This document shows, piece after piece, positions 1-64,000 of a stretch of 64,000 bases of DNA (within the stretch, counting starts at the first letter, position 1; each line of letters opens with the position of its first letter). Under the pieces are notes generated by a model. It did no database searches. It saw only the letters and a list, made by a program, of their open reading frames with translations, and was not told the origin of the DNA. Both the position numbers and the translations under genes were made by a program. The stretch spans positions 44,036,409 through 44,100,408 of the forward strand of contig CM034547.1 in assembly GCA_020055645.1 (NCBI GenBank), written 5' to 3'. This DNA is from Tomocerus qinae (Eukaryota > Arthropoda > Collembola > Entomobryomorpha > Tomoceridae).

Positions 1-739
1 TATTACAAAAGTTTGAGAATTGATAAACAGCATGGTATTAAATACATCAGTAGTTCTACTACATGCATAATCCAATGGGTAGAATGAGTATGGAAATGAA
101 CCAAATGAAATAATGAGAATGAGACTGAGACTAGTGCAGTGCAGTGTGCCATTGTACGTGGTTTGAGCTTAAGAAGTAGGTGGCCGCAGAGCAGACTTTG
201 TATTATTATTTCCATCTGTCGCATACTGCAGGGGACTGTTGGAACATGCGAAAGGGTTTTATACTTGTTTTACATACCTGTCTCGAGAGTTCGTCCTCAG
301 TTCCGATTTTTGTTACGCACTTTTCTATTTTTGCTAAAAAGTTTCCATCCACATTTTTGTCCAAATAGTACATTCTATTCCTGTCATACTAATAAAATAG
401 TTATGCACACTTTGATAATAGTAATTAGGATCATAATAATTTCCAATTTAAATTTCGCTTTATTTGGTCAATGTAATAGACATGAACAAAATAAATGTTT
501 AAATTTTGGTCCAATTATCTTGAGTTTTGGAATAACAAAATTGTTTCGGTGCATTGAGTTTTGTTGTGCACCCTTAATGTAAGTACTAAAGTAATGCAAC
601 ATCTAATAAAATCGTAATGCATCAATTAATTAGAGGCATAGCATTTGAAACACTCTCTACAAAGTGGACACTATGCAATTGAAATAAAAACATCGACAGA
701 TAATACTTCAATTCCAGAGAAATTGCATCGTTTCATTTC
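1..739. other. AT-rich stretch without a supported gene
   Basis: Short open frames of 62-147 codons occur on both strands, but none shows a domain, a signal peptide with plausible splice sites, or a codon pattern that looks selected. I see nothing else in it. It may be intergenic or the intron or UTR of a gene outside the window. Confidence 0.5.
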
Positions 740-3480
740 ATTAAATATAGTCATACATTCACACACATTTTAAAGCAAAGTACATTCACCACATGCATAC
801 ATAACAGAACAACGGTTACAAGCACACATACGAAATTCATATTCATTCAAACAATCAAACACAGTCAGTCATACTACATCCATACAAATATTTTTAAAGT
901 TTCATTCATGAAAAGCATCCATTATAAAATCAACATTCATTTTTAATCCATTTATTCTCACACTTTCAAAAGCTGGATTAAGTGTTTATTACCGAATACA
1001 TTAATGATTTAACGGCTTTTACATTCACTCTTTCAATCATACTGCACAATCAATCAACTTGTTCATACAATGCATACAACTAGACTAAGACAATAATTTT
1101 TCAGCTTATTTTACTACATACTTCACACATTCATCACACAAATATATTTGTCCATTCACACTATCACATTCATACCAATGGCACATTCATACAACACTTG
1201 CAACCATTCGATCAGACACACTCAAAATTTCTCGCACACTATTTCATACAGTAGAACCAATTATGCGACACAATCAAAGACATTCATTCATATTTATATC
1301 TATGACTTTGTTAGGGAAAGACACAGCGTAAATTGATTGCACACAAAGCGAAATCGAACAAATACTGCATGATTCAATAATACTGAAAATACTTATAGCG
1401 GTATTTCATGACTAGATTTCTGACTTGAATACTGTACATTATATGAAAATGTCAAAAGTATAATGAAAATTTGATTAGAGTTAAGATAAAAGTACGTTTG
1501 TCTTAGTGGCGAAAAAAATGTCAATACGAGACATATTGAATACAAAAAGACCAAAGTTGTCATTGTGTCAAGATTTTACCCTGTAAATAGATTTCTGGAA
1601 TGTCAATTATCAAAGGAAAAAGAATTTTGTCGTTCATTTTGTCACGACTAAATGTTATATAATACTGAAAGGTTATTACTTCTATTGATTCATATCCACA
1701 TTTGTAACTCATTAATATCCTGTCATAGTCTCTTCCTTTCACTCATTGTCACAGTCACGTCCTAAGAAAACTAATAAACTAAAAATGTACGTACGTTCTA
1801 CATACATTACACATCTTTTTTCTCCCCCGACAAATCATTCCTTGGAATAAATTTTTGAAGCTGTACAGTACAATACTTCTATATACATTTACTCCAAACA
1901 ATCAATACAGTCAATGCAATCCAACTAACATCGCATGCATGCCACACAGCACTCACCAAGCATACTAATTGCTTCTGTAAGTAATAGTAGTACTATGTAA
2001 TCAATAGTGCATACATATTACTTTGACTGAACTGATCTGTGAAGAATGCAAGTGGTTCACACAGGACCCGCAAAACACTGATGAAGGTATAAGCCATGAA
2101 TACTGATAAGACAAATTTTAGCACAGTGATACGAACATTCATTCACAGAACAGACAGACACAGACATGCAAACTTACAGAGACTGAAAGAATCTCCAGGT
2201 CACATTCGCCCACATACAGATATACAATCTTACATACAACTGACATTCCACACGTACAAACTTCAGATTCACACAATGCATACCATATTCAATACATCCA
2301 CACTAAGTTCACACTCTCAGTTATACTATTATTACATTTATGCTCATTCATGTGTACTCCATGCATACGAATTCTTCAGAAAATACTACAAGAAAGCAAT
2401 TTACAGGACAAACTCAAACAGTCAAACTTACACAACCTGACTAGTGGTTCACAAGAAAAGCTCAAATTTTTCAATTTCAGAATAATCTAAAATAAATTGA
2501 ATAGTGTTGTTGGAACGACAGCATGAACTCGTCCAGTTGATTTAGAGCAGACTTTCAGATTCAAAAGAATTTCGTATATAAGAAAAGAAGTAGATAGTTC
2601 TATACTTGACGTGACTTTATCTTATAATAGTGCCATAAAATGGACTAGACGACACAGACTAGAGACCCTTCCTCTTTACCAATCTATCTAAAGCATGTAA
2701 CCTACTGACTTAATATTCATTTCTTTGAACCAATTTTACAATTTCAATGTTCAAATTAAACCTTTAATCATCCGGAAAATATATGACTTTACGTCACCTT
2801 TTTGGGGCCGAAAGTGAAGCTCGACGTTTACGATTTCCCGTGCTTGAAATAAGTCTAGTAGAATTAGGGCTAATTTTTGACTATATTCGAACTCTGACTA
2901 TACTTCACTTTTTTAAATGACTAACATTCACACATCTCATTCAATCAAACCACACACATTCGGCAACTCATTCATAACTTCAATCGCTAGTACATACAAC
3001 GACATACATATCTCTCTCACACAATCATGGCTAAGTTAAATCACCATCCATGCACACGCGTCACACATACTATTGCTAGTAATCACAATCACATGCATAC
3101 TCTTTCACTCATTCCAATTACAACCATTGAAAACTTCCATACTCATTACCCATTCACACTAAGCAGAACATTCAATCGACCAACAATTACACAAAACAAT
3201 CAAACATTTTAAAATAAATCGCACCGGAAAAATATTCGTTCACACTCACACAGCAAATCAAGCACTCTTATATAAACCTTACATCTTCATTCGCTCAGAA
3301 AAAGTAGAAAAAATGCATTCTTCCACACTCAAAATATTCATATCATTTTCATGCGTATTCATACAAAGAATACTTTACATTAAAACAAGTAGCTCAAGAC
3401 AATTAAATGAAAAAATTCAAATATAATAATAAGAAACTTTAAAGTGCTCAACAGTAAATTCACCCGTACCATAACCAAAA
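740..3480. repeat. G-poor degenerate CATTCA/CACAC-rich blocks
   Basis: Three blocks (about 740-1350, 1860-2450 and 2920-3480) are strikingly poor in G on the plus strand. They are built from irregular variants of CATTCA, ATTCACAC, CATACA and ACATTCATTCACAC. Between them the base composition is ordinary (about 1360-1850 and 2450-2910). Open frames inside the blocks are rich in His, Thr and Ser only because of this composition, so I do not call them genes. The copies are too irregular for a simple satellite. They may be an old decayed tandem array or a transcribed strand-asymmetric region. No function is assigned. Confidence 0.5.
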
Positions 3481-3830
3481 ACAAGTAACAAAAATAGAAT
3501 TTCTCTTTAAAATACTTTGTAAAATCAAACAGTAATGAAGACTTCGGTTGATTGAGATTATACTTATTATTTACTACTAAATGCTCATAAGCCAGCTCAA
3601 ATCCAACGTGCAGTGCATTGTATTTGAATTAATATGGCTGCATTTTGAAAATGACGATAAAGGAGAACTAAAGTTTTAATTTCTCCTACATCTCGTTTGG
3701 TTACAAAAGTAGCCACATTATTTTCTTTTTGGTACGTATCAGTAATTAGGAAGAAATGTGAGTAAAATGCCCATTGTTGCATTTAAGGCTTTGTATTTGT
3801 CATTACATCTAACTAATTATTAGATTTGGA

Positions 3831-6795
3831 CTAGACTTTGGCATCTCGAAGAGATTGCATGGTCTGTTGAGCAGAATAAGGGCAGCTTGCATAAACTCGG
3901 GAACATGCGCTTAGATTTTGAGAGTTAGAGCCTAACAATGCAGCATACGAGTAAGAAAGTTTACCACGGGAAGCTTTGGCCGGATTTGGAGCCGTTTCGT
4001 CACGTCTGAAAACAAAAAATGGAAACGGTTATCAATCTGACAGAACAGTGCACTTATTACAAGAATGACAAATTATGTAATTCTAGGAAATAGCATTAAA
4101 TTCCTTATTACATTCCTACCACAACAATTGAGCATTAATTATCGTGGGAAGTATTCCATTAAAGTGGTTCAAATAATTTTTACATTAGTAGCAAATAAAT
4201 AAAATCTATTCACACAAATGAATTCGCAAGAATGCGACACAGAGCCCCACATATCAAATCACGTAACATAATCATTATCAGTCTAGCATACTTACTGATA
4301 CTATAGCTAAACACGACATACTCAAAGAACAATTTAAAACGCAATTATAGGTAATAAATAGGTAGTCGGAATACGGACTACTACTGCTAACGATATATAT
4401 CTCAGTTCAGTATCTGTCTTTTGTCTGTCAGTTATGTGCAGTGAGAAAAGAAGAAACTTTCTCTTTTGTTTTTGATTGTTGATGAGGCAAATGTAAGTGT
4501 ACAACGGTACTACGCTATGAGGTAGGTACATAAGTACTATACAATCGTAATTAGCTTATAATTTGGCTAACATTACATACTAGCTAATGTATGAGCAGAG
4601 AGGATGTGCATGTACCCTTATTGTACTACTGACTTCCTTTGCTTACGTGCTTAGCCTAAAGAACTTAGCTTACAGGTAAACTAGATAAAACTATATTAGT
4701 CAGTATGAGCTAGGTTATTGGCGTAATGTAGTTATTTTAACTTAAAGTCATGTAACTACGGTCTGCTCTACATGGTGCATTCATATATTATTATGATGAC
4801 TGAATAATATTCCCTTCCACAAATAAGTGAGAATCAATAACACAATTTGCACTTCCTAAACTAAATATGTACGAGCTATACCACTATAACGCAACGTGAG
4901 AGCAAAGAATTCTCTCCTCCCTAGTATAACAATACATTGGGAAGAGAATTAATGCTGTTGCTGATCTACATTAAATGATTTGCAAGCAGCAAACAGAAAT
5001 AAGAAAATAGTAAGCATAAGGCTGTATAGAGAGATAGGTATGTAAAGTAAACGATGTAGTGACGGCAGGTATAAGATTGAGAAATGTTAAGAAACTGGTT
5101 TTCGCAACTAACGAATGGAAAGTGAGAACAATACATTATTGTGGTACATTTAAAGAAGCTAGCCATATAAGTACAATGTATCGGAAATGCATATGTACAT
5201 TGCATCCCTACGCTATCCGTGGGTGCATAATGCATCAACAGTAAATGTAAAGATAGCTTAAAGGTGAGTCATTCCAGGTTAGTGTAGCAATATTCATTAT
5301 ATAGGATTGCCTTACTGAAGCCATTTATTGTCTCCCTGTATTCTACTAAACTAATGACAAACTGGTCAGATTTTCAACCACAAAGTAAAGCCATAATTTT
5401 TATTTAGCTTTGAATTTTTGTTGTTTTTCTTTTAGATCTGGTCAATGCCCTCTCACTTGTAATTCTAACCTTACAAACTGTCACATTAGCTACAGCACAA
5501 TCATATGTGATAGGATTAAAATGTATTTATGATATTAGATTAGCGATCGTTCGTGTCTTGACTCGTTAATTTTTGTAAAAAATGAGATTACCTAATGCAA
5601 AATAATACTTGCTTATTATGTGTTACTTTTTGTAATCTAGAAAAAGCGAGTGGGACGACTTTCCCTTTTGCATAACAGCTTAGGAAATTATTAGCATTAT
5701 TATATAGATACATATACGGAAGTAGGGAAGTGGGAATGGGAAATCCTAATCTTTGTGAGCGGTAAAGCAATCACCTATGCAAATTAATATTCTCGTTTTG
5801 CACATATAATCATTTATGAGTGCATTGCTTGTATCCTTTGTTTCCATTTAATTTGTATGTTAATGACTGTTGGCTGAAAATTGTGTATTATATTGGGAAA
5901 GGGACGGGATAGATATTTATTTGATCTGCATAATATGGTGTTTTATGTCCTATTATGTATTCTTATGTGAACGTGAACCTCGATTTGATCTTTGATCTAC
6001 TATTATGTATTTCAATTGTTTTAGTGAAAATGTGATAATCTTTTAAATGATTATGCAAACGGATATTGAAATATTTGCGTGTATCTGACTGCGACTACTC
6101 TATATTGATTTCATTAAGTTATAAACTAATTACACATTCCTACCATAAATTCATTAGGCCCAATTTTATATCTACCTAATGTGCGACTAATTTAAATTAA
6201 ACAAATATACCCAAGTTGGATTGAAGATATTTGACTTACCCGAATAATTCAATAATAAGTTTTTCATCATCTTGCAAGTTTTCATAAGGTGATGCTGAGA
6301 GTTCACAGACCAGACGCATCCCGCAACCAAGTTGGTCGTATTGAAGAACTTCGTCAAGTGTAGGGTCATAAACTTGGCTTTCAGTCAAATCCGCTGTGTC
6401 ACCCCGAGCATCTGCTTCTGTCGCAGCACGGCGTCTTCTGTGCCACCCGTGGTGATGGTCATCATTTCCCCACCCGTAATCTACGCCTGAAAATATAAAT
6501 AACCACTGTAACTTGTAATGAATGATAAATGGGTATCTTTCATTCGAAAGTATTCATAGTGTCACTTACTTATTCCACCCTTTTTAAGGCCAAAGAGAGC
6601 ACCAATAGTAGCAGCAGCCTTCAATTTGAGGAGAGCAGCTCCTGTAAGACCGGAAGCAAAGAGTCCACCGTGCCCTGTGATGGCTGCAATTGGTATCAGA
6701 GGCGTGACAAGCCCTAAACCTAAACCAGAACCATCTCCAACAGACACAAGCCCTAAGATGGCAAGGACTAAAATGACTAGTACACGGATGTTCAT
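3831..6795 (-). CDS. Secreted four-cysteine protein, DM4/DM12-like (paralogue A)
   Basis: There are three coding exons: 6570-6795, 6240-6486 and 3831-4005, joined at GTAAGT/TTTTCAG-type sites in phases 1 and 2. The joined frame is 648 nt (215 aa). Residues 1-23 are a signal peptide. Residues 24-75 are Gly/Leu/Ala-rich and hydrophobic with a few lysines. An HHHGWH stretch precedes a furin-like RRRR at 92-95. The cysteines follow C130-x5-C136 and C192-x6-C199-P. Known family: arthropod secreted proteins of the DM4/DM12 type have a similar four-Cys plan with Y..CP near the end and largely unknown roles. The start chosen is the ATG at 6795, just after a plausible UTR acceptor (TATTTAG|GATG). The family link is inference; the spliced frame is well supported by phase and by the paralogues at 42-43 kb and 47-59 kb. 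Confidence 0.8.
4006..6239. other. Intron 2 of four-Cys paralogue A
   Basis: This 2.2 kb intron lies between the second and third coding exons. Small open frames on both strands inside it (for example 4334-4531 and 4966-5244) have no recognisable content. I see no repeat or RNA gene in it. Confidence 0.6.
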
Positions 6796-7244
6796 CCTAA
6801 ATACAATAAAAATATGATTATAAAAACTGTTTTTGGACATTTAGACATGGCTAGTATAAATAGCTCAGTTTAGCACTGAAATTGCTGAAATCGATTTCAA
6901 TACCAATACTGTAATACTAAAAAACGTTGAAGCTCTATGAAAACTGATACATAAGAACAATCACAATAAAATAAATTGAAATCAAACATAACTAGGTGTA
7001 GCAGAATTTTATCTCAATTTTCCCAATAAATATAAATCATTCACTATGTACACAATACACAGTAGCTATACCTACTTGAAAAAATCATACGAAAGTCAAA
7101 AATGAACTATTTGAAATAATATGAATCGATTTCAACAAAAACCGAACAAATGAAAAACTAACACAATTCAAACAAAAGAACTTGACATAATGCAAAAAGC
7201 TGATACGTGTATGAAATAATAAGTAATATTAAATAGGATATTAC

Positions 7245-7390
7245 CTTAAGTTTCTTCCGGTCTTTTTCTCAAATAAATTTTCCTCCGCACAATTAAAAAG
7301 GTTTTAAAATTTTGATCAAATTATTTTTAGAATTAAGGCTGCCTCCCAAACTGTAGCTACACCGGCAAAACTACATTTGATGATTACAGC
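7245..7390 (-). other. Probable 5' untranslated exon of paralogue A
   Basis: On the minus strand an AAG|GTAATA donor sits at 7245/7244, and a TATA box lies just beyond the other end. With the acceptor immediately before the ATG at 6795, this fits a short noncoding first exon and a roughly 450-bp 5' UTR intron. Transcript data would be needed to fix the start. Confidence 0.4.
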
Positions 7391-7405
7391 ACACGTTAGC
7401 AAGTG

Positions 7406-7413
7406 TTTATATA
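7406..7413 (-). promoter_or_regulatory. TATA box of four-Cys paralogue A
   Basis: The minus strand reads CCTATATAAACAC here, at the expected distance upstream of the proposed noncoding first exon. The call rests on motif and position only. Confidence 0.4.
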
Positions 7414-7419
7414 GGCAAC

Positions 7420-9420
7420 CCCAGCACTTTCCCTACGACCCACATCAACATTACATCAACATCCCATCCCATGCTACGTAATAGTAGATATAGGTGAGAA
7501 ACATTATATCTGCAGAATCTGTAGTTTTACCTGTCACATGTGGAATAAAATGAAATACATTACAAGTCAACTCACCTAACTCAGGTAGTCTATGCATCAA
7601 GTAGACTGGATAGATACATTACGCTGAATACTGAATAATGGTCATATAACTACAAAAACATACTTGTAAATATTGGGAATGGGAGGGAGGATGTACGTGT
7701 GTAAGATGAGTATAAGGAAATGTTCATCAGACGAGTTCTTTTCTATACACGGAGAAGATGCAGTTTTCACTTTTGATTATAACGTACATACAGATAGCAA
7801 TATTACATACCGTTGTTGCAAGAAATGAGAACTGCTGTCATAAAGAAGTCAGATGTCTCATTGTAAAACGCACCCTCGGTCAAATGCACTACATTGCCTA
7901 CAGTCTGCATAATAATAATGTGTTTGTATTCCAAACTGTGTAAAGTAACAGTCGTGATTGAGTTCGAAGAAAAATTGTGCTGCATACTATTCCTGATATA
8001 CCTCACTAGAGTTTGCTAATCCTTCTTCAACCATTTCTTACTGTACACGAAAAATGTAAAAGTATATTATGCATTGTGATTGTGACATGAACTATGCCTG
8101 GATATAAAGAACGCAGCATTTTACATATCAACTTCAGTCTTACAGTTAAACTTTAGTACTTATTAACATTAACTTAAAACACGAAACTTACTTCAAATAT
8201 ACAATACTACGTAAGCTGACCATTTGCATTGTGATAAGTACGTTATAAAATATAAACTTCATAGACCCAGGACAGGATATCTTTAAAGCATATAAGTGAT
8301 ATCCGTTAAACTACTTAACGAGTTTCAACGTTTCAGCTTAGTGTATCCCTTAATAAAAGTATGCTAACTGTTAGTGAACAAAAGTACAAAATAACATACA
8401 TACATACGTAATTTTGTGTTGTAGATGCATGTTAAAAGCTCTGTAAAAGTAAGGATCTCAAGTCGATCGCAAGACAGGATAGAATGATGTGATATCTTAC
8501 ATTACATTCACATTCGCTTCATTGTTGACCCCCACTATTATATTTGGAGTGGAACGATCTTCAGTCTGACATGACTCACCTCAAATTAACAATTTATGAC
8601 AGAACGAAGTCAAACCGGAAATTTCCTTCCTTCTTTTCTTTCTATTTTCTATCGAAATCTGTTTCTCAAAAACAAAATTACAATTAGGTATATTAGGTAA
8701 AGGTAGGTAGGAGATTTGTACGCCTGCATGCATGTCTAACGTTCATGTTATTTTCGCCTTTAAATATCTACCCTAGGAGTAGACTAGAGTATCACTCATA
8801 GTAATTGTGACCATAATGTTATCTTTTAGTTGTGTTTACACAATAGATATACTTCCTACGTGTAAAATGTGGTAAAATATTTTATATCCTTCGTCTGCAA
8901 GAAAGGAAATGGTCTATTACCTACATTCTTATGCAACTTAACATAAATGCACATTGCATGACTGATATGACACTATTGTTTAAATTATATATCACAAGCT
9001 AATTAATATTTACGTTAGTGTTGTATAAGTTGCTTAGTTAAAAGAAACTTTTTGTAGTTTATAAAGAAAAATCGCGTACTAATATTATTATTCTATTTAT
9101 GCTGGTGAAAATTTACTACTCAGATTTAAACTTCTCACTGTTATTTAGCTATCAATTAGAGCAATAAGATTTTACAATTAAATTAATTTTGACCTTGACA
9201 ATTCAAGGAAATTGACTATGAAATTTATAAATGAACTATACAGAATTTGAAAATAAAAATTACAATTCAATATGTATTTTATAACCAACATTCAACAATT
9301 TGTTTCACAAAAAAACTAATATAACGATTCTGGCAATTCTGGACCCTCAAGTGAACGTCTAATACATCTGATGCAGTAAATTCTAATTACGTGACAGCCT
9401 TTGTGATTATTTTATGGCTG
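7420..9420. other. Intergenic AT-rich DNA
   Basis: This is 2 kb between two minus-strand genes. Frames at 7758-7943 and 7803-8006 are short, overlap on opposite strands and carry no motif. Nothing else is seen. Confidence 0.5.
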
Positions 9421-10564
9421 TCAGTAGTTGTGGTGTGCTTGACTTGATTGCATTTTCTTAACTTCATTTCGGATAAATCGGAATCTGTCAAGAAGAAACA
9501 TGAAATAATATTTTGATGCCGGTAAGGAAAAGTCATTACCAGCTTTATAAATTTTAGTGATAGCCCTAAGTGACAAAATGCATGGCTCAATCAATATTTT
9601 ATAGGGATTGAGTGGATCCTTTGTAGTTGAAACGCCTGCAATTTTGAATATTTCTAAAATGTATTTTTCCATGACAGAAAAATGATACTTTGGATTTTTG
9701 ATATGCTTGTCAAAGTCTTCAATGAGACTTTTCACTTTCTTCGCACATTTAGACTGTCCATCTTTCCAACCCGGGGTCAACAAAGAGCTAGATTCACCAG
9801 TTTGATTTAGAAGACATAAAGAAATCTCTGAATTCGCAAGAAACTTAATTTCCGATTGATTGACAGGCACGCAAATCGAGAAACTTCCAGGGGGAGAATG
9901 TTTGAAAAATGAGGATAACCCAGTAGAATTGGGATTGGTACAGGAGGATGTAGAACCACTCTTAGGGACAGAAGGAATAACATCAGATTGGTTACCGTCA
10001 CATTGTCGAATCGATGATGTTAAAATCTGATTCTGATCAGTTGCAAATGGAGTTGACTGGTTACAAGTTTTTAGGGACGTGTTCTGGAAATGAAACAAAA
10101 ATATAATTGAACATTCATACAAAAATTCATTCATTCGTGGTGCAATATTTACAATGAAACTAAGACATTATAGATTTTACTTTTACACACTAAAATTAGA
10201 CGATGCAAATTGAATGATTAACTAACTAATGACTAACCTCGAAGCTGACATCATCAATAATATAATCATGATCCCGCAATGCAATTATAGGTAACGCAGA
10301 CGGCTTGTTCTGATTGTTAGTTGCCATTTTCCAATTTTCAGGGTCCCCACTGTACGTTATCTTGATATTGATTGAAACAGAAATAATAATAGCTAATAAA
10401 ATTCTAAAACTGATAATTTTAAGCGAATATTTAAATGGTAAAACCAGTAACAAACGAAAGCCTAAAATTAATAAATTTCTACTTTTCAATGCAACTCCTA
10501 GAACACTAGGACTGGGATTAGAACAACCATAAACTTTACAATCAAAAATCAACAATCGTTTCAT
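9421..10564 (-). CDS. Unrecognised two-exon membrane or secreted protein, N-glycosylation-rich
   Basis: Exons are 10238-10564 and 9421-10083, joined at GAG|GTTAGT and TTTCCAG|AAC in phase 0, giving 329 aa. Residues about 27-62 form one or two hydrophobic segments. This suits a signal anchor or an uncleaved leader. The middle (about 110-210) is Ser/Asn/Pro-rich, with many N-x-S/T sequons (NTS, NQS, NST, NQT) and about seven cysteines. The last ~115 residues look helical and charged and contain one further cysteine. No family is recognised. The start could be an internal Met, which would lose the hydrophobic part. It sits about 1 kb from the 3' end of the patched-related gene on the same strand, with no sign of co-regulation. 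That it is real is likely; its role is unknown. Confidence 0.6.
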
Positions 10565-11529
10565 TATGAATTTGTAGGCGCGTTAAAATAGACAGCTTTC
10601 AAAAACTATTCCTTCGAATTTGGACATTCCCGCAAAGTTGGTTAGTTTTTGTCATTGAACTATGAAGGAAATCTAGACATCCTTGAAAACTCTATGAAAG
10701 ACAGCTTATCCATCTTGTGTAATTACATGTATTGTCCTAAGAAATTCAACACATCCCGAAACCGGAAGCTATTAAGAGTTTTATGACAGAAAGATTTTAT
10801 TGGTATTATCATGTATTATTAAGTATGGCAAGTTTGATCATGGGCATACTCCATGTCACGTTTATCCTATTGTAGTTATTTTGCTTGGACATCACTAGAT
10901 GTTGAATTGATTTTTCATGCCTACCTTTTATTTCAATTTCCTATTGTCCTACCAAGATATCAATGTCCATCTTTTAGAAGAGTGTATTAGAGTAACTCGT
11001 GTAATGTGTACACTAACATCAGTGCAAAGTTTATTAACGAAATAATTACAAAACTCAAGTAAATATTATAATTTTCTTTATTATTACAAATGTTACATAG
11101 CATATCAAGGACATCCATCTATTTATATTATTGTATTGTACTGTAAAAGTACATGGTACTTGGTTAAAGAATATTAAATTACATTACTATACGTAATCAT
11201 AATTGTAAAATACGGGTAAATGATACATGCTTACAACGTCACAGTTTTGTCTGTATTAGACCTCTTTACAATTAAGTGTAACATGTATGTACTTATTATC
11301 ATCAGTATAGACAGCATACTATAGATAAACTCTCGTATCTTCGAATCTGTAAACATTTCTACAATAGTATACTGGTACTCTCAGTCGGCTAACTTCTCTC
11401 GTGTAAGTTTGCATTGTAAAAAATGATTGCAGAATATAATTTTAAATTAGCATAGTCCACCGTAATCATGAAGCATAAATTAATGCTATTTGGTTTAGTT
11501 GCTCAAGTCAATACTAGTCACAAAATGAG
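10565..11529. other. Intergenic spacer between two minus-strand genes
   Basis: About 1 kb of AT-rich DNA. It presumably includes the promoter of the orphan gene and the 3' UTR of the patched-related gene. No distinct element is seen. Confidence 0.5.
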
Positions 11530-14500
11530 CTACGATTGAATCCTCTTAACAAATGTAGAATTATGAGTTTCAATATCATTATGCTTACTCACATCATAAT
11601 CATGATTTAATTTAAATACTTTTGTGCGAGACAAACTTCTGAGTTTTAAAGAAGGGCAAAAGTCTGAATGTAAAACACTAAGTAATACCGGTAGGATCAC
11701 TAAAGCATGATAGATTGCAAATACTATAATCAAAACTACGATTTTAAAAAATACATGAAATATATAGGATGGCACAGCTATCATTGCTATCACAGCTATG
11801 ATTGATGAAATGCCACCTTGAATAATGGGGTAACCCAAGGAGTATAGTGCCCACGAAGTTCTCTCTAAAGGCGAAGAACCATCTTTACGGGAAACATAAG
11901 CGTATGAAATATGAGCAGAAAAATCCACAGAAAACCCAATAGACATTATCAAGCACAAGATAGAAATTAAATCTAAGTGAACTGGGTCAGGGTTTAATAT
12001 AGGAACAGGAAGGGACATAAATCCAAGGACTCCTATTTCAATTGAGCAAATGCTAAAGAATACGCAGAAGGAGGAAGTAAAGCTCGGGATGAGTATCACT
12101 GCAACACCAAGGCAAAGAAATGCTGCCATTGTGACCAGTCTTAAGGCGAGACCTCCTATCATTACGAACTGATCGATGAAATGGAAGGCTGGGTGGTAAA
12201 TAGTTATATTTAGTCCATAATCAGTAAAAATCTTCTTGGCTAAGTTTCTAGATAATACTACAGCTCTTTTCTCTTCGTCAGAGTTACGGATATTAACTGT
12301 CTGTAAAATGTACCGGGTGGCAATGATTTTGGTTTTGTTCTCGTTAAAAACTACATCCACAGACATCAGAGGTTGATTAGGCAGATATTCGTTGACTAAA
12401 TAACCATTGAAATCTTGTTCTGTTGTTATGTTCAGTTCGAAAAAATCTTTGTACAACTCCAAGTGTCTCGTGTAGCTTTGTAACCAATTTTCGTTGTATT
12501 CATGAGTCACGAAATCTAATGCATGATATTCATCGATCACTGAATAAATTTTTTTCTGAACTGCTGGGTCTGAGTAGTCCAACGGAGTAACAACGGCCAG
12601 CTAGAAGGTCGAAATATCAGTCAATCTTATCCAATTGTTTTACCAAATATCGCATAATTATATACGTGAACCATTAATCTTTAAAATTATAATTTTATAT
12701 CGGTTGCAAACGATGTACGTACCTGAAAACGATATGGGTAATTGTTAAAGTATTTGTCATTTTCATTGAAGAAATCTGCCATGTAAGAATCATCTCTAAC
12801 TAACTTTTCCCTTTTGATTCCTTCCTGGATTTTTGTTACACCATAGCATGAAACAGCTAAATATGCAATGAAGGACAGTAGAACAAGGATTTGTGTTGAG
12901 GTCTTCAACAAAAAGGGTGAATAGGTATCACGGAAAAACACCATTGTCATATTTTCTGATCCAGCTTTATCCACCGGGTTTTTAGGATCATCATCGCATA
13001 CCCCACCCTACAAGTTAAAAACTTAATATCAAGAATGTTTTACTCCTAGTTAGCACTACTGGAATGAAATTTAAAAAAAAATTACCGTAAAGAAAAGTTT
13101 GTAAAATGTCGATTTGTCCCCTGCAAATATTGATTTTAGATATTAGTAAGTGAATGATGTTAACACGTTAATATTGTTCATGTAATAAAATGCATAATCT
13201 GCACCTGCTCGGCTCTTTGGAGTAGCTTTAATCCACCATAATAGACCATGCCTATTTTCAGCTTCATGATAGCCACTAATTGCGACTGCAGCCCCGAAAA
13301 AGAATAAGTGCCAGAGGTAAATACCTAGAAAATACAAAATATTTCAATTCAAAAATTGTATTTCTCAGTGAGGAAAAAGAATCATTTCATTAATAAAATT
13401 GTGTGTGTGCCACGTTCAATCACATACATAATACACTTGTCCCAGCATAAACGGAGAATATGGAAATGGATGGAATTGGTGTCAATATCCCGACAAAAAA
13501 ACTTAACATATCTGTCAGCGAAGTAATTGTTATTGAAACAGCAGCTTCTGAGTAAGCTTCTGCAAGTCTTTTGGGAACAGGATCCGAAGGGTCTGTACAT
13601 CTCCAAGCTGAATGGTAGAATCACAAGTATTTGTTTGTTATTTTCATTTTGTATACCATGATATGATATTATGATGACATGATAAGTTATGGGTTAGTTA
13701 CCTGATAGTACTACAAAAGTATCATCCACTCCGATCCCTAATAATAGTAGGTAATATTATCAAAACTCATTATTAAACAATCTTAAAACTGAAGCAAGAG
13801 AGATGGAAATAGAGAATATGAATAGCTGTTTTCACGTACCCAGCATTATGAAGGGGATAGCAATATTGAGTGATATATATGGTATTCCAGCGTAAAACAA
13901 AATTCCGAAACTGGCAACAGTTCCCAAAAGAGCAGATATGACCCCAACTAATCCCAACCAGGGTTTTGATCTTACGCAATCGCCTTGAACCGAAGACCAA
14001 ACAGTGAACAGAATCATGCACACTATTGTTATTAGTGCAGTTGGAATAATAGAGTACAAATTCGTCTCAGTTTCCTCTTGAATTGTCTCGAAAGTAAATT
14101 TGTACACTTTTATGTCTTTCGAATTCAAGTCAAAATTGCTCAGTTGATTGAGCAGAGCAGCTTCCCATTTCGAACCCCTGAAAATATAAAATAATTTCTT
14201 ACTATTTCTGATGTTACTCAGCATTGTCTCTGTAAGTAATTCATTGGATGATCTAATTCATCATTGTAGCAAATGAGAATTAGGCTTTGGATAGGACCTC
14301 TCAAGTTAAATTGTAGAGTAAGAGTTACTGCAAATTAAAATCACGTCACAGAATCATAAATGTGAAGATGAATATTCACTTACATTAAATCGTGCTCTTC
14401 ATTTTCAACACCAATGAAATAGTGCAAAACTATTGCTTCAACACTTGCGATAGTAAGAGAATCATTTTGCAAAGTGACTCCTCCAAAATATTGTGGAAGT

Positions 14501-15144
14501 GGATACACATTCAAGGTTTCTGAGTTAAACATAATTGGATATGACAATCTTATTGTTCCTTTAGATATGTTCCCAATTTGGCTTGCCAATTCCAGAAACG
14601 TATTTTCATAGCAAACACCATCCCAGCGACCGCATAAATCCGTGTAACTTAGATTCTTTCCTTTCCATTCAATGGTCGTGTCATGGACCAAATTGTCAAG
14701 TAACTGCATTTCCTCCCAAGCCTCCGGGCTGATCAAATTCTTATCTTCATGTTTGGATTTTATCAGTAATCTGAATCGTAAGAAATAATTTTTAACTTAC
14801 TAAATTAGCTTATGATTGCATTATAGTTCTAGTAAATAATAAATTATTTACCTAGCAAACCGCTTAATCCGAAGAACTCTCGAGGGATCAAATTTTTCTG
14901 TAACATTATCTGGAAAATATTTCTGCATGATGGCTCGTTCTTGTTTAAAATCTCCAATTGTTGGTGCATAAAGAAATTCAGGGTCTTTAATATGAACTAT
15001 GTTTAAAAACCCTGTACAAAGAGTTGCTGCTAAAATTAGCGGTCCTATAATATACGATTTTGGAAAGTGTGCGATGTGATAGCCCAAACGGTAAAATAAA
15101 CGAGACAACACCACACTGGGAATGTACTTTGCGAAATTCCTCAT
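11530..15144 (-). CDS. Patched-related protein (sterol-sensing-domain RND transporter-like)
   Basis: Nine exons close in frame to 911 aa: 14852-15144, 14384-14770, 13840-14177, 13702-13737, 13437-13607, 13205-13324, 13086-13120, 12723-13007 and 11530-12600. The protein has the patched layout. A first membrane segment near residue 35 is followed by a large luminal loop with sequons. A sterol-sensing-type domain (about 265-410) includes the diagnostic GIGVDD motif at about 340. A second luminal half follows, and the last exon carries a second membrane bundle with IGFSVDFSAH. Known family: patched-related/PTCHD proteins are sterol-sensing RND-like membrane proteins, often apical and linked to lipid handling or Hedgehog-related processes. 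Canonical Ptc is longer with a long C-tail, so this is a PTR/PTCHD-type member, not Ptc itself. An upstream in-frame ATG at 15261 would add 39 residues. I chose 15144 because the family normally starts just before the LG..I..HP-like stretch. Two exons are only 35-36 nt. Confidence 0.9.
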
Positions 15145-15261
15145 CTTGTTGCTTAAAATCGGGGATAAAACGAATAAAGAAGACAATGCACTAGATACCG
15201 TTAGAAAAAAACGAAATGAAAATGAATTTCCTATTTTGTTGGAAAAGTTACATATGCGCAC

Positions 15262-18200
15262 AAACCAACATCCTTTACTTCACTAAGTCGAAGTTAACTG
15301 GGGAAATGCAAGAAGAATGAATAATATTTATTATAACAAACGTTCCTTGAGACTTGTCCACAATGTACATCTTCCCATTTAGTTTCACATACTAATATAT
15401 TAACACTGTAAGGCAAATCGTTGGAAGAAACCGAAAGGTTATCAAACATCACTACTGATATGCATGCAACAAAACTATTGTTAAAAAACGCGACATGTTT
15501 TTGGTATAGGTAATCTGCATTGCAATTTGCTTTGTCCTGACTCTGAACCTGTTTTCTGGAGCTTGTTTAAGTATCTACCTATATACTTAGGTACTTTGGT
15601 ACTACACACGCATACAATCAAGAGCATACGAATTCCTATTCTCTAAGAAGATGCAAAAGCATTATAGCCACATTACATTTTCCTATGTGAAATAAAGTAC
15701 ATGATACATATACTTAACTTGTTTTAGATAGCTGGACAAGTTTACTCAGAGACCAAACTGCCAACTTATATTTGCAATTGTCGTCAGCATAGTCCACAGC
15801 TAGAACTGGAACTTGTACCCATTTAATATATGAAGGTTATATATTCTAAAAATTCTAAATTGAATTGAAGTACTTATAGAAGTTCACATACAGTCTAAAA
15901 TGCAGATATGCATAGTTTTGTGATTACGAGTTTCCAGTAGTAGCTACCATAATATCTTTGATACGTATAACTAAACCCACTAATTCATTTACATTATAAT
16001 TTGCAGCTACATTGAATTTGGCGAATAGTGTGCATACAGGTACATTAATATCTGCTACTACGACCAACTTTATCACCGTTTTATAGTGTCTACCTAGGTA
16101 TGTAATTATTTAACATAGCAGGCTTGGTCTTTCTGGGATAATTTAATTAAGTAGGTATATGTATATATAAAATGCATTACATGCATAGATAGCAGTAGAT
16201 AAGCTACGGAATTACGGAAACGAAAACAGCCACCAGCGAAATCACTATAATATTACTATAAACCATCAACCAATTATCCCATGCGGCTCTGAAAACCACT
16301 TTAAGTCTTAATACAGTCAACACAACAGTATACAAAAAAATTGTTTAGTAACTCGTGTAATAAGAAAATATTCTTATCCACAAGTTACTTTATACTATTG
16401 AAAATAATTTTAAATCAAATCTCAACTTATCTTCCAGTCCTGTAACTCCTGATAAAATCACATAACATACATCAATCGAAAAAATAGGGAAAACATGCAC
16501 TAGTAGAATTTGAGGAAATTGTCTGAGGGAAATATTACAAATATCTTCCTATCTTTTATACAAGCCATTGTTGACTTGTCGTTTGTAATGGTTTATTGAT
16601 CGTTCGTTTGCAAGAAAAATTAAACACAAGAATTCATACATGATTTCACAAGTAGATTGGTTTTATTTGAAATGATAAGTGGAATGACTGTAAAATGGAG
16701 TAATACGTTGATTTGATTTCTGTTTGAATAGACTGGAAGAACAGTCCATAGCACCCGGCTAAATACTGAGGACAAAATAATATTTTTATAGTAGTAGTAA
16801 CAAAGAATAGGTCATGAACCAATGAATATATTAAAAAGCAAGCCATAAAAACCTGTGAGCATCTTGAAGCAGTTCCAAGATGAATTATCTTCTAAATCAT
16901 CATCTTTACTGGATATGCATAGAGTAACAACTTATAAAACAAATAGGTACGTGATGTGATTGTATAAATACGTGGTGAATGAAAAATAATTTATTTTATG
17001 GGTAGGACGAGACAGAGAGATTGTAGAACTAAGCGTTGGTCATAATAGAGAGACTCTATCAAAGAGCAATTTACGCAAACCCGATTTTATTTAAATAATT
17101 TAGATGTTCAACAGCAGTACAGTATGAGTAGCTTGAAGCGAGCATCTACATAATACTATGTTCTAAATTGTAGAGTGCATAGGTATATAATCCGATAGTC
17201 TTAAGATTTAATTGAAGTAACTGAGGATAATGATAACTACTTAGATTTTTTATGAAGACAAACGACTACAGTACTGTAGTAAGGTAGGAGTTAGACTAGA
17301 CCTACAGACGTAAGTCGTCGTCGTCGTCGTAAGTTTCAATAACTCGTTTTTCTTTCTTTAAAAGTTTTAGATGAGAAATCGTATTGAGCAAGGTCATACA
17401 CTTGATAGGTAAATAGCTTAGTAAAAGTGGTCTATTCAAAAAATAGCAATTATTCTTTTTTTCTGCAATACAAACTCTTATATATACAAACTGATTAACT
17501 ACTTAAAGTATCTTGGGAATTTAGATGGGACTTTTGCTGCCTACTACTTACCTATATATTTAAATACAATAACTAGAACAGGGAACAGCTAATCATGTCA
17601 TTTAGCACTCTCATATATTAACCTCCCCGTAGTAGTATCATTCATTTAGTTATGTTATATGAGTTTAACACATTGTAGGATACTGCATACTTATAATTTA
17701 CTTTTTTGCGTCGAGAACTTTGTAATGTGGTTTTCCTTAATGCTTCACAATAATAAATGTATCACAATAACGTCTTACGTAGTACGTACTTAACATGTTA
17801 GCACATTGCTGTACATAAAAATGTGAACGTGTGGATTTATTGTTTATTGTTCCCTAACCTGGAGAATAATAAGACAATCACACAATACCAAGGAAGTGAA
17901 TCTTACTGTGTTCTGGAGTGTGCAATTATAATTAACTATATATTATCATTTGCTACGTATTAACATGCAATTAGGATTTGCTCTGCTTTAGATAATTATA
18001 ACTTCCATTAATCACATTAAAATTGGGCTTTCTTGTTGCAGACATGCCATTATTCTTAGTTTAGCGTAATACAATATGCGTGGTTTCAGTGAACTAGTTA
18101 CACGAAAGAATAGCCTACAGGTATGAAATGGTAATGCGCATTTTTAATCATCAAAAATTATTTTTAATTCGGAAACTGACAAAATGATTCTCACCCAAAT

Positions 18201-19728
18201 GCAACTTTTATGTAAGCTGCTACGATCTACAAAATTACATGAATTCTTATACCTTTATACTACGCATATGGACACTGAATAGATCATGGAAAAATGCCAA
18301 GAAACTACCATCAGTTGAAACCCGATGTGAAATATTCCATTATTTCATTCTCCATGATAATAAATACATAATTGGTACAACCGTTTAGTATTAGTACACA
18401 GTATCTTAAGCATAAAGTATTTTGATGTCCAGTAAATGCGTCCACATCAACGTCATAAGCGGTGTAATTTCCCCGTTTAAAATGCCAATGGCTTCCGCCA
18501 ATGGCCAATGACTATAACCATAGCTTAAACGCATACAATCACGATAGCTAATGAACAAAATCGCGTCATTTTGGGAAAATCCTAAAGTCCAAATAGTATA
18601 GGCATGCTGGTCAGAAAAGGTAAAATAATTACGCACAATTCTAACACGATGGACTCCACAAAATACAATTATATAGCGCTTGAGTTAATGGAGGTTACTA
18701 TCAACTGAACCACTAGTAGTCGACTAGTATTGCTTAACCAAGACAAATTCTATCATAAAGGTCACTGTAATACCTTCGGGCTTTACAAAATAATTTGCAC
18801 AAATGTTATTACGCTCAACTTCCATAAAACCATATTGTGCAAACGTCATCCTCCATCCTCCCACGATTCCCTTTTATTAAAAAAATTAGCAAATGAAATA
18901 TGACATTGCTATGTTTAAGTTATCTATACGTTTGGAATGGGAAATGCGGAAAATCGATGAAGGAAGTACATTTTTTAAATTACCAAATTCGTCATTCGTA
19001 CTAAATGTAAATTAGAGTTCGTAGTTTCGTAGTATTCAGACCTACGTTTCAACCTGTTTGCAATACATTTTTCTTGCAAACCTATTGCATTCGGCTTAGC
19101 AAGTTAGTTATAAAGGGAGTAAACCTGTAAAGCTATACCGAAGTGATAACATGTTGCACACTATGTAAATGAGTCATTGATTTTAAGAAGTAACCTATAT
19201 CTGTTTTAGCATATATTTTTTGCATTAAGTCATTTTCAAGGAGCTTAGCATATAGGTACTTTGTACTTTGTAGCAGATAATCTAATAGCTAAATAAATTC
19301 GCACTGGCACTAATTTTAGATTAGTGTGCTTGGGTTAATAGGCAATGGAGATAGAAATACCACCAGCTTAACCGCTTCCTGTATGGTAATAATTTGGCTG
19401 TCAGAGTTGAGACTGAATCAGAATATAATACAAACTGTGGACAATATCAAACTTTAGGAACATAATTCGCTACATACATTTCATTTACAAATCGTATTTC
19501 ATTGGCTGTACACTGGGCCATAATGTCATTTTAACATGTACCTAAACTACCATCTGTAAGGCCATATACGAGGAAGTTAGGTTTAAAAAATATGAAAACA
19601 CCCCATTTTTACTAAAAGTAGACACACTTTAGACGTCAATCTTACTGTTAATAACGCAGATTTGATACACGTGTCTAATCTAGATTAATTAAATCATTAT
19701 CAAATTAAAAAGCACTTATTCTATCAAC
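15262..19728. other. Large intergenic region
   Basis: These 4.5 kb separate the divergent patched-related and PLC-gamma genes. Open frames here (16646-16846, 18311-18508, 18406-18636) are short and motif-free. A small GTC trinucleotide run lies at about 17312-17327. The two promoters should lie at its ends, but I cannot place them with confidence. Confidence 0.5.
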
Positions 19729-22700
19729 ATGGATAACATTGGAGCCGGTTTTCTACAAGATATTGACATTGTCAAATTTACTGTGAGAAGAAAAACTGAA
19801 AATTTGATTTTGTCATTTCGCCAGGAAACTTCGGAGATTTTGGTGAAGTATATGAAATCTAGAAAAGTGGAAAGTTACGGTAATTGTTGCGGACCAATTA
19901 TTATTTGCCATTGAGGATCTGTTCGTTGAATGTTCATTTAAAATTCAATTTTTGATTAACACAGTAAGTCTGTACGAAATTAAAGAAATTAGGCAAGGGA
20001 AGGAAGGCAAAGATTTTGAAAAGTATTCTGAAATGAAGAAAATTGATGATAAACGTTGTTTTACAATTTACTATGGATTAGAATTCCGCCTTAAGACTTT
20101 AAGCATTGCAGGTAACATTTTGAATATTTTCTGCATTAACTGATATACTATACGATTTACGATATACAATCTTTCTGACTTGAACACAACCATACAGCTG
20201 CAAACAAAAAGGATGCTGAGGCATGGCTAACTGGACTAAATTATGCATTTGATAAGAAACCTACAGCATATTTTGCTCTGCTAGATACGTGGCTCTATAA
20301 AGAATTTGAAAATACTAAACCTGCTAACGGAGCGTAATAGTCCTAAATAATTTTACGAAACAACCTACCAACATTTTAAAAGAACTAATGAAAGCTATTT
20401 GATTTGTATACTGTAGATTAACCTTAAAACACATGAAGGACTTTACGAACAGAGTAAATTTTAAAATTTCAACTGGAAAACTTCAAGAGAAATATCAGGA
20501 TTTTGTAAATAAAACTGATAACTCCTTCGGCTTTAATGAATTTTATTCAATGACCCGAGATATGATTCACGACCGACAGGTAGACAAATATTCCAGGCAA
20601 ATGCCTAGTATCATGATGAAAAGCTGTGTATTTATTTCTTATTTAAATTCACAACAAAAATTAAAATTGAATAAAAATTTTGCTTAAAATAGATATTCAC
20701 CGATTGTTTTGGTGCATACGCTCTTGGAGTAAGGATTGATTTAAATGGGTTTCAGCAATTTTTGTTGACCGAACAGAATGAGAAAAATCATGGTATCTAT
20801 TTTCCATTTTTTCGAGAATATTGCAGATCTGGCAATGTTGGGATTGCATATATGTCTGTTATGGAGGTAGATTACAGTGTTGTTATAATTTGTTTTGAAA
20901 TACATGTTTAACACTTAGGGCATATAATAAATAACCTATTTTTCTTATCTGTCTAGGCTGTGGACTATCTGTTTTCAAAAGCAAATCAGGTAATAAAAGT
21001 ACACCTAGTATTTTTACTCCATAAACTATGTACAATAAACTTAATTTTTATTAACTGGTTGCAAAACTTCAACTGAGGAACAAAGATATTCAATGACAAG
21101 CATTTTTAAAACATTGTTGTATTTACTTTTATTGATTTCTCACTATTTACATGCAATAATTTGTTGTAGGTTTGGGATACAAAATATTCTGAAGTCTATC
21201 AAGATATGAATCGTCCCATGTCTCATTACTGGTAATGACTTATTTCATATTAGTTATTATTAATCATAAATCAAACATGAAAATACTAATGAAAACTATA
21301 TAATCATTATTATTGCAGGATTGCTTCTTCTCACAACACGTAAGACGCAATTCACGCAACAAAAGAACTTGTTTTATCAACAATGCCAGTTTTTATAGCA
21401 GTTGTAATTAAACTAATAATTGATTTGAATATATAGTTACTTGACTGGAGATCAGGTATCCTCAGAATCTTCTCCAGAGGCATATGTCAGGTACCTTTAC
21501 GAATTATAAAATTACATAAGTTTTCTGTATCAATTAATTCAATACATTTGGTTTGGTACCCTTCTAACTAATCATGTCAATAATTCGAAAGATGTCTTCG
21601 TATGGGTTGCCGCTGCGTAGAACTGGATTGCTGGGATGGTCCAAATGGTACTCCAGTCATTTATCATGGGCGTACTCTGACAACGAAGATATGTTTCCTG
21701 GAAGTTATAAAGGCTATTAACAAGCATGCATTCGAAACTTCGCCGTAATTATATATTTTAATGCCCTGCTCATGCTACTGTCAATCATAATTATTGAATA
21801 CACAAAAGTAATGATGACGCATGAAATGTAAACTGCTATTGGTTTTTGTTCTTATATATGAAAAGGTATCCTGTGATTCTGAGTTTGGAAAATCATTGCA
21901 GTGTGAAACAACAGAAAACTATGGCCAAAAAATTTCAGGTTTGCCTTTATTAGTTGAATGAGCGAAGCTGTCTTATTGAAACATATTATTTAACTGATTC
22001 TATCAATTACAGGAAGTATTCGGGAGAGCCCTTGTAACCCATTCTGGTAAAATTATAGCAATTATTTTGAAGATATTTTTGAATAATGGTTTCTATAAAG
22101 TTACGGTTATACCACTAATAATTTTCAGTTATTAAAGATGAAAATCGTCTTCCCTCGCCTGAACAACTTAAACATAAAATCATTCTTAAACATAAAAAGC
22201 TGCCTAAAGATGGTACAACTTTGCCTGGAATCGATTCTTCAAGCGATTCTGAAGCCGACGCTGCTCTTGACCTCTGTGATGTAAATAAAATTCAACAACT
22301 TACTTAGTCCATTCATTTTTTTCTGAAGAAAATTTACATTTTCAAATGTGCATAGACTGTGAAAAACGGGAAAATGTTTATTAAAGGACCTAGCTCGAAA
22401 TGGGAACCGTATTTCTTTGCGTTGACTGCAGAAAAATTAATTTACACAGAAATCGATGAGGGTAAAGGAGCGAGAGAGCTGGAGGCTAGAAATGAAAGTC
22501 TTCATAAAGAGGTTTGCCTTTAATTTCTACTTCAATTAAAGATATTTTTAAATCTTGAATTTCATAATAGCTTGAGTTTCTGTTCAACAAAATGTAATTA
22601 TGTTGTTGACATTTCAGCCTGCCTCAGACGATCTGCATTATTCAAAAAAGTGGTTTCATGGAAAGATTCTCGGAGGTGTAAAGGCGGCTGAGGAAAGAGT

Positions 22701-25700
22701 GAAGAAGTTCGATGTGGAAGGGTCATTTTTGGTTCGCATGTCGGAAACATTCCCTGGTGAATTCGCTCTTTGTTTCTTGTAAGTAATAATATTATATCTC
22801 AGACAGATAGCTGTCAGGTAGTAGCTCTTGTAAACAAATTCAAATAAAAAACTAGTTTTCACCAGCAAGTTTCTTGCTTCATTCATTATAACATCGGGAA
22901 TCTTAATTGGAGGCAGATCAGAGTAATATAAATGAAGATGAATAAATATTAATAGGCAACTTTTTTAATCCTTTTTTAGATCTCAGGGCCGGGCTCATCA
23001 TATTCGTATAAAAACTAACCCAGATCAGACGCAGTTTTGTCTGGTCAACTCAAAGCAGTTTGACTCTTTGTATTCTCTTATTGCTTACTACAGAAAAAAC
23101 CCTTTGGAAACGAAAGTAAGTACCTAATCGTTACAATCACATTACACTGGACTGAAGTGCTCCACATCTAAAATAATTATGTATCATGATGCTGTATAAT
23201 TCTCGATACAATAAAAATAACTTTTGTTGTTTTGTTATCACTATCGCTAGGATTTTTGCATTGAAAGGTTTACAGAGCCCGTTCCACAACCTGAAAAACA
23301 TGAATCGCAACCTTGGTTCTATCCCAATCCTAGGTATCCTGATGTAATGGGCAGAAAGGGTAAAAATATATTTTACAATAATAATTCAGAGAAACGGGAG
23401 GATTTAATGGAATTTAGGTATCATCGTTTTCATTTCTATGATTAGGTGCTGAAGATATTCTACAGAAGATTCCGCTAAATGGAGCGTTCCTAGTACGCTA
23501 TACCACTCCTAGTGCTACACAAAGCACTGAAACAAATAATATGGGGCGATTTGTAATATCTTTCCGGTAAGCCCTTCTTTCCAACTTTCTAACATCACAT
23601 TTTAGTTAATTGCTGATCAATATCAATTGGGAAGAAGTGTCATAGCTGACAGTGTCTTTATTGAAAAATGAGGTTCAAAAAAATTTCATGAATTTTGTTA
23701 TAATTTCTACAGAATGGAAAATCAAATAAGACATTGCCGTATTAAGGAAGATGGAAGGCTCTTGGTGGTTTCTTCTAAAAGTTTTGAAAATATTGAAAAA
23801 CTTGTTACACATTATGCACTCCACTCTTTCTACAAAGGCCTAAAACTAAAACATCCGGTAATCGAAATAAAACACTTTTTACTTTTGATAATCCCATGAA
23901 AATATCCAAAAATTCAGAAAAGTAATAATAATTGACAATTTTTGTAGGTTACTGAAGAGTTGATGAAGTTCAGTCAATCAGTTGAGGTAGAATTGATTAC
24001 AATAATTTTCCATTATTTACTCTTTATGTTCAATTTCTTGTATTGTCTTTATCAAATGGTCTATAGAATCCAGAAAAGGTGTATGCATCTCCGGACTATC
24101 TAAACACCGACGTGATGGCAAATAAAGTTCGCGTTCGGGCTATAATCCCGTACGAAGTCAACAGATTCTAAGATATTGTCTTTTCTTTTAATGATACCAA
24201 ATCAGCTATATTTATACTTTTCATCTGGTTTTAAAGGTATCACCCAACAGACCCAGAGAACTTATTCTTTGAAAAAGATGAAGTAATAACGAATGTTGTG
24301 AAACAAGAAGGAGGATGGTGGAAAGGGGATATTGAAGACAGACGTCAAATTCAAAAATACTTTCCGGCAAATTTTGTGGAAGAGATAGAAGAGCTGGATT
24401 CTCCTTTTGGAGCATTGCAAAAAGGCTCTGTGCCTTTACTTGACGTTGGGAAGGCAGAAATAGAAAAGAATCCAAATGACATACAATACCCTTGTATTTT
24501 AACCATCCCACAAAAACCTATAGCGTTTCAAGCAGCGGTAGGTTTCTCGTTTCTAGATTTACTAATACAAAACCTTACGTTTTATTTTCATTTACATTAT
24601 GTCATGTATTATGGTCTAGGTTTCTTCAATGAAAGAAGCTAAAGAATGGCAAGAAGCAATTAATTATGTACACTCCAAAAATACAGATAAGGTAGGTTCT
24701 GCCAGCAGCATAAAATCCATGGACGTAAAAATCTCATTTAGTACAAACCTGTTTATTTGGTTAATGAAATTGCAAACTCATGTCTGTATTTTAACTATTT
24801 TGATGTACGAATATTTCAGAGTAATGACACGAAAAAGATTCAGAAGAAATATAAAATCTCCAAAGAACTTTCTAGGCTAATTATATGTACGTACCACTTT
24901 GTGTCAATTCATTATGTAAATGCATTTGCATCGCACAGGTATGTTAATTTTTGCATTTCTTCCAGACTGCTCTACAGTTGCGAAAGCGTCTCCAGATGTA
25001 ATAAGAGGGCGTGGTAGAATTTTTAATGAAATGACAAGTTATTCTGAACTTGCTGCAGAGAAAGATATGAGCGTTGAGCCTGCATTTTACGTATGGCTAC
25101 ACGAGGTTAGTTTTTGTGATGGTCATTTTTATAGTACAGGAAATGATAAATGCTGTAACTGTAAGTATTAATTTTATATTAAGTATCTACCTGAAATTGT
25201 TTGTTAAACTTTTTTGTAGGTTCAATTGAGTAGAGTCTACCCAAAGGGGCAGCGGGTTGATTCTTCAAATTACAATCCTATGCGCTTTTGGAATTTCGGT
25301 AGCCAAATGGTTGCTCTCAACTATCAAACTCCAGGTTCAAACTTTACTAACAATAATATCTAATGATTAATAAATACTACCCACCCAAGTGTGAATTAAA
25401 TGTACTAAATATACTGTTTACCTATTTTCAAATAGACAAGCCAATACAACTGAATCACGGAAAATTTCGCCAAAATGGGTCGTGTGGGTATGTTCTAAAA
25501 CCGGACTATTTTATCAAGACAAATTTTGATCCAACCACTGTTAAGGACTTGGAAACTCACAATATAAAGCCATTGATATTCAACGTTACCGTAATATTTC
25601 CAATTGTTACTGTGTACTTAAAACCAAGATTAAGTAACGCTTTTACTACCGCAATGTCATTTTCTAGATAATCGCAGCTCGGCATTTGTCAAGACAGAAC

Positions 25701-26259
25701 AACAAAGCAAGAATCACAAATCCGTTTGTGGAAGTAGAAATTTGTGGTGCAGATTTCGACTGCATCAAATTTCGAACGGCCAAAGATATCCGTATGCATG
25801 AAAATTAATTTTCTTTGTTCTAAGTACTACTTATAGTATAACTTAGTCCTTAGTAGTTTTAATATGTGAATATTTAAAATGCTGGAGTACGCCTTATAAT
25901 GTTATATTAAAAATGATATTGGTATTGTAGCTGATAATGGTTTGAATCCATTCTGGAATGAGAAGTTTCGACTCAAAGTGAGAAATCCTGATCTAGCGCT
26001 TATTCGGTTTGCCGTCAACGACGACGACAGTTTTGGCGACTCTCACTTCCTTGGGCAAGCCACATATCCTGTAGGTTATCATCAGCTAACATTTTATCAC
26101 GTAATAAAGATTCATTAGCTCATACAACGTAATTTTATGAGTTGTTATTGAACGTTTCAGGCTAATCAGTTACGAACTGGATTTCGCAGTGTGCCTCTGG
26201 AGAACGGATACGGAGAAAGCCTACTCTCCAGTTTATTAATTCATCTCACTTATAGCTAA
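19729..26259 (+). CDS. PLCG1: 1-phosphatidylinositol 4,5-bisphosphate phosphodiesterase gamma (PLC-gamma)
   Basis: It hydrolyses PIP2 to IP3 and diacylglycerol downstream of tyrosine-kinase receptors at the plasma membrane. Thirty exons join to exactly 1172 codons. Exon starts: 19729, 19965, 20198, 20417, 20693, 20957, 21170, 21319, 21437, 21592, 21866, 22013, 22129, 22356, 22618, 22980, 23251, 23446, 23713, 23948, 24067, 24237, 24620, 24820, 24966, 25220, 25436, 25668, 25931, 26161. Domains: PH (~1-140), EF-hand region (~145-260), X box (~285-425), first half of the split PH (~452-500), N-SH2 (~510-615), C-SH2 (~640-735), SH3 (~760-820), second PH half (~830-895), Y box (~900-1020), C2 (~1030-1171). 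Catalytic His294 (SSHNTY) and His339 (YHG) and metal ligands Glu324/Asp326 are present. Both SH2 FLVR arginines (543, 656) are intact. Exons of 21, 33, 34 and 39 nt occur. The protein is about 120 residues shorter than the vertebrate form, mostly in linkers and the C-tail. The symbol denotes the family, not one-to-one orthology. Confidence 0.95.
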
Positions 26260-28742
26260 TTGCTTTGTTCTTCTCCCCATTATCAATTTTCTCCTTGTTT
26301 TTCTAGTGACAATAACCTCATTAACACGTTTTTCTAGAAATACACGAGTTATTGTAGGTGTGTACAATACATTTAGCTCGTGTTCATGCACAAGGGCAGA
26401 CCTACTAGTCACTGCAGTCACTTAATACTGATAAGCATACACAAGCTCTCATTTCCTCGTTTCATGTTTCAAACACGTGAGTCATTTGTTTTTCTATTTT
26501 TCAAGCAATAAAGGCAATTCAGTAAAGTAGCCCATCTAATATTCAAAGCAAAGTGCACGAAATTTTTTCATCCTCCTCGTGTTATCAGCCAACACGGATC
26601 TAATTGTTATTTTGTGTCCAGTCAACCAGTTTTTATTTTTAGCTGACATGAACTGTTTGTAAGAACTGGTATCTATTAGAAAACAACCAATTCATAAAAA
26701 TGATAGGCTATGTTACTAACGACGCAGTTCGTTCTAGTGAAAACAACTCTGATTCAGCAGGGCACTACTCGTAGATACTTTGCACAATAACTGTAACAGT
26801 CAATTATTTTTTGCTTCTATTTGCTCTGCTTACCATACACTTGCAAATAAATCATTTTTCTAGTAGTCCCAGGGAATTGTATTTATAGCACGATAGTAGA
26901 TATAAAATTCTCATAAATTACTTAAAACATTATGTAAGAGAGTATCCACTCCCCAGAGAGTACCAAAATTCATTGAAACGGACTGAAGTTGGACTCATCC
27001 TCAGACAACCGATTGTATTACATGTGCATGTGGTAGCCACTACGTAACAAGAGATATGCTGTAGTTCCAAAATAAATCGTGCGGAATTTGTACTTCAGAT
27101 CAGACTCATGCCATACGAATACACCCGAGTGCATTAGTACAACATACGTGACTAAATTGCTCCATCCTACGCAAAAGAGAACGACTATCGTCACCCTAAC
27201 CTAAAGCTACGGAAACAAATGCCCATTTTCTTGACATTTTCCTATTTATCTCCTACGTAGGTATGTAATAACATTGTCCGGTGTTTCATGTCCTATCAAA
27301 AACCTATCAAACATGGAAATAATATAATGCAAATATCCTTCATGGAATTTTGAAGGTACACAAGTTCTACAATTCACATTTTATTGCATAATAACTGCTT
27401 TTATGGTCAATTTTCTCATAAATATCCTTAAATAGACTTTTCTAAGGACTGTCCGGGAGCTGAAATAATCTACTATGCGAGTATTTTAGCAAAACTTTAT
27501 TTTTCTTAGTTTACACTCTAAATTGTAAAAGTTAAACAAAAATTTGTAGCATGAAATACATAATTTACAAAATAAAAGCACAGCATAGCAAAAAAATGAG
27601 AAAAATTCTGAGAAATGTTTACAGTTTGACAGTAAGTATCGAAGATTAATTTTTACAATGATCTAAAATGTTTTCTTCCCCTACTTTACATCAATATAAC
27701 TTCGCGAAGTTATACATATGTTCAAATATTTAACAACTAGGTTTACTAGAGAAGAAATATAAGTGTGAAGAGAAGGATTTACATTTCATAAAGCCAATAA
27801 TGTTCACTAGATAGTGGTACACCTGACACGTAGTTTCCGTAAGAATACAATTGCGTCAGCTAATAAATTGCAAGTATAACAGCAGAGAATAGGGAAACCG
27901 GGAGAAATTCCTTCTTTACTTCACATGTTTGAAATAGGCTGCTGAGGGAGCTGGAGAAAGGTCGGGTTGTGTTTTTGCACAGTCCAGGAAAAGCAGGGCA
28001 GGGGTGCTTCGGGGGAAAGTGTAGGCAGGACAGCAGCAAACATCACATGAGATTGGAAAGAAACGGAAACAAGGCTCTCGGGGGATCAAATAAAAAGCCG
28101 GATCATCCCAGGCTTCTTTGTGAGTCTTCTTATTCGTACCGAACTAAAGATACAAGAACGTAGACGAAAGATTTACTTGGATGCAATACAGTACAAAATC
28201 GTAGGATCGCATCAGCAACAGATACATCCATCCATTCTAAACTACTGCAAAGTAGTGTCTAAGCCAGCTTCAAAGTACAGCAAGAGAACCACCTACGACG
28301 TCCTACTCAAGTCCACTACTCAACTTCAGGAACACATCACACATCTTTCTATTTCCCTAGAATCAGGTTCGCCAGAAGTAAAACCGCTTGAGTCGGGTAT
28401 CAAAACGGAACCATTTGAGATTTAGACTCTGAAGAGATAAGATTCGGATATTAATAGCGATTTTCTTTCGTCTACAATCTACAATTCTCATTCGTTTTAT
28501 ATCCGGCCAATATCGTCAACAGTCTTCCGAATCTCAAGATTCCCAAAATTCTAAAGTTCATCTCTATGATATTTTCCCTTATTTGTGAGTCCAATTATTA
28601 GTACGATTAATGAACACAAATCGAGCTCGGGAATCAAAGCAAACGTAGAAAAGGCAGAAAACTCAACTTGCCCCAAGATTGCAACTTTCAGAATCTCTAT
28701 ATACTTCCCACTGTAAAATTATCGTCCAAAAGACCTAACAAC
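26260..28742. other. Spacer between PLC-gamma and allatostatin C
   Basis: This is AT-rich sequence with a GC-richer patch at about 27930-28440. That patch holds open frames at 27969-28163 and 28120-28425. The second (101 codons) is Lys/Ser-rich and ends with an IKTEPFEI-like stretch, but it lacks clear splice sites or a domain. Part of this may be the 5' UTR of the allatostatin C transcript. A 20-bp perfect palindrome sits at 27695-27714. Confidence 0.4.
27695..27714. repeat. 20-bp perfect palindrome with CGCG centre
   Basis: The two halves TATAACTTCG and CGAAGTTATA are exact reverse complements with no spacer. No function can be assigned from sequence. It could be a binding site for a dimeric protein or chance. 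Confidence 0.6.
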
Positions 28743-31700
28743 ATGATTAAATTCACAGGAAATATTTGTATTTTGAGCTCAGTTTTTCTCGTGTGTTTCC
28801 AAATGTGCGGTGCATCGTCATTTGCTCTGGTAAGTTTTTCCTTTGCAGTCCTTCTTGAGCACAATTTTTAATTTATTACACCTAATTAAAACCACTTACG
28901 TTACTCGTTGACGTGGGTTGAGGAAATAGGAACCAAGAATTAGCTTTAAAACTTTTCAAAAGTTTGTCCATGGGGACAATGAACCATCTATACAGCTTAA
29001 AAGAGTGTGAAAAGAACTCCTAACGATTTCCCTAATGTTACAAATATTCAGAATAGTTTCTCAAACTTTCTCGCTCTCCTCTCCTACAAACGCCTTATTG
29101 GAAGAATATTGTTATATAATTTTATGCATACATTCATGTTAAGTACTTAGTATTACTTGCAGACGTCTCCTTCCAGTTTGCAGTGACAGTAGAAAGATTA
29201 TATTCAATATTTAGCAATATCAGAGTCTATATAGTATTGTAGCTTCTGCAAGTTGATATAAAAATTAGTAGGAAGAGTTACTCGGTCTAGAGGAGAAAAC
29301 TTTGTTTCGGGGAAACTAGCGCAAGAAAAGTAAATTAATATTTAAATAACTACTTATGCTTGCATTCGGCATAGCTGAAAATAGGGATTAGGTTTATTTA
29401 GGTATACGTAGTCATTAATTACTTATTAGCACAAGTACATACTCAAAACTCCCAATTAGTGAAGTGGCTGTTGCTTGTTCTAAAAATAAACAATTTCTAT
29501 GATCAATGCATAGGTACAATACACTAGTATACCATGTAAAGAAAATCATCTATTACGTACCTCTTTCCCACTTTGCTATTAAAGCCATATTAATAAATCA
29601 ATTCGCTTTAAGCATCAACTTTTCAAAAACCCAGTAGTTTCTACACAATATATGGCACCATTAAACATAATGCATTCCCTTAACTTTTGTTAAATGTATT
29701 TCTTCCGAATCGCATTATAAAGAAATCTAAATGATTGTATGGTGTTAAAGCAACTGTTCTATTAACGAATTCCAATAGTTTCATTTTCTTGGCGATTTTC
29801 TCTATCTATAATTTGGAGAATATAAATTGTTCATTTTATAGTGTGAACAAGAAATTTGATGTTTATCCTCAAAAACTAGCACAACTTAATTTTAATTTCA
29901 ATCGATACTGATAATTCTAAGTCTAAGTCTCATGTCATCTTATTGAGAAAGCATATTATGATTTGAGTACATTGTAGTAACGGTAACGATTAACCAAATG
30001 TCATTTCGATAGCATTACCTCGTTACTTATGGAGAACAGTTCTTGTCCGGATGCAAAAAAGCTTTTTTTATTTGATGTATGTAGTCACGAATAGGTAGTA
30101 ATAATATTACAATATCTACATTGACATTAGATTGTACTTATAAATAAAATCGAAATGAAACTGCATTAGATTGTAGAACTTGTTATTTTATACACATTAG
30201 CTTTCTATTTCAAAAGTATATGTTTACCCCAATGTTGACTACAGACAAGTTAATAGTCATTGATAGATGGCCAATCTCAAACCAGCAGACACCAACTGCT
30301 GAAACAACAGATTTACATTATATTAAGGGTTTAGATCGATTGTGATGCTAATTTGGAACACAAATATTAACCGAGAGCCTTAAGCAGCATAGAAGTTCGT
30401 TCAATCATTCGATCTAGTATTGTGCTTTGTGCTTTATCTGCTTATGTAGGCGTATGTTATTGAATTAAATTTTCTCAAACGATTTTATCTCTGGAAGCAT
30501 AAATTCAAAGAAGAATAGAAAGCAAACTCATCACAATTATATAGGTTAGCAGGTTGTCATCAAGTTAACATTGTGAGAATGTTCCTTAGACGATCTTACT
30601 GTTCTTTAGCATTGCTTTTTAAGGAACGCAGTCTGCAGAGTAGACAGTACACATCAAAGCTGTCTTTGAGAAGTAACGTTACGTAATATAACGGAAGTAG
30701 TAATTAAAACAGGTATTAGATTTCCAATAGGTCTCTGTTGATTTTAATTGTTGCGTAAATATGATTTGCTAAAATTAAATTGCCTCCGTAGTCTTCTGCT
30801 TTAATTAAAGCTGAATGATGAGTGTACGATCTATGCATGCGTTCCAATACGACAAGATGGTAATAAACTGATGAGAGTTCTGGTTCAAACGCACACATCT
30901 CCAGTTAAGTGATACTCCTACTTTCTAAAAAGTAACCTTTAAAGATGTTTGCTCTTGCTCTTCGCTACTTTGCTGTGAATGATGATATACTGCACTCGTC
31001 TGTGTTGACTTGGCCTGAGTAGTCCTTATTTGGAGAATGTCACGTTCAGGAGTCAGTAGCTGCTTTAGTACAAAAGCTTTTTACTCATTTACCATATCAT
31101 AGGTTAGACTTCTGTAAAAGAGAAAACCATTAAAATTCTACTTTTATTACAATACCCATTTTAGTTATAGGCTTTGAAGCTTCCATGCATTTTACTCTAA
31201 GCATGTCTGGAATCGTCTGGAATCATGTCATCATATTATTATTTCATTGCTTTGTATAGTTACCTACCATCCATCCAGACTCTGGATGGTAGGTAACTAT
31301 ATACAGCAATGAAATAATGGTATAATACACTCCCACACAAAAAGAGACTGTGTTATACATGAGAAATTAATCAAATATAAAAATAAGTGACTGGAGAAGA
31401 ATAATCTTGAGTTTTTTCATTTTATCTATATGGCTTAATGTTTAGAAAATTGAAGGGTAAGTAGCAAATACATTAGATGTAATGAGATAATCAAAATGTC
31501 TATAAAAAATCCACCCACATCTTTTTATGTAGTTACTTCAGAAAAACAGCTTGGCCCCAGTAAGTTTACTTTCTTTTCTAGATTTATGATACGAAAAATG
31601 GTACTACTTAGTTTAAAGTTTAGTTTAGTCAAAATGTGCATTAAGCATGGTTTTACCTGTTACGTTAGGTCCATCCTGTTGGATTCTACTCATTTTGATT

Positions 31701-34134
31701 TACCTTTTGTGATGTAATGGTTAAGCTAGACAAATTGTTATTAATAATATCTCGCGGCAAAAGGTCGTCCATTAGCTGGAAAATGTTCACAAATTAAACC
31801 AAGACTAGATTTATCATGTTGGCAGTAATGACCCACCCACTCTTACTTCAGAAAAATGATGTCGTTAAGCAATGTTGTATATGGTCCTATCAGGGATCCG
31901 AATAAGTAGATTTAGCACAGTTAAACATTTCGCTTCCCTCTTATTAGTGTACATCGAGGGATACCGTAGATTCTATATCAGGATTAACCTGCCAAGAGAA
32001 TGTTAATTTGTTTATGTATTAGCTTTAATTGATACCGTTATAAATCGTTACCTTCCCACAAGTCCACTAATAAAAAGCCATGATACGTTTAATTGAATAT
32101 TGAATCATGAAAATGCATCCATATGTTCCATTTGGGTTTTCCGTGTGGCCGGGATATGATTTTAGCTAGTATAATAGTTACGTAACGCATAATGGATATA
32201 GTTAGTAGTATGTACATATTTACAATGCGTGATGCATCACAATAACTCTTTCACTGGTAGCATACCCCGCTTTCCCTCAAGACAAATGGAAAGCTTCTGA
32301 CTTAATAGAATTATTGTCGGTGAGTCGGTGGTAAGTGCGATGGAGACAATTTGGTTAGTTTTCAATTATTTCAAACTAAACTACATTCAACCAGATAACT
32401 TCAGAAAAATATTCAATTTAAAATGAAGTCAAAGTATTCATTGTTGCTAAATCAGTAATTAATTTGGCGACATGACAATTTCAAAATAGGTTTAGCTTAC
32501 GTGGTAAAGCTATGCAGATTTCAATTTAAATGAATGCGAACCGGATAGTGCCTACAGTGCCTAGCCTAATACAATTAACTTTGAAAATAATATTCTGTGC
32601 CCCAGGCTGCAAGACTGCAATTTATTTCTAGCAAAGGAATGAAATTTCATATGAGTCTCAAATTTCAGTTTAATACTGTGACTTTATGTACGAATAGGAT
32701 AGAGTTTCGAAATTCAATTTGACGGTTTGTTTAATGTACGCTAAATTACATTTTAGTCCCATGATATAATCGTAACGATGATTTCTACGAAACATAAATC
32801 CTAAGTAGTTTTCGTAAAAATTCACTGTCCTTAACGTTTCTTTGAAACATTTGTATGGATATCAGGCTCAGATATCTTACTACCTAGTGATTTTTAGACT
32901 AGACAGAGTAATTCCCTTACTACTCTAGGCAGTTTATCACGCATTGATAATTTGTCGTTTTTTATTTGAGAAGAAGGTTGTGGTTAAATATTTGTTTTCT
33001 CTCAAAAATCTGCAATTGAATATATTATATATATTAAATCCAAACCAAAACTACTTTCTTCAAGTTCAAGTTTAAGTTGGATTTTTATTCAAGTGATAAA
33101 AGTATGAGCTCTCGAATTCCAATTATACGAATTGAGAGTTAAGGACAGGCAACGAACAACACTGATGTCTATATCTATATCTAGTGTAAATAATGCAAAT
33201 AGAACTGACATGCTATAACATTTAAGCACTGTTTCAGTCTCAGCAACAAGAATCTTTTCAACTATTTGCATTTCTCAATGGTGTCTTTGTGTACATTTGT
33301 GCACAAAAGATTTTGCAATGAAAGCAACATTAGAAATACCTATAGTAGAATTTGAAGATGTGTTCTGTAGATTTGTCTTCCTTTTGCAACTGAATAGTGG
33401 ATCCTTTGCTTTGTTTCGCTTCGTTGGTGTTTGTACTTTTAAGATCTTTGGCTCAACTCTATCAATTCCATCTCATAAGAATGGGTATTGAGCATTGAGA
33501 ATGTGGTTTTAAAGTACAAAGCAAAACGGAGTATTGAATAGGGTGAGTCATTCGGTTATCAATTTCAGAATATGACACTCAAAGAAATCCCTAAGGAGTA
33601 TGCCTTTCTCCTTTGCAGTAATTTAGGGCACACAGAACGGAAAAAGCACATGAATGTATGAGGAGGGCTTTTATTTAAAATTTTCATGTAAATTGGTTAC
33701 AGAGAGAGTATGAAGATGGACTGGATCGAAATAATATGTTGGAAGAATTCAGAGATCGCTCCCGACTAAGAGACAATGCCCTTGACGATTTGCAACCAGA
33801 AGAAACAGACGCAGACAGATGGTCACGGGCTAAGGGATTCAATCCAAATTCTGGTACATTTTCATTGGATGATGTCATCATGAAAACTCCGACGAGGGAC
33901 GACGAAAATTACAATTCTGGAGACGAAAGAAAAGAGATTTTCAAAAGCGTCCGTGGATTTAGTCCTCAGTCGATGTTTCGACAGCGAGAAAATGCAAATA
34001 GAGCTACACTAAATTTATTCAACGGTTTGCGGAAGAAGTCTATGAAATCATACTACAATACTTCTCCTCAATTCAAACTCAAACGACAAATTCTCTTCAG
34101 ACAGTGCTTCTTCAACCCAATCTCTTGTTTCTAA
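28743..34134 (+). CDS. AstC: Prepro-allatostatin C (neuropeptide precursor)
   Basis: Two coding exons, 28743-28829 and 33703-34134, join in phase 0 (CTG|GTAAGT and TTACAG|AGA) to a 172-aa precursor. Residues 1 to about 24 are a signal peptide. A long acidic and Arg-rich spacer ends in a KR cleavage site at 156-157. The final 15 residues, QILFRQCFFNPISCF, are followed directly by the stop codon. Known family: arthropod allatostatin C ends in the same RQC-x-FNPISCF core, has an N-terminal pyroGlu, a disulfide between the two Cys, no C-terminal amidation and acts on somatostatin-like GPCRs. The lack of a Gly after the last Phe fits the C type, not the amidated CC or CCC types. The start is the ATG opening the signal peptide; the frame stays open 5' of it without an earlier ATG that I accept. 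A 4.9 kb intron separates signal and peptide, so an extra noncoding or alternative exon is possible. Confidence 0.93.
28830..33702. other. 4.9-kb intron of allatostatin C
   Basis: It separates the signal-peptide exon from the peptide exon. Apart from the near-perfect hairpin at 31238-31318, I see only short random frames and AT-rich DNA. Confidence 0.7.
31238..31318. repeat. 81-nt near-perfect hairpin in the AstC intron
   Basis: Two 36-nt arms, 31238-31273 and 31283-31318, are inverted copies with very few mismatches around a 9-nt loop. The stem core is GTTACCTACCATCCA against TGGATGGTAGGTAAC. Size and shape would suit a microRNA precursor, a small hairpin-type transposable element or a recent inverted duplication. 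I recognise no known miRNA seed. Weaker pairing continues a few bases outwards. Confidence 0.6.
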
Positions 34135-37100
34135 AAAGTGATGCATTCCAAATGAAAAATGAATGTAAATATTGTGCTGTCTTGTCTCTGTCTCAGATAA
34201 TTATGCATCTAGTTTTTGCATGTCTATATGTCAGTATATCAAAAGAGTATTATAATGTTCCTTTGATGTTCAAGAGTATCTCCCTCCAAAACTTACCTTG
34301 ACCTACTTAAACATACTGCTTCGTATAATAATGTTAGAAATAAGCCCTTGAAAAGGTGTAAACAAAACTGTTTTGTCATAAATGTTATTACTAAACTTGC
34401 CGTAATTAGTGTTCTCTAAATTTATATTAGGTATAATTATTTTTGGGGTACTTATACCACAGTTCATGACAATTCATCACATTCCCTGCCGTAATAATGT
34501 TAAAATTTGAGCATTGTATTTTAACTTTAGTACCTATCTACATTGTACACTAATACATTTTTGCTGAGGTAAATATTTAATTACCTATTTTTGCCCAATA
34601 AATACAAACTTCCATAAATTATGTAAATTGGATTCCAAAAACTGTAATGTAAACTTCTTTATCTACTTACTGTAGTCATACTATGCATGGAATTCGTTGC
34701 TAAAATCAGTAGAATAATAAAATAACAATCTTTTTGTGCACCACATTGAATTTCTGGATTTTGTAAATATTGGATAATACTAAACTGTACAATGCACATA
34801 AGCATTAGCAAAAATAATAGTAAGTTAAAAAAAATATAGCTAAAATTAAGTAGCTTACTAACTATAGGCATGTTAATGACCCTATTAATTAGTTAAGAAA
34901 AGCAAATATCAAAAATACAATTAATAAATGTCTCTATGCAAGCGTATATAGTAAAGCCCACTCTCTCACCATGAATTCAAAATTCAGAGGATTGTAGGTA
35001 GTGTAGATAGCAATAGTAAGTACTACAGTAGTACAAAATCTTAACTACTACAGGTACACTTAAAAGAAACTTCCGTTTACTGTATATGAAAATCATCGTT
35101 GTAATATATCGTGAATGTGTTGTTGAATAAGAGCGTGACTGCAGATGAAAAGCTATATAAATTTAAACATGCATATACATTAATACTTTTATGTTAAGTA
35201 AATTCAGTCTTGAAATTGGTAATAGTCTAAATTATATTATTCACATGCATCTTATTCATTGGTAATCAAATTTATTTTAATATTAAAGTACAATTAACAT
35301 TTTTTTTATTTAATCTGTTTCGAAAGCATATATGATAACAACTGAGTATAGCATTAAAACTTCTAATTCTCAATTGGAGAAGTAAGCTCAATCATAATCA
35401 GTCAGAGTCAGTCATAACTCAATCATAGTCTCAACTAAGTACATTTTCTAGTAAGCCCTACAAATTCTTGATTTATTGATAATTTTCTAATATTTACATG
35501 AGTAAAGTTATCAGTGAGTACTTGTATTAAATTGTCCATTTATGGTACTGATTATTGTAACTTATATGAATGTATAGTAATGAAAAATGCAAATAAAATT
35601 TAACAAATGAGTTTAGTATTATTTCAAAATGCTTAATCAGTAGCCCTTTACATTCCTTTGAAAATTGAATTTATTTCATTGTTCGATAGTTTTAAACAAA
35701 ATACCATAGAGTAGTTATAACGTTTACATGATTCCCTTCCGTGAACCGCAAAAGCTATAAGCTAAGCTTATTTCATTGTAGTTATAGCTCAGTTATAGCT
35801 CTATTATTGTCATTACGGATTTCTCATCATTCATTCTAAATAAATACATTTTATAATTCAGGCATCAAAGCATCTTTAGATAATCTTGTTGGAAGACTCA
35901 TTTCATAACGCCATTTTGAAGTGATAATTTATACCAATAGGTGCACTGAATACACAGGCTTTTGGCATCTCTTCTAGCCCGTCGGTATGACGTAGTAAAA
36001 ATACTAAAATACATATTTTCAAGTGATGCATGAGTTGGAAGGACGTCATCTTACGCACGAAGCTTTGCTTAAGAGCACCGAACTAATTTCCGCGATTGAA
36101 AATTAAACGAATTGAATGTTCGTCCAACATGCCAGTTCTTAGAATGACACTAACCAAATAAAAGCTGTTGTGAAAACGAAACCTTTTAGACCAATTCTAA
36201 ACCATTGAAGAACTATAAACGGATATTCTAATATCTGCTTGAAATGTATGTATATATAATTTATATAATTGACTTTATGCACTATTTATACTATTATCGC
36301 TATGTTGAATCTCATGGCACTAACCATAACATACTTTGTGAGAATACGGAACGTATAGAATATGTTCCATTTTCATAAAACTGTCTATTATTTGTGATTG
36401 TATGTATGTATGCAATTTACCGTTAGGTTGTACTTGGTATAGGCATATGTACCATTGGTCGGTAGAAACAAAAGAGTAGGATCAAGTGACACAATCAACA
36501 AAGATCTAAATTCTCTACTTGTGGGCTAATTTCGTACTGAGTGTCTTTGTTCCAGAATTTAAAAGGTAAGCTTTCGGTGAATGCCCTAACAGGTATTCAT
36601 TTTACAACTCTTCAAGTGCAATTAGCTAGAAAACTAGTCTACTAAACCAGTAGAGGTTTGCGGTAATCTCTTTCTGATGATTTTCGCATATCGTACCAAT
36701 ATTTTATGACTGGAGCAACCAGTTTTCTTTATTCTATTGGTAGCGTATTGGATTCAGTGCATTGGCAAGTTGATGTAACACTACTTTATGTAATATTTGA
36801 CACAGAATCACTAAAGTTGCTTAGAGTGCAATTACATGGCTATTTAGTACAAATGCAATTAGTGCTATTTCAAATACAATCTACCCACTCACTCTAGGTA
36901 AAGTTGCTTAATTGTATCTGTGACTAAATAAGATTATTAGGTACGTAGGTAATAGACATCAGCATTACTCATTTGAGTTCATCACCTTACTGAGATGAAC
37001 TGCTTGTGCGTAGGTAGAGAACATGGGCTATTTATAAGTTGGACCGGGGACATTGAATTAAAAATCCTCACCTAACATTTGCGAAGGAAATCTTACGTAA

Positions 37101-38983
37101 GGACGCAAAAGTGTGACGGTTACAACAACCATGAGAGTCAATGCCTATCTTGAATGAAACGAGTGACGCAATCATATGAAATGTACATACACATTGGCAG
37201 AAAAATTAAGGAAATAAGTTTGCGGAAATCTGTTTCATCCTGAAAATCCTGATAGTGTTCTTTTGCTTTACTTTCAGTTCAGACCAAAGCGTACACATAA
37301 GACGTGGGGCAATGCTATACTACAAATGTACGAACTGAACTGAATCTTACATTCACACAGTGAAATGCAAATGTGAAATAAAGTTATGTAAGTTTTGTGC
37401 CTGGGTTTTCTCCAGTGATGCAAAGAGCAGTTGCGAAATGAAATATATTATGATTATTGAGTCGGATGTAGAATCTCATAGCCCACATGAGAAATTATAG
37501 AAAGCTGACAACTACGTACGTGGGAATGTTGAGCGAAGTGCATATCACGTCAAAATTATACAGCTCTGTATACATGCCACATAGTGGCATAATATTAGCA
37601 TGGCATTATACTTAATACATTCTATTCCAAGACCATGATAATATGCATACATTATGTAGAATCCTTTGATTTTATAAGTAAATATATGCTTTACGGAATT
37701 GGCACGAAAGATATATTATCTGTAGATTACTTTAAAGATAATAGTACAGTCCAAAACGCTGTAACGTCTATAGAATGCGGGTGTAGGCATTTCTACCTGA
37801 ATGTAAGAGTTCTTGACCATGTTGGCCGAATTGGACATGACAATTTCAGCAGGACATCAGATCGATATTAATTCGCCTTTATTCAACAAAGTCCCTACGT
37901 CTCTTGTACCAGGTTTTCATTTTTGTTATTCCGGGTGCCCATATACCTACAAGTTGTTAACACTATTCCTTTGTTGTCAGTAGCTTGTCAAATGTAACTA
38001 TCTGGGAGAAAAAGCAATCGTATGGTATTATTGAAACCTTTTTAGGAGAACCCAGGGAATACATGTCAATAAAATGTGTTCTTTAAGCAGCTAATGGGTT
38101 ATGAATGTGAGGGAAATGTCGGGACCAGTTTTTGAATTTTATAAAAACATGTGTTTTGTGTATCACAACATAAATCATAGTGTACACATTGTCAATTGCT
38201 ATCAACATATAGTTTTTGGCTGGTACTTTTGATAATTTGATTTATTAAATGCTAATACAATATGATATTTACTTGCTAAACTGTGAACAAATTCAGGAAT
38301 GAATTTTCAGAAAATAAAATGCTTATCTCATATCACAGGAGTTTCATTTGCATTGCCGTAAATATTATATACTATGATTACTGCGGATCCCTTTGGCTGA
38401 AGGTAAGAACTCGAAGGCAGGATTTTCCATTTTAATCGTAGAACTATCAAATTTCGATTAGCAAACAAAATTGCATGATAGATGAGTATGGCTAGGGTAT
38501 ATTCAATAAAAAATAGTTCAAGTAACAACATCTAATGCTAAGTCATAAAACCTCAGGACACCTTTTCCAATCCTAAAAAATAAGTATCGACGGATCGAAT
38601 ATTCTTTACTCGAGTATACACAATATAAGTCCAAGAAGTACATACAGTATAATATGTACGGATTACATAATTAGGTTGACCAAAAATTGATATAGCACTT
38701 TTTGGTAATTTTATGATATTTCCTAGCTCAGACTGTAATTTATAATTGCTTTATTGTCATACACTAAACAGTCTCATGTTACATGATACTGATTTCCATA
38801 TTTCCATTGGAGAACCAAATAGTAACGTTGATATTACAATAGCAATAAATAATTGAAATCTTCAGAAAAATCAGAGGATAATGAAATACTATTTCATCGA
38901 TGCTTTTTAAGAATCAGTCAAGTTTATTTTTTATTTATTGCTTAAATTCCATAAATGATGCCAGAAAATCTGTTTCAATAGAG
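34135..38983. other. Intergenic region between AstC and the esterase
   Basis: These 4.8 kb of AT-rich DNA start with the AstC 3' UTR. The longest frames (36706-36897, 37635-37871, 38328-38531) show no domain, and their flanks lack convincing splice signals. I see nothing else. Confidence 0.5.
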
Positions 38984-40068
38984 TTACTGGATCATATTTC
39001 GAAATAATGGATTGATAAGCTTAGCCCACATTTCGTAGCCAGCGCGTGTCAAGTGTAGTTGATCATCATTAAACAATTCCGGTTGGACAACTCCCCAAGT
39101 CTGAGAAAATTGATTCCAAAGGTCGAGGTACTTCACGACAGAGTCGGATTCCCCGGTGTCAAACTTGGAATTTCGGATATTAACATCAGAAAGTCTTATC
39201 CAGCGATCTTGGTACCCATTATCCCTTGGCATAAGTCCCATCAACAAAATGCGCGTTCTGGGAAGTCGGGAGCGAATAGCATCAATGACCGCTACATAGC
39301 CCTGAGCTATTTCTTGGGCATTGTACGATCCAGCACTGTTGGATCCACAGTCAGCAAATACGATTAATTTCAACGTATCCTGAAGACCATCTAATTCCCC
39401 GTTGATCATTCTCCACAGAGCATGCTCAACACCATCTCCTGATATTCCATAATTAACAGCCCCATGTGGGGCATAATGTTGGTTGAAAAGATCTTGAGGC
39501 CACCAATCTGTAATTGAGGCTCCCATGAAAATGACATTTATGTTTCCTTGACGTGTCCTGTTAACGAACTGCTCGTGTCTATTGAGCCAGTCTGGATTGT
39601 TTACTGGTTCTGGCTGCCACGGAACAGCTATAAATTCCATTAAAACGTGAATTAAAGTAAAGCAAAATTCATTCGAAATTAGCATGTAGTACCTGTACCT
39701 ACGCAATAATTACTCATGTTCAAGTATTCATGTACAAATTATTGATAAAACTACAATAATGTGAACGGTACCAGTTTTAGATCCATCATTTATGACTATT
39801 ATGACTTATGACAAGACAATTATTTTATTAGAGTTGATTTTACTGGCAAGTTAACATAACGGAAATTGCATTAGTTTCTATTCTACCTTGCATGTAGCCT
39901 ATTTTAAAATGATTTTTGGGATGTGCAGGTAAGCTGCATTGAAATCAAAAAGGATTGCAAAATTGTAATATTTGCACTATCTATTATTAAAATATTGTGT
40001 TGCTTACCATTTGCCTCCTTCAAAACGAAGACTGAAATAATTGCTGCAACGAGAAAGCGTACCATCAT
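38984..40068 (-). CDS. Secreted PAF-acetylhydrolase IB-like SGNH/GDSL esterase
   Basis: Exons are 40008-40068 (signal peptide) and 38984-39627, joined in phase 1 at AATG|GTAAGC and TTTATAG|CTG, giving 234 aa. Residues 1 to about 20 are a signal peptide. The rest is an SGNH hydrolase of the platelet-activating-factor acetylhydrolase 1B catalytic-subunit type: block I FMGASIT with nucleophile Ser58, block II GISGDGVEHALWR, block III CGSN and block V Asp209-x2-His212. All catalytic elements are present, so it should be active on an ester or acetyl substrate, but which one cannot be read from sequence. Known vertebrate PAFAH1B2/3 enzymes are cytosolic and lack a signal peptide, so secretion is the odd point here. 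The internal frame also opens upstream of the acceptor without a stop, but the signal exon fits in phase and is preferred. Confidence 0.88.
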
Positions 40069-41455
40069 TAATACGAAACTAGCAAGTATTCGGTTAGATT
40101 TGAATTTAGTATACTGGAATGTGGCTGGAATTAAAAGTTTGTATTTGAAAATTGAAGTTATATTCATATACATTTGCATTGTACACCACAAAAGTTAATT
40201 TAATCAATCATGATGAAGATGAACTCTGTGTATCAAGTACATATCCGATATGATTTATCTGGTAGATGAATAAAGGATAATTGGAACATGTACTTCTATA
40301 CCATACCAAAAGGGACCTGTTATTACGCCCATGCAATGTATTAATAATTAGTTATCTATTCGTGTCAAACTAATTCATTTTAATTCATCAATCATGACAT
40401 GGACAAGGCTTATGGCTTATCTCTCATACCTGACGTAACATTAATGTTATAAGAATTATTGGGTTATAACAAACTAACAATTTCGATAAAATATTATAGT
40501 TAAATAACAAGTTGGTAGATCCTTACAACACATGCACGTAAGGATCTACCAACTGTGGTTATTATAATAAATCTTAAATGCGGGTATTATAGATAGACTT
40601 CTCTGTATACTGTATACTATAGGTATCCATAGAATTCATACCAAGACCATCCTTGCTAATTTAACTTCCCCGAACCAAACCTTTGGCATTATATTTTTCC
40701 CCAAACCAGAGAATACCGAGATTTGCAAAACTAGTATAACAGAAACGGGGCGAGCAGAACAAGTTTGGCAAAACATAATTAGGTAGCCTTGCGAGTTGTG
40801 TTGCAACAACTACCGATTTACGAATTCAAATTCTTGTGCTTAATGCACTACTGTAGCGATGTATTATTGTGTACTTAAGGTACATTACTATTCCAGCTTG
40901 CCTTTTTTGGGACGATGCGTATGTATGAATAAGAAGTGAGTAATTAGCAAGGTACAGATATAATATTATTTATTGTATTTCATACAAATCCTTTTGCATA
41001 CTTTGTTCACTAGAGTTATTATTCATTGTTTATTATAGACTTATTTTTATAAGGAAAACATATAACAGGTAAAACTCCTGACTGCATAACAATGGTTAAA
41101 ATTTCGAATAAAATGCCAGGATTGCTGCTATGTCAATAGAGTAAAACTATAAAATATAAAGGAGATTGGTGAGTGCTTGCAGGTATGCTTATACTTTTTA
41201 ATCTCTCGGAACCACTAATGGGGATCAAAGCAGGAGGAGCCATAGAGCATTACTCAATGACATGGGGACACCTGTACGTTTCCCCCGTAAGTGGTTTTGA
41301 GTTAATTTCAATCCCCACTATCAGCGTACCTTGTTGTAGTATTTAAAGTACCTTGGCTTGCATCTTGCATTATATAAATAACATTCGTGATAGTGATGCT
41401 CAATAAATCCATAAATAAATCTTCAATAATAGTATCGAGCCAACTATGTTTTGTA
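40069..41455. other. Intergenic region with one strong hairpin
   Basis: AT-rich DNA upstream of the esterase. It contains the hairpin at 40510-40554 and otherwise nothing that I can support. Confidence 0.5.
40510..40554. repeat. Perfect 17-bp inverted repeat, pre-miRNA-sized hairpin
   Basis: The arms AGTTGGTAGATCCTTAC (40510-40526) and its exact reverse complement (40538-40554) enclose an 11-nt loop. Imperfect pairing extends outwards to roughly 40485-40570, so the whole stem would be about 35-40 bp. This matches a microRNA precursor in shape, but the sequence is not one I recognise. A small inverted-repeat element is the alternative. Confidence 0.5.
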
Positions 41456-42088
41456 GGGTGACCAGATTTAAGAGAAGTGAAAGGTATTTTGAGAAAAATG
41501 TCTGTTTTGGATTCATACATGTTTGTTTACAGAAACGAGCTTTGGACACGGCTGAATATTTAATAGAGACAATGTTTGTGACGAAAACTAAAGATGCCTA
41601 AAATTTTTTTAGATAACATGGTCTAAAACATGCATATCTATGAGTGAGGGTTTTCAGGGTTTGAAAAAGAATTTTACTTTTCTTGAATTTTGATGGTGTG
41701 GGCTTCAACCCTAGAAGCCTAGCCTCAAAGCGACTTAAAGCCTAGATTTATAATAATTAAGTAGCACTTTCGTCTAAAATGTAACTGGAATGACGTCTAC
41801 AGATATTTTTGAGAAGAATTTTCTCGCAGAAAAATACCTGCTTGTTTAATGTAGCTGGTAATCATCTATTTTTAATTGATACCATTCCACAATATAGCTG
41901 TACAATTCAAATACAATTTGAAAGGGATAAGACAGGTATAATTTTTTTTAAATCCATATTTTGGGACAAATAAGAAAAAATGTCATATCCATAATGCACC
42001 TTAGTCATGAGGGGGAAATTAATGTTTAAAAGGGGACAATTTTGAACGATTTTGATACAGGGGGGACAAGAGCCCCGTCTGATCACCC
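41456..42088. mobile_element. Possible non-autonomous element with GGGTGAYCAGA ends
   Basis: GGGTGACCAGA at 41456-41466 and TCTGATCACCC at 42078-42088 are inverted copies with one mismatch, about 630 bp apart. Between them lie G-runs near the right end and no coding frame. The inverted ends suggest a MITE-like element, but they are short and no clear target duplication could be fixed, so chance remains possible. Confidence 0.35.
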
Positions 42089-42290
42089 TTTACATAAATC
42101 AGCAATACTTTGGCATTCATTTCAATTTAAGTAATATTTTTAGGTTACAAATAGTAAATAGATTTCTACCTGCATTATTTATGGTAAAATGAATATTCAC
42201 TAACTTTGAATTTGAATTCAAGCAGCATGTTTCTGGCTCATAAAAAAATTAAATAGATTTACATAATGATAACTAGTAATTTCAATTCAC

Positions 42291-43361
42291 TTATAATTTT
42301 TCGGTGTCCGTTTCTGTGTCTTTGATATCCAGTTGTCTGTAAGACCTAAGTGATTGAAAGAATCCCCCATTGTAATTATTGAAGTAGTAAACTAATTGGT
42401 CATCTGAAAATGGACAGGTTGAGTACTTTCTAGCGCATTCATCCGACCGTTTCACTTGGTGGCCCTCATAAGCCCCTTGTAGATATGGATAAAAGGACCA
42501 ATCCTTAAGCTGCATGACATCTAAGAATCTGTAAAGGTAGAAACAAAGTAATTAGAGTCAGTAATTTCCATAACATTAGTATTAGTTGAGTAGTTCTTAC
42601 TTGACAACTTGTTCTAAAGCAGTGTCAACTCCTTGAAATTTAATAAAGCGAGCATCTTCAGATTTTCTTTCCTCATTCTCACTACTTGAGTCTCTAGAGG
42701 ATGGTTTTCTAGTGGTAGTAGTAGTTGTGGTGGATGTACTATCTCGTTCGGCATCCTCTTGTCGTTTAGCAATCATTTGACACATAATTTTAGGAATGCA
42801 TCTGAGTTGGTCAAACTTGGTAACTCTTTCCATAATGCCCTCCATCGTGCCAAAACTCAGTAAGTTTGCAATAGAAGACAAGTCGGTAAGGTCACCAAAA
42901 GCAAACTTTGGTATAGTTTGCCCATTCAATTGATTCGACACTGAAGGTTGTATTGTATTGTAAACATTAGTACTTGAAGAAGAAACTGGAGAACTTTGAG
43001 TTTGTCCAGTGGGATAGTATTCGTGGTAATTCTGTTGTTTGTGGACAAGTTCTGGCTTATGGTAATGGTTCTCCTGTTGTTGGAAAGCACTTTCAGGAGT
43101 GGAGTATTGATTCTGAGCCAGATGTAAGGGGATTCTAAGTAAATTTTGAAATAAAGACAAAATTTTTGGGTCACGAGCAATATTAGAAATTCTAGCTGTA
43201 GTATTCCTATCTTCACTATCACTTTCCGTGTTTATCTTGGTAGTTGAGTGTGTGTTTTTAGTATTAGCTTGTAAATCTTGAGTAGCGAGCGCAATTGAAC
43301 TCTGCATAGATAACTGCACGCTTAGGGCAAGAGTGTAAGCTATCAACGACAGTAGCATCAT
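42291..43361 (-). CDS. Secreted four-cysteine protein, DM4/DM12-like (paralogue B)
   Basis: Exons 42601-43361 and 42291-42528 join in phase 2 (GTCAA|GTAAGA and TTTACAG|A), giving 332 aa. Residues 1 to about 27 are a signal peptide. A long low-complexity Ser/Thr/Gln/Asn/Tyr-rich middle (about 30-150) follows. The cysteines are C188-x5-C194 (CIPKIMC) and C285-x6-C292-P, the same spacing as paralogues A and C. A poly-Thr stretch with Arg/Ser-rich flanks lies between the pairs. Unlike A and C, the signal peptide and the first Cys pair are in one exon and there is no RRRR or RKRR site. The role is unknown. Extracellular placement is supported by the leader and the paired cysteines. Confidence 0.8.
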
Positions 43362-46300
43362 TCTATTAGTATTTGTAACACTCGAGAAACTAACTGCGTG
43401 ATTTCCGCTACCGCCACGGCAAAATAAGACAACTAACTTCTAAAACGAAAGTGAAACTGTTTTTTCTTGTTATACTCTTGTAAAGTTAGTATGTCCTTTG
43501 ACGAACATCGGGGATACACAAAAAGAAAAGGAAACTTTCCACGCAATGCTCTGCAGTCAATAAATACCCAGATGTCTACTCCTTTTCTGTACACTGCAAC
43601 AAATTGCATCTTCCCTTTTATTACTATGCATACATCTGTATTAACATGGCATGCGAGTGTACATTTTAAACAAGCGGGTCTTCCATATGTAGAATATACC
43701 GTTGTAGGGATTTCGTCAGATGTTTACAAAACCTCTTAAGCAATTTACCAGGTATGTACAATAATATAACCAAGATTTCTTAAGCCAGCAAGAAAGAAAG
43801 CCAACATTAGACAAGGTGGGATGAAAATAACGGCTGTTGACCGGACTTAACATGACATGCAGATAAATATATACTGCCCAATTTGGCCCGGCACGTCCAT
43901 TCACATTGAATCAACGACAACCTAATCTTGCAATTGTGAGAGGAGATACTATCAAAACTAAAGGCACTAAACAATATACTTTGATATAGATGCATTTACA
44001 CTAGAGTTGATTCTCTCGCAGATGCAGATAAAACTTTAGAAGGTGCTTACAGCTCACTTCGTCATAGGCTTTACATTTTCACTAGTAAGAGTCTTTGTGC
44101 TCAATGTGGGTAATGGGTTCATGAGGGCAAGTACCTAACACTAAGAAGGCAAATGGCAAATGCTATGAACTACGTCAGCCTTTATTCACAACTACGTGAC
44201 AAACAGGTAATACAGTGGAAGATTATCATAGACATCTTCTAGCAACTCTCCTATGCATATGAATAGATACAGTACTTTCGCTTCCTATATCGTTTATCAA
44301 GTCAACTCAGCATTGCTTCTTACACTTGTTTATTTCCATGTTTACTTTTTAAAGTGCATTTGCATTCACTGCACGGATTTTACAGCAACTATTCAAATAT
44401 TTGATCATGAATGCATACTCACTTATATAGTTTCCTACCCCTATGTCATTTTGTAGTTAAAGAGCAAACATTAAGGTGTTAACAAACTATTTACTACGTA
44501 ACAGTTACTGATGTCATATTATCACCATATGCTGCATAAGAAATGTACATTAAGATTTATTACTGTAGTTGAGCACAATACAAATAAATAACTCATCTTA
44601 TTAGACTTTAATTTTAGGTTAACGAAGAAATGTGTAAAAATGAGTACATACTGTGTCATCGTAAAGAACTAAAGCAAGAGAATATGGTCAATTATTTTAT
44701 GTGTAAGACGCATTAAATGTACGTGCCTATGAAAACAAGGTGGATTTTGCTTTGGAGCGAAAGCTACTGCTACGACTAACTTTTAGCTTTTAATTGATTA
44801 TCTGTTGCTCACTGTTGCGTATATACCTATGAAATTAACCATTACTTTCGTAATCATAAGAGCGCCGTATACAGAGCTATCTACATAGACAAAGCAGCAC
44901 TTGATTTTAATTCAATTTTCTTTCAGAGACTACATAGTAGGAGGATGAAAGTAACTGACTAATATTTACTTGCGAATCCCGTATCGTTTTCAATTTAGAA
45001 GTGTAAGCTCACTTTAATTTGATATCCTGCTTAGCACTTTTAATTTAATGACGTAAAAGCCTCTCGCTTAGGTATATGTAGACGCACTAGACTCAATTTT
45101 CGTGTATGCCTACCATCCATTTTACATTTTCAGTTCATAGATATGATGATCATATATTTTTGGTATATATTCCTTTCATTGATTAAATATGTAAATTTTC
45201 GACAATATCACAATAACAGAGTTGCTAAAATGGCAATTTAGAAGTAAGAGTGCTGTAGTTCCTAGTTTGTGATATAATTTGTCTATGTATTCAGCTTCAG
45301 CTAACACTACCAAAAGGGCAGAAACATTCTTTGCATGCTGTTCATATCAGGGCGGCATATAACATATAAATTTGGAATTTAGGGCATTGCATTGGTTAAT
45401 GTTACTACAGTACATACAGAAAATCAGGTAAGTATGTGATTGGAGATTATGTAAGGTAAGTAACTTTTTATGAATGCCTTAATCTCATCTATTGCATTAG
45501 TATACTAGAACCACCTAGAACTACTTAATAAAATGCTCTACCTCCTACTCATAGTACATAATAGATTACTACAATAATCGAAAGCGAAGTTACATTCCAA
45601 TGTAAACTGTTCAATCAAGTGATATGCTAACTTACACAGTCAGACTTGAACTTCATCAAACATTTTATCAAATCCAAGATATTTCGTAGAATGATCGTTC
45701 ACATTTTGCAAAATCCATGTGGCAATAGTACGTCGTATCCTAAGTATGGAAAAACTAACTAGAATAGAGTCCTAACTGGAATAGATGAATTTCGATGGAT
45801 ATGAATATACGCCTACATACACACTACGTTTATACTTCTGTACGTTCTTACTTATACTTTCCTTGTACTGCTTTACTTAAAAGATCAAGCTGAATAAAGA
45901 TAAGCTGTATTACATCATCTTAGAGTTGTACCGATAAAAGCTTACTATTTGAGAAATCGGATTAACTCTGAAACCCCCCTGGTACGATTTTAAGTGTTAG
46001 TCTATACCCTGGGCTCTTCATTGTACCGTGTAATTGAGTACATTACTTTGTACCATTACATTTCAAACAGAATTACATTCACGTTTTTTCTTCGGCTTCA
46101 ATGCCACATTATGCAACATGGATTTCAAAGAATGCCCTGTAATTTAATCCACTCACTACTACAAAGATCCATCTTCTAGATAAGATAACAATCAGTGGGG
46201 GTATTGTGGCACTACTTAAAAGAAATAATGGTAAATTACATTCCTATTCTCTATTCAGTTTGTTCAATATCAACTAACTCGGGATGTATTGACTACTTCA

Positions 46301-47478
46301 AAGAAATTGATTCAAAGTCTAATCCCTAACACAATGCTAATTAATATGACATTTAAGAACGGATTCTGTAGATTTAAGTAGGTATCAATAATTTAATCAG
46401 ATAGCATCACTCAATCTAATTTCCACAACTGTGAGTTTACAAGTTTACTCTTTCCATTTTACGCCGAGAAGAATGATTTGGAAAAGAAAATAAAATGAAA
46501 CACTCTGCATTGCAAAATATGGGCAAATGAAAGATTACTATACGGTTAGATATCTCCGTGAATAGAAACCTACTACCTACTACGTGGTAAATTTTATCAA
46601 GTAGTTTCCAAAGGTGGGCGAAATGAAGACCAGGCTTAATACCATATTGTTCTATGGGGGAATACGAAAGATGCGATAAGCTTTATTCTAGTACATACAC
46701 TGTTTGTTATCAGTCAATTAGCTACTTACGGTTATACACTTACATGTACACTTATATAACTATAGATAGATACTTTTCATTCTAAATTTATCAAAATACC
46801 GTAGCGTAGGCGTGTTTTGAGGTAGCAAAGTAATATTAAGTATCAGCACATCTATTTTAATGAATAGTCGTTATTGATTTCATCTGGTTACATAAAATAT
46901 TTGTAATCTGTGGGACTTCAAATACTGAACAATTTCATCTGTCTGGTGAATTTAAGCTGATTACGTTATGTAGCTAATTGTAATAATATTAAACCCTAAA
47001 TCATTACCTGGAGCTACTACTTTCCAATTTAGGTAATTAGATACTTATAATTGTTTTCAAGGTAGTATTAGACAGAGCTTTTGATGGGGTTTAGGGGACA
47101 TGCCAAAACGATTAGTGACGCAATTGGTTCGTTTTACTAATAAATGGTTATTTATTCCACTCCAACAATGTACACTGTTAACAAGATAATATTTTACTGT
47201 GGTATTACGATAAGTTGTACTATATTTACCTAAATATGTTTTATAATGCATATAAACGCGGTATCTGTACACTCAGTTAGAAGAATGAATTTCAAATAAA
47301 TTTTGACAAGTTCCAGGAAATAACTTAATTACAACAAACATATCCAAAACCACCATATTTCTCATCAGTCCCGATTTAAACGAGTTGAGTTAAGCACAGG
47401 GAAACGTTAGCGTTAATTACTATACATATACTATACAAATGCAATAATGGTAATTGCGGAGTATGAAAGTAATTGTGT
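43362..47478. other. Intergenic region between four-Cys paralogues B and C
   Basis: 4.1 kb of AT-rich DNA. Frames such as 43467-43739, 44253-44456 and 45994-46179 have no domain, and their neighbours offer no matching exons. I see no repeats or RNA genes. Confidence 0.5.
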
Positions 47479-50400
47479 TTATATGTAATTACTGACGGGT
47501 GCGTCGCACATTTCTGAAGTGAACAGTTCATTCATGAAAGTATTAAGCTGCTTTGGAGGATCGGGACATTTGGGGAAATGAGAAGCACAGGATCTTCCGT
47601 TTCGGTTTGATCTTCCAAAGCTGGATCTTCCTATGCTGGCAGCATAGTCGTAGATCTGTGCTGGAGTACCCGTTCCGTCCTGTCGTTCATTGCTATCATC
47701 ACTGAAATAATATAATCGCATTTTGCATTACTAAACAGTTCCATAAGCAGAATTAGAGCACAGTGATTCAAAATTGAGAGCATTTCAAGCACCTGGTTTT
47801 GCTATTAATATTTTCAATATATATACGTAAAAACTTATATAGCCATGGTATAAACGGTCAAAAGGAAATTATCGATTTTAGAGACCTTTAAGATATTCTT
47901 TTCACAAAATGTACTACTATACCGACATCAAACATAAACACACAATGATGTTTGTCCCTGCGTTCTTCCCTCAAACACGAGTAAAGTTTTTAGTGACTAT
48001 GTGCACGTGTTCAAAGACAACTGCGGCTTCTGAGATTCGATCTCCTCCTATTCTCATAATTTCCATGATTTCCCAGAAAGGGATGTATTCTTTATGTAGA
48101 ATAGAACTTACGGCAAAGTGTAGCAATCGTAGTGAAACTAACAATAAGTAACTCGACCTAACAACCGTGTAAAATAAGAGCCTCTAGTGTTTTGTTTGGT
48201 TTACGTTGTTCTGGAAAGAGTAGGCGGGGAGTGCATTATACTTTTCTACTTTTGTTTCCACTATTTACAAACACATTCCGGTTCAGTCAGAGTTTAAGTA
48301 TCTGATCCAAACTAAAATGTATATGGGGAATAAAGTTAAGCACTTGTCTAGGTGCCGAGGCAGAGAAAGAGATTTTCCTCTTATCTTAGAAAAATGTTCA
48401 TTCATACTTGACTGGTTGGATGTTACTCTCGAACCTAACCATACATAATGTCTCCGCCTGATTGCATAATGTGGACGTTGACGTCAAGTTAACATCTTCA
48501 TGCTCACTCAAAAATTCCGCAGTTGACCTCTTTCTCCCTCTGCCTACGCATTTGCTAGACAATAAACGTACATAATGCATAGTCCCACTGCTCTCCGTAT
48601 CTATACTTCTATCGTCCTTTGCTTTACACATTCAGTTACTTACTTTATTTCCCTTTCAACATTCTCTTCCATTGCAATTTTTATATAGGATTTCAAATAT
48701 CATCATTTAAGAGGTAACCATATTGTGTGGAAAATATTCAAAAATTTATTTTATTATTAGACTCGAGTCTGCTGGGTTCTCAAATAAGCGGATTTGAATG
48801 AACATGGAATATCAAGGCAGCTATAACAAGTTATGATGGAATATAAACTGCACTCGTGTCGAGTATATGTAAGCTAATGATATAATTACCATCTTTTATG
48901 ATACTCGAAAGTTTAATTTATATTTTGCTTAATTTCAAATTTCCCATACCTATATCCTATACTTTTCAAAAAATTAATCTCGTTTATAGTCCAACTCCTG
49001 TTCGCTATAAAATATGGTATAGGGACAGTAAGTGGTAAATAGGCAGGTCATTCACATTTAGCCATCAAAATCACGTTTTTGTTCTTCTTCAGTATCTAGC
49101 TCCAGTATGGAAAAGAGTTATTGTCAGCTAAACATATGAAAATAAAAGTGTTTTACTTGTAGTATTCCAGGATATTATTCTCGAATTGATTCGCTGTGTG
49201 GTTTCCGTTAGCCATGATCTCACAAATTCCCTTAGGAATACATCCATTAGTATCAAATTCGGAAGCCATTGCCAGGTATTTCATAATGTCCGAATCTTTT
49301 GGCTCTTGGTCATGAGGGAAATACTGAGAGTATTCTTCTTCATACTGCTGCTGCTGTCGAGGACTGAGAGCTGGGAATTCCTCTGGTTGAATTTGTCTTG
49401 TATCATGTTCTTCGTCCCGAGGGAAGGAAAACGTTGCGGCACGTCGTTTTCTGCCTGTACAGCACAGAATCATGCATTTGTATTGTATGTACATATTCTT
49501 AGATTTTATTCACGTATTCAACTGTAACTGTGTACACACTACGTGTACAGCATTCTTAATAAATTTATGTTAATCACAAATTACTAGACTAAGGAGAAAA
49601 CCTAATAATCTAAATAACAAACACGTGTATTGTGGTGTAATCTACACAACATCTAGGGATTGCAGTTGAATATACTTTCATAACAAAATAGAAAAACATT
49701 TTAAACAGCCAACTCTTGAATACCTTATATATAATTTTGATCTTGACATGTTTACTGCTTATTTCATTTGCTATTTTTAATACCTGTTCATGCTGGAGTT
49801 CATTCAAATATTCAATACGATCAAAAGTTTACTTATTAACTACCTTATATCGCTCTGTAATAAGCGTTTCTTCATAATTTTCTGTGGTTTGTGTAGTCAT
49901 CCTTTCATATTTACGCAATAGGACACCTTATATACCAATATGACACAATAGCATCACCCACACATCATTTGCCGAGCAGTTTTCACCCACGCTACTACAA
50001 ACCGGACTATTGCAATATAATATTAGACAGTAGGCTTGTGGTCATTTAGCTTGAGCTAATAATAAATACGAAAACGACCACGACCATATAAATGTATCAT
50101 GAAAACCACGGTTAGCTACTAATGAAGATTTTGTATTGAAGATTGGATATTTTTTCTGCAATGTATTTCGATATATCGTATCAGAGTACTGAGATTTCGG
50201 ATGTGCAAATGAACCTATCTTATATAATATTTATCTTAAGTTATATCTATCTGTACTTATAAAATATGCCAGTACAGACATAAATGTACCCATTATCCAC
50301 ATTTATTTTGGACTCTAAAAAGATATTAACGAAAGAAAATATTTTTCCTTTCATTTCTAAGTGATATCCGAGATTGAAAAGGATTTTCATGGAGCATCAG

Positions 50401-53400
50401 CATGTAATGTTTGTGTTGGTTCAATACGTTCAACAAGACTTAATCTTGGTGCTCAATGTACACCAAATCATGGTCACAGGTCTTAAAATGCCCATTACTA
50501 TATATAGGACACTACATATTATGCATGTTGTGTGACTGTGGACAGTGCATCCGAAGTGGAATTAAAAAATCAACTTCTCTACTACGAAACTACCCTTAAA
50601 ACTGCATATTACAAATTCAGCATAAATACTAATTGAATGTTTACCTTGGTAGTTCTACCTAGCATACCTAGCAATTATTTTGTCAGGATGCTAAGGTTTT
50701 GTGCGATTACGTCATATATGTATTTCTGTTAGGACAAAGAAAGATACGTTGCTGCACTACTAACTTTTAATGTGCTGTTATTAATTATTAATGCAGTATG
50801 ATCTGAGGCTATATTTAGCATCTTCTCACTTACAACCGAATGCACTATAAAGTAATACAGTGTAACTTACGAAACGTTTTGCAAAGTATCATTCCGGTAC
50901 TGTTATGCATAGGACCACAATGCACATCGCTCAATACCTCGTTACCCAGTCTTTGTTCCGGCTACTTATGTCCATAGTGTGAGTATCATTCCAAACTCCA
51001 GTCTTATTTGCTAAATGAACTATCGGAAGTGTTGTCAGTTCTCATGCAATATTGTTGCTGATGGGACTGATGATTAAACTAAATATGGCATAAACATGAG
51101 TTGAATGGAAACTGTCTACTGTTTTCAAGTGTGTAGAAGTTTTTTATTACACCTAGGCACAGTTGGGACCCCTCACTCATATCTACCTCATATTCGGAAC
51201 CTCACCCTCAGACCTCACCTCATTGGGAGGATTTTACTGAGGTGATGTGAGGTTAAGCGTTTATATTTTTACAAATAGTGATGTAAGGTGAGGACTTTCT
51301 GTATGTAGATGGGAAGAGTGAGGTTTCTGTGAGGTCACTCACTTGTATTAAACAAAGATTGAGGTTAAGGTGAGGTCGGCCACGTGCACTGCACAAAGAG
51401 TGAGGCTAAGGTAAAGTCATATGCAACTAATGGCTTGGTTGTGAAGAAAAGGGGAAGCAGCAGAACAGTTCTATACATAAACTGAGGTTGAGGTGGGGGT
51501 GGGGAAATAAAACCTCAGTGAGGTAGAGGTGAGGTTAAAATAGGAGAATCATCATTTAAATGTATCAGCAAATGTATTTGTTGAAGCATTTCAATGAGGT
51601 GATACATATAGTTTCGGATATTCCCATTTCCCAGCAAATTTTGCTTGGACACTGGGAATTCCCACCAATTTGGGAAATGGGAAATAGTGGGAAATAGTGG
51701 GAAATGGGTGTCGCCATCTTGCGGAATTAGGGTCTATTTCCCACTTGATTTTTCTATTTCCCATTTTCCCACCCACTTGGCCTTTTTGTTTCCCACTTTT
51801 CCCACTGGGAAATGGGAAATGTCCAACTTCTTTCATTTCCCACTCGAAACTATGAATACATGATAATATACAGATAATGCTTGAGCATGCTTGAATGCAT
51901 TGGCTGTAAACGTAGTTCCAGGAATCGTTCTACGTCATTATTAATCAAACTGCGCCACATAGCATACCCTTAAAGTAATAAATGCTGCGAGACTGCGACG
52001 TCTACGAACTTCACTCAAAAAGCAGGAGCCTGGCTGCAGTACAGAAAGTAGTCCCTAAAATTCCTAAATTTTAGTTCGCTTAGGGTAATGCTGACCGTGC
52101 CTACCTAAAAGGCTGCGAGCGAGGAATAGCACCTCATTTCATTTGTGAAAAATTAACAAAAATAGACAATGCTAGAATATGTATGACGTTGACTATAACA
52201 GTCGTGTAGTTCCAGGAATTGTGCTTGGGTAAAGGAAAGACCAGGATGTTTGTAATACAAAAGGAGCATAAAAACACAAACCTGGGACCTATTACACCGT
52301 CGTTTTGCAATTTGCACTTGCACATGCACTTTTTACTCACTTTGCAATTTTTATAACTCAATTTCAAAACCTCTTGAGGTAATGCAAACTGATGCAAAGT
52401 GCAAATTGAATTTTTGGGGTCAGTTGTGCCTCCAAAATTTATCCCATTGCGCCCAGTTCCTGAACAAAAATTTTTCAAAGTGCAAAATATTATTGGTGTA
52501 ATAGGCCCCTTGTCACGTGACAGCATTAAGACAGAATTTTTTAGAAACACAAAATTACCCTGGAATTATCAGAAGGGACAAAAAGTGAGGTTAAAGTGAA
52601 GTGAGGGCCCAAATGGATGATAAGTCAATGAAGTGAGGTGAGTGCCCCAGAGGGTAAGCCTGACATGAGGAGAGGTGGGTGAGTGCATCAGTGGGAAACC
52701 CCAACATGAGATGAGGTACGTGAGCTCCTTAGAGTTAGAAACCGACAAGAGGTGAGGTGAGTGAGTGCTTCAGAGGGGGAACTCGGCATGAGGTGAGGTG
52801 GGTGAGGGCTTCAGAGGAAGAACACAACATGAGGTGAGGCACGTGAGGTCCTCAAAGGGAACACCTAACATGAGGTGAGGTAGGTGAGGTCTATCCAATA
52901 AGTCCCAACTGTGCACCTAGGTGCACCTGAAACCTGGATTTCATTCGCCAATGTTTACTACTATGATATTCCATCATATCAACAACTTCCGAATGCCTGT
53001 GTGAAAACTGAGTGAAAAGATTTACTGCAATCACGAGTGTGGGTATCCTTCCGATTTATTTTCCTATTTGGTCGCTTCTAGAATTGTGATAGTGATTCTA
53101 TATTTAGTCTATATCTGTATGGTATAGACTAAATATATATTATTATCTGTAACACGCAGGAAGTTTTAACACTGTGGGATCACTTCGCAGTTCACATTCA
53201 TATGCCATAAGATCTGATTGAGATTAAGTGTGAGCTCAGCATAACAGCATGCACGTATCTTAACATCTTATTTCCGGAGGGATATTTGCGGCTCAGTCGT
53301 GAACAAGTAGAGTAACATCGAACATTTCCGACTGACTGGACAGTATGGATGCAAGCACAATGAATTGGCAGATAAAATGCTTTTTGCAATGCTGTGTCCA

Positions 53401-56400
53401 TTTCGATCGTGCTCATCTTCCTACGTAGCAATAATAATAATCATTGTGGAAGTGATTAGTTAGCCTTTCCCTCAAAACCTTATCGTAACTGTTATTTTCC
53501 AGAGAATGAAGAGGTTAGCTACTACCTTCAAGCAGTCTCCACATCGGATACACACTAACACGTGTCCATTAGGATGAGTCCTACGTGACCATTGACTGGG
53601 CTAGTGATAAGATACTCTTCTCGCTATTTTCCTACATGTACATATCCGATATCGTCATATGCCACCGAAAGTAAAATAAATGACTCTAACAATTCCTATT
53701 CAGTATGAAATGTATCAGTGCACAAATATAGCTAAGCCGGAGTATATTTAAGACTCCTACTCGTACTATCCACTCCAAAGTGTGTTCCCTCAGTTGTAAC
53801 ATTAGAGCCTACTTGATCCTATCCAAATAACACTAAAATTGTCTCTTCAAGAAAATACTACGTACTACTGTTTACTGTAGACTATTTACTATATCTGACA
53901 AAAATCTCAAGTGTATAATGCAATCCTGTTGAAGATAAATATCCTAACAAATGTGAGTAAACATTCGGCTAAACCAGCTTGACCTATCAGGTACGAAATG
54001 GATACCTATTTTACCCGTAATTACTTAGTAGGAGCATGGAGAACAAGGATTTCTCAACGGTAAGCTAACATTTGATTGTCAAAATAACAACCTAATATCA
54101 AATGTAATGGGAACAAGCCTCATTTTCTGGACTTTCCAGACCTAAATTACACAACGGTTAACAGTCAAAGGTATTAAATACGACATAGCGGTGAAGGGCC
54201 CTCAGAGCCATCTCCTATTTCCCACTAGGCCATCGGCTAACTAACTCCCGCATGCCCCGGCACAAACCAAAATACATCACCTTGCCGTGGAAGAACGAGG
54301 AAAACTCACAGACCTGAGTGTGTGCACTTCAGTAGTTGTTGGAGTAGCAGCGAGGAATGGGAGCAAGGTGGGAAGAAGCGACGAGTTCACCTACACCTTC
54401 ACTATTCATTCTTATTTCTTCAATTGGTCTATTGTCTTAACTAATTCTAAATAATAAAAAGTGCACCTCTAATTAATCTACTTTTACCTGTGTCACATCG
54501 GTCATCTCATTGGCAGGGACTCGGACAGCATCGTAGGGTAAGGTAAAGTATCGGGTCAAAGTACACTCATACAATAATAACATTATAAGATTGAGTCGGG
54601 TTGAGTCATGTCACAGCATTACATAATAATAATAATAATATTAGAACGTGTTATAGGTTACAGGCTAAAGGTATAACCCATATTACTTCAATTGTCGCCC
54701 ATACGTGGTTGGATCCTCCGAGACAGAGTCTATTACTCCCGATCACCAAAATTAATTTATTTTAAACATTTTCATGCATTTTATAATTACCTACAACTAA
54801 ATATTTAATATTCAATTAAAATATCGTGTAATATTTGTGTCGACAAAATTCTAATTGTTCTGGACACTTTCAGGTTATTTTGTAGCTGTTGACAGTGACG
54901 TAACTGATACGCCCTACACACAACACAACTACAAATAACCAATTATTAAGGACCACAATACACATAACAGGATCAGGTACAAACAAAAATACAATTAAGT
55001 TATTTTATTATTCTATAAAAACATTACATTCATTTTATTAGTACTATATGTAACTTATTATATACAATATTCCTTATAACAATTTAATACTGCGCCTGTG
55101 GCGCCAAACTTACCTTAATTTCGAACGACGGACAGTCGAGGGATACAGTACATTCCCTTTTAAGTTAAATCAACAAAGCCACGACGGCTATATTCAAATT
55201 ATCTAAAAACTCCTTGTCTCCTCCGCTCCTACTCCAACTCACTCAACTATTCCTAACAAACCTATGATTTTCATTTCACTCAAATTTTCATTTACATAAT
55301 TGAGTAGTCGCCGCCATAGTGAATGGTGCAGACATTTTTCAATTTTTCGTGTATATGTATACGTACATGTTGTTATAATTACATTTACCATTATAACAAA
55401 TAGTACTGACATTATTCAAACTTCTCTTATTTGATTAATGCAGTACATTTCATTATCATTCATGCACGGCCATAGCAAATGGTGCGCATTTTCAGATTTT
55501 TCATTTTATTCCTTTAGCACACTACACTAATATATATTTTTCTGCCATACTTACTTAATACAAATAAGTTCACGTCAATTATTCTGAATCTCAATTTGCT
55601 TTGACATCACTAACTTTTACTACATTTTACATAGTCACAGTTAGTGATATAAACAAATTACTACCTATTCTACTACATACAGCTTGACTCTCCCTAGTAC
55701 AGCAACTACGTCGCTTCGCCAGAGTTACTGGTGCATAATATTCTTAATAATTTATTCATCTAATTGTCTTATGCATGAAGAAGTCTTACGCTTATCAGTA
55801 TAGAAACAGAGACCAAAGACAAGCTAATTACAACAAAAATCGAGACATATCACAGACAAGCCCACCAAAGGCCAAGGCTAAAGCAAAGAAAATTGGTCAA
55901 ACTATTTCCATACCTAGTAACCCACACTCCCCGACATCAAGCCGACAAACTTCAACGGCCACAACCATGTCTATCCCAATACCAGCAACTCTTACTGCAG
56001 GACTAACTCCACAGGGAATAACCGATTTGCAAAACTACATCACAGCCATTACCCAAGTAGCAGTCACTGCTGCATCAGCCCATCCACAACAAACAGTAAA
56101 CCTATACGCGCCAAATGCAAATGTCAAGATCCCAGAATACAAGCCGAAAGAAATGACTGCACAGACTTACCTCGTCGATTTGGAAAGATACTTCAAGAGT
56201 CAAAACTACAAGGACACAGACTACCTAAACATGCTCACTACGGTTCTACCCAAGGAAAATAAGCAATGGTGGGACCTGAAAAAAGATGGAATTGCAGATT
56301 GGGATGAATTCAAAGTTGCCTTCCAAGCAAAATACGACACACCATCACATCAAGCGGAAAGAGCAAGACTCCTGTATTCACGTCGTCAGCATATCAATGA

Positions 56401-59400
56401 ACCTTTGGAGTCTTATGTCTACGATATGCTAACCCTAGCAAAACAAGTAAACCCCACAGAGGACGAAGCGGTATCAGTTGAACGAATACTTTCAACCCTG
56501 ACACCACGCCTAAGACTTGCAATTCCAAATGTTCATCCATTAACACCTAACAATTTAATTCAAAAAGCGACGCAAGCTCTCAAAAATCTACGAGACGAAG
56601 ACAATTACTACAAGCGACAGTCAGAATTACCACCAGTTACAAGACAGGAAGCGGAACAAAGGAAGCAACAACAAAAAGCTAATGAAGAATCACATTATCG
56701 TAACAACAATCATTCCACATCTTACACTCAAAACTACAATTCAGAATCAAACAACTTTCATGGCCCTGATCATAACCATTTCGATAGCGGAGGTCACCAA
56801 TCACATTTAAACATTCCTAAAGACAACTATCAAAGCTACATACCTAACATTAGTCACACAAATGGACATGAATTTGAACAAAACCAATACTCTTACCAAT
56901 CCAATGCAAAACCTATCAGTTCCACACATCAAATTTTGTCTCACTCAACTAATAGCAAAGAATATAGATGCAGACGGTGCACTGGGGTTGGACATCATGA
57001 ACGTCAGTGTCCAAGTAGCAGTGGAATTGTCCTTCCACTAGTGGATTCTTGCCACAGTCAGTGGTGCGATAATGGTCAACAGGACCAAGAGGATTTACAA
57101 GAAGAGCAGACCGAAAACGAAAATGGTACTTCAAATCAACCTGAAACAGCATCCATTTATCCCTCTTTAAACTTCTTAAAATAATCCATTTCCTTAATTC
57201 AACTTCATTCCCTCCCAATAACATAACATTTTGGTATCGCTACATGTAGGGTTGCATTTAGGATTAGCATTCGGTCCATGTTAGCAGTTGTTTCCTCGGT
57301 CTCACCCCAGTAATAGGAATATTAGGCTCTCACGCCAATGATTGAAATATTTTGTACCAGGCTCACACGCCGATAACTGAAGTAATTTGTATTAGGCTCT
57401 CACACCAAAAATTTAAGTAAACTGTTTTGGGCTCTCACGCCAATAACTGAAATAGAAATATTAGGCTCTTACGCCAGTAATGTAAGTAAAAATGAATAGG
57501 ACATCACACGCAAATTTTTGATTATAAGGTCTCACACCAAAAAGAAATTGTTTAAATGTTTTTACACTTTCTGTTGTAGTAGGAGAAGTTCCCGGAGCTA
57601 CCAACAGCAGTCTTGTACTTTGATAATTATAAAAATTGAAGTTATGGTCACACACCAAACTTTTGTTTGAGTTTTTCTAGATTCACTGTCGTGGCATGAG
57701 AAGTTCCTGGAACCACGGACAGCAATCGTTGTAACTCACCTATCATAATACCTAAAATTTTACAAACAAAATCTAGGTTTTTGGAAAATATTAGTTCGCA
57801 TCGTACTGACTGAAATCGAGTGCAAGCACTCCATTCCACTCAGCACTTGCGAAATCTGTAAATATACATATTATTAAAAATAAGTTAAGTAAAATTGATC
57901 CTATCGTGCACACTAAATCCTTTCAGAAAAAACGTACTTAAAAATCTAACCAAAAATAATCTTTCTTTAACTAATACTCCTAATTCTGATTTTCCTTCCC
58001 AAAAAAAAATTACGACCAAGGAATCCTAACATTAACTATAAAGTTTAATTTTTCATTTTAAAACTCCTCCTAAAACTAAAACCTTAATCCCCCTCTATTC
58101 TCCACCCCTAGTGTGGATTTTTGTTTACTATTTTCAGATCTTCGCCACGGTTAGTGGTGCGATGAATTTTAGAGACATTGCCGTGCTACGTAGCAAGTGG
58201 CCGACAGCGTCGTCGCTTCTCTTGATCACCAAAGGCTTTGGAACGAAAATCTGATGTACTCTGCAACTAATCTCATGAAGGAGACAATTAAAGCGTGAAA
58301 ACCGCCACGGCAAGTGGTGCTTTCAGACTATTTCTACACGAAGTTAGACCTCAAAAGGAAACCAATTTACAGCAGAGACGAAAAACGCGAAGAACCTCCC
58401 CCTACATCTTCAAAATTCTTTTGCTACCATTGCGGTTCCTCTTCTCACTTCAAGAACCAGAAGAACGAATTTGTGCATAATTTTCGCGAAGAAAACCCTC
58501 ACTGGAGACAAGAAAACTTTCGCCGCAGAGCCAAACGTCACATTAGGCTACAAAATCGTGTCCGAAACCAGACGCCTTCCGAAATACCACCAAGTCTAAG
58601 GATCGCCGTAGTAAGCGGTGCCCACGAATCTCCGGCGTATTCACAACCGCAGCTAGCGGTTCCCAAAGATCTCCTCCGGCAAATTCAGCCGCAGTCAGCG
58701 GTGCAAGGAAATCTCCGAAGAAAACAGCACAATTCGAGCACAGCAGCTTATCCCCGGAAGAAATCGCCGCAGAGAGCGGTGCATCAACATTAACACCCAA
58801 GAGGAAGTTCACCTCACAAAAGTCTTTGCCCGGTGAACTTCCCTTTCTGAGGGGAAATACTGAAGGGCCCTCAGAGCCATCTCCTATTTCCCACTAGGCC
58901 ATCGGCTAACTAACTCCCGCATGCCCCGGCACAAACCAAAGTACATCACCTTGCCGTGGAAGAACGAGGAAAACAGACAGACCTGAGTGTGTGCACTTCA
59001 GTAGTTGTTGGAGTAGCAGCGAGGAATGGGAGCAAGGTGGGAAGAAGCGACGAGTTCACCTACACCTTCACTATTCATTCTTATTTCTTCAATTGGTCTA
59101 TTGTCTTAACTAATTCTAAATAATAAAAAGTGCACCTCTAATTAATCTACTTTTACCTGTGTCACATCGGTCATCTCATTGGCAGGGACTCGGACAGCAT
59201 CGTAGGGTAAGGTAAAGTATCGGGTCAAAGTACACTCATACAATAATAACATTATAAGATTGAGTCGGGTTGAGTCATGTCACAGCATTACATAATAATA
59301 ATAATAATATTAGAACGTGTTATAGGTTACAGGCTAAAGGTATAACCCATATTACTTCAGCGGACTGAAAGTAATCTACAAGATAAAGGATGAGAAAATA

Positions 59401-59693
59401 CCATGAAAGTGGAACAATTTTTTCAGCAACTTCTTCAATATGATTTTCTTTTTGAGTTTCCATTTTAATTTCAGTTTCAGAAGAATAAATGCTTTTTTGA
59501 AGAAAAGACCTCCAATAAATCGAAGTGGCTGATGTCTCACATCCTGAACAAATCCTTTAATAGAATACGGATAGAGCCTTGATTCGGGAGCAGCAGCATT
59601 GTAATTGTAATTGTAGTCTGATTGAGCTTGAGTTAAAACAACAAACAAGGTAACACTAGAAGCGACTAAGAAACACAATGTAAATGAATGCAT
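47479..59693 (-). CDS. Secreted four-cysteine protein (paralogue C), intron 1 invaded by transposons
   Basis: Proposed exons are 59402-59693, 49157-49454 and 47479-47701, 813 nt in total (270 aa). Exon 1 gives a signal peptide (1-23), a Tyr/Asn/Ala stretch and a strongly cationic Leu/Lys amphipathic segment ending in HFHG. Exon 2 opens with a furin-like RKRR (99-102) followed by AAT, exactly as in paralogue A (RRRRAAT), then carries CIPKGIC (169-175). Exon 3 carries C235-x6-C242-P. Intron phases are 1 and 2, identical to paralogue A. That match, and the lack of any closer leader exon for exons 2-3, is why I join across 9.9 kb. The join is inference: exon 1 alone could encode a 105-aa secreted Lys/Leu-rich peptide that reads on to a stop at 59376. 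The donor (CATG|GTATTT) is only moderate. Confidence 0.62.
47702..49156. other. Intron 2 of four-Cys paralogue C
   Basis: 1.45 kb without a supported internal gene. Frames at 47909-48151 and 48398-48631 look random. Confidence 0.55.
49455..51149. other. Left part of intron 1 of paralogue C
   Basis: AT-rich DNA. A minus-strand TATATAAGG near 49930 and a short ATG frame at about 49846-49902 ending at an AAG|GTAGTT could be an alternative first exon, but that frame encodes no signal peptide. Nothing else is seen. Confidence 0.4.
51608..51853. repeat. Nested inverted-repeat unit rich in GGGAAATGGGAAA
   Basis: ATAGTTTCG at 51608-51616 and CGAAACTAT at 51845-51853 bound a 246-bp unit. It is made of self-complementary TTTCCCA / TGGGAAA words in both orientations, which could fold into several alternative stems. 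It probably is a small MITE inserted in the larger element. ATACAT occurs close to both ends, a possible target duplication. Confidence 0.4.
52284..52509. repeat. Nested MITE with GGRCCTATTACACC ends
   Basis: Fifteen-base ends at 52284-52298 and 52495-52509 are inverted copies with one mismatch. Similarity then continues inward through TTTTGCA...TTTG words. The 226-bp unit has no coding capacity and appears to be a separate small element nested in the 51150-52923 element. Confidence 0.45.
52924..54187. other. Intron 1 of paralogue C, between the two transposons
   Basis: About 1.26 kb without a supported gene. It contains a 15-bp inverted repeat (about 53099-53113 against 53123-53137). The minus-strand frame at 53198-53431 is Cys-containing, but its spacing does not fit the four-Cys family. 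Confidence 0.5.
54188..54191. repeat. Target-site duplication GCGG, left copy
   Basis: GCGG directly precedes the left LTR, and the same four bases follow the right LTR at 59360-59363. Four-base duplications are common for several Ty3/Gypsy-type elements. Confidence 0.75.
54192..54690 (+). repeat. Left long terminal repeat (499 bp)
   Basis: It is near-identical to the right LTR over its whole length, with TGAAG...CTTCA ends. The differences I see are one A/G near base 80 and two adjacent bases about 30 bp later. It contains an ATAATAATAATAAT run near its 3' end. Confidence 0.92.
55775..57184 (+). CDS. gag: Gag polyprotein of the LTR element
   Basis: 469 aa, intact. The N-terminal ~70 residues are Lys/Ser/Thr-rich. 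Residues about 120-280 form a retrotransposon-gag capsid-like domain (YFKSQNYKDTDYLN, WWDLKKDG, FKVAFQAKYD, LESYVYDMLTLAKQV, ILSTLTPRLRLAI), as in Ty3/Gypsy-type Gag proteins. A His/Asn/Ser-rich linker leads to a CCHC zinc knuckle C-x2-C-x4-H-x4-C (CRRCTGVGHHERQC) at about residue 407. It should assemble particles and bind the element's RNA. The frame ends with a stop with no pol overlap after it. Preservation of the frame while pol is absent suggests that Gag itself is useful to the element in cis. Confidence 0.88.
   Translation: MKKSYAYQYRNRDQRQANYNKNRDISQTSPPKAKAKAKKIGQTISIPSNPHSPTSSRQTSTATTMSIPIPATLTAGLTPQGITDLQNYITAITQVAVTAASAHPQQTVNLYAPNANVKIPEYKPKEMTAQTYLVDLERYFKSQNYKDTDYLNMLTTVLPKENKQWWDLKKDGIADWDEFKVAFQAKYDTPSHQAERARLLYSRRQHINEPLESYVYDMLTLAKQVNPTEDEAVSVERILSTLTPRLRLAIPNVHPLTPNNLIQKATQALKNLRDEDNYYKRQSELPPVTRQEAEQRKQQQKANEESHYRNNNHSTSYTQNYNSESNNFHGPDHNHFDSGGHQSHLNIPKDNYQSYIPNISHTNGHEFEQNQYSYQSNAKPISSTHQILSHSTNSKEYRCRRCTGVGHHERQCPSSSGIVLPLVDSCHSQWCDNGQQDQEDLQEEQTENENGTSNQPETASIYPSLNFLK
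57290..57540 (+). repeat. 35-bp tandem repeat after gag
   Basis: About seven diverged units start at 57325, 57360, 57395, 57430, 57464, about 57498 and 57528. Each begins GGCTCTCACGCCAATAACTG or a close variant. The period is 34-35 bp, except for the last unit. The first part of the unit is better kept than the rest. It is noncoding. Confidence 0.75.
57571..57722 (+). repeat. Duplicated 37-nt hairpin with compensatory changes
   Basis: Hairpin 1 (57571-57607) pairs CTGTTGTAG with CTACCAACAG. Hairpin 2 (57686-57722) pairs CTGTCGTGG with CCACGGACAG. Both are 37 nt, both have an 18-nt loop containing GAGAAGTTCC and both have a one-base bulge at the same place. The stems differ at two base pairs and both sides change together. 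The copies are 115 bp apart inside a diverged direct duplication. Confidence 0.7.
58314..58793 (+). CDS. Second frame of the LTR element with degenerate zinc knuckle
   Basis: 159 codons. A basic N-terminal part contains CYHCGSSSHFKNQ, which matches a CCHC knuckle except that the fourth Cys is missing. The C-terminal half is Gln/Arg/Pro-rich with PQ-x-AV repeats; these repeats are simply the translation of the 17-nt hairpin copies. I read it as a leftover of an older gag/nucleocapsid or a chance frame, not a proven gene. There is no protease or polymerase motif. Confidence 0.35.
   Translation: MVLSDYFYTKLDLKRKPIYSRDEKREEPPPTSSKFFCYHCGSSSHFKNQKNEFVHNFREENPHWRQENFRRRAKRHIRLQNRVRNQTPSEIPPSLRIAVVSGAHESPAYSQPQLAVPKDLLRQIQPQSAVQGNLRRKQHNSSTAAYPRKKSPQRAVHQH
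58861..59359 (+). repeat. Right long terminal repeat (499 bp)
   Basis: This copy has the same length and ends as the left LTR. It directly follows a purine tract and a TAC triplet, and is followed by GCGG. Its end is only 42 bp from the 5' splice site proposed for exon 1 of paralogue C. Confidence 0.92.
59360..59363. repeat. Target-site duplication GCGG, right copy
   Basis: This matches 54188-54191. Removing the element and one copy leaves an uninterrupted intron sequence. Confidence 0.75.
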
Positions 59694-59844
59694 TTTGGAT
59701 ATAAAAATAAAATTCACTAGATTTAGAAAAGAAAAATGTAGAACTAGCACATTTTGATACTAGGGTAATCTCACTGCACAACTTTGAACATCACTGTTCC
59801 AAATATCGTTGAACTTTAAAGAATAGCAATGAAAGCGAAAGGAG

Positions 59845-59850
59845 TCTTAT
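59845..59850 (-). promoter_or_regulatory. TATA box of four-Cys paralogue C
   Basis: The minus strand reads AGTATAAGAC here, about 150 bp upstream of the ATG at 59693. That leaves room for a short 5' UTR. Motif and position only. Confidence 0.4.
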
Positions 59851-59859
59851 ACTACTCAA

Positions 59860-61739
59860 ACTACTAATATGACATTATGTTGTGGGTCTCAATGCATTTG
59901 ATTGTGTCTATGTACCACAATTTGCAATTGCATAATAATTGCTTGCATAACAGTACGACACCAATATCCTTAACTAGCAGAACACAAGGAGTGTCGTTTC
60001 AGAAGTATACTCTGAACAACATACTCACTTGCGTACAGTTACACCTTATCTACACCAACATCAAAATGGATATAATGTTTTTGCAATGTGATATACACAA
60101 TTACGTTACAACTGATTTACTTAGGTATTATCACAAATACAATGTAAAACACTGTGTGGGACTTCTAAAGCCTTTACTAACTGTATTGCATACATAAAAG
60201 TGTTGAAGTTGAAGGAGCAGATATTACTAGATTCCTACCTTGCCATTCTTATGTTCGTACTGCTTGTAATTATCATAAACTCGTTATGAACTTCTTTATC
60301 TTTTATTATGTAATGTCATTGTTACGTGATGCACATATAATGATATACCTTCTTATGATTTACACATGTAATTAACTGCTAAATACAAATTTTTCTGTTC
60401 GACAGCAGCAGTATTGTTCCTTCTGCTGAGGGTTTGTCATAAAATCATCGCATCTCATTGATATATCTTTGCACTTTAATTATATACCGCTAAACATACA
60501 GATTAGTTTTGTATCCTTATTACACCCGACCCTTGACTTGTAGTTACTAATTTTTTCACGTCAGTATCTTTAGTTGTATTGCTACTTTTACTACTCCTGC
60601 ACGCCTGTACCTTCACATGAGTGAGTTGCAACAATAGAATTATTACCGTGTCACGAACTCATTCTTTATCTTATATTTTGGGCTTTGCACGTGAAGAGAA
60701 AGGTTTGGTACATTAGGCTCCGCATATTTTTCCGTTTCATCTATATAATCACGTTTCCCAATTAATGAGACTACTATTTAGCAAGAATTCAACAAAATAA
60801 TGTTCACTTCACTCTTCCTGTAACATTGCATACTGCTTTCAAGAAAACATGTTTATATATTTAATTACAGTAATATGTCAGATTGGACGTCGCATTCAAA
60901 AATATTTAGATACACAAACTCAGTATAAAAAATAATTGTTTGATTCTACGAATTATTTTCAAAGTCTTGCTCACCTTTGGTAATGAACTCTTCTAAAAAT
61001 ACTTTTAATTATGTTATACAGGACTTTGTATATTATGCTGCCATTATTGTATAACGACAGCGTAATTAACAAACAGCAGTTATCAAAGACTTTGAGCCTC
61101 CAAGCCCGTGCTCTCACACTCGGAACAAATTCTCGTCATAATTAAAAACAGGCACCCATGAATGATGATGAATAGAAGTGGAGATGCTACGTGACAGTAA
61201 TGAGAACAAAATTGACAAAGAACAAGTCACAATTCTTATAGCGGCAGTAATTAATTGCTAATTGTGCTTTGTCGTAGCATCAAGGCCAATTAGTGAAGCC
61301 ACTTCAGTTAAGTCGCTTCGTTTTCGTCAATGAGTGTAGATACATAGCACAAAATGTTGATGACAAATATTTTATTTGAGTTTGTGTAGCTGTAGTCAGA
61401 TCCCGTTTGAGTAAAGTAATAGGACTAGCTGATGTATCTACATATTATAATAGACAACCGAAATCGACTTGATGGTGGAAAGAGGAAATGTAATGTAGTT
61501 TAAGTGAATTGGATCGATGCCGATGCGCTATGGGATGGGACAAATATTATGTAATTACAATTGACCAAAATCAACCAAACAAATCTAAGGGAAAAAGGAA
61601 TATCATCCAACGTTCCATAAATATACATATTATAAATGTATATAGACATCAAAATATTTATATGTAGCTATTTTTATTCCTTTTGGGTATCTGCCTGTGA
61701 TGACCTAGGTACATCTTTCTGAGGTATTCCACATACATA
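59860..61739. other. Intergenic AT-rich DNA
   Basis: Contains an open frame at 59877-60197 (plus) without a domain and nothing else I can support. Confidence 0.5.
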
Positions 61740-62310
61740 TTATCTATAAATAATAATTTTTCTAAAGATAACATCTTCATGTAACATGTAAGAAGTTGTG
61801 TTGTCATGATGGACACCAGTTCCACGCATGTTTAATTTGAGGACTAAATGAACGACATAAAGTAGCCTGGCAGTTGCGACGATGTAGAAACTAGAGATAA
61901 GGTACCAATTACTCGGTCGTAATTTAGTCGTAGTGTTGAAATCTTGCAAAAACACATTATTTTTGCAGAGTTATCAAATAATATTGCATCAGAGGTAAGG
62001 ACTATGTCCAATATACTACTAGTATTCGTCTATTCAGGCAGTCCTGTCACACTTAATGTAACATGAAAATGTATGAACTAGATATAATTAATATTTCTTG
62101 GTAATAAGTAACAAGAACGAATGAATCATGAACCTTACCAAATATGGCCAGAGCCCAATTCATCTACCATCCCACTAGGCAAAATGAGGCACGCCAAATG
62201 CTGCAATACATTACAGAGATCCAAAATTTCAGTCTGGTCAATAATAATACTTTGGGTATCTAAAGTATCCATACAAGTCAGCATCTTCAGGGGATTTTGG
62301 GTTCTTTGAT
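61740..62310 (-). CDS. Possible partial multi-exon gene, membrane-like (uncertain)
   Basis: A minus-strand frame ending at a good donor (CATATTTG|GTAAGG, exon end 62139) is in phase 2 with a frame that starts after CTTATCTCTAG at 61890 and stops at 61740. The joined segment reads LDLCNVLQHL...GHIC|FYIVATARLLYVVHLVLKLN, with one hydrophobic stretch across the join. Its 5' exons are not identified; the frame at 62464-62691 (hydrophobic, WYLRVLIVLTVFG) is a candidate. The pattern is faintly like the end of a chemoreceptor, but there is no TYhhhhhQF motif, so I make no family call. Confidence 0.25.
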
Positions 62311-63384
62311 ATATAGGAAAAATTGCCATAAACCTACGTTCTATTTCTAACTAGTATGGAATGCAATAAATATTAAGTAACACTTGAATGATATTGATAT
62401 TAATACACTTCAGTTATGTCATAACTCTTAAGTTACGTAATTTTAGCCAAAAGATGTTTACTATCAACAAATTAGGAATGTCGCTGCTTTTGTAATCTTG
62501 AATAAATCTATCGCAGTTTCCAAAAATAAATACCCTCTAGAAAGGTACATTATATAATCATATTGAGCAGTAACCTTTACAAAACATTTGCACTTGGAGT
62601 TAGGAATGAAAATTAAATCATTATTATTACCGAAGACCGTAAGAACTATTAAAACTCTAAGGTACCAAATGGAATAAATAAATGAAGCCAAATGATTACA
62701 AAAATAACTGTCCCATATACGTACTATGATTGATGAGGTTCGCTTTCACAATGTAATGTCGTAATGCAGAATACATTACCGATTGAAACCATAATTAATA
62801 ATAAATCACCATTAACTTCTTAAAATGGCAAGTTCAGTCAGTTCACCATTATTAATGCATCCATTCACAACGCTGTAATTTCGCTTTATGCATTGTTAAA
62901 CTGATTCATACATAATAGATAACAAAATTTACAAAAACAATGACACCTACAACATGGACAAGGGACAGCAGATATAAATGTCAACAATAAATGATTTTAT
63001 AACAACAAAATAACAATATACATATAGTACAAGTATAAAAATAATAAAACTTTATGGTATTTAAATATTTGCATAAATATTTTATTTTTAAAATAAATAT
63101 GGTATTTAATTAGGTACTTTAATTATAGCAAAGCGGTTTAGCTACATGGATAATGGTACAACTTAAACTTCTTTGCATTCTATAATTCTCAGACTAAAGG
63201 CTGTCCAAAAAGCCAAAGTTCAAGGACTACTGGTGTGGAATTGACATTTTCACGGTTAGGCACTTTTGGGCAGAATATGAACAAGGTACGCATACGTGGA
63301 CTATCTATGTTGGCCCACCAAAAGTGCTCAACCGTGAAAACGTCAATTACGAGAATTATTTCGACGAACAGGTATTAACTATAT
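62311..63384. other. Intergenic or 3' UTR sequence with a hairpin
   Basis: AT-rich. It holds the hairpin at 63239-63347 and probably the 3' UTR of the gene that ends at 63385. Confidence 0.45.
63239..63347. repeat. 109-nt imperfect inverted repeat, just 3' of a stop codon
   Basis: The arms 63239-63270 and 63314-63347 share TTTCACGGTTaGGCACTTTTGG against its reverse complement with few mismatches. The inner part pairs weakly. It lies 38 bp beyond the stop of the minus-strand gene and so may be in its 3' UTR. It could be a MITE or a structured UTR element. Confidence 0.5.
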
Positions 63385-64000
63385 TTAATACGGCCGAAAG
63401 AATCCTCCATTAAATCTTATAGATTGTTCCGCATGAGTCTTACGAATTCCAGGAATATTGGAAGAAAGCATGTAGTCGCGTCTAAATTCCGGAACTCTCG
63501 GTTGATGAACATATTGATGCCGGAAGTATGGACGCTCATCTTCATCTTCAAGTTGATTCCGATATGAGTGCTGTTTGTGCTGTAGAGGTAAATACCTTTG
63601 CATCGGAGGTTTATTAGCTCCATTATTTTTATTATTAATTCCATTAAAAAGGAATGAGTAGACACCGGAGGTTAAAGCTTGGACAGGTGATGGAGGTTTG
63701 GGAGGGAGATCATCTTCGTCACTGTCTTGTCGTTGTCTACGGTAAGGAACTGCAATCAAAGGACGGCGAAGTTGAATTTGTCTGTAGCGATCTATAAAGC
63801 TGGGAGGCAATTCATGGTGTTCACTCTCTTCATAATCTTCTTCTGAGCTTTCTTCACTCGAAGGTTTGGGCTTGCGCTTCTTATTTCGTGTTATTTTAGA
63901 ATTTCTTCTATTACCTTTTGCTTTCCGACTACGTGATAATTTTGATTTTTTCTCTTCATTATTAAGGAGACTGATGACTTCGTTCATATGTGAGGCAATT
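63385..64000 (-). CDS. C-terminal exon of a charged disordered protein (partial)
   Basis: The frame is open from the right edge of the window to the stop at 63385, about 205 residues seen. It starts Lys/Arg/Ser-rich, goes through an acidic SSEESSEEDYEESE stretch and a DSDEDDLPPKPPSP segment, then becomes Arg/Gln/His/Tyr-rich and ends GGFFRPY. No domain and no cysteine is present. An internal ATG at 63987 exists, but the frame continues upstream of it, so I treat the feature as truncated by the window. A secreted cuticle or matrix protein or a nuclear protein are both possible. Confidence 0.6.
   Translation of the reverse strand, partial: IASHMNEVISLLNNEEKKSKLSRSRKAKGNRRNSKITRNKKRKPKPSSEESSEEDYEESEHHELPPSFIDRYRQIQLRRPLIAVPYRRQRQDSDEDDLPPKPPSPVQALTSGVYSFLFNGINNKNNGANKPPMQRYLPLQHKQHSYRNQLEDEDERPYFRHQYVHQPRVPEFRRDYMLSSNIPGIRKTHAEQSIRFNGGFFRPY

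Follow-up and report, generated by a model that had tools for sequence, protein, structure and literature searches.

The hairpins of the window

The window considered here, a 64,000-nt (64-kb) stretch of the Tomocerus qinae genome, contains an LTR retrotransposon that encodes Gag and carries the same short hairpin again and again along one strand. Are these hairpins maintained as RNA structures, and what might read them?

The element is of the Ty3/gypsy type and gag-only (54192-59359, + strand). Its 5' LTR (54192-54690, TGAAGGG...ACTTCA) and 3' LTR (58861-59359) are 99.4% identical, and a 4-bp target duplication, GCGG, can be read from the sequence on either side (54188-54191 and 59360-59363); such duplications also surround L009, L012, L014 and a pol-bearing relative, the C17 element. 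The primer binding region (54691-54725, +) starts with attgtcgccca, as in the C17 element. gag (55775-57184, +) encodes 469 amino acids with a Retrotrans_gag match (3.6e-7) and a CCHC knuckle recognized by motif. A remnant of a third ORF follows (58314-58793, +); by blastp against the C17 version (2e-19 and 5e-05) it corresponds to residues 71-95 and 399-478, with the exonuclease part missing. The LTRs (TG...CA, with a short target duplication) and the gag domain are those of Ty3/gypsy elements. No pol ORF was found in the window copy, and with it the order of protease, reverse transcriptase (RT), RNase H and integrase is missing there; the assignment by pol, made through the C17 relative, fits, with protease (weak), RT and then integrase, while RNase H was found only in a piece of L032. 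Intact LTRs and gag without pol are also the features of the non-autonomous plant TR-GAG elements, a similarity judged on structure alone; the titles and abstract openings of the TR-GAG reports found make no mention of such hairpins.

Eleven hairpins lie in the element, each on the + strand and each with 5/5 pairs. Ahead of gag are hairpins 1 (GCCAT-AGTGA-ATGGT, 55313-55327), 2 (GCCAT-AGCAA-ATGGT, 55469-55483), 3 (GTCAC-AGTTA-GTGAT, 55634-55648) and 4 (GCCAG-AGTTA-CTGGT, 55718-55732), and hairpin 5 (GCCAC-AGTCA-GTGGT, 57051-57065) falls inside the coding part of gag, past the knuckle. Beyond gag come hairpins 6 (GCCAC-GGTTA-GTGGT, 58144-58158), 7 (GCCAC-GGCAA-GTGGT, 58304-58318), 8 (GCCGT-AGTAA-GCGGT, 58605-58619), 9 (ACCGC-AGCTA-GCGGT, 58646-58660, with A-T at pair 1), 10 (GCCGC-AGTCA-GCGGT, 58688-58702) and 11 (GCCGC-AGAGA-GCGGT, 58766-58780). 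Three nucleotides beyond hairpin 6 stands an ATG (58162) that, judged by eye, resembles the start of the C17 third ORF. A second pair of hairpins in the 3' UTR (57565-57615 and 57680-57728) folds with modest z-scores of -0.48 and -1.74, and no Rfam covariance model matched 53900-59600 at E values of up to 1.

A sequence-only reading had described about ten copies in one orientation, built on the unit GCCNN...TGC. This pattern, GCCNNRGNNANNGGTGC, has nine exact matches (55313-58782, + strand only); with up to two mismatches there are 12 in the window against a shuffle mean of 5.5, and 12 was reached in none of 100 shuffles. The core CCNNRGNNANNGGT occurs ten times in the 64 kb with both strands scanned, all ten copies being inside the element, on the + strand and with both inner pairs intact; in the tenth (58646) the initial A converts G1.T15 to A-T. 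The eleventh hairpin, GTCACAGTTAGTGAT at 55634, has T-A at pair 2 and lies outside that pattern and its list of copies; it too is on the + strand and brings the count to 11. Pair 4 is A-T in seven copies and G-C in four, pair 5 is C-G in seven, T-A in two, G-C in one and T.G in one, and every inner-pair variant that had been proposed is present. The limits of the unit need correction: the core is real, T15 belongs to the stem, the loop is an RGNNA pentaloop, and the trailing GC (19 of 135 aligned positions changed) varies not much less than the flanks. The suggestion that the loops are often GNRA fares worse, as a GNRA tetraloop fits only 5/11 copies, about the chance level. Dimerization through loop-loop contact, another role once raised, looks unlikely, since most of the loops, judged by eye, lack self-complementarity.

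Covariation and conservation in relatives

Relatives from this one genome, the source of every comparison here, were aligned by sequence (15 stretches), with 77 chance hairpins of the same element as the control. Stem pairs that had changed were kept in 15 cases and broken in 6, as compared with 107 kept and 234 broken in the chance hairpins (15/21 against 107/341; Fisher p = 0.00044, with sites not fully independent), which bears out the covariation described in the first reading. Kept changes altered on both sides, relative to the window copy, were 2/15 in the family and 25/107 in the controls. Across 34 distinct mapped hairpins, 95.9% of cells were paired (87.3% when shuffled), cells changed on both sides numbered 22 (7.4 when shuffled) and the covariation score was 0.412 (0.234), none of these values being reached in 500 shuffles; the number of pairs with a both-sided change was not outstanding, being matched in 35 of the 500. 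Hairpin 8 illustrates the variation, with C-G, T.G and T-A at pair 5 and G-C and G.T at pair 4 among the relatives. Some sites are broken in L010, L011, L013, L014 and L015, among them hairpin 8, with one position unpaired in L011, L013 and L014, and hairpin 10, with one unpaired in L010, L011 and L013.

Substitutions, counted in 13 of the 15 stretches after omission of two near-identical ones, numbered 5, 1 and 0 of 72 at loop positions 6, 7 and 10 and 0/214 at stem positions 13-15; the free loop positions 8 and 9 had 16 and 15 of 72, and the flanks 366/1969 and 430/1922, about 20%. The commonest pair 1 is G.U (29/34 mapped hairpins). The conservation of G.U pairs and the use of one orientation only argue for RNA of the sense strand rather than for DNA. 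By these comparisons a conserved RNA structure is well supported, as would be expected from the selection for RNA structure proposed at the outset.

Genome-wide, the original pattern has 173 matches against 39 for a reversed control. Among the 100 matches listed, which cover contig 1 and a portion of contig 2, 76 fall in element loci and 24 are isolated; both inner pairs are present in 75 of the former and in five of the latter. Fully paired (5/5) hairpins in 23 stretches are 158 sense to 1 antisense, counts that are not independent given that many loci are near-copies.

Defective copies and a pol-bearing relative

Two derivatives have only remnants of gag and no pol: L011 (identical LTRs, longest sense ORF 184 codons) retains 11 sites, nine of them fully paired, and L014 (LTRs 99.8% identical, longest sense ORF 209 codons) retains nine fully paired hairpins. 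Such retention in defective copies with near-identical LTRs, from which we infer recent insertion and movement, suggests that the hairpins act in cis.

A relative with pol and comparable cis signals, a candidate for the partner element that had been surmised, does exist. The C17 relative has gag (with one stop), a pol with matches to RT, integrase and, weakly, protease, and the third ORF; its LTR ends and primer site match those of the window element. It bears the same hairpins, eight of them fully paired and of the core pattern, one inside pol, and a ninth with T-A at pair 2. In both elements a hairpin stands 3 nt upstream of the ATG at the third-ORF start.

Other gag lineages

Restriction to the element family holds for one form of the hairpin: among the loci examined, the RGNNA loop is confined to clades A and B, while lineages C-F carry a similar frame with different loops (73 sense and 1 antisense in 17 loci). 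Loop classes go with gag lineages, and in the gag tree the hairpin-bearing and hairpin-less sets are separated with 99/99 support. Six more distant gag loci had no such hairpins of note (1 sense, 4 antisense), and any other repeated hairpin in these outgroup loci (L052-L057) reached a largest class of 3 or 4 sense and up to 5 antisense, the background for this motif-free screen, from three shuffles per locus, having maxima of 3 or 4. With largest classes of 3 or 4, lineages D, E and F did not stand out in this screen; their hairpins were detected by scans guided by lineage C. No gag relative was found in viral contigs.

The mapped hairpins of lineage C covary (score 0.443 against 0.182, reached in 0/500 shuffles), with a number of pairs changed on both sides that is not outstanding (matched in 355/500); the closing pair is G.U in 17/18, and one site is broken in 8/9 loci. 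At the gag end of lineages C-F a conserved peptide, DDRxxWS, overlaps a hairpin, and in lineage C the D and S there change jointly to G and P with the RNA pair preserved. A peptide motif was rejected as the cause of the hairpins: paired stem changes in lineage C alter both amino acids, the four clade A copies within the 3' ORF are read in two different frames, giving unlike peptides, and many copies are in UTRs. In the 5.5-kb stretch downstream of the pol start, lineage F has none and lineage C one fitting hairpin (one stretch each), so not every lineage has hairpins distributed over the full length of its RNA. Clade B members have the same hairpins with different knuckles, and lineages D and E keep hairpins though the zinc knuckle is damaged or missing in the Gags examined (L040, L041, L043).

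Discussion

We propose, with a probability of about one half, that these are selected sense-RNA hairpins serving as repeated recognition sites for family proteins, most likely Gag at packaging. The unit would be a stem of five pairs, of which the middle C-G is nearly fixed and the pairs around it vary in a compensating manner, capped by an RGNNA loop. Repeated along the genomic RNA, it could be recognized by proteins that the family makes, so that the RNA is carried through the replication cycle. Copies without pol, or without pol and most of gag, would keep their hairpins because they depend on recognition in trans. Hairpin geometry, covariation, orientation, the presence of hairpins in gag-deleted copies and in a pol-bearing relative, and the match of loop class to gag lineage are observed; that the reader is a family protein, that this protein is Gag and that the step is packaging are three steps that we infer. 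The packaging role, as also suggested from the sequence at the start, is compatible with the data. That two lineages with hairpins have lost the zinc knuckle speaks against a role for Gag, and the persistence of hairpins in D and E would mean at least that the knuckle is not the universal reader.

That same persistence would suit a host RNA-binding protein that acts on the unspliced RNA, in its nuclear export, stability, splicing or translation, as would the location of hairpins in UTRs, gag, pol and the third ORF and, in the window and C17, just ahead of the third-ORF ATG. A single host reader would not be expected to produce loop classes that follow gag lineage inside one host genome, however, and the six related gag loci show no hairpins; we regard such a reader as a possible but rather unlikely explanation. 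The third ORF, an Rrp6/EXOSC10-like exonuclease with an HRDC domain and, in C17, also a C-terminal CCHC motif, might itself be the reader, the hairpins marking or shielding the element's own RNA from the enzyme or directing 3' trimming. In hairpin lineages B, C, E and F, those in which the region beyond pol was checked, it is present in 4/4, its catalytic motif residues align with Rrp6, it contains or is flanked by hairpins in C17 and lineage E, and the window copy retains the C-terminal part with the nuclease lost. However, a relative is encoded in 5/5 more distant elements checked, although hairpins of this type were absent from their gag loci; a looser scan, extended to the downstream parts of these distant relatives, gave 22 sense and 24 antisense, and derivatives lacking the ORF still keep hairpins. 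The ORF is thus rejected as the sole cause of the hairpins, and as their reader we consider it doubtful. No paper combining Rrp6, retrotransposon and HRDC was found, and the related matches are, by title and abstract opening, off-topic.

Two further explanations do without a reader of RNA. Template switching by RT or polymerase at quasi-palindromes, a process known in general, repairs mismatched arms and would yield both-sided changes with no selection on pairing. It would also make G.T pairs perfect, yet pair 1 is most often G.U, as is the closing pair in lineage C; it accounts for neither the fixed loop bases nor the conserved place and orientation. Most chance hairpins in these elements are not kept, a result that leans against any raised rate of repair, and we regard this explanation as extremely improbable. 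The arms might instead be bound as DNA by a dimeric protein, for instance an insulator protein or a transcription factor, by analogy with the palindromic high-copy repeats that a report on Ty1/copia Sireviruses places in the LTRs and near the envelope gene, with a CGG-CCG core and a regulatory role proposed by its authors (PMC2829016). The likeness extends to repeated symmetric motifs in divergent retrotransposons, but the present hairpins differ from the Sirevirus boxes in being internal, in a single orientation and with G.U pairs. Arms that vary yet match, with conserved G.T mismatches and one orientation, and LTRs free of the hairpin core in the 64-kb scan make DNA sites very improbable.

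The recognition sites proposed here also have parallels among RNA signals. Retroviral packaging stem-loops, such as HIV-1 SL3 and the GACG loops of murine leukaemia virus, are likewise short genomic-RNA hairpins with a loop G, and are recognized by Gag; a clade A/B element differs in that one hairpin recurs about 8 to 12 times between the 5' UTR and the 3' end, gag (and pol) included, and in that Gag binding here is putative. The dispersed packaging signals reported for the capsids of small RNA viruses (MS2, STNV) likewise consist of numerous short hairpins that share a core and are strung along a single genome, whereas here the genome is that of an LTR retrotransposon, the core is near-identical and the stems are compensated.

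How LTR retrotransposons choose RNA, and how gene-poor copies borrow proteins, is to our knowledge poorly known outside yeast and retroviruses. In this genome the hairpins of several lineages are alike in frame but differ in their loops, and they occur beside fuller relatives and deleted derivatives, and recognition specificity should therefore be directly testable by comparison across lineages. More speculatively, and we think it a long shot, the hairpins and the Rrp6-like RNA-degrading enzyme, encoded by an entire group of gypsy-type elements, might form a self/non-self RNA code, in which one branch marks its genomic RNA with many copies of a lineage-specific hairpin. RNA bearing the mark would then be packaged or spared, and copies poor in genes would persist because they have kept it. 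The retention of the hairpin in gene-poor copies suggests that it may be a tag by which the RNA of the element is recognized and copied.

Results

The window element (54192-59359, + strand), in a host genome of 334 Mb in 115 contigs, has 499-bp LTRs with 3 mismatches between them, a 4-bp target duplication (GCGG) and gag as a single open ORF of 469 aa; an ORF scan showed no pol ORF in it. Its last ORF (58314-58793) matches a fuller relative's third ORF at residues 71-95 and 399-478, the exonuclease part between these two segments being absent. A query with 57190-58860 returned 34 matching pieces across the genome. The 3' UTR also holds two longer related hairpins, CTGTTGTAG...CTACCAACAG (57565-57615) and CTGTCGTGG...CCACGGACAG (57680-57728), whose arms differ in matching fashion and which are kept in several relatives. 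Tandem repeats of 35 nt occupy 57320-57490, and their GGCTCTCACGCC-like cores could fold into small hairpins. At 58130-58164, a cag resembling a splice acceptor is followed by a hairpin and then by an ATG resembling the third ORF start, with the same hairpin-to-ATG spacing, by eye, in the relative on contig C17. Outside the element, an inverted repeat was seen by eye at 63240-63347 (ttcacggttaggcacttttgg / ccaaaagtgctcaaccgtgaa).

All 11 small hairpins of the window element share the form N1 N2 C N4 N5 - RGNNA - N5' N4' G N2' N1', with all five pairs formed in each when G.T is counted as a pair. A covariance model trained on mapped copies from the window element's own family ranked exactly these 11 first in the 64-kb window (next match 12.6 bits, E 1.5), although it is partly circular, because those copies come from the same family. 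Applied to other stretches at E up to 3, the model gave 29 matches in six from clade B, every one of them sense, and one match, antisense in L055, among 11 from lineages C-F and the outgroup. The clade B result is not fully independent of the model, two of whose training rows are found in that clade as well. Among these stretches the RGNNA form thus keeps to the element family, the restriction named as a test in the sequence-only reading.

Window sites were mapped onto 15 related stretches by sequence alignment, regardless of pairing. Changed pairs, counted over 26 distinct stem versions, were kept in 15 cases and broken in 6, with one L010 site perhaps wrongly placed; as controls, 77 hairpins that arise by chance in the same element and in part overlap gave 107 kept and 234 broken. 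Relative to the window copy, 2 of the 15 kept changes were both-sided, versus 25 of 107 in the controls. The both-sided signal was stronger when sites were compared with each other (22 cells versus 7.4 in shuffles, in which relatedness among sites remains). Three pairs showed a both-sided change, a count that 35 of 500 shuffles also attained. Site 58605, where one pair is T.G in the window, C-G in L012 and T-A in L015, shows the route of compensation; the site has G.T at pair 4 in L010 and one unpaired position in L011, L013 and L014. In C17, a hairpin whose left flank is similar carries A-T as pair 4 and G-C as pair 1. Loop positions 6, 7 and 10 were substituted in 5/72, 1/72 and 0/72 and stem position 1 in 10/72, while loop positions 8 and 9 changed at about the rate of the flanks.

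That the copies lie in one orientation was confirmed well beyond the window, where fully paired hairpins across 23 stretches number 158 in sense and 1 in antisense, a count inflated by near-identical tandem units in L015 and L016. These units (G000:C1:132228600-132242500) are three in number, 99.8-99.9% identical where compared, with a longest sense ORF of 236 codons.

A screen that did not use the original motif found a different hairpin in gag lineage C (40-46% identical), with AGTCG, TGCCG, GACCG or GGCCG stems and YANTAST loops. Ten sites of L035 were traced by alignment into eight other lineage C loci, and most were fully paired in most loci; L038 has none of the four 5' UTR sites, pairing at site 2545 is broken in 8/9 loci and site 3633 is without its outer pair in all 8 loci carrying it. 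The 18 distinct mapped versions scored 0.443 for covariation versus 0.182 (0/500 shuffles as high) and were 86.7% paired versus 70.8% in shuffles; both-sided-change pairs (355/500) and pair types (499/500) were not above shuffles in this lineage. Scans guided by lineage C found a similar frame in three more lineages, D, E and F. Their loops include TAATAGT, AANNATT and CGAMAAG, with 6-nt loops also in D; three lineage F copies have A-T, T-A and G-C as the outer pair. CCR-N7-YGG is common to clade A and most lineage C-F hairpins, the AGTCG copies of lineage C being without its second C.

Counting hairpins of 4 or 5 pairs gave 73 sense and 1 antisense in 17 lineage C-F loci, 1 sense and 4 antisense in six more distant gag loci, and 4 sense and 3 antisense in clade B stretch L050, where two of the three antisense are sense hairpins read backwards. 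Looser rules raise the background (lineage C, 70 sense and 32 antisense; outgroup, with downstream parts of five included, 22 and 24). A 99/99 branch of the gag tree sets the hairpin-bearing rows apart, and each lineage forms a subclade among them; some of the outgroup branches are long. Downstream of gag, compared in lineages C, E and F, lineage E adds one hairpin in pol and two near the ends of the third ORF, C one fitting hairpin in 5.5 kb and F none in 5.5 kb.

The fuller relative, on contig C17, has 99.8% identical LTRs, a gag with one stop, a pol that matches RT, integrase and, weakly, protease, and a third ORF. Its eight core-pattern hairpins have all pairs formed: three 5' of gag, one at the gag end, one within pol, and three at the third ORF (3 nt upstream of its first ATG, within the ORF and past its end). 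A ninth, GTCACAGGCAGTGAC, lies 5' of gag. The element resembles that of the window in its LTR ends (TGAAGGG / ACTTCA), primer-site start (attgtcgccca), sequence before the 3' LTR and 4-bp duplication.

The third ORF matches Rrp6/EXOSC10 (PDB 4nlb, 4.4e-22), with exonuclease and HRDC domains and aligned DIE, H...R.D and Y...D residues, which we take to be the motif residues of an Rrp6-like exonuclease. It was located at L050:1022-2488 (-), L058:1430-3133 (-), L059:2259-3824 (+) and L060:1250-2878 (-); its two domains lie after pol in a single element from each of lineages C, E and F (HRDC in E below cut-off). Relatives were found by tblastn in 5/5 more distant elements examined (L061-L065), so its spread is wider than that of the hairpins. 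A group of gypsy-type elements carries this exonuclease with HRDC as a third ORF, on which a limited literature search found nothing.

Discussion

The hairpins point to a feature of the sense-strand RNA rather than of DNA: their orientation is single, the loop changes freely only at positions 8 and 9, and 29 of 34 distinct copies have G.U, which pairs only in the sense RNA, as pair 1. At the gag end, 81 nt 3' of the zinc knuckle codon start in A/B and 84 nt in C/F, the site encodes DDRxxWS or a close variant in lineages C-F, so constraint on the protein may come on top of that on the RNA. In lineage C, GACC/GGTC to GGCC/GGCC replaces both residues at once, D by G and S by P, which speaks for the RNA pair.

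Two gag-deleted copies bear on how the hairpins act. In L011 alignment with gag is confined to the two ends of that gene (nt 1-211 and 1232-1407), the longest sense ORF is 184 codons and 9 of 11 hairpin sites are fully paired; L014 keeps only the gag end (nt 1277-1407) and has 9 fully paired hairpins. Their LTRs, identical in L011 and 99.8% identical in L014, indicate recent movement, and we judge that both probably moved without encoding whole Gag or pol, with the hairpins acting in cis.

The reading that fits best is of an RNA mark, repeated and cis-acting, that a protein of the family would read. Gag is the natural candidate for the reader, because loop class tracks gag lineage and the sites cluster 5' of gag and at the gag end; what counts most against it is that lineages D and E have lost the knuckle. 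Loci with a damaged or lost zinc knuckle and kept hairpins are L035, L040, L041 and L043 (lineages D and E and a gag-only lineage C copy). The C17-type element has the makeup expected of a donor of reverse transcriptase and integrase, and we infer that such a relative would trans-mobilise the gene-poor copies.
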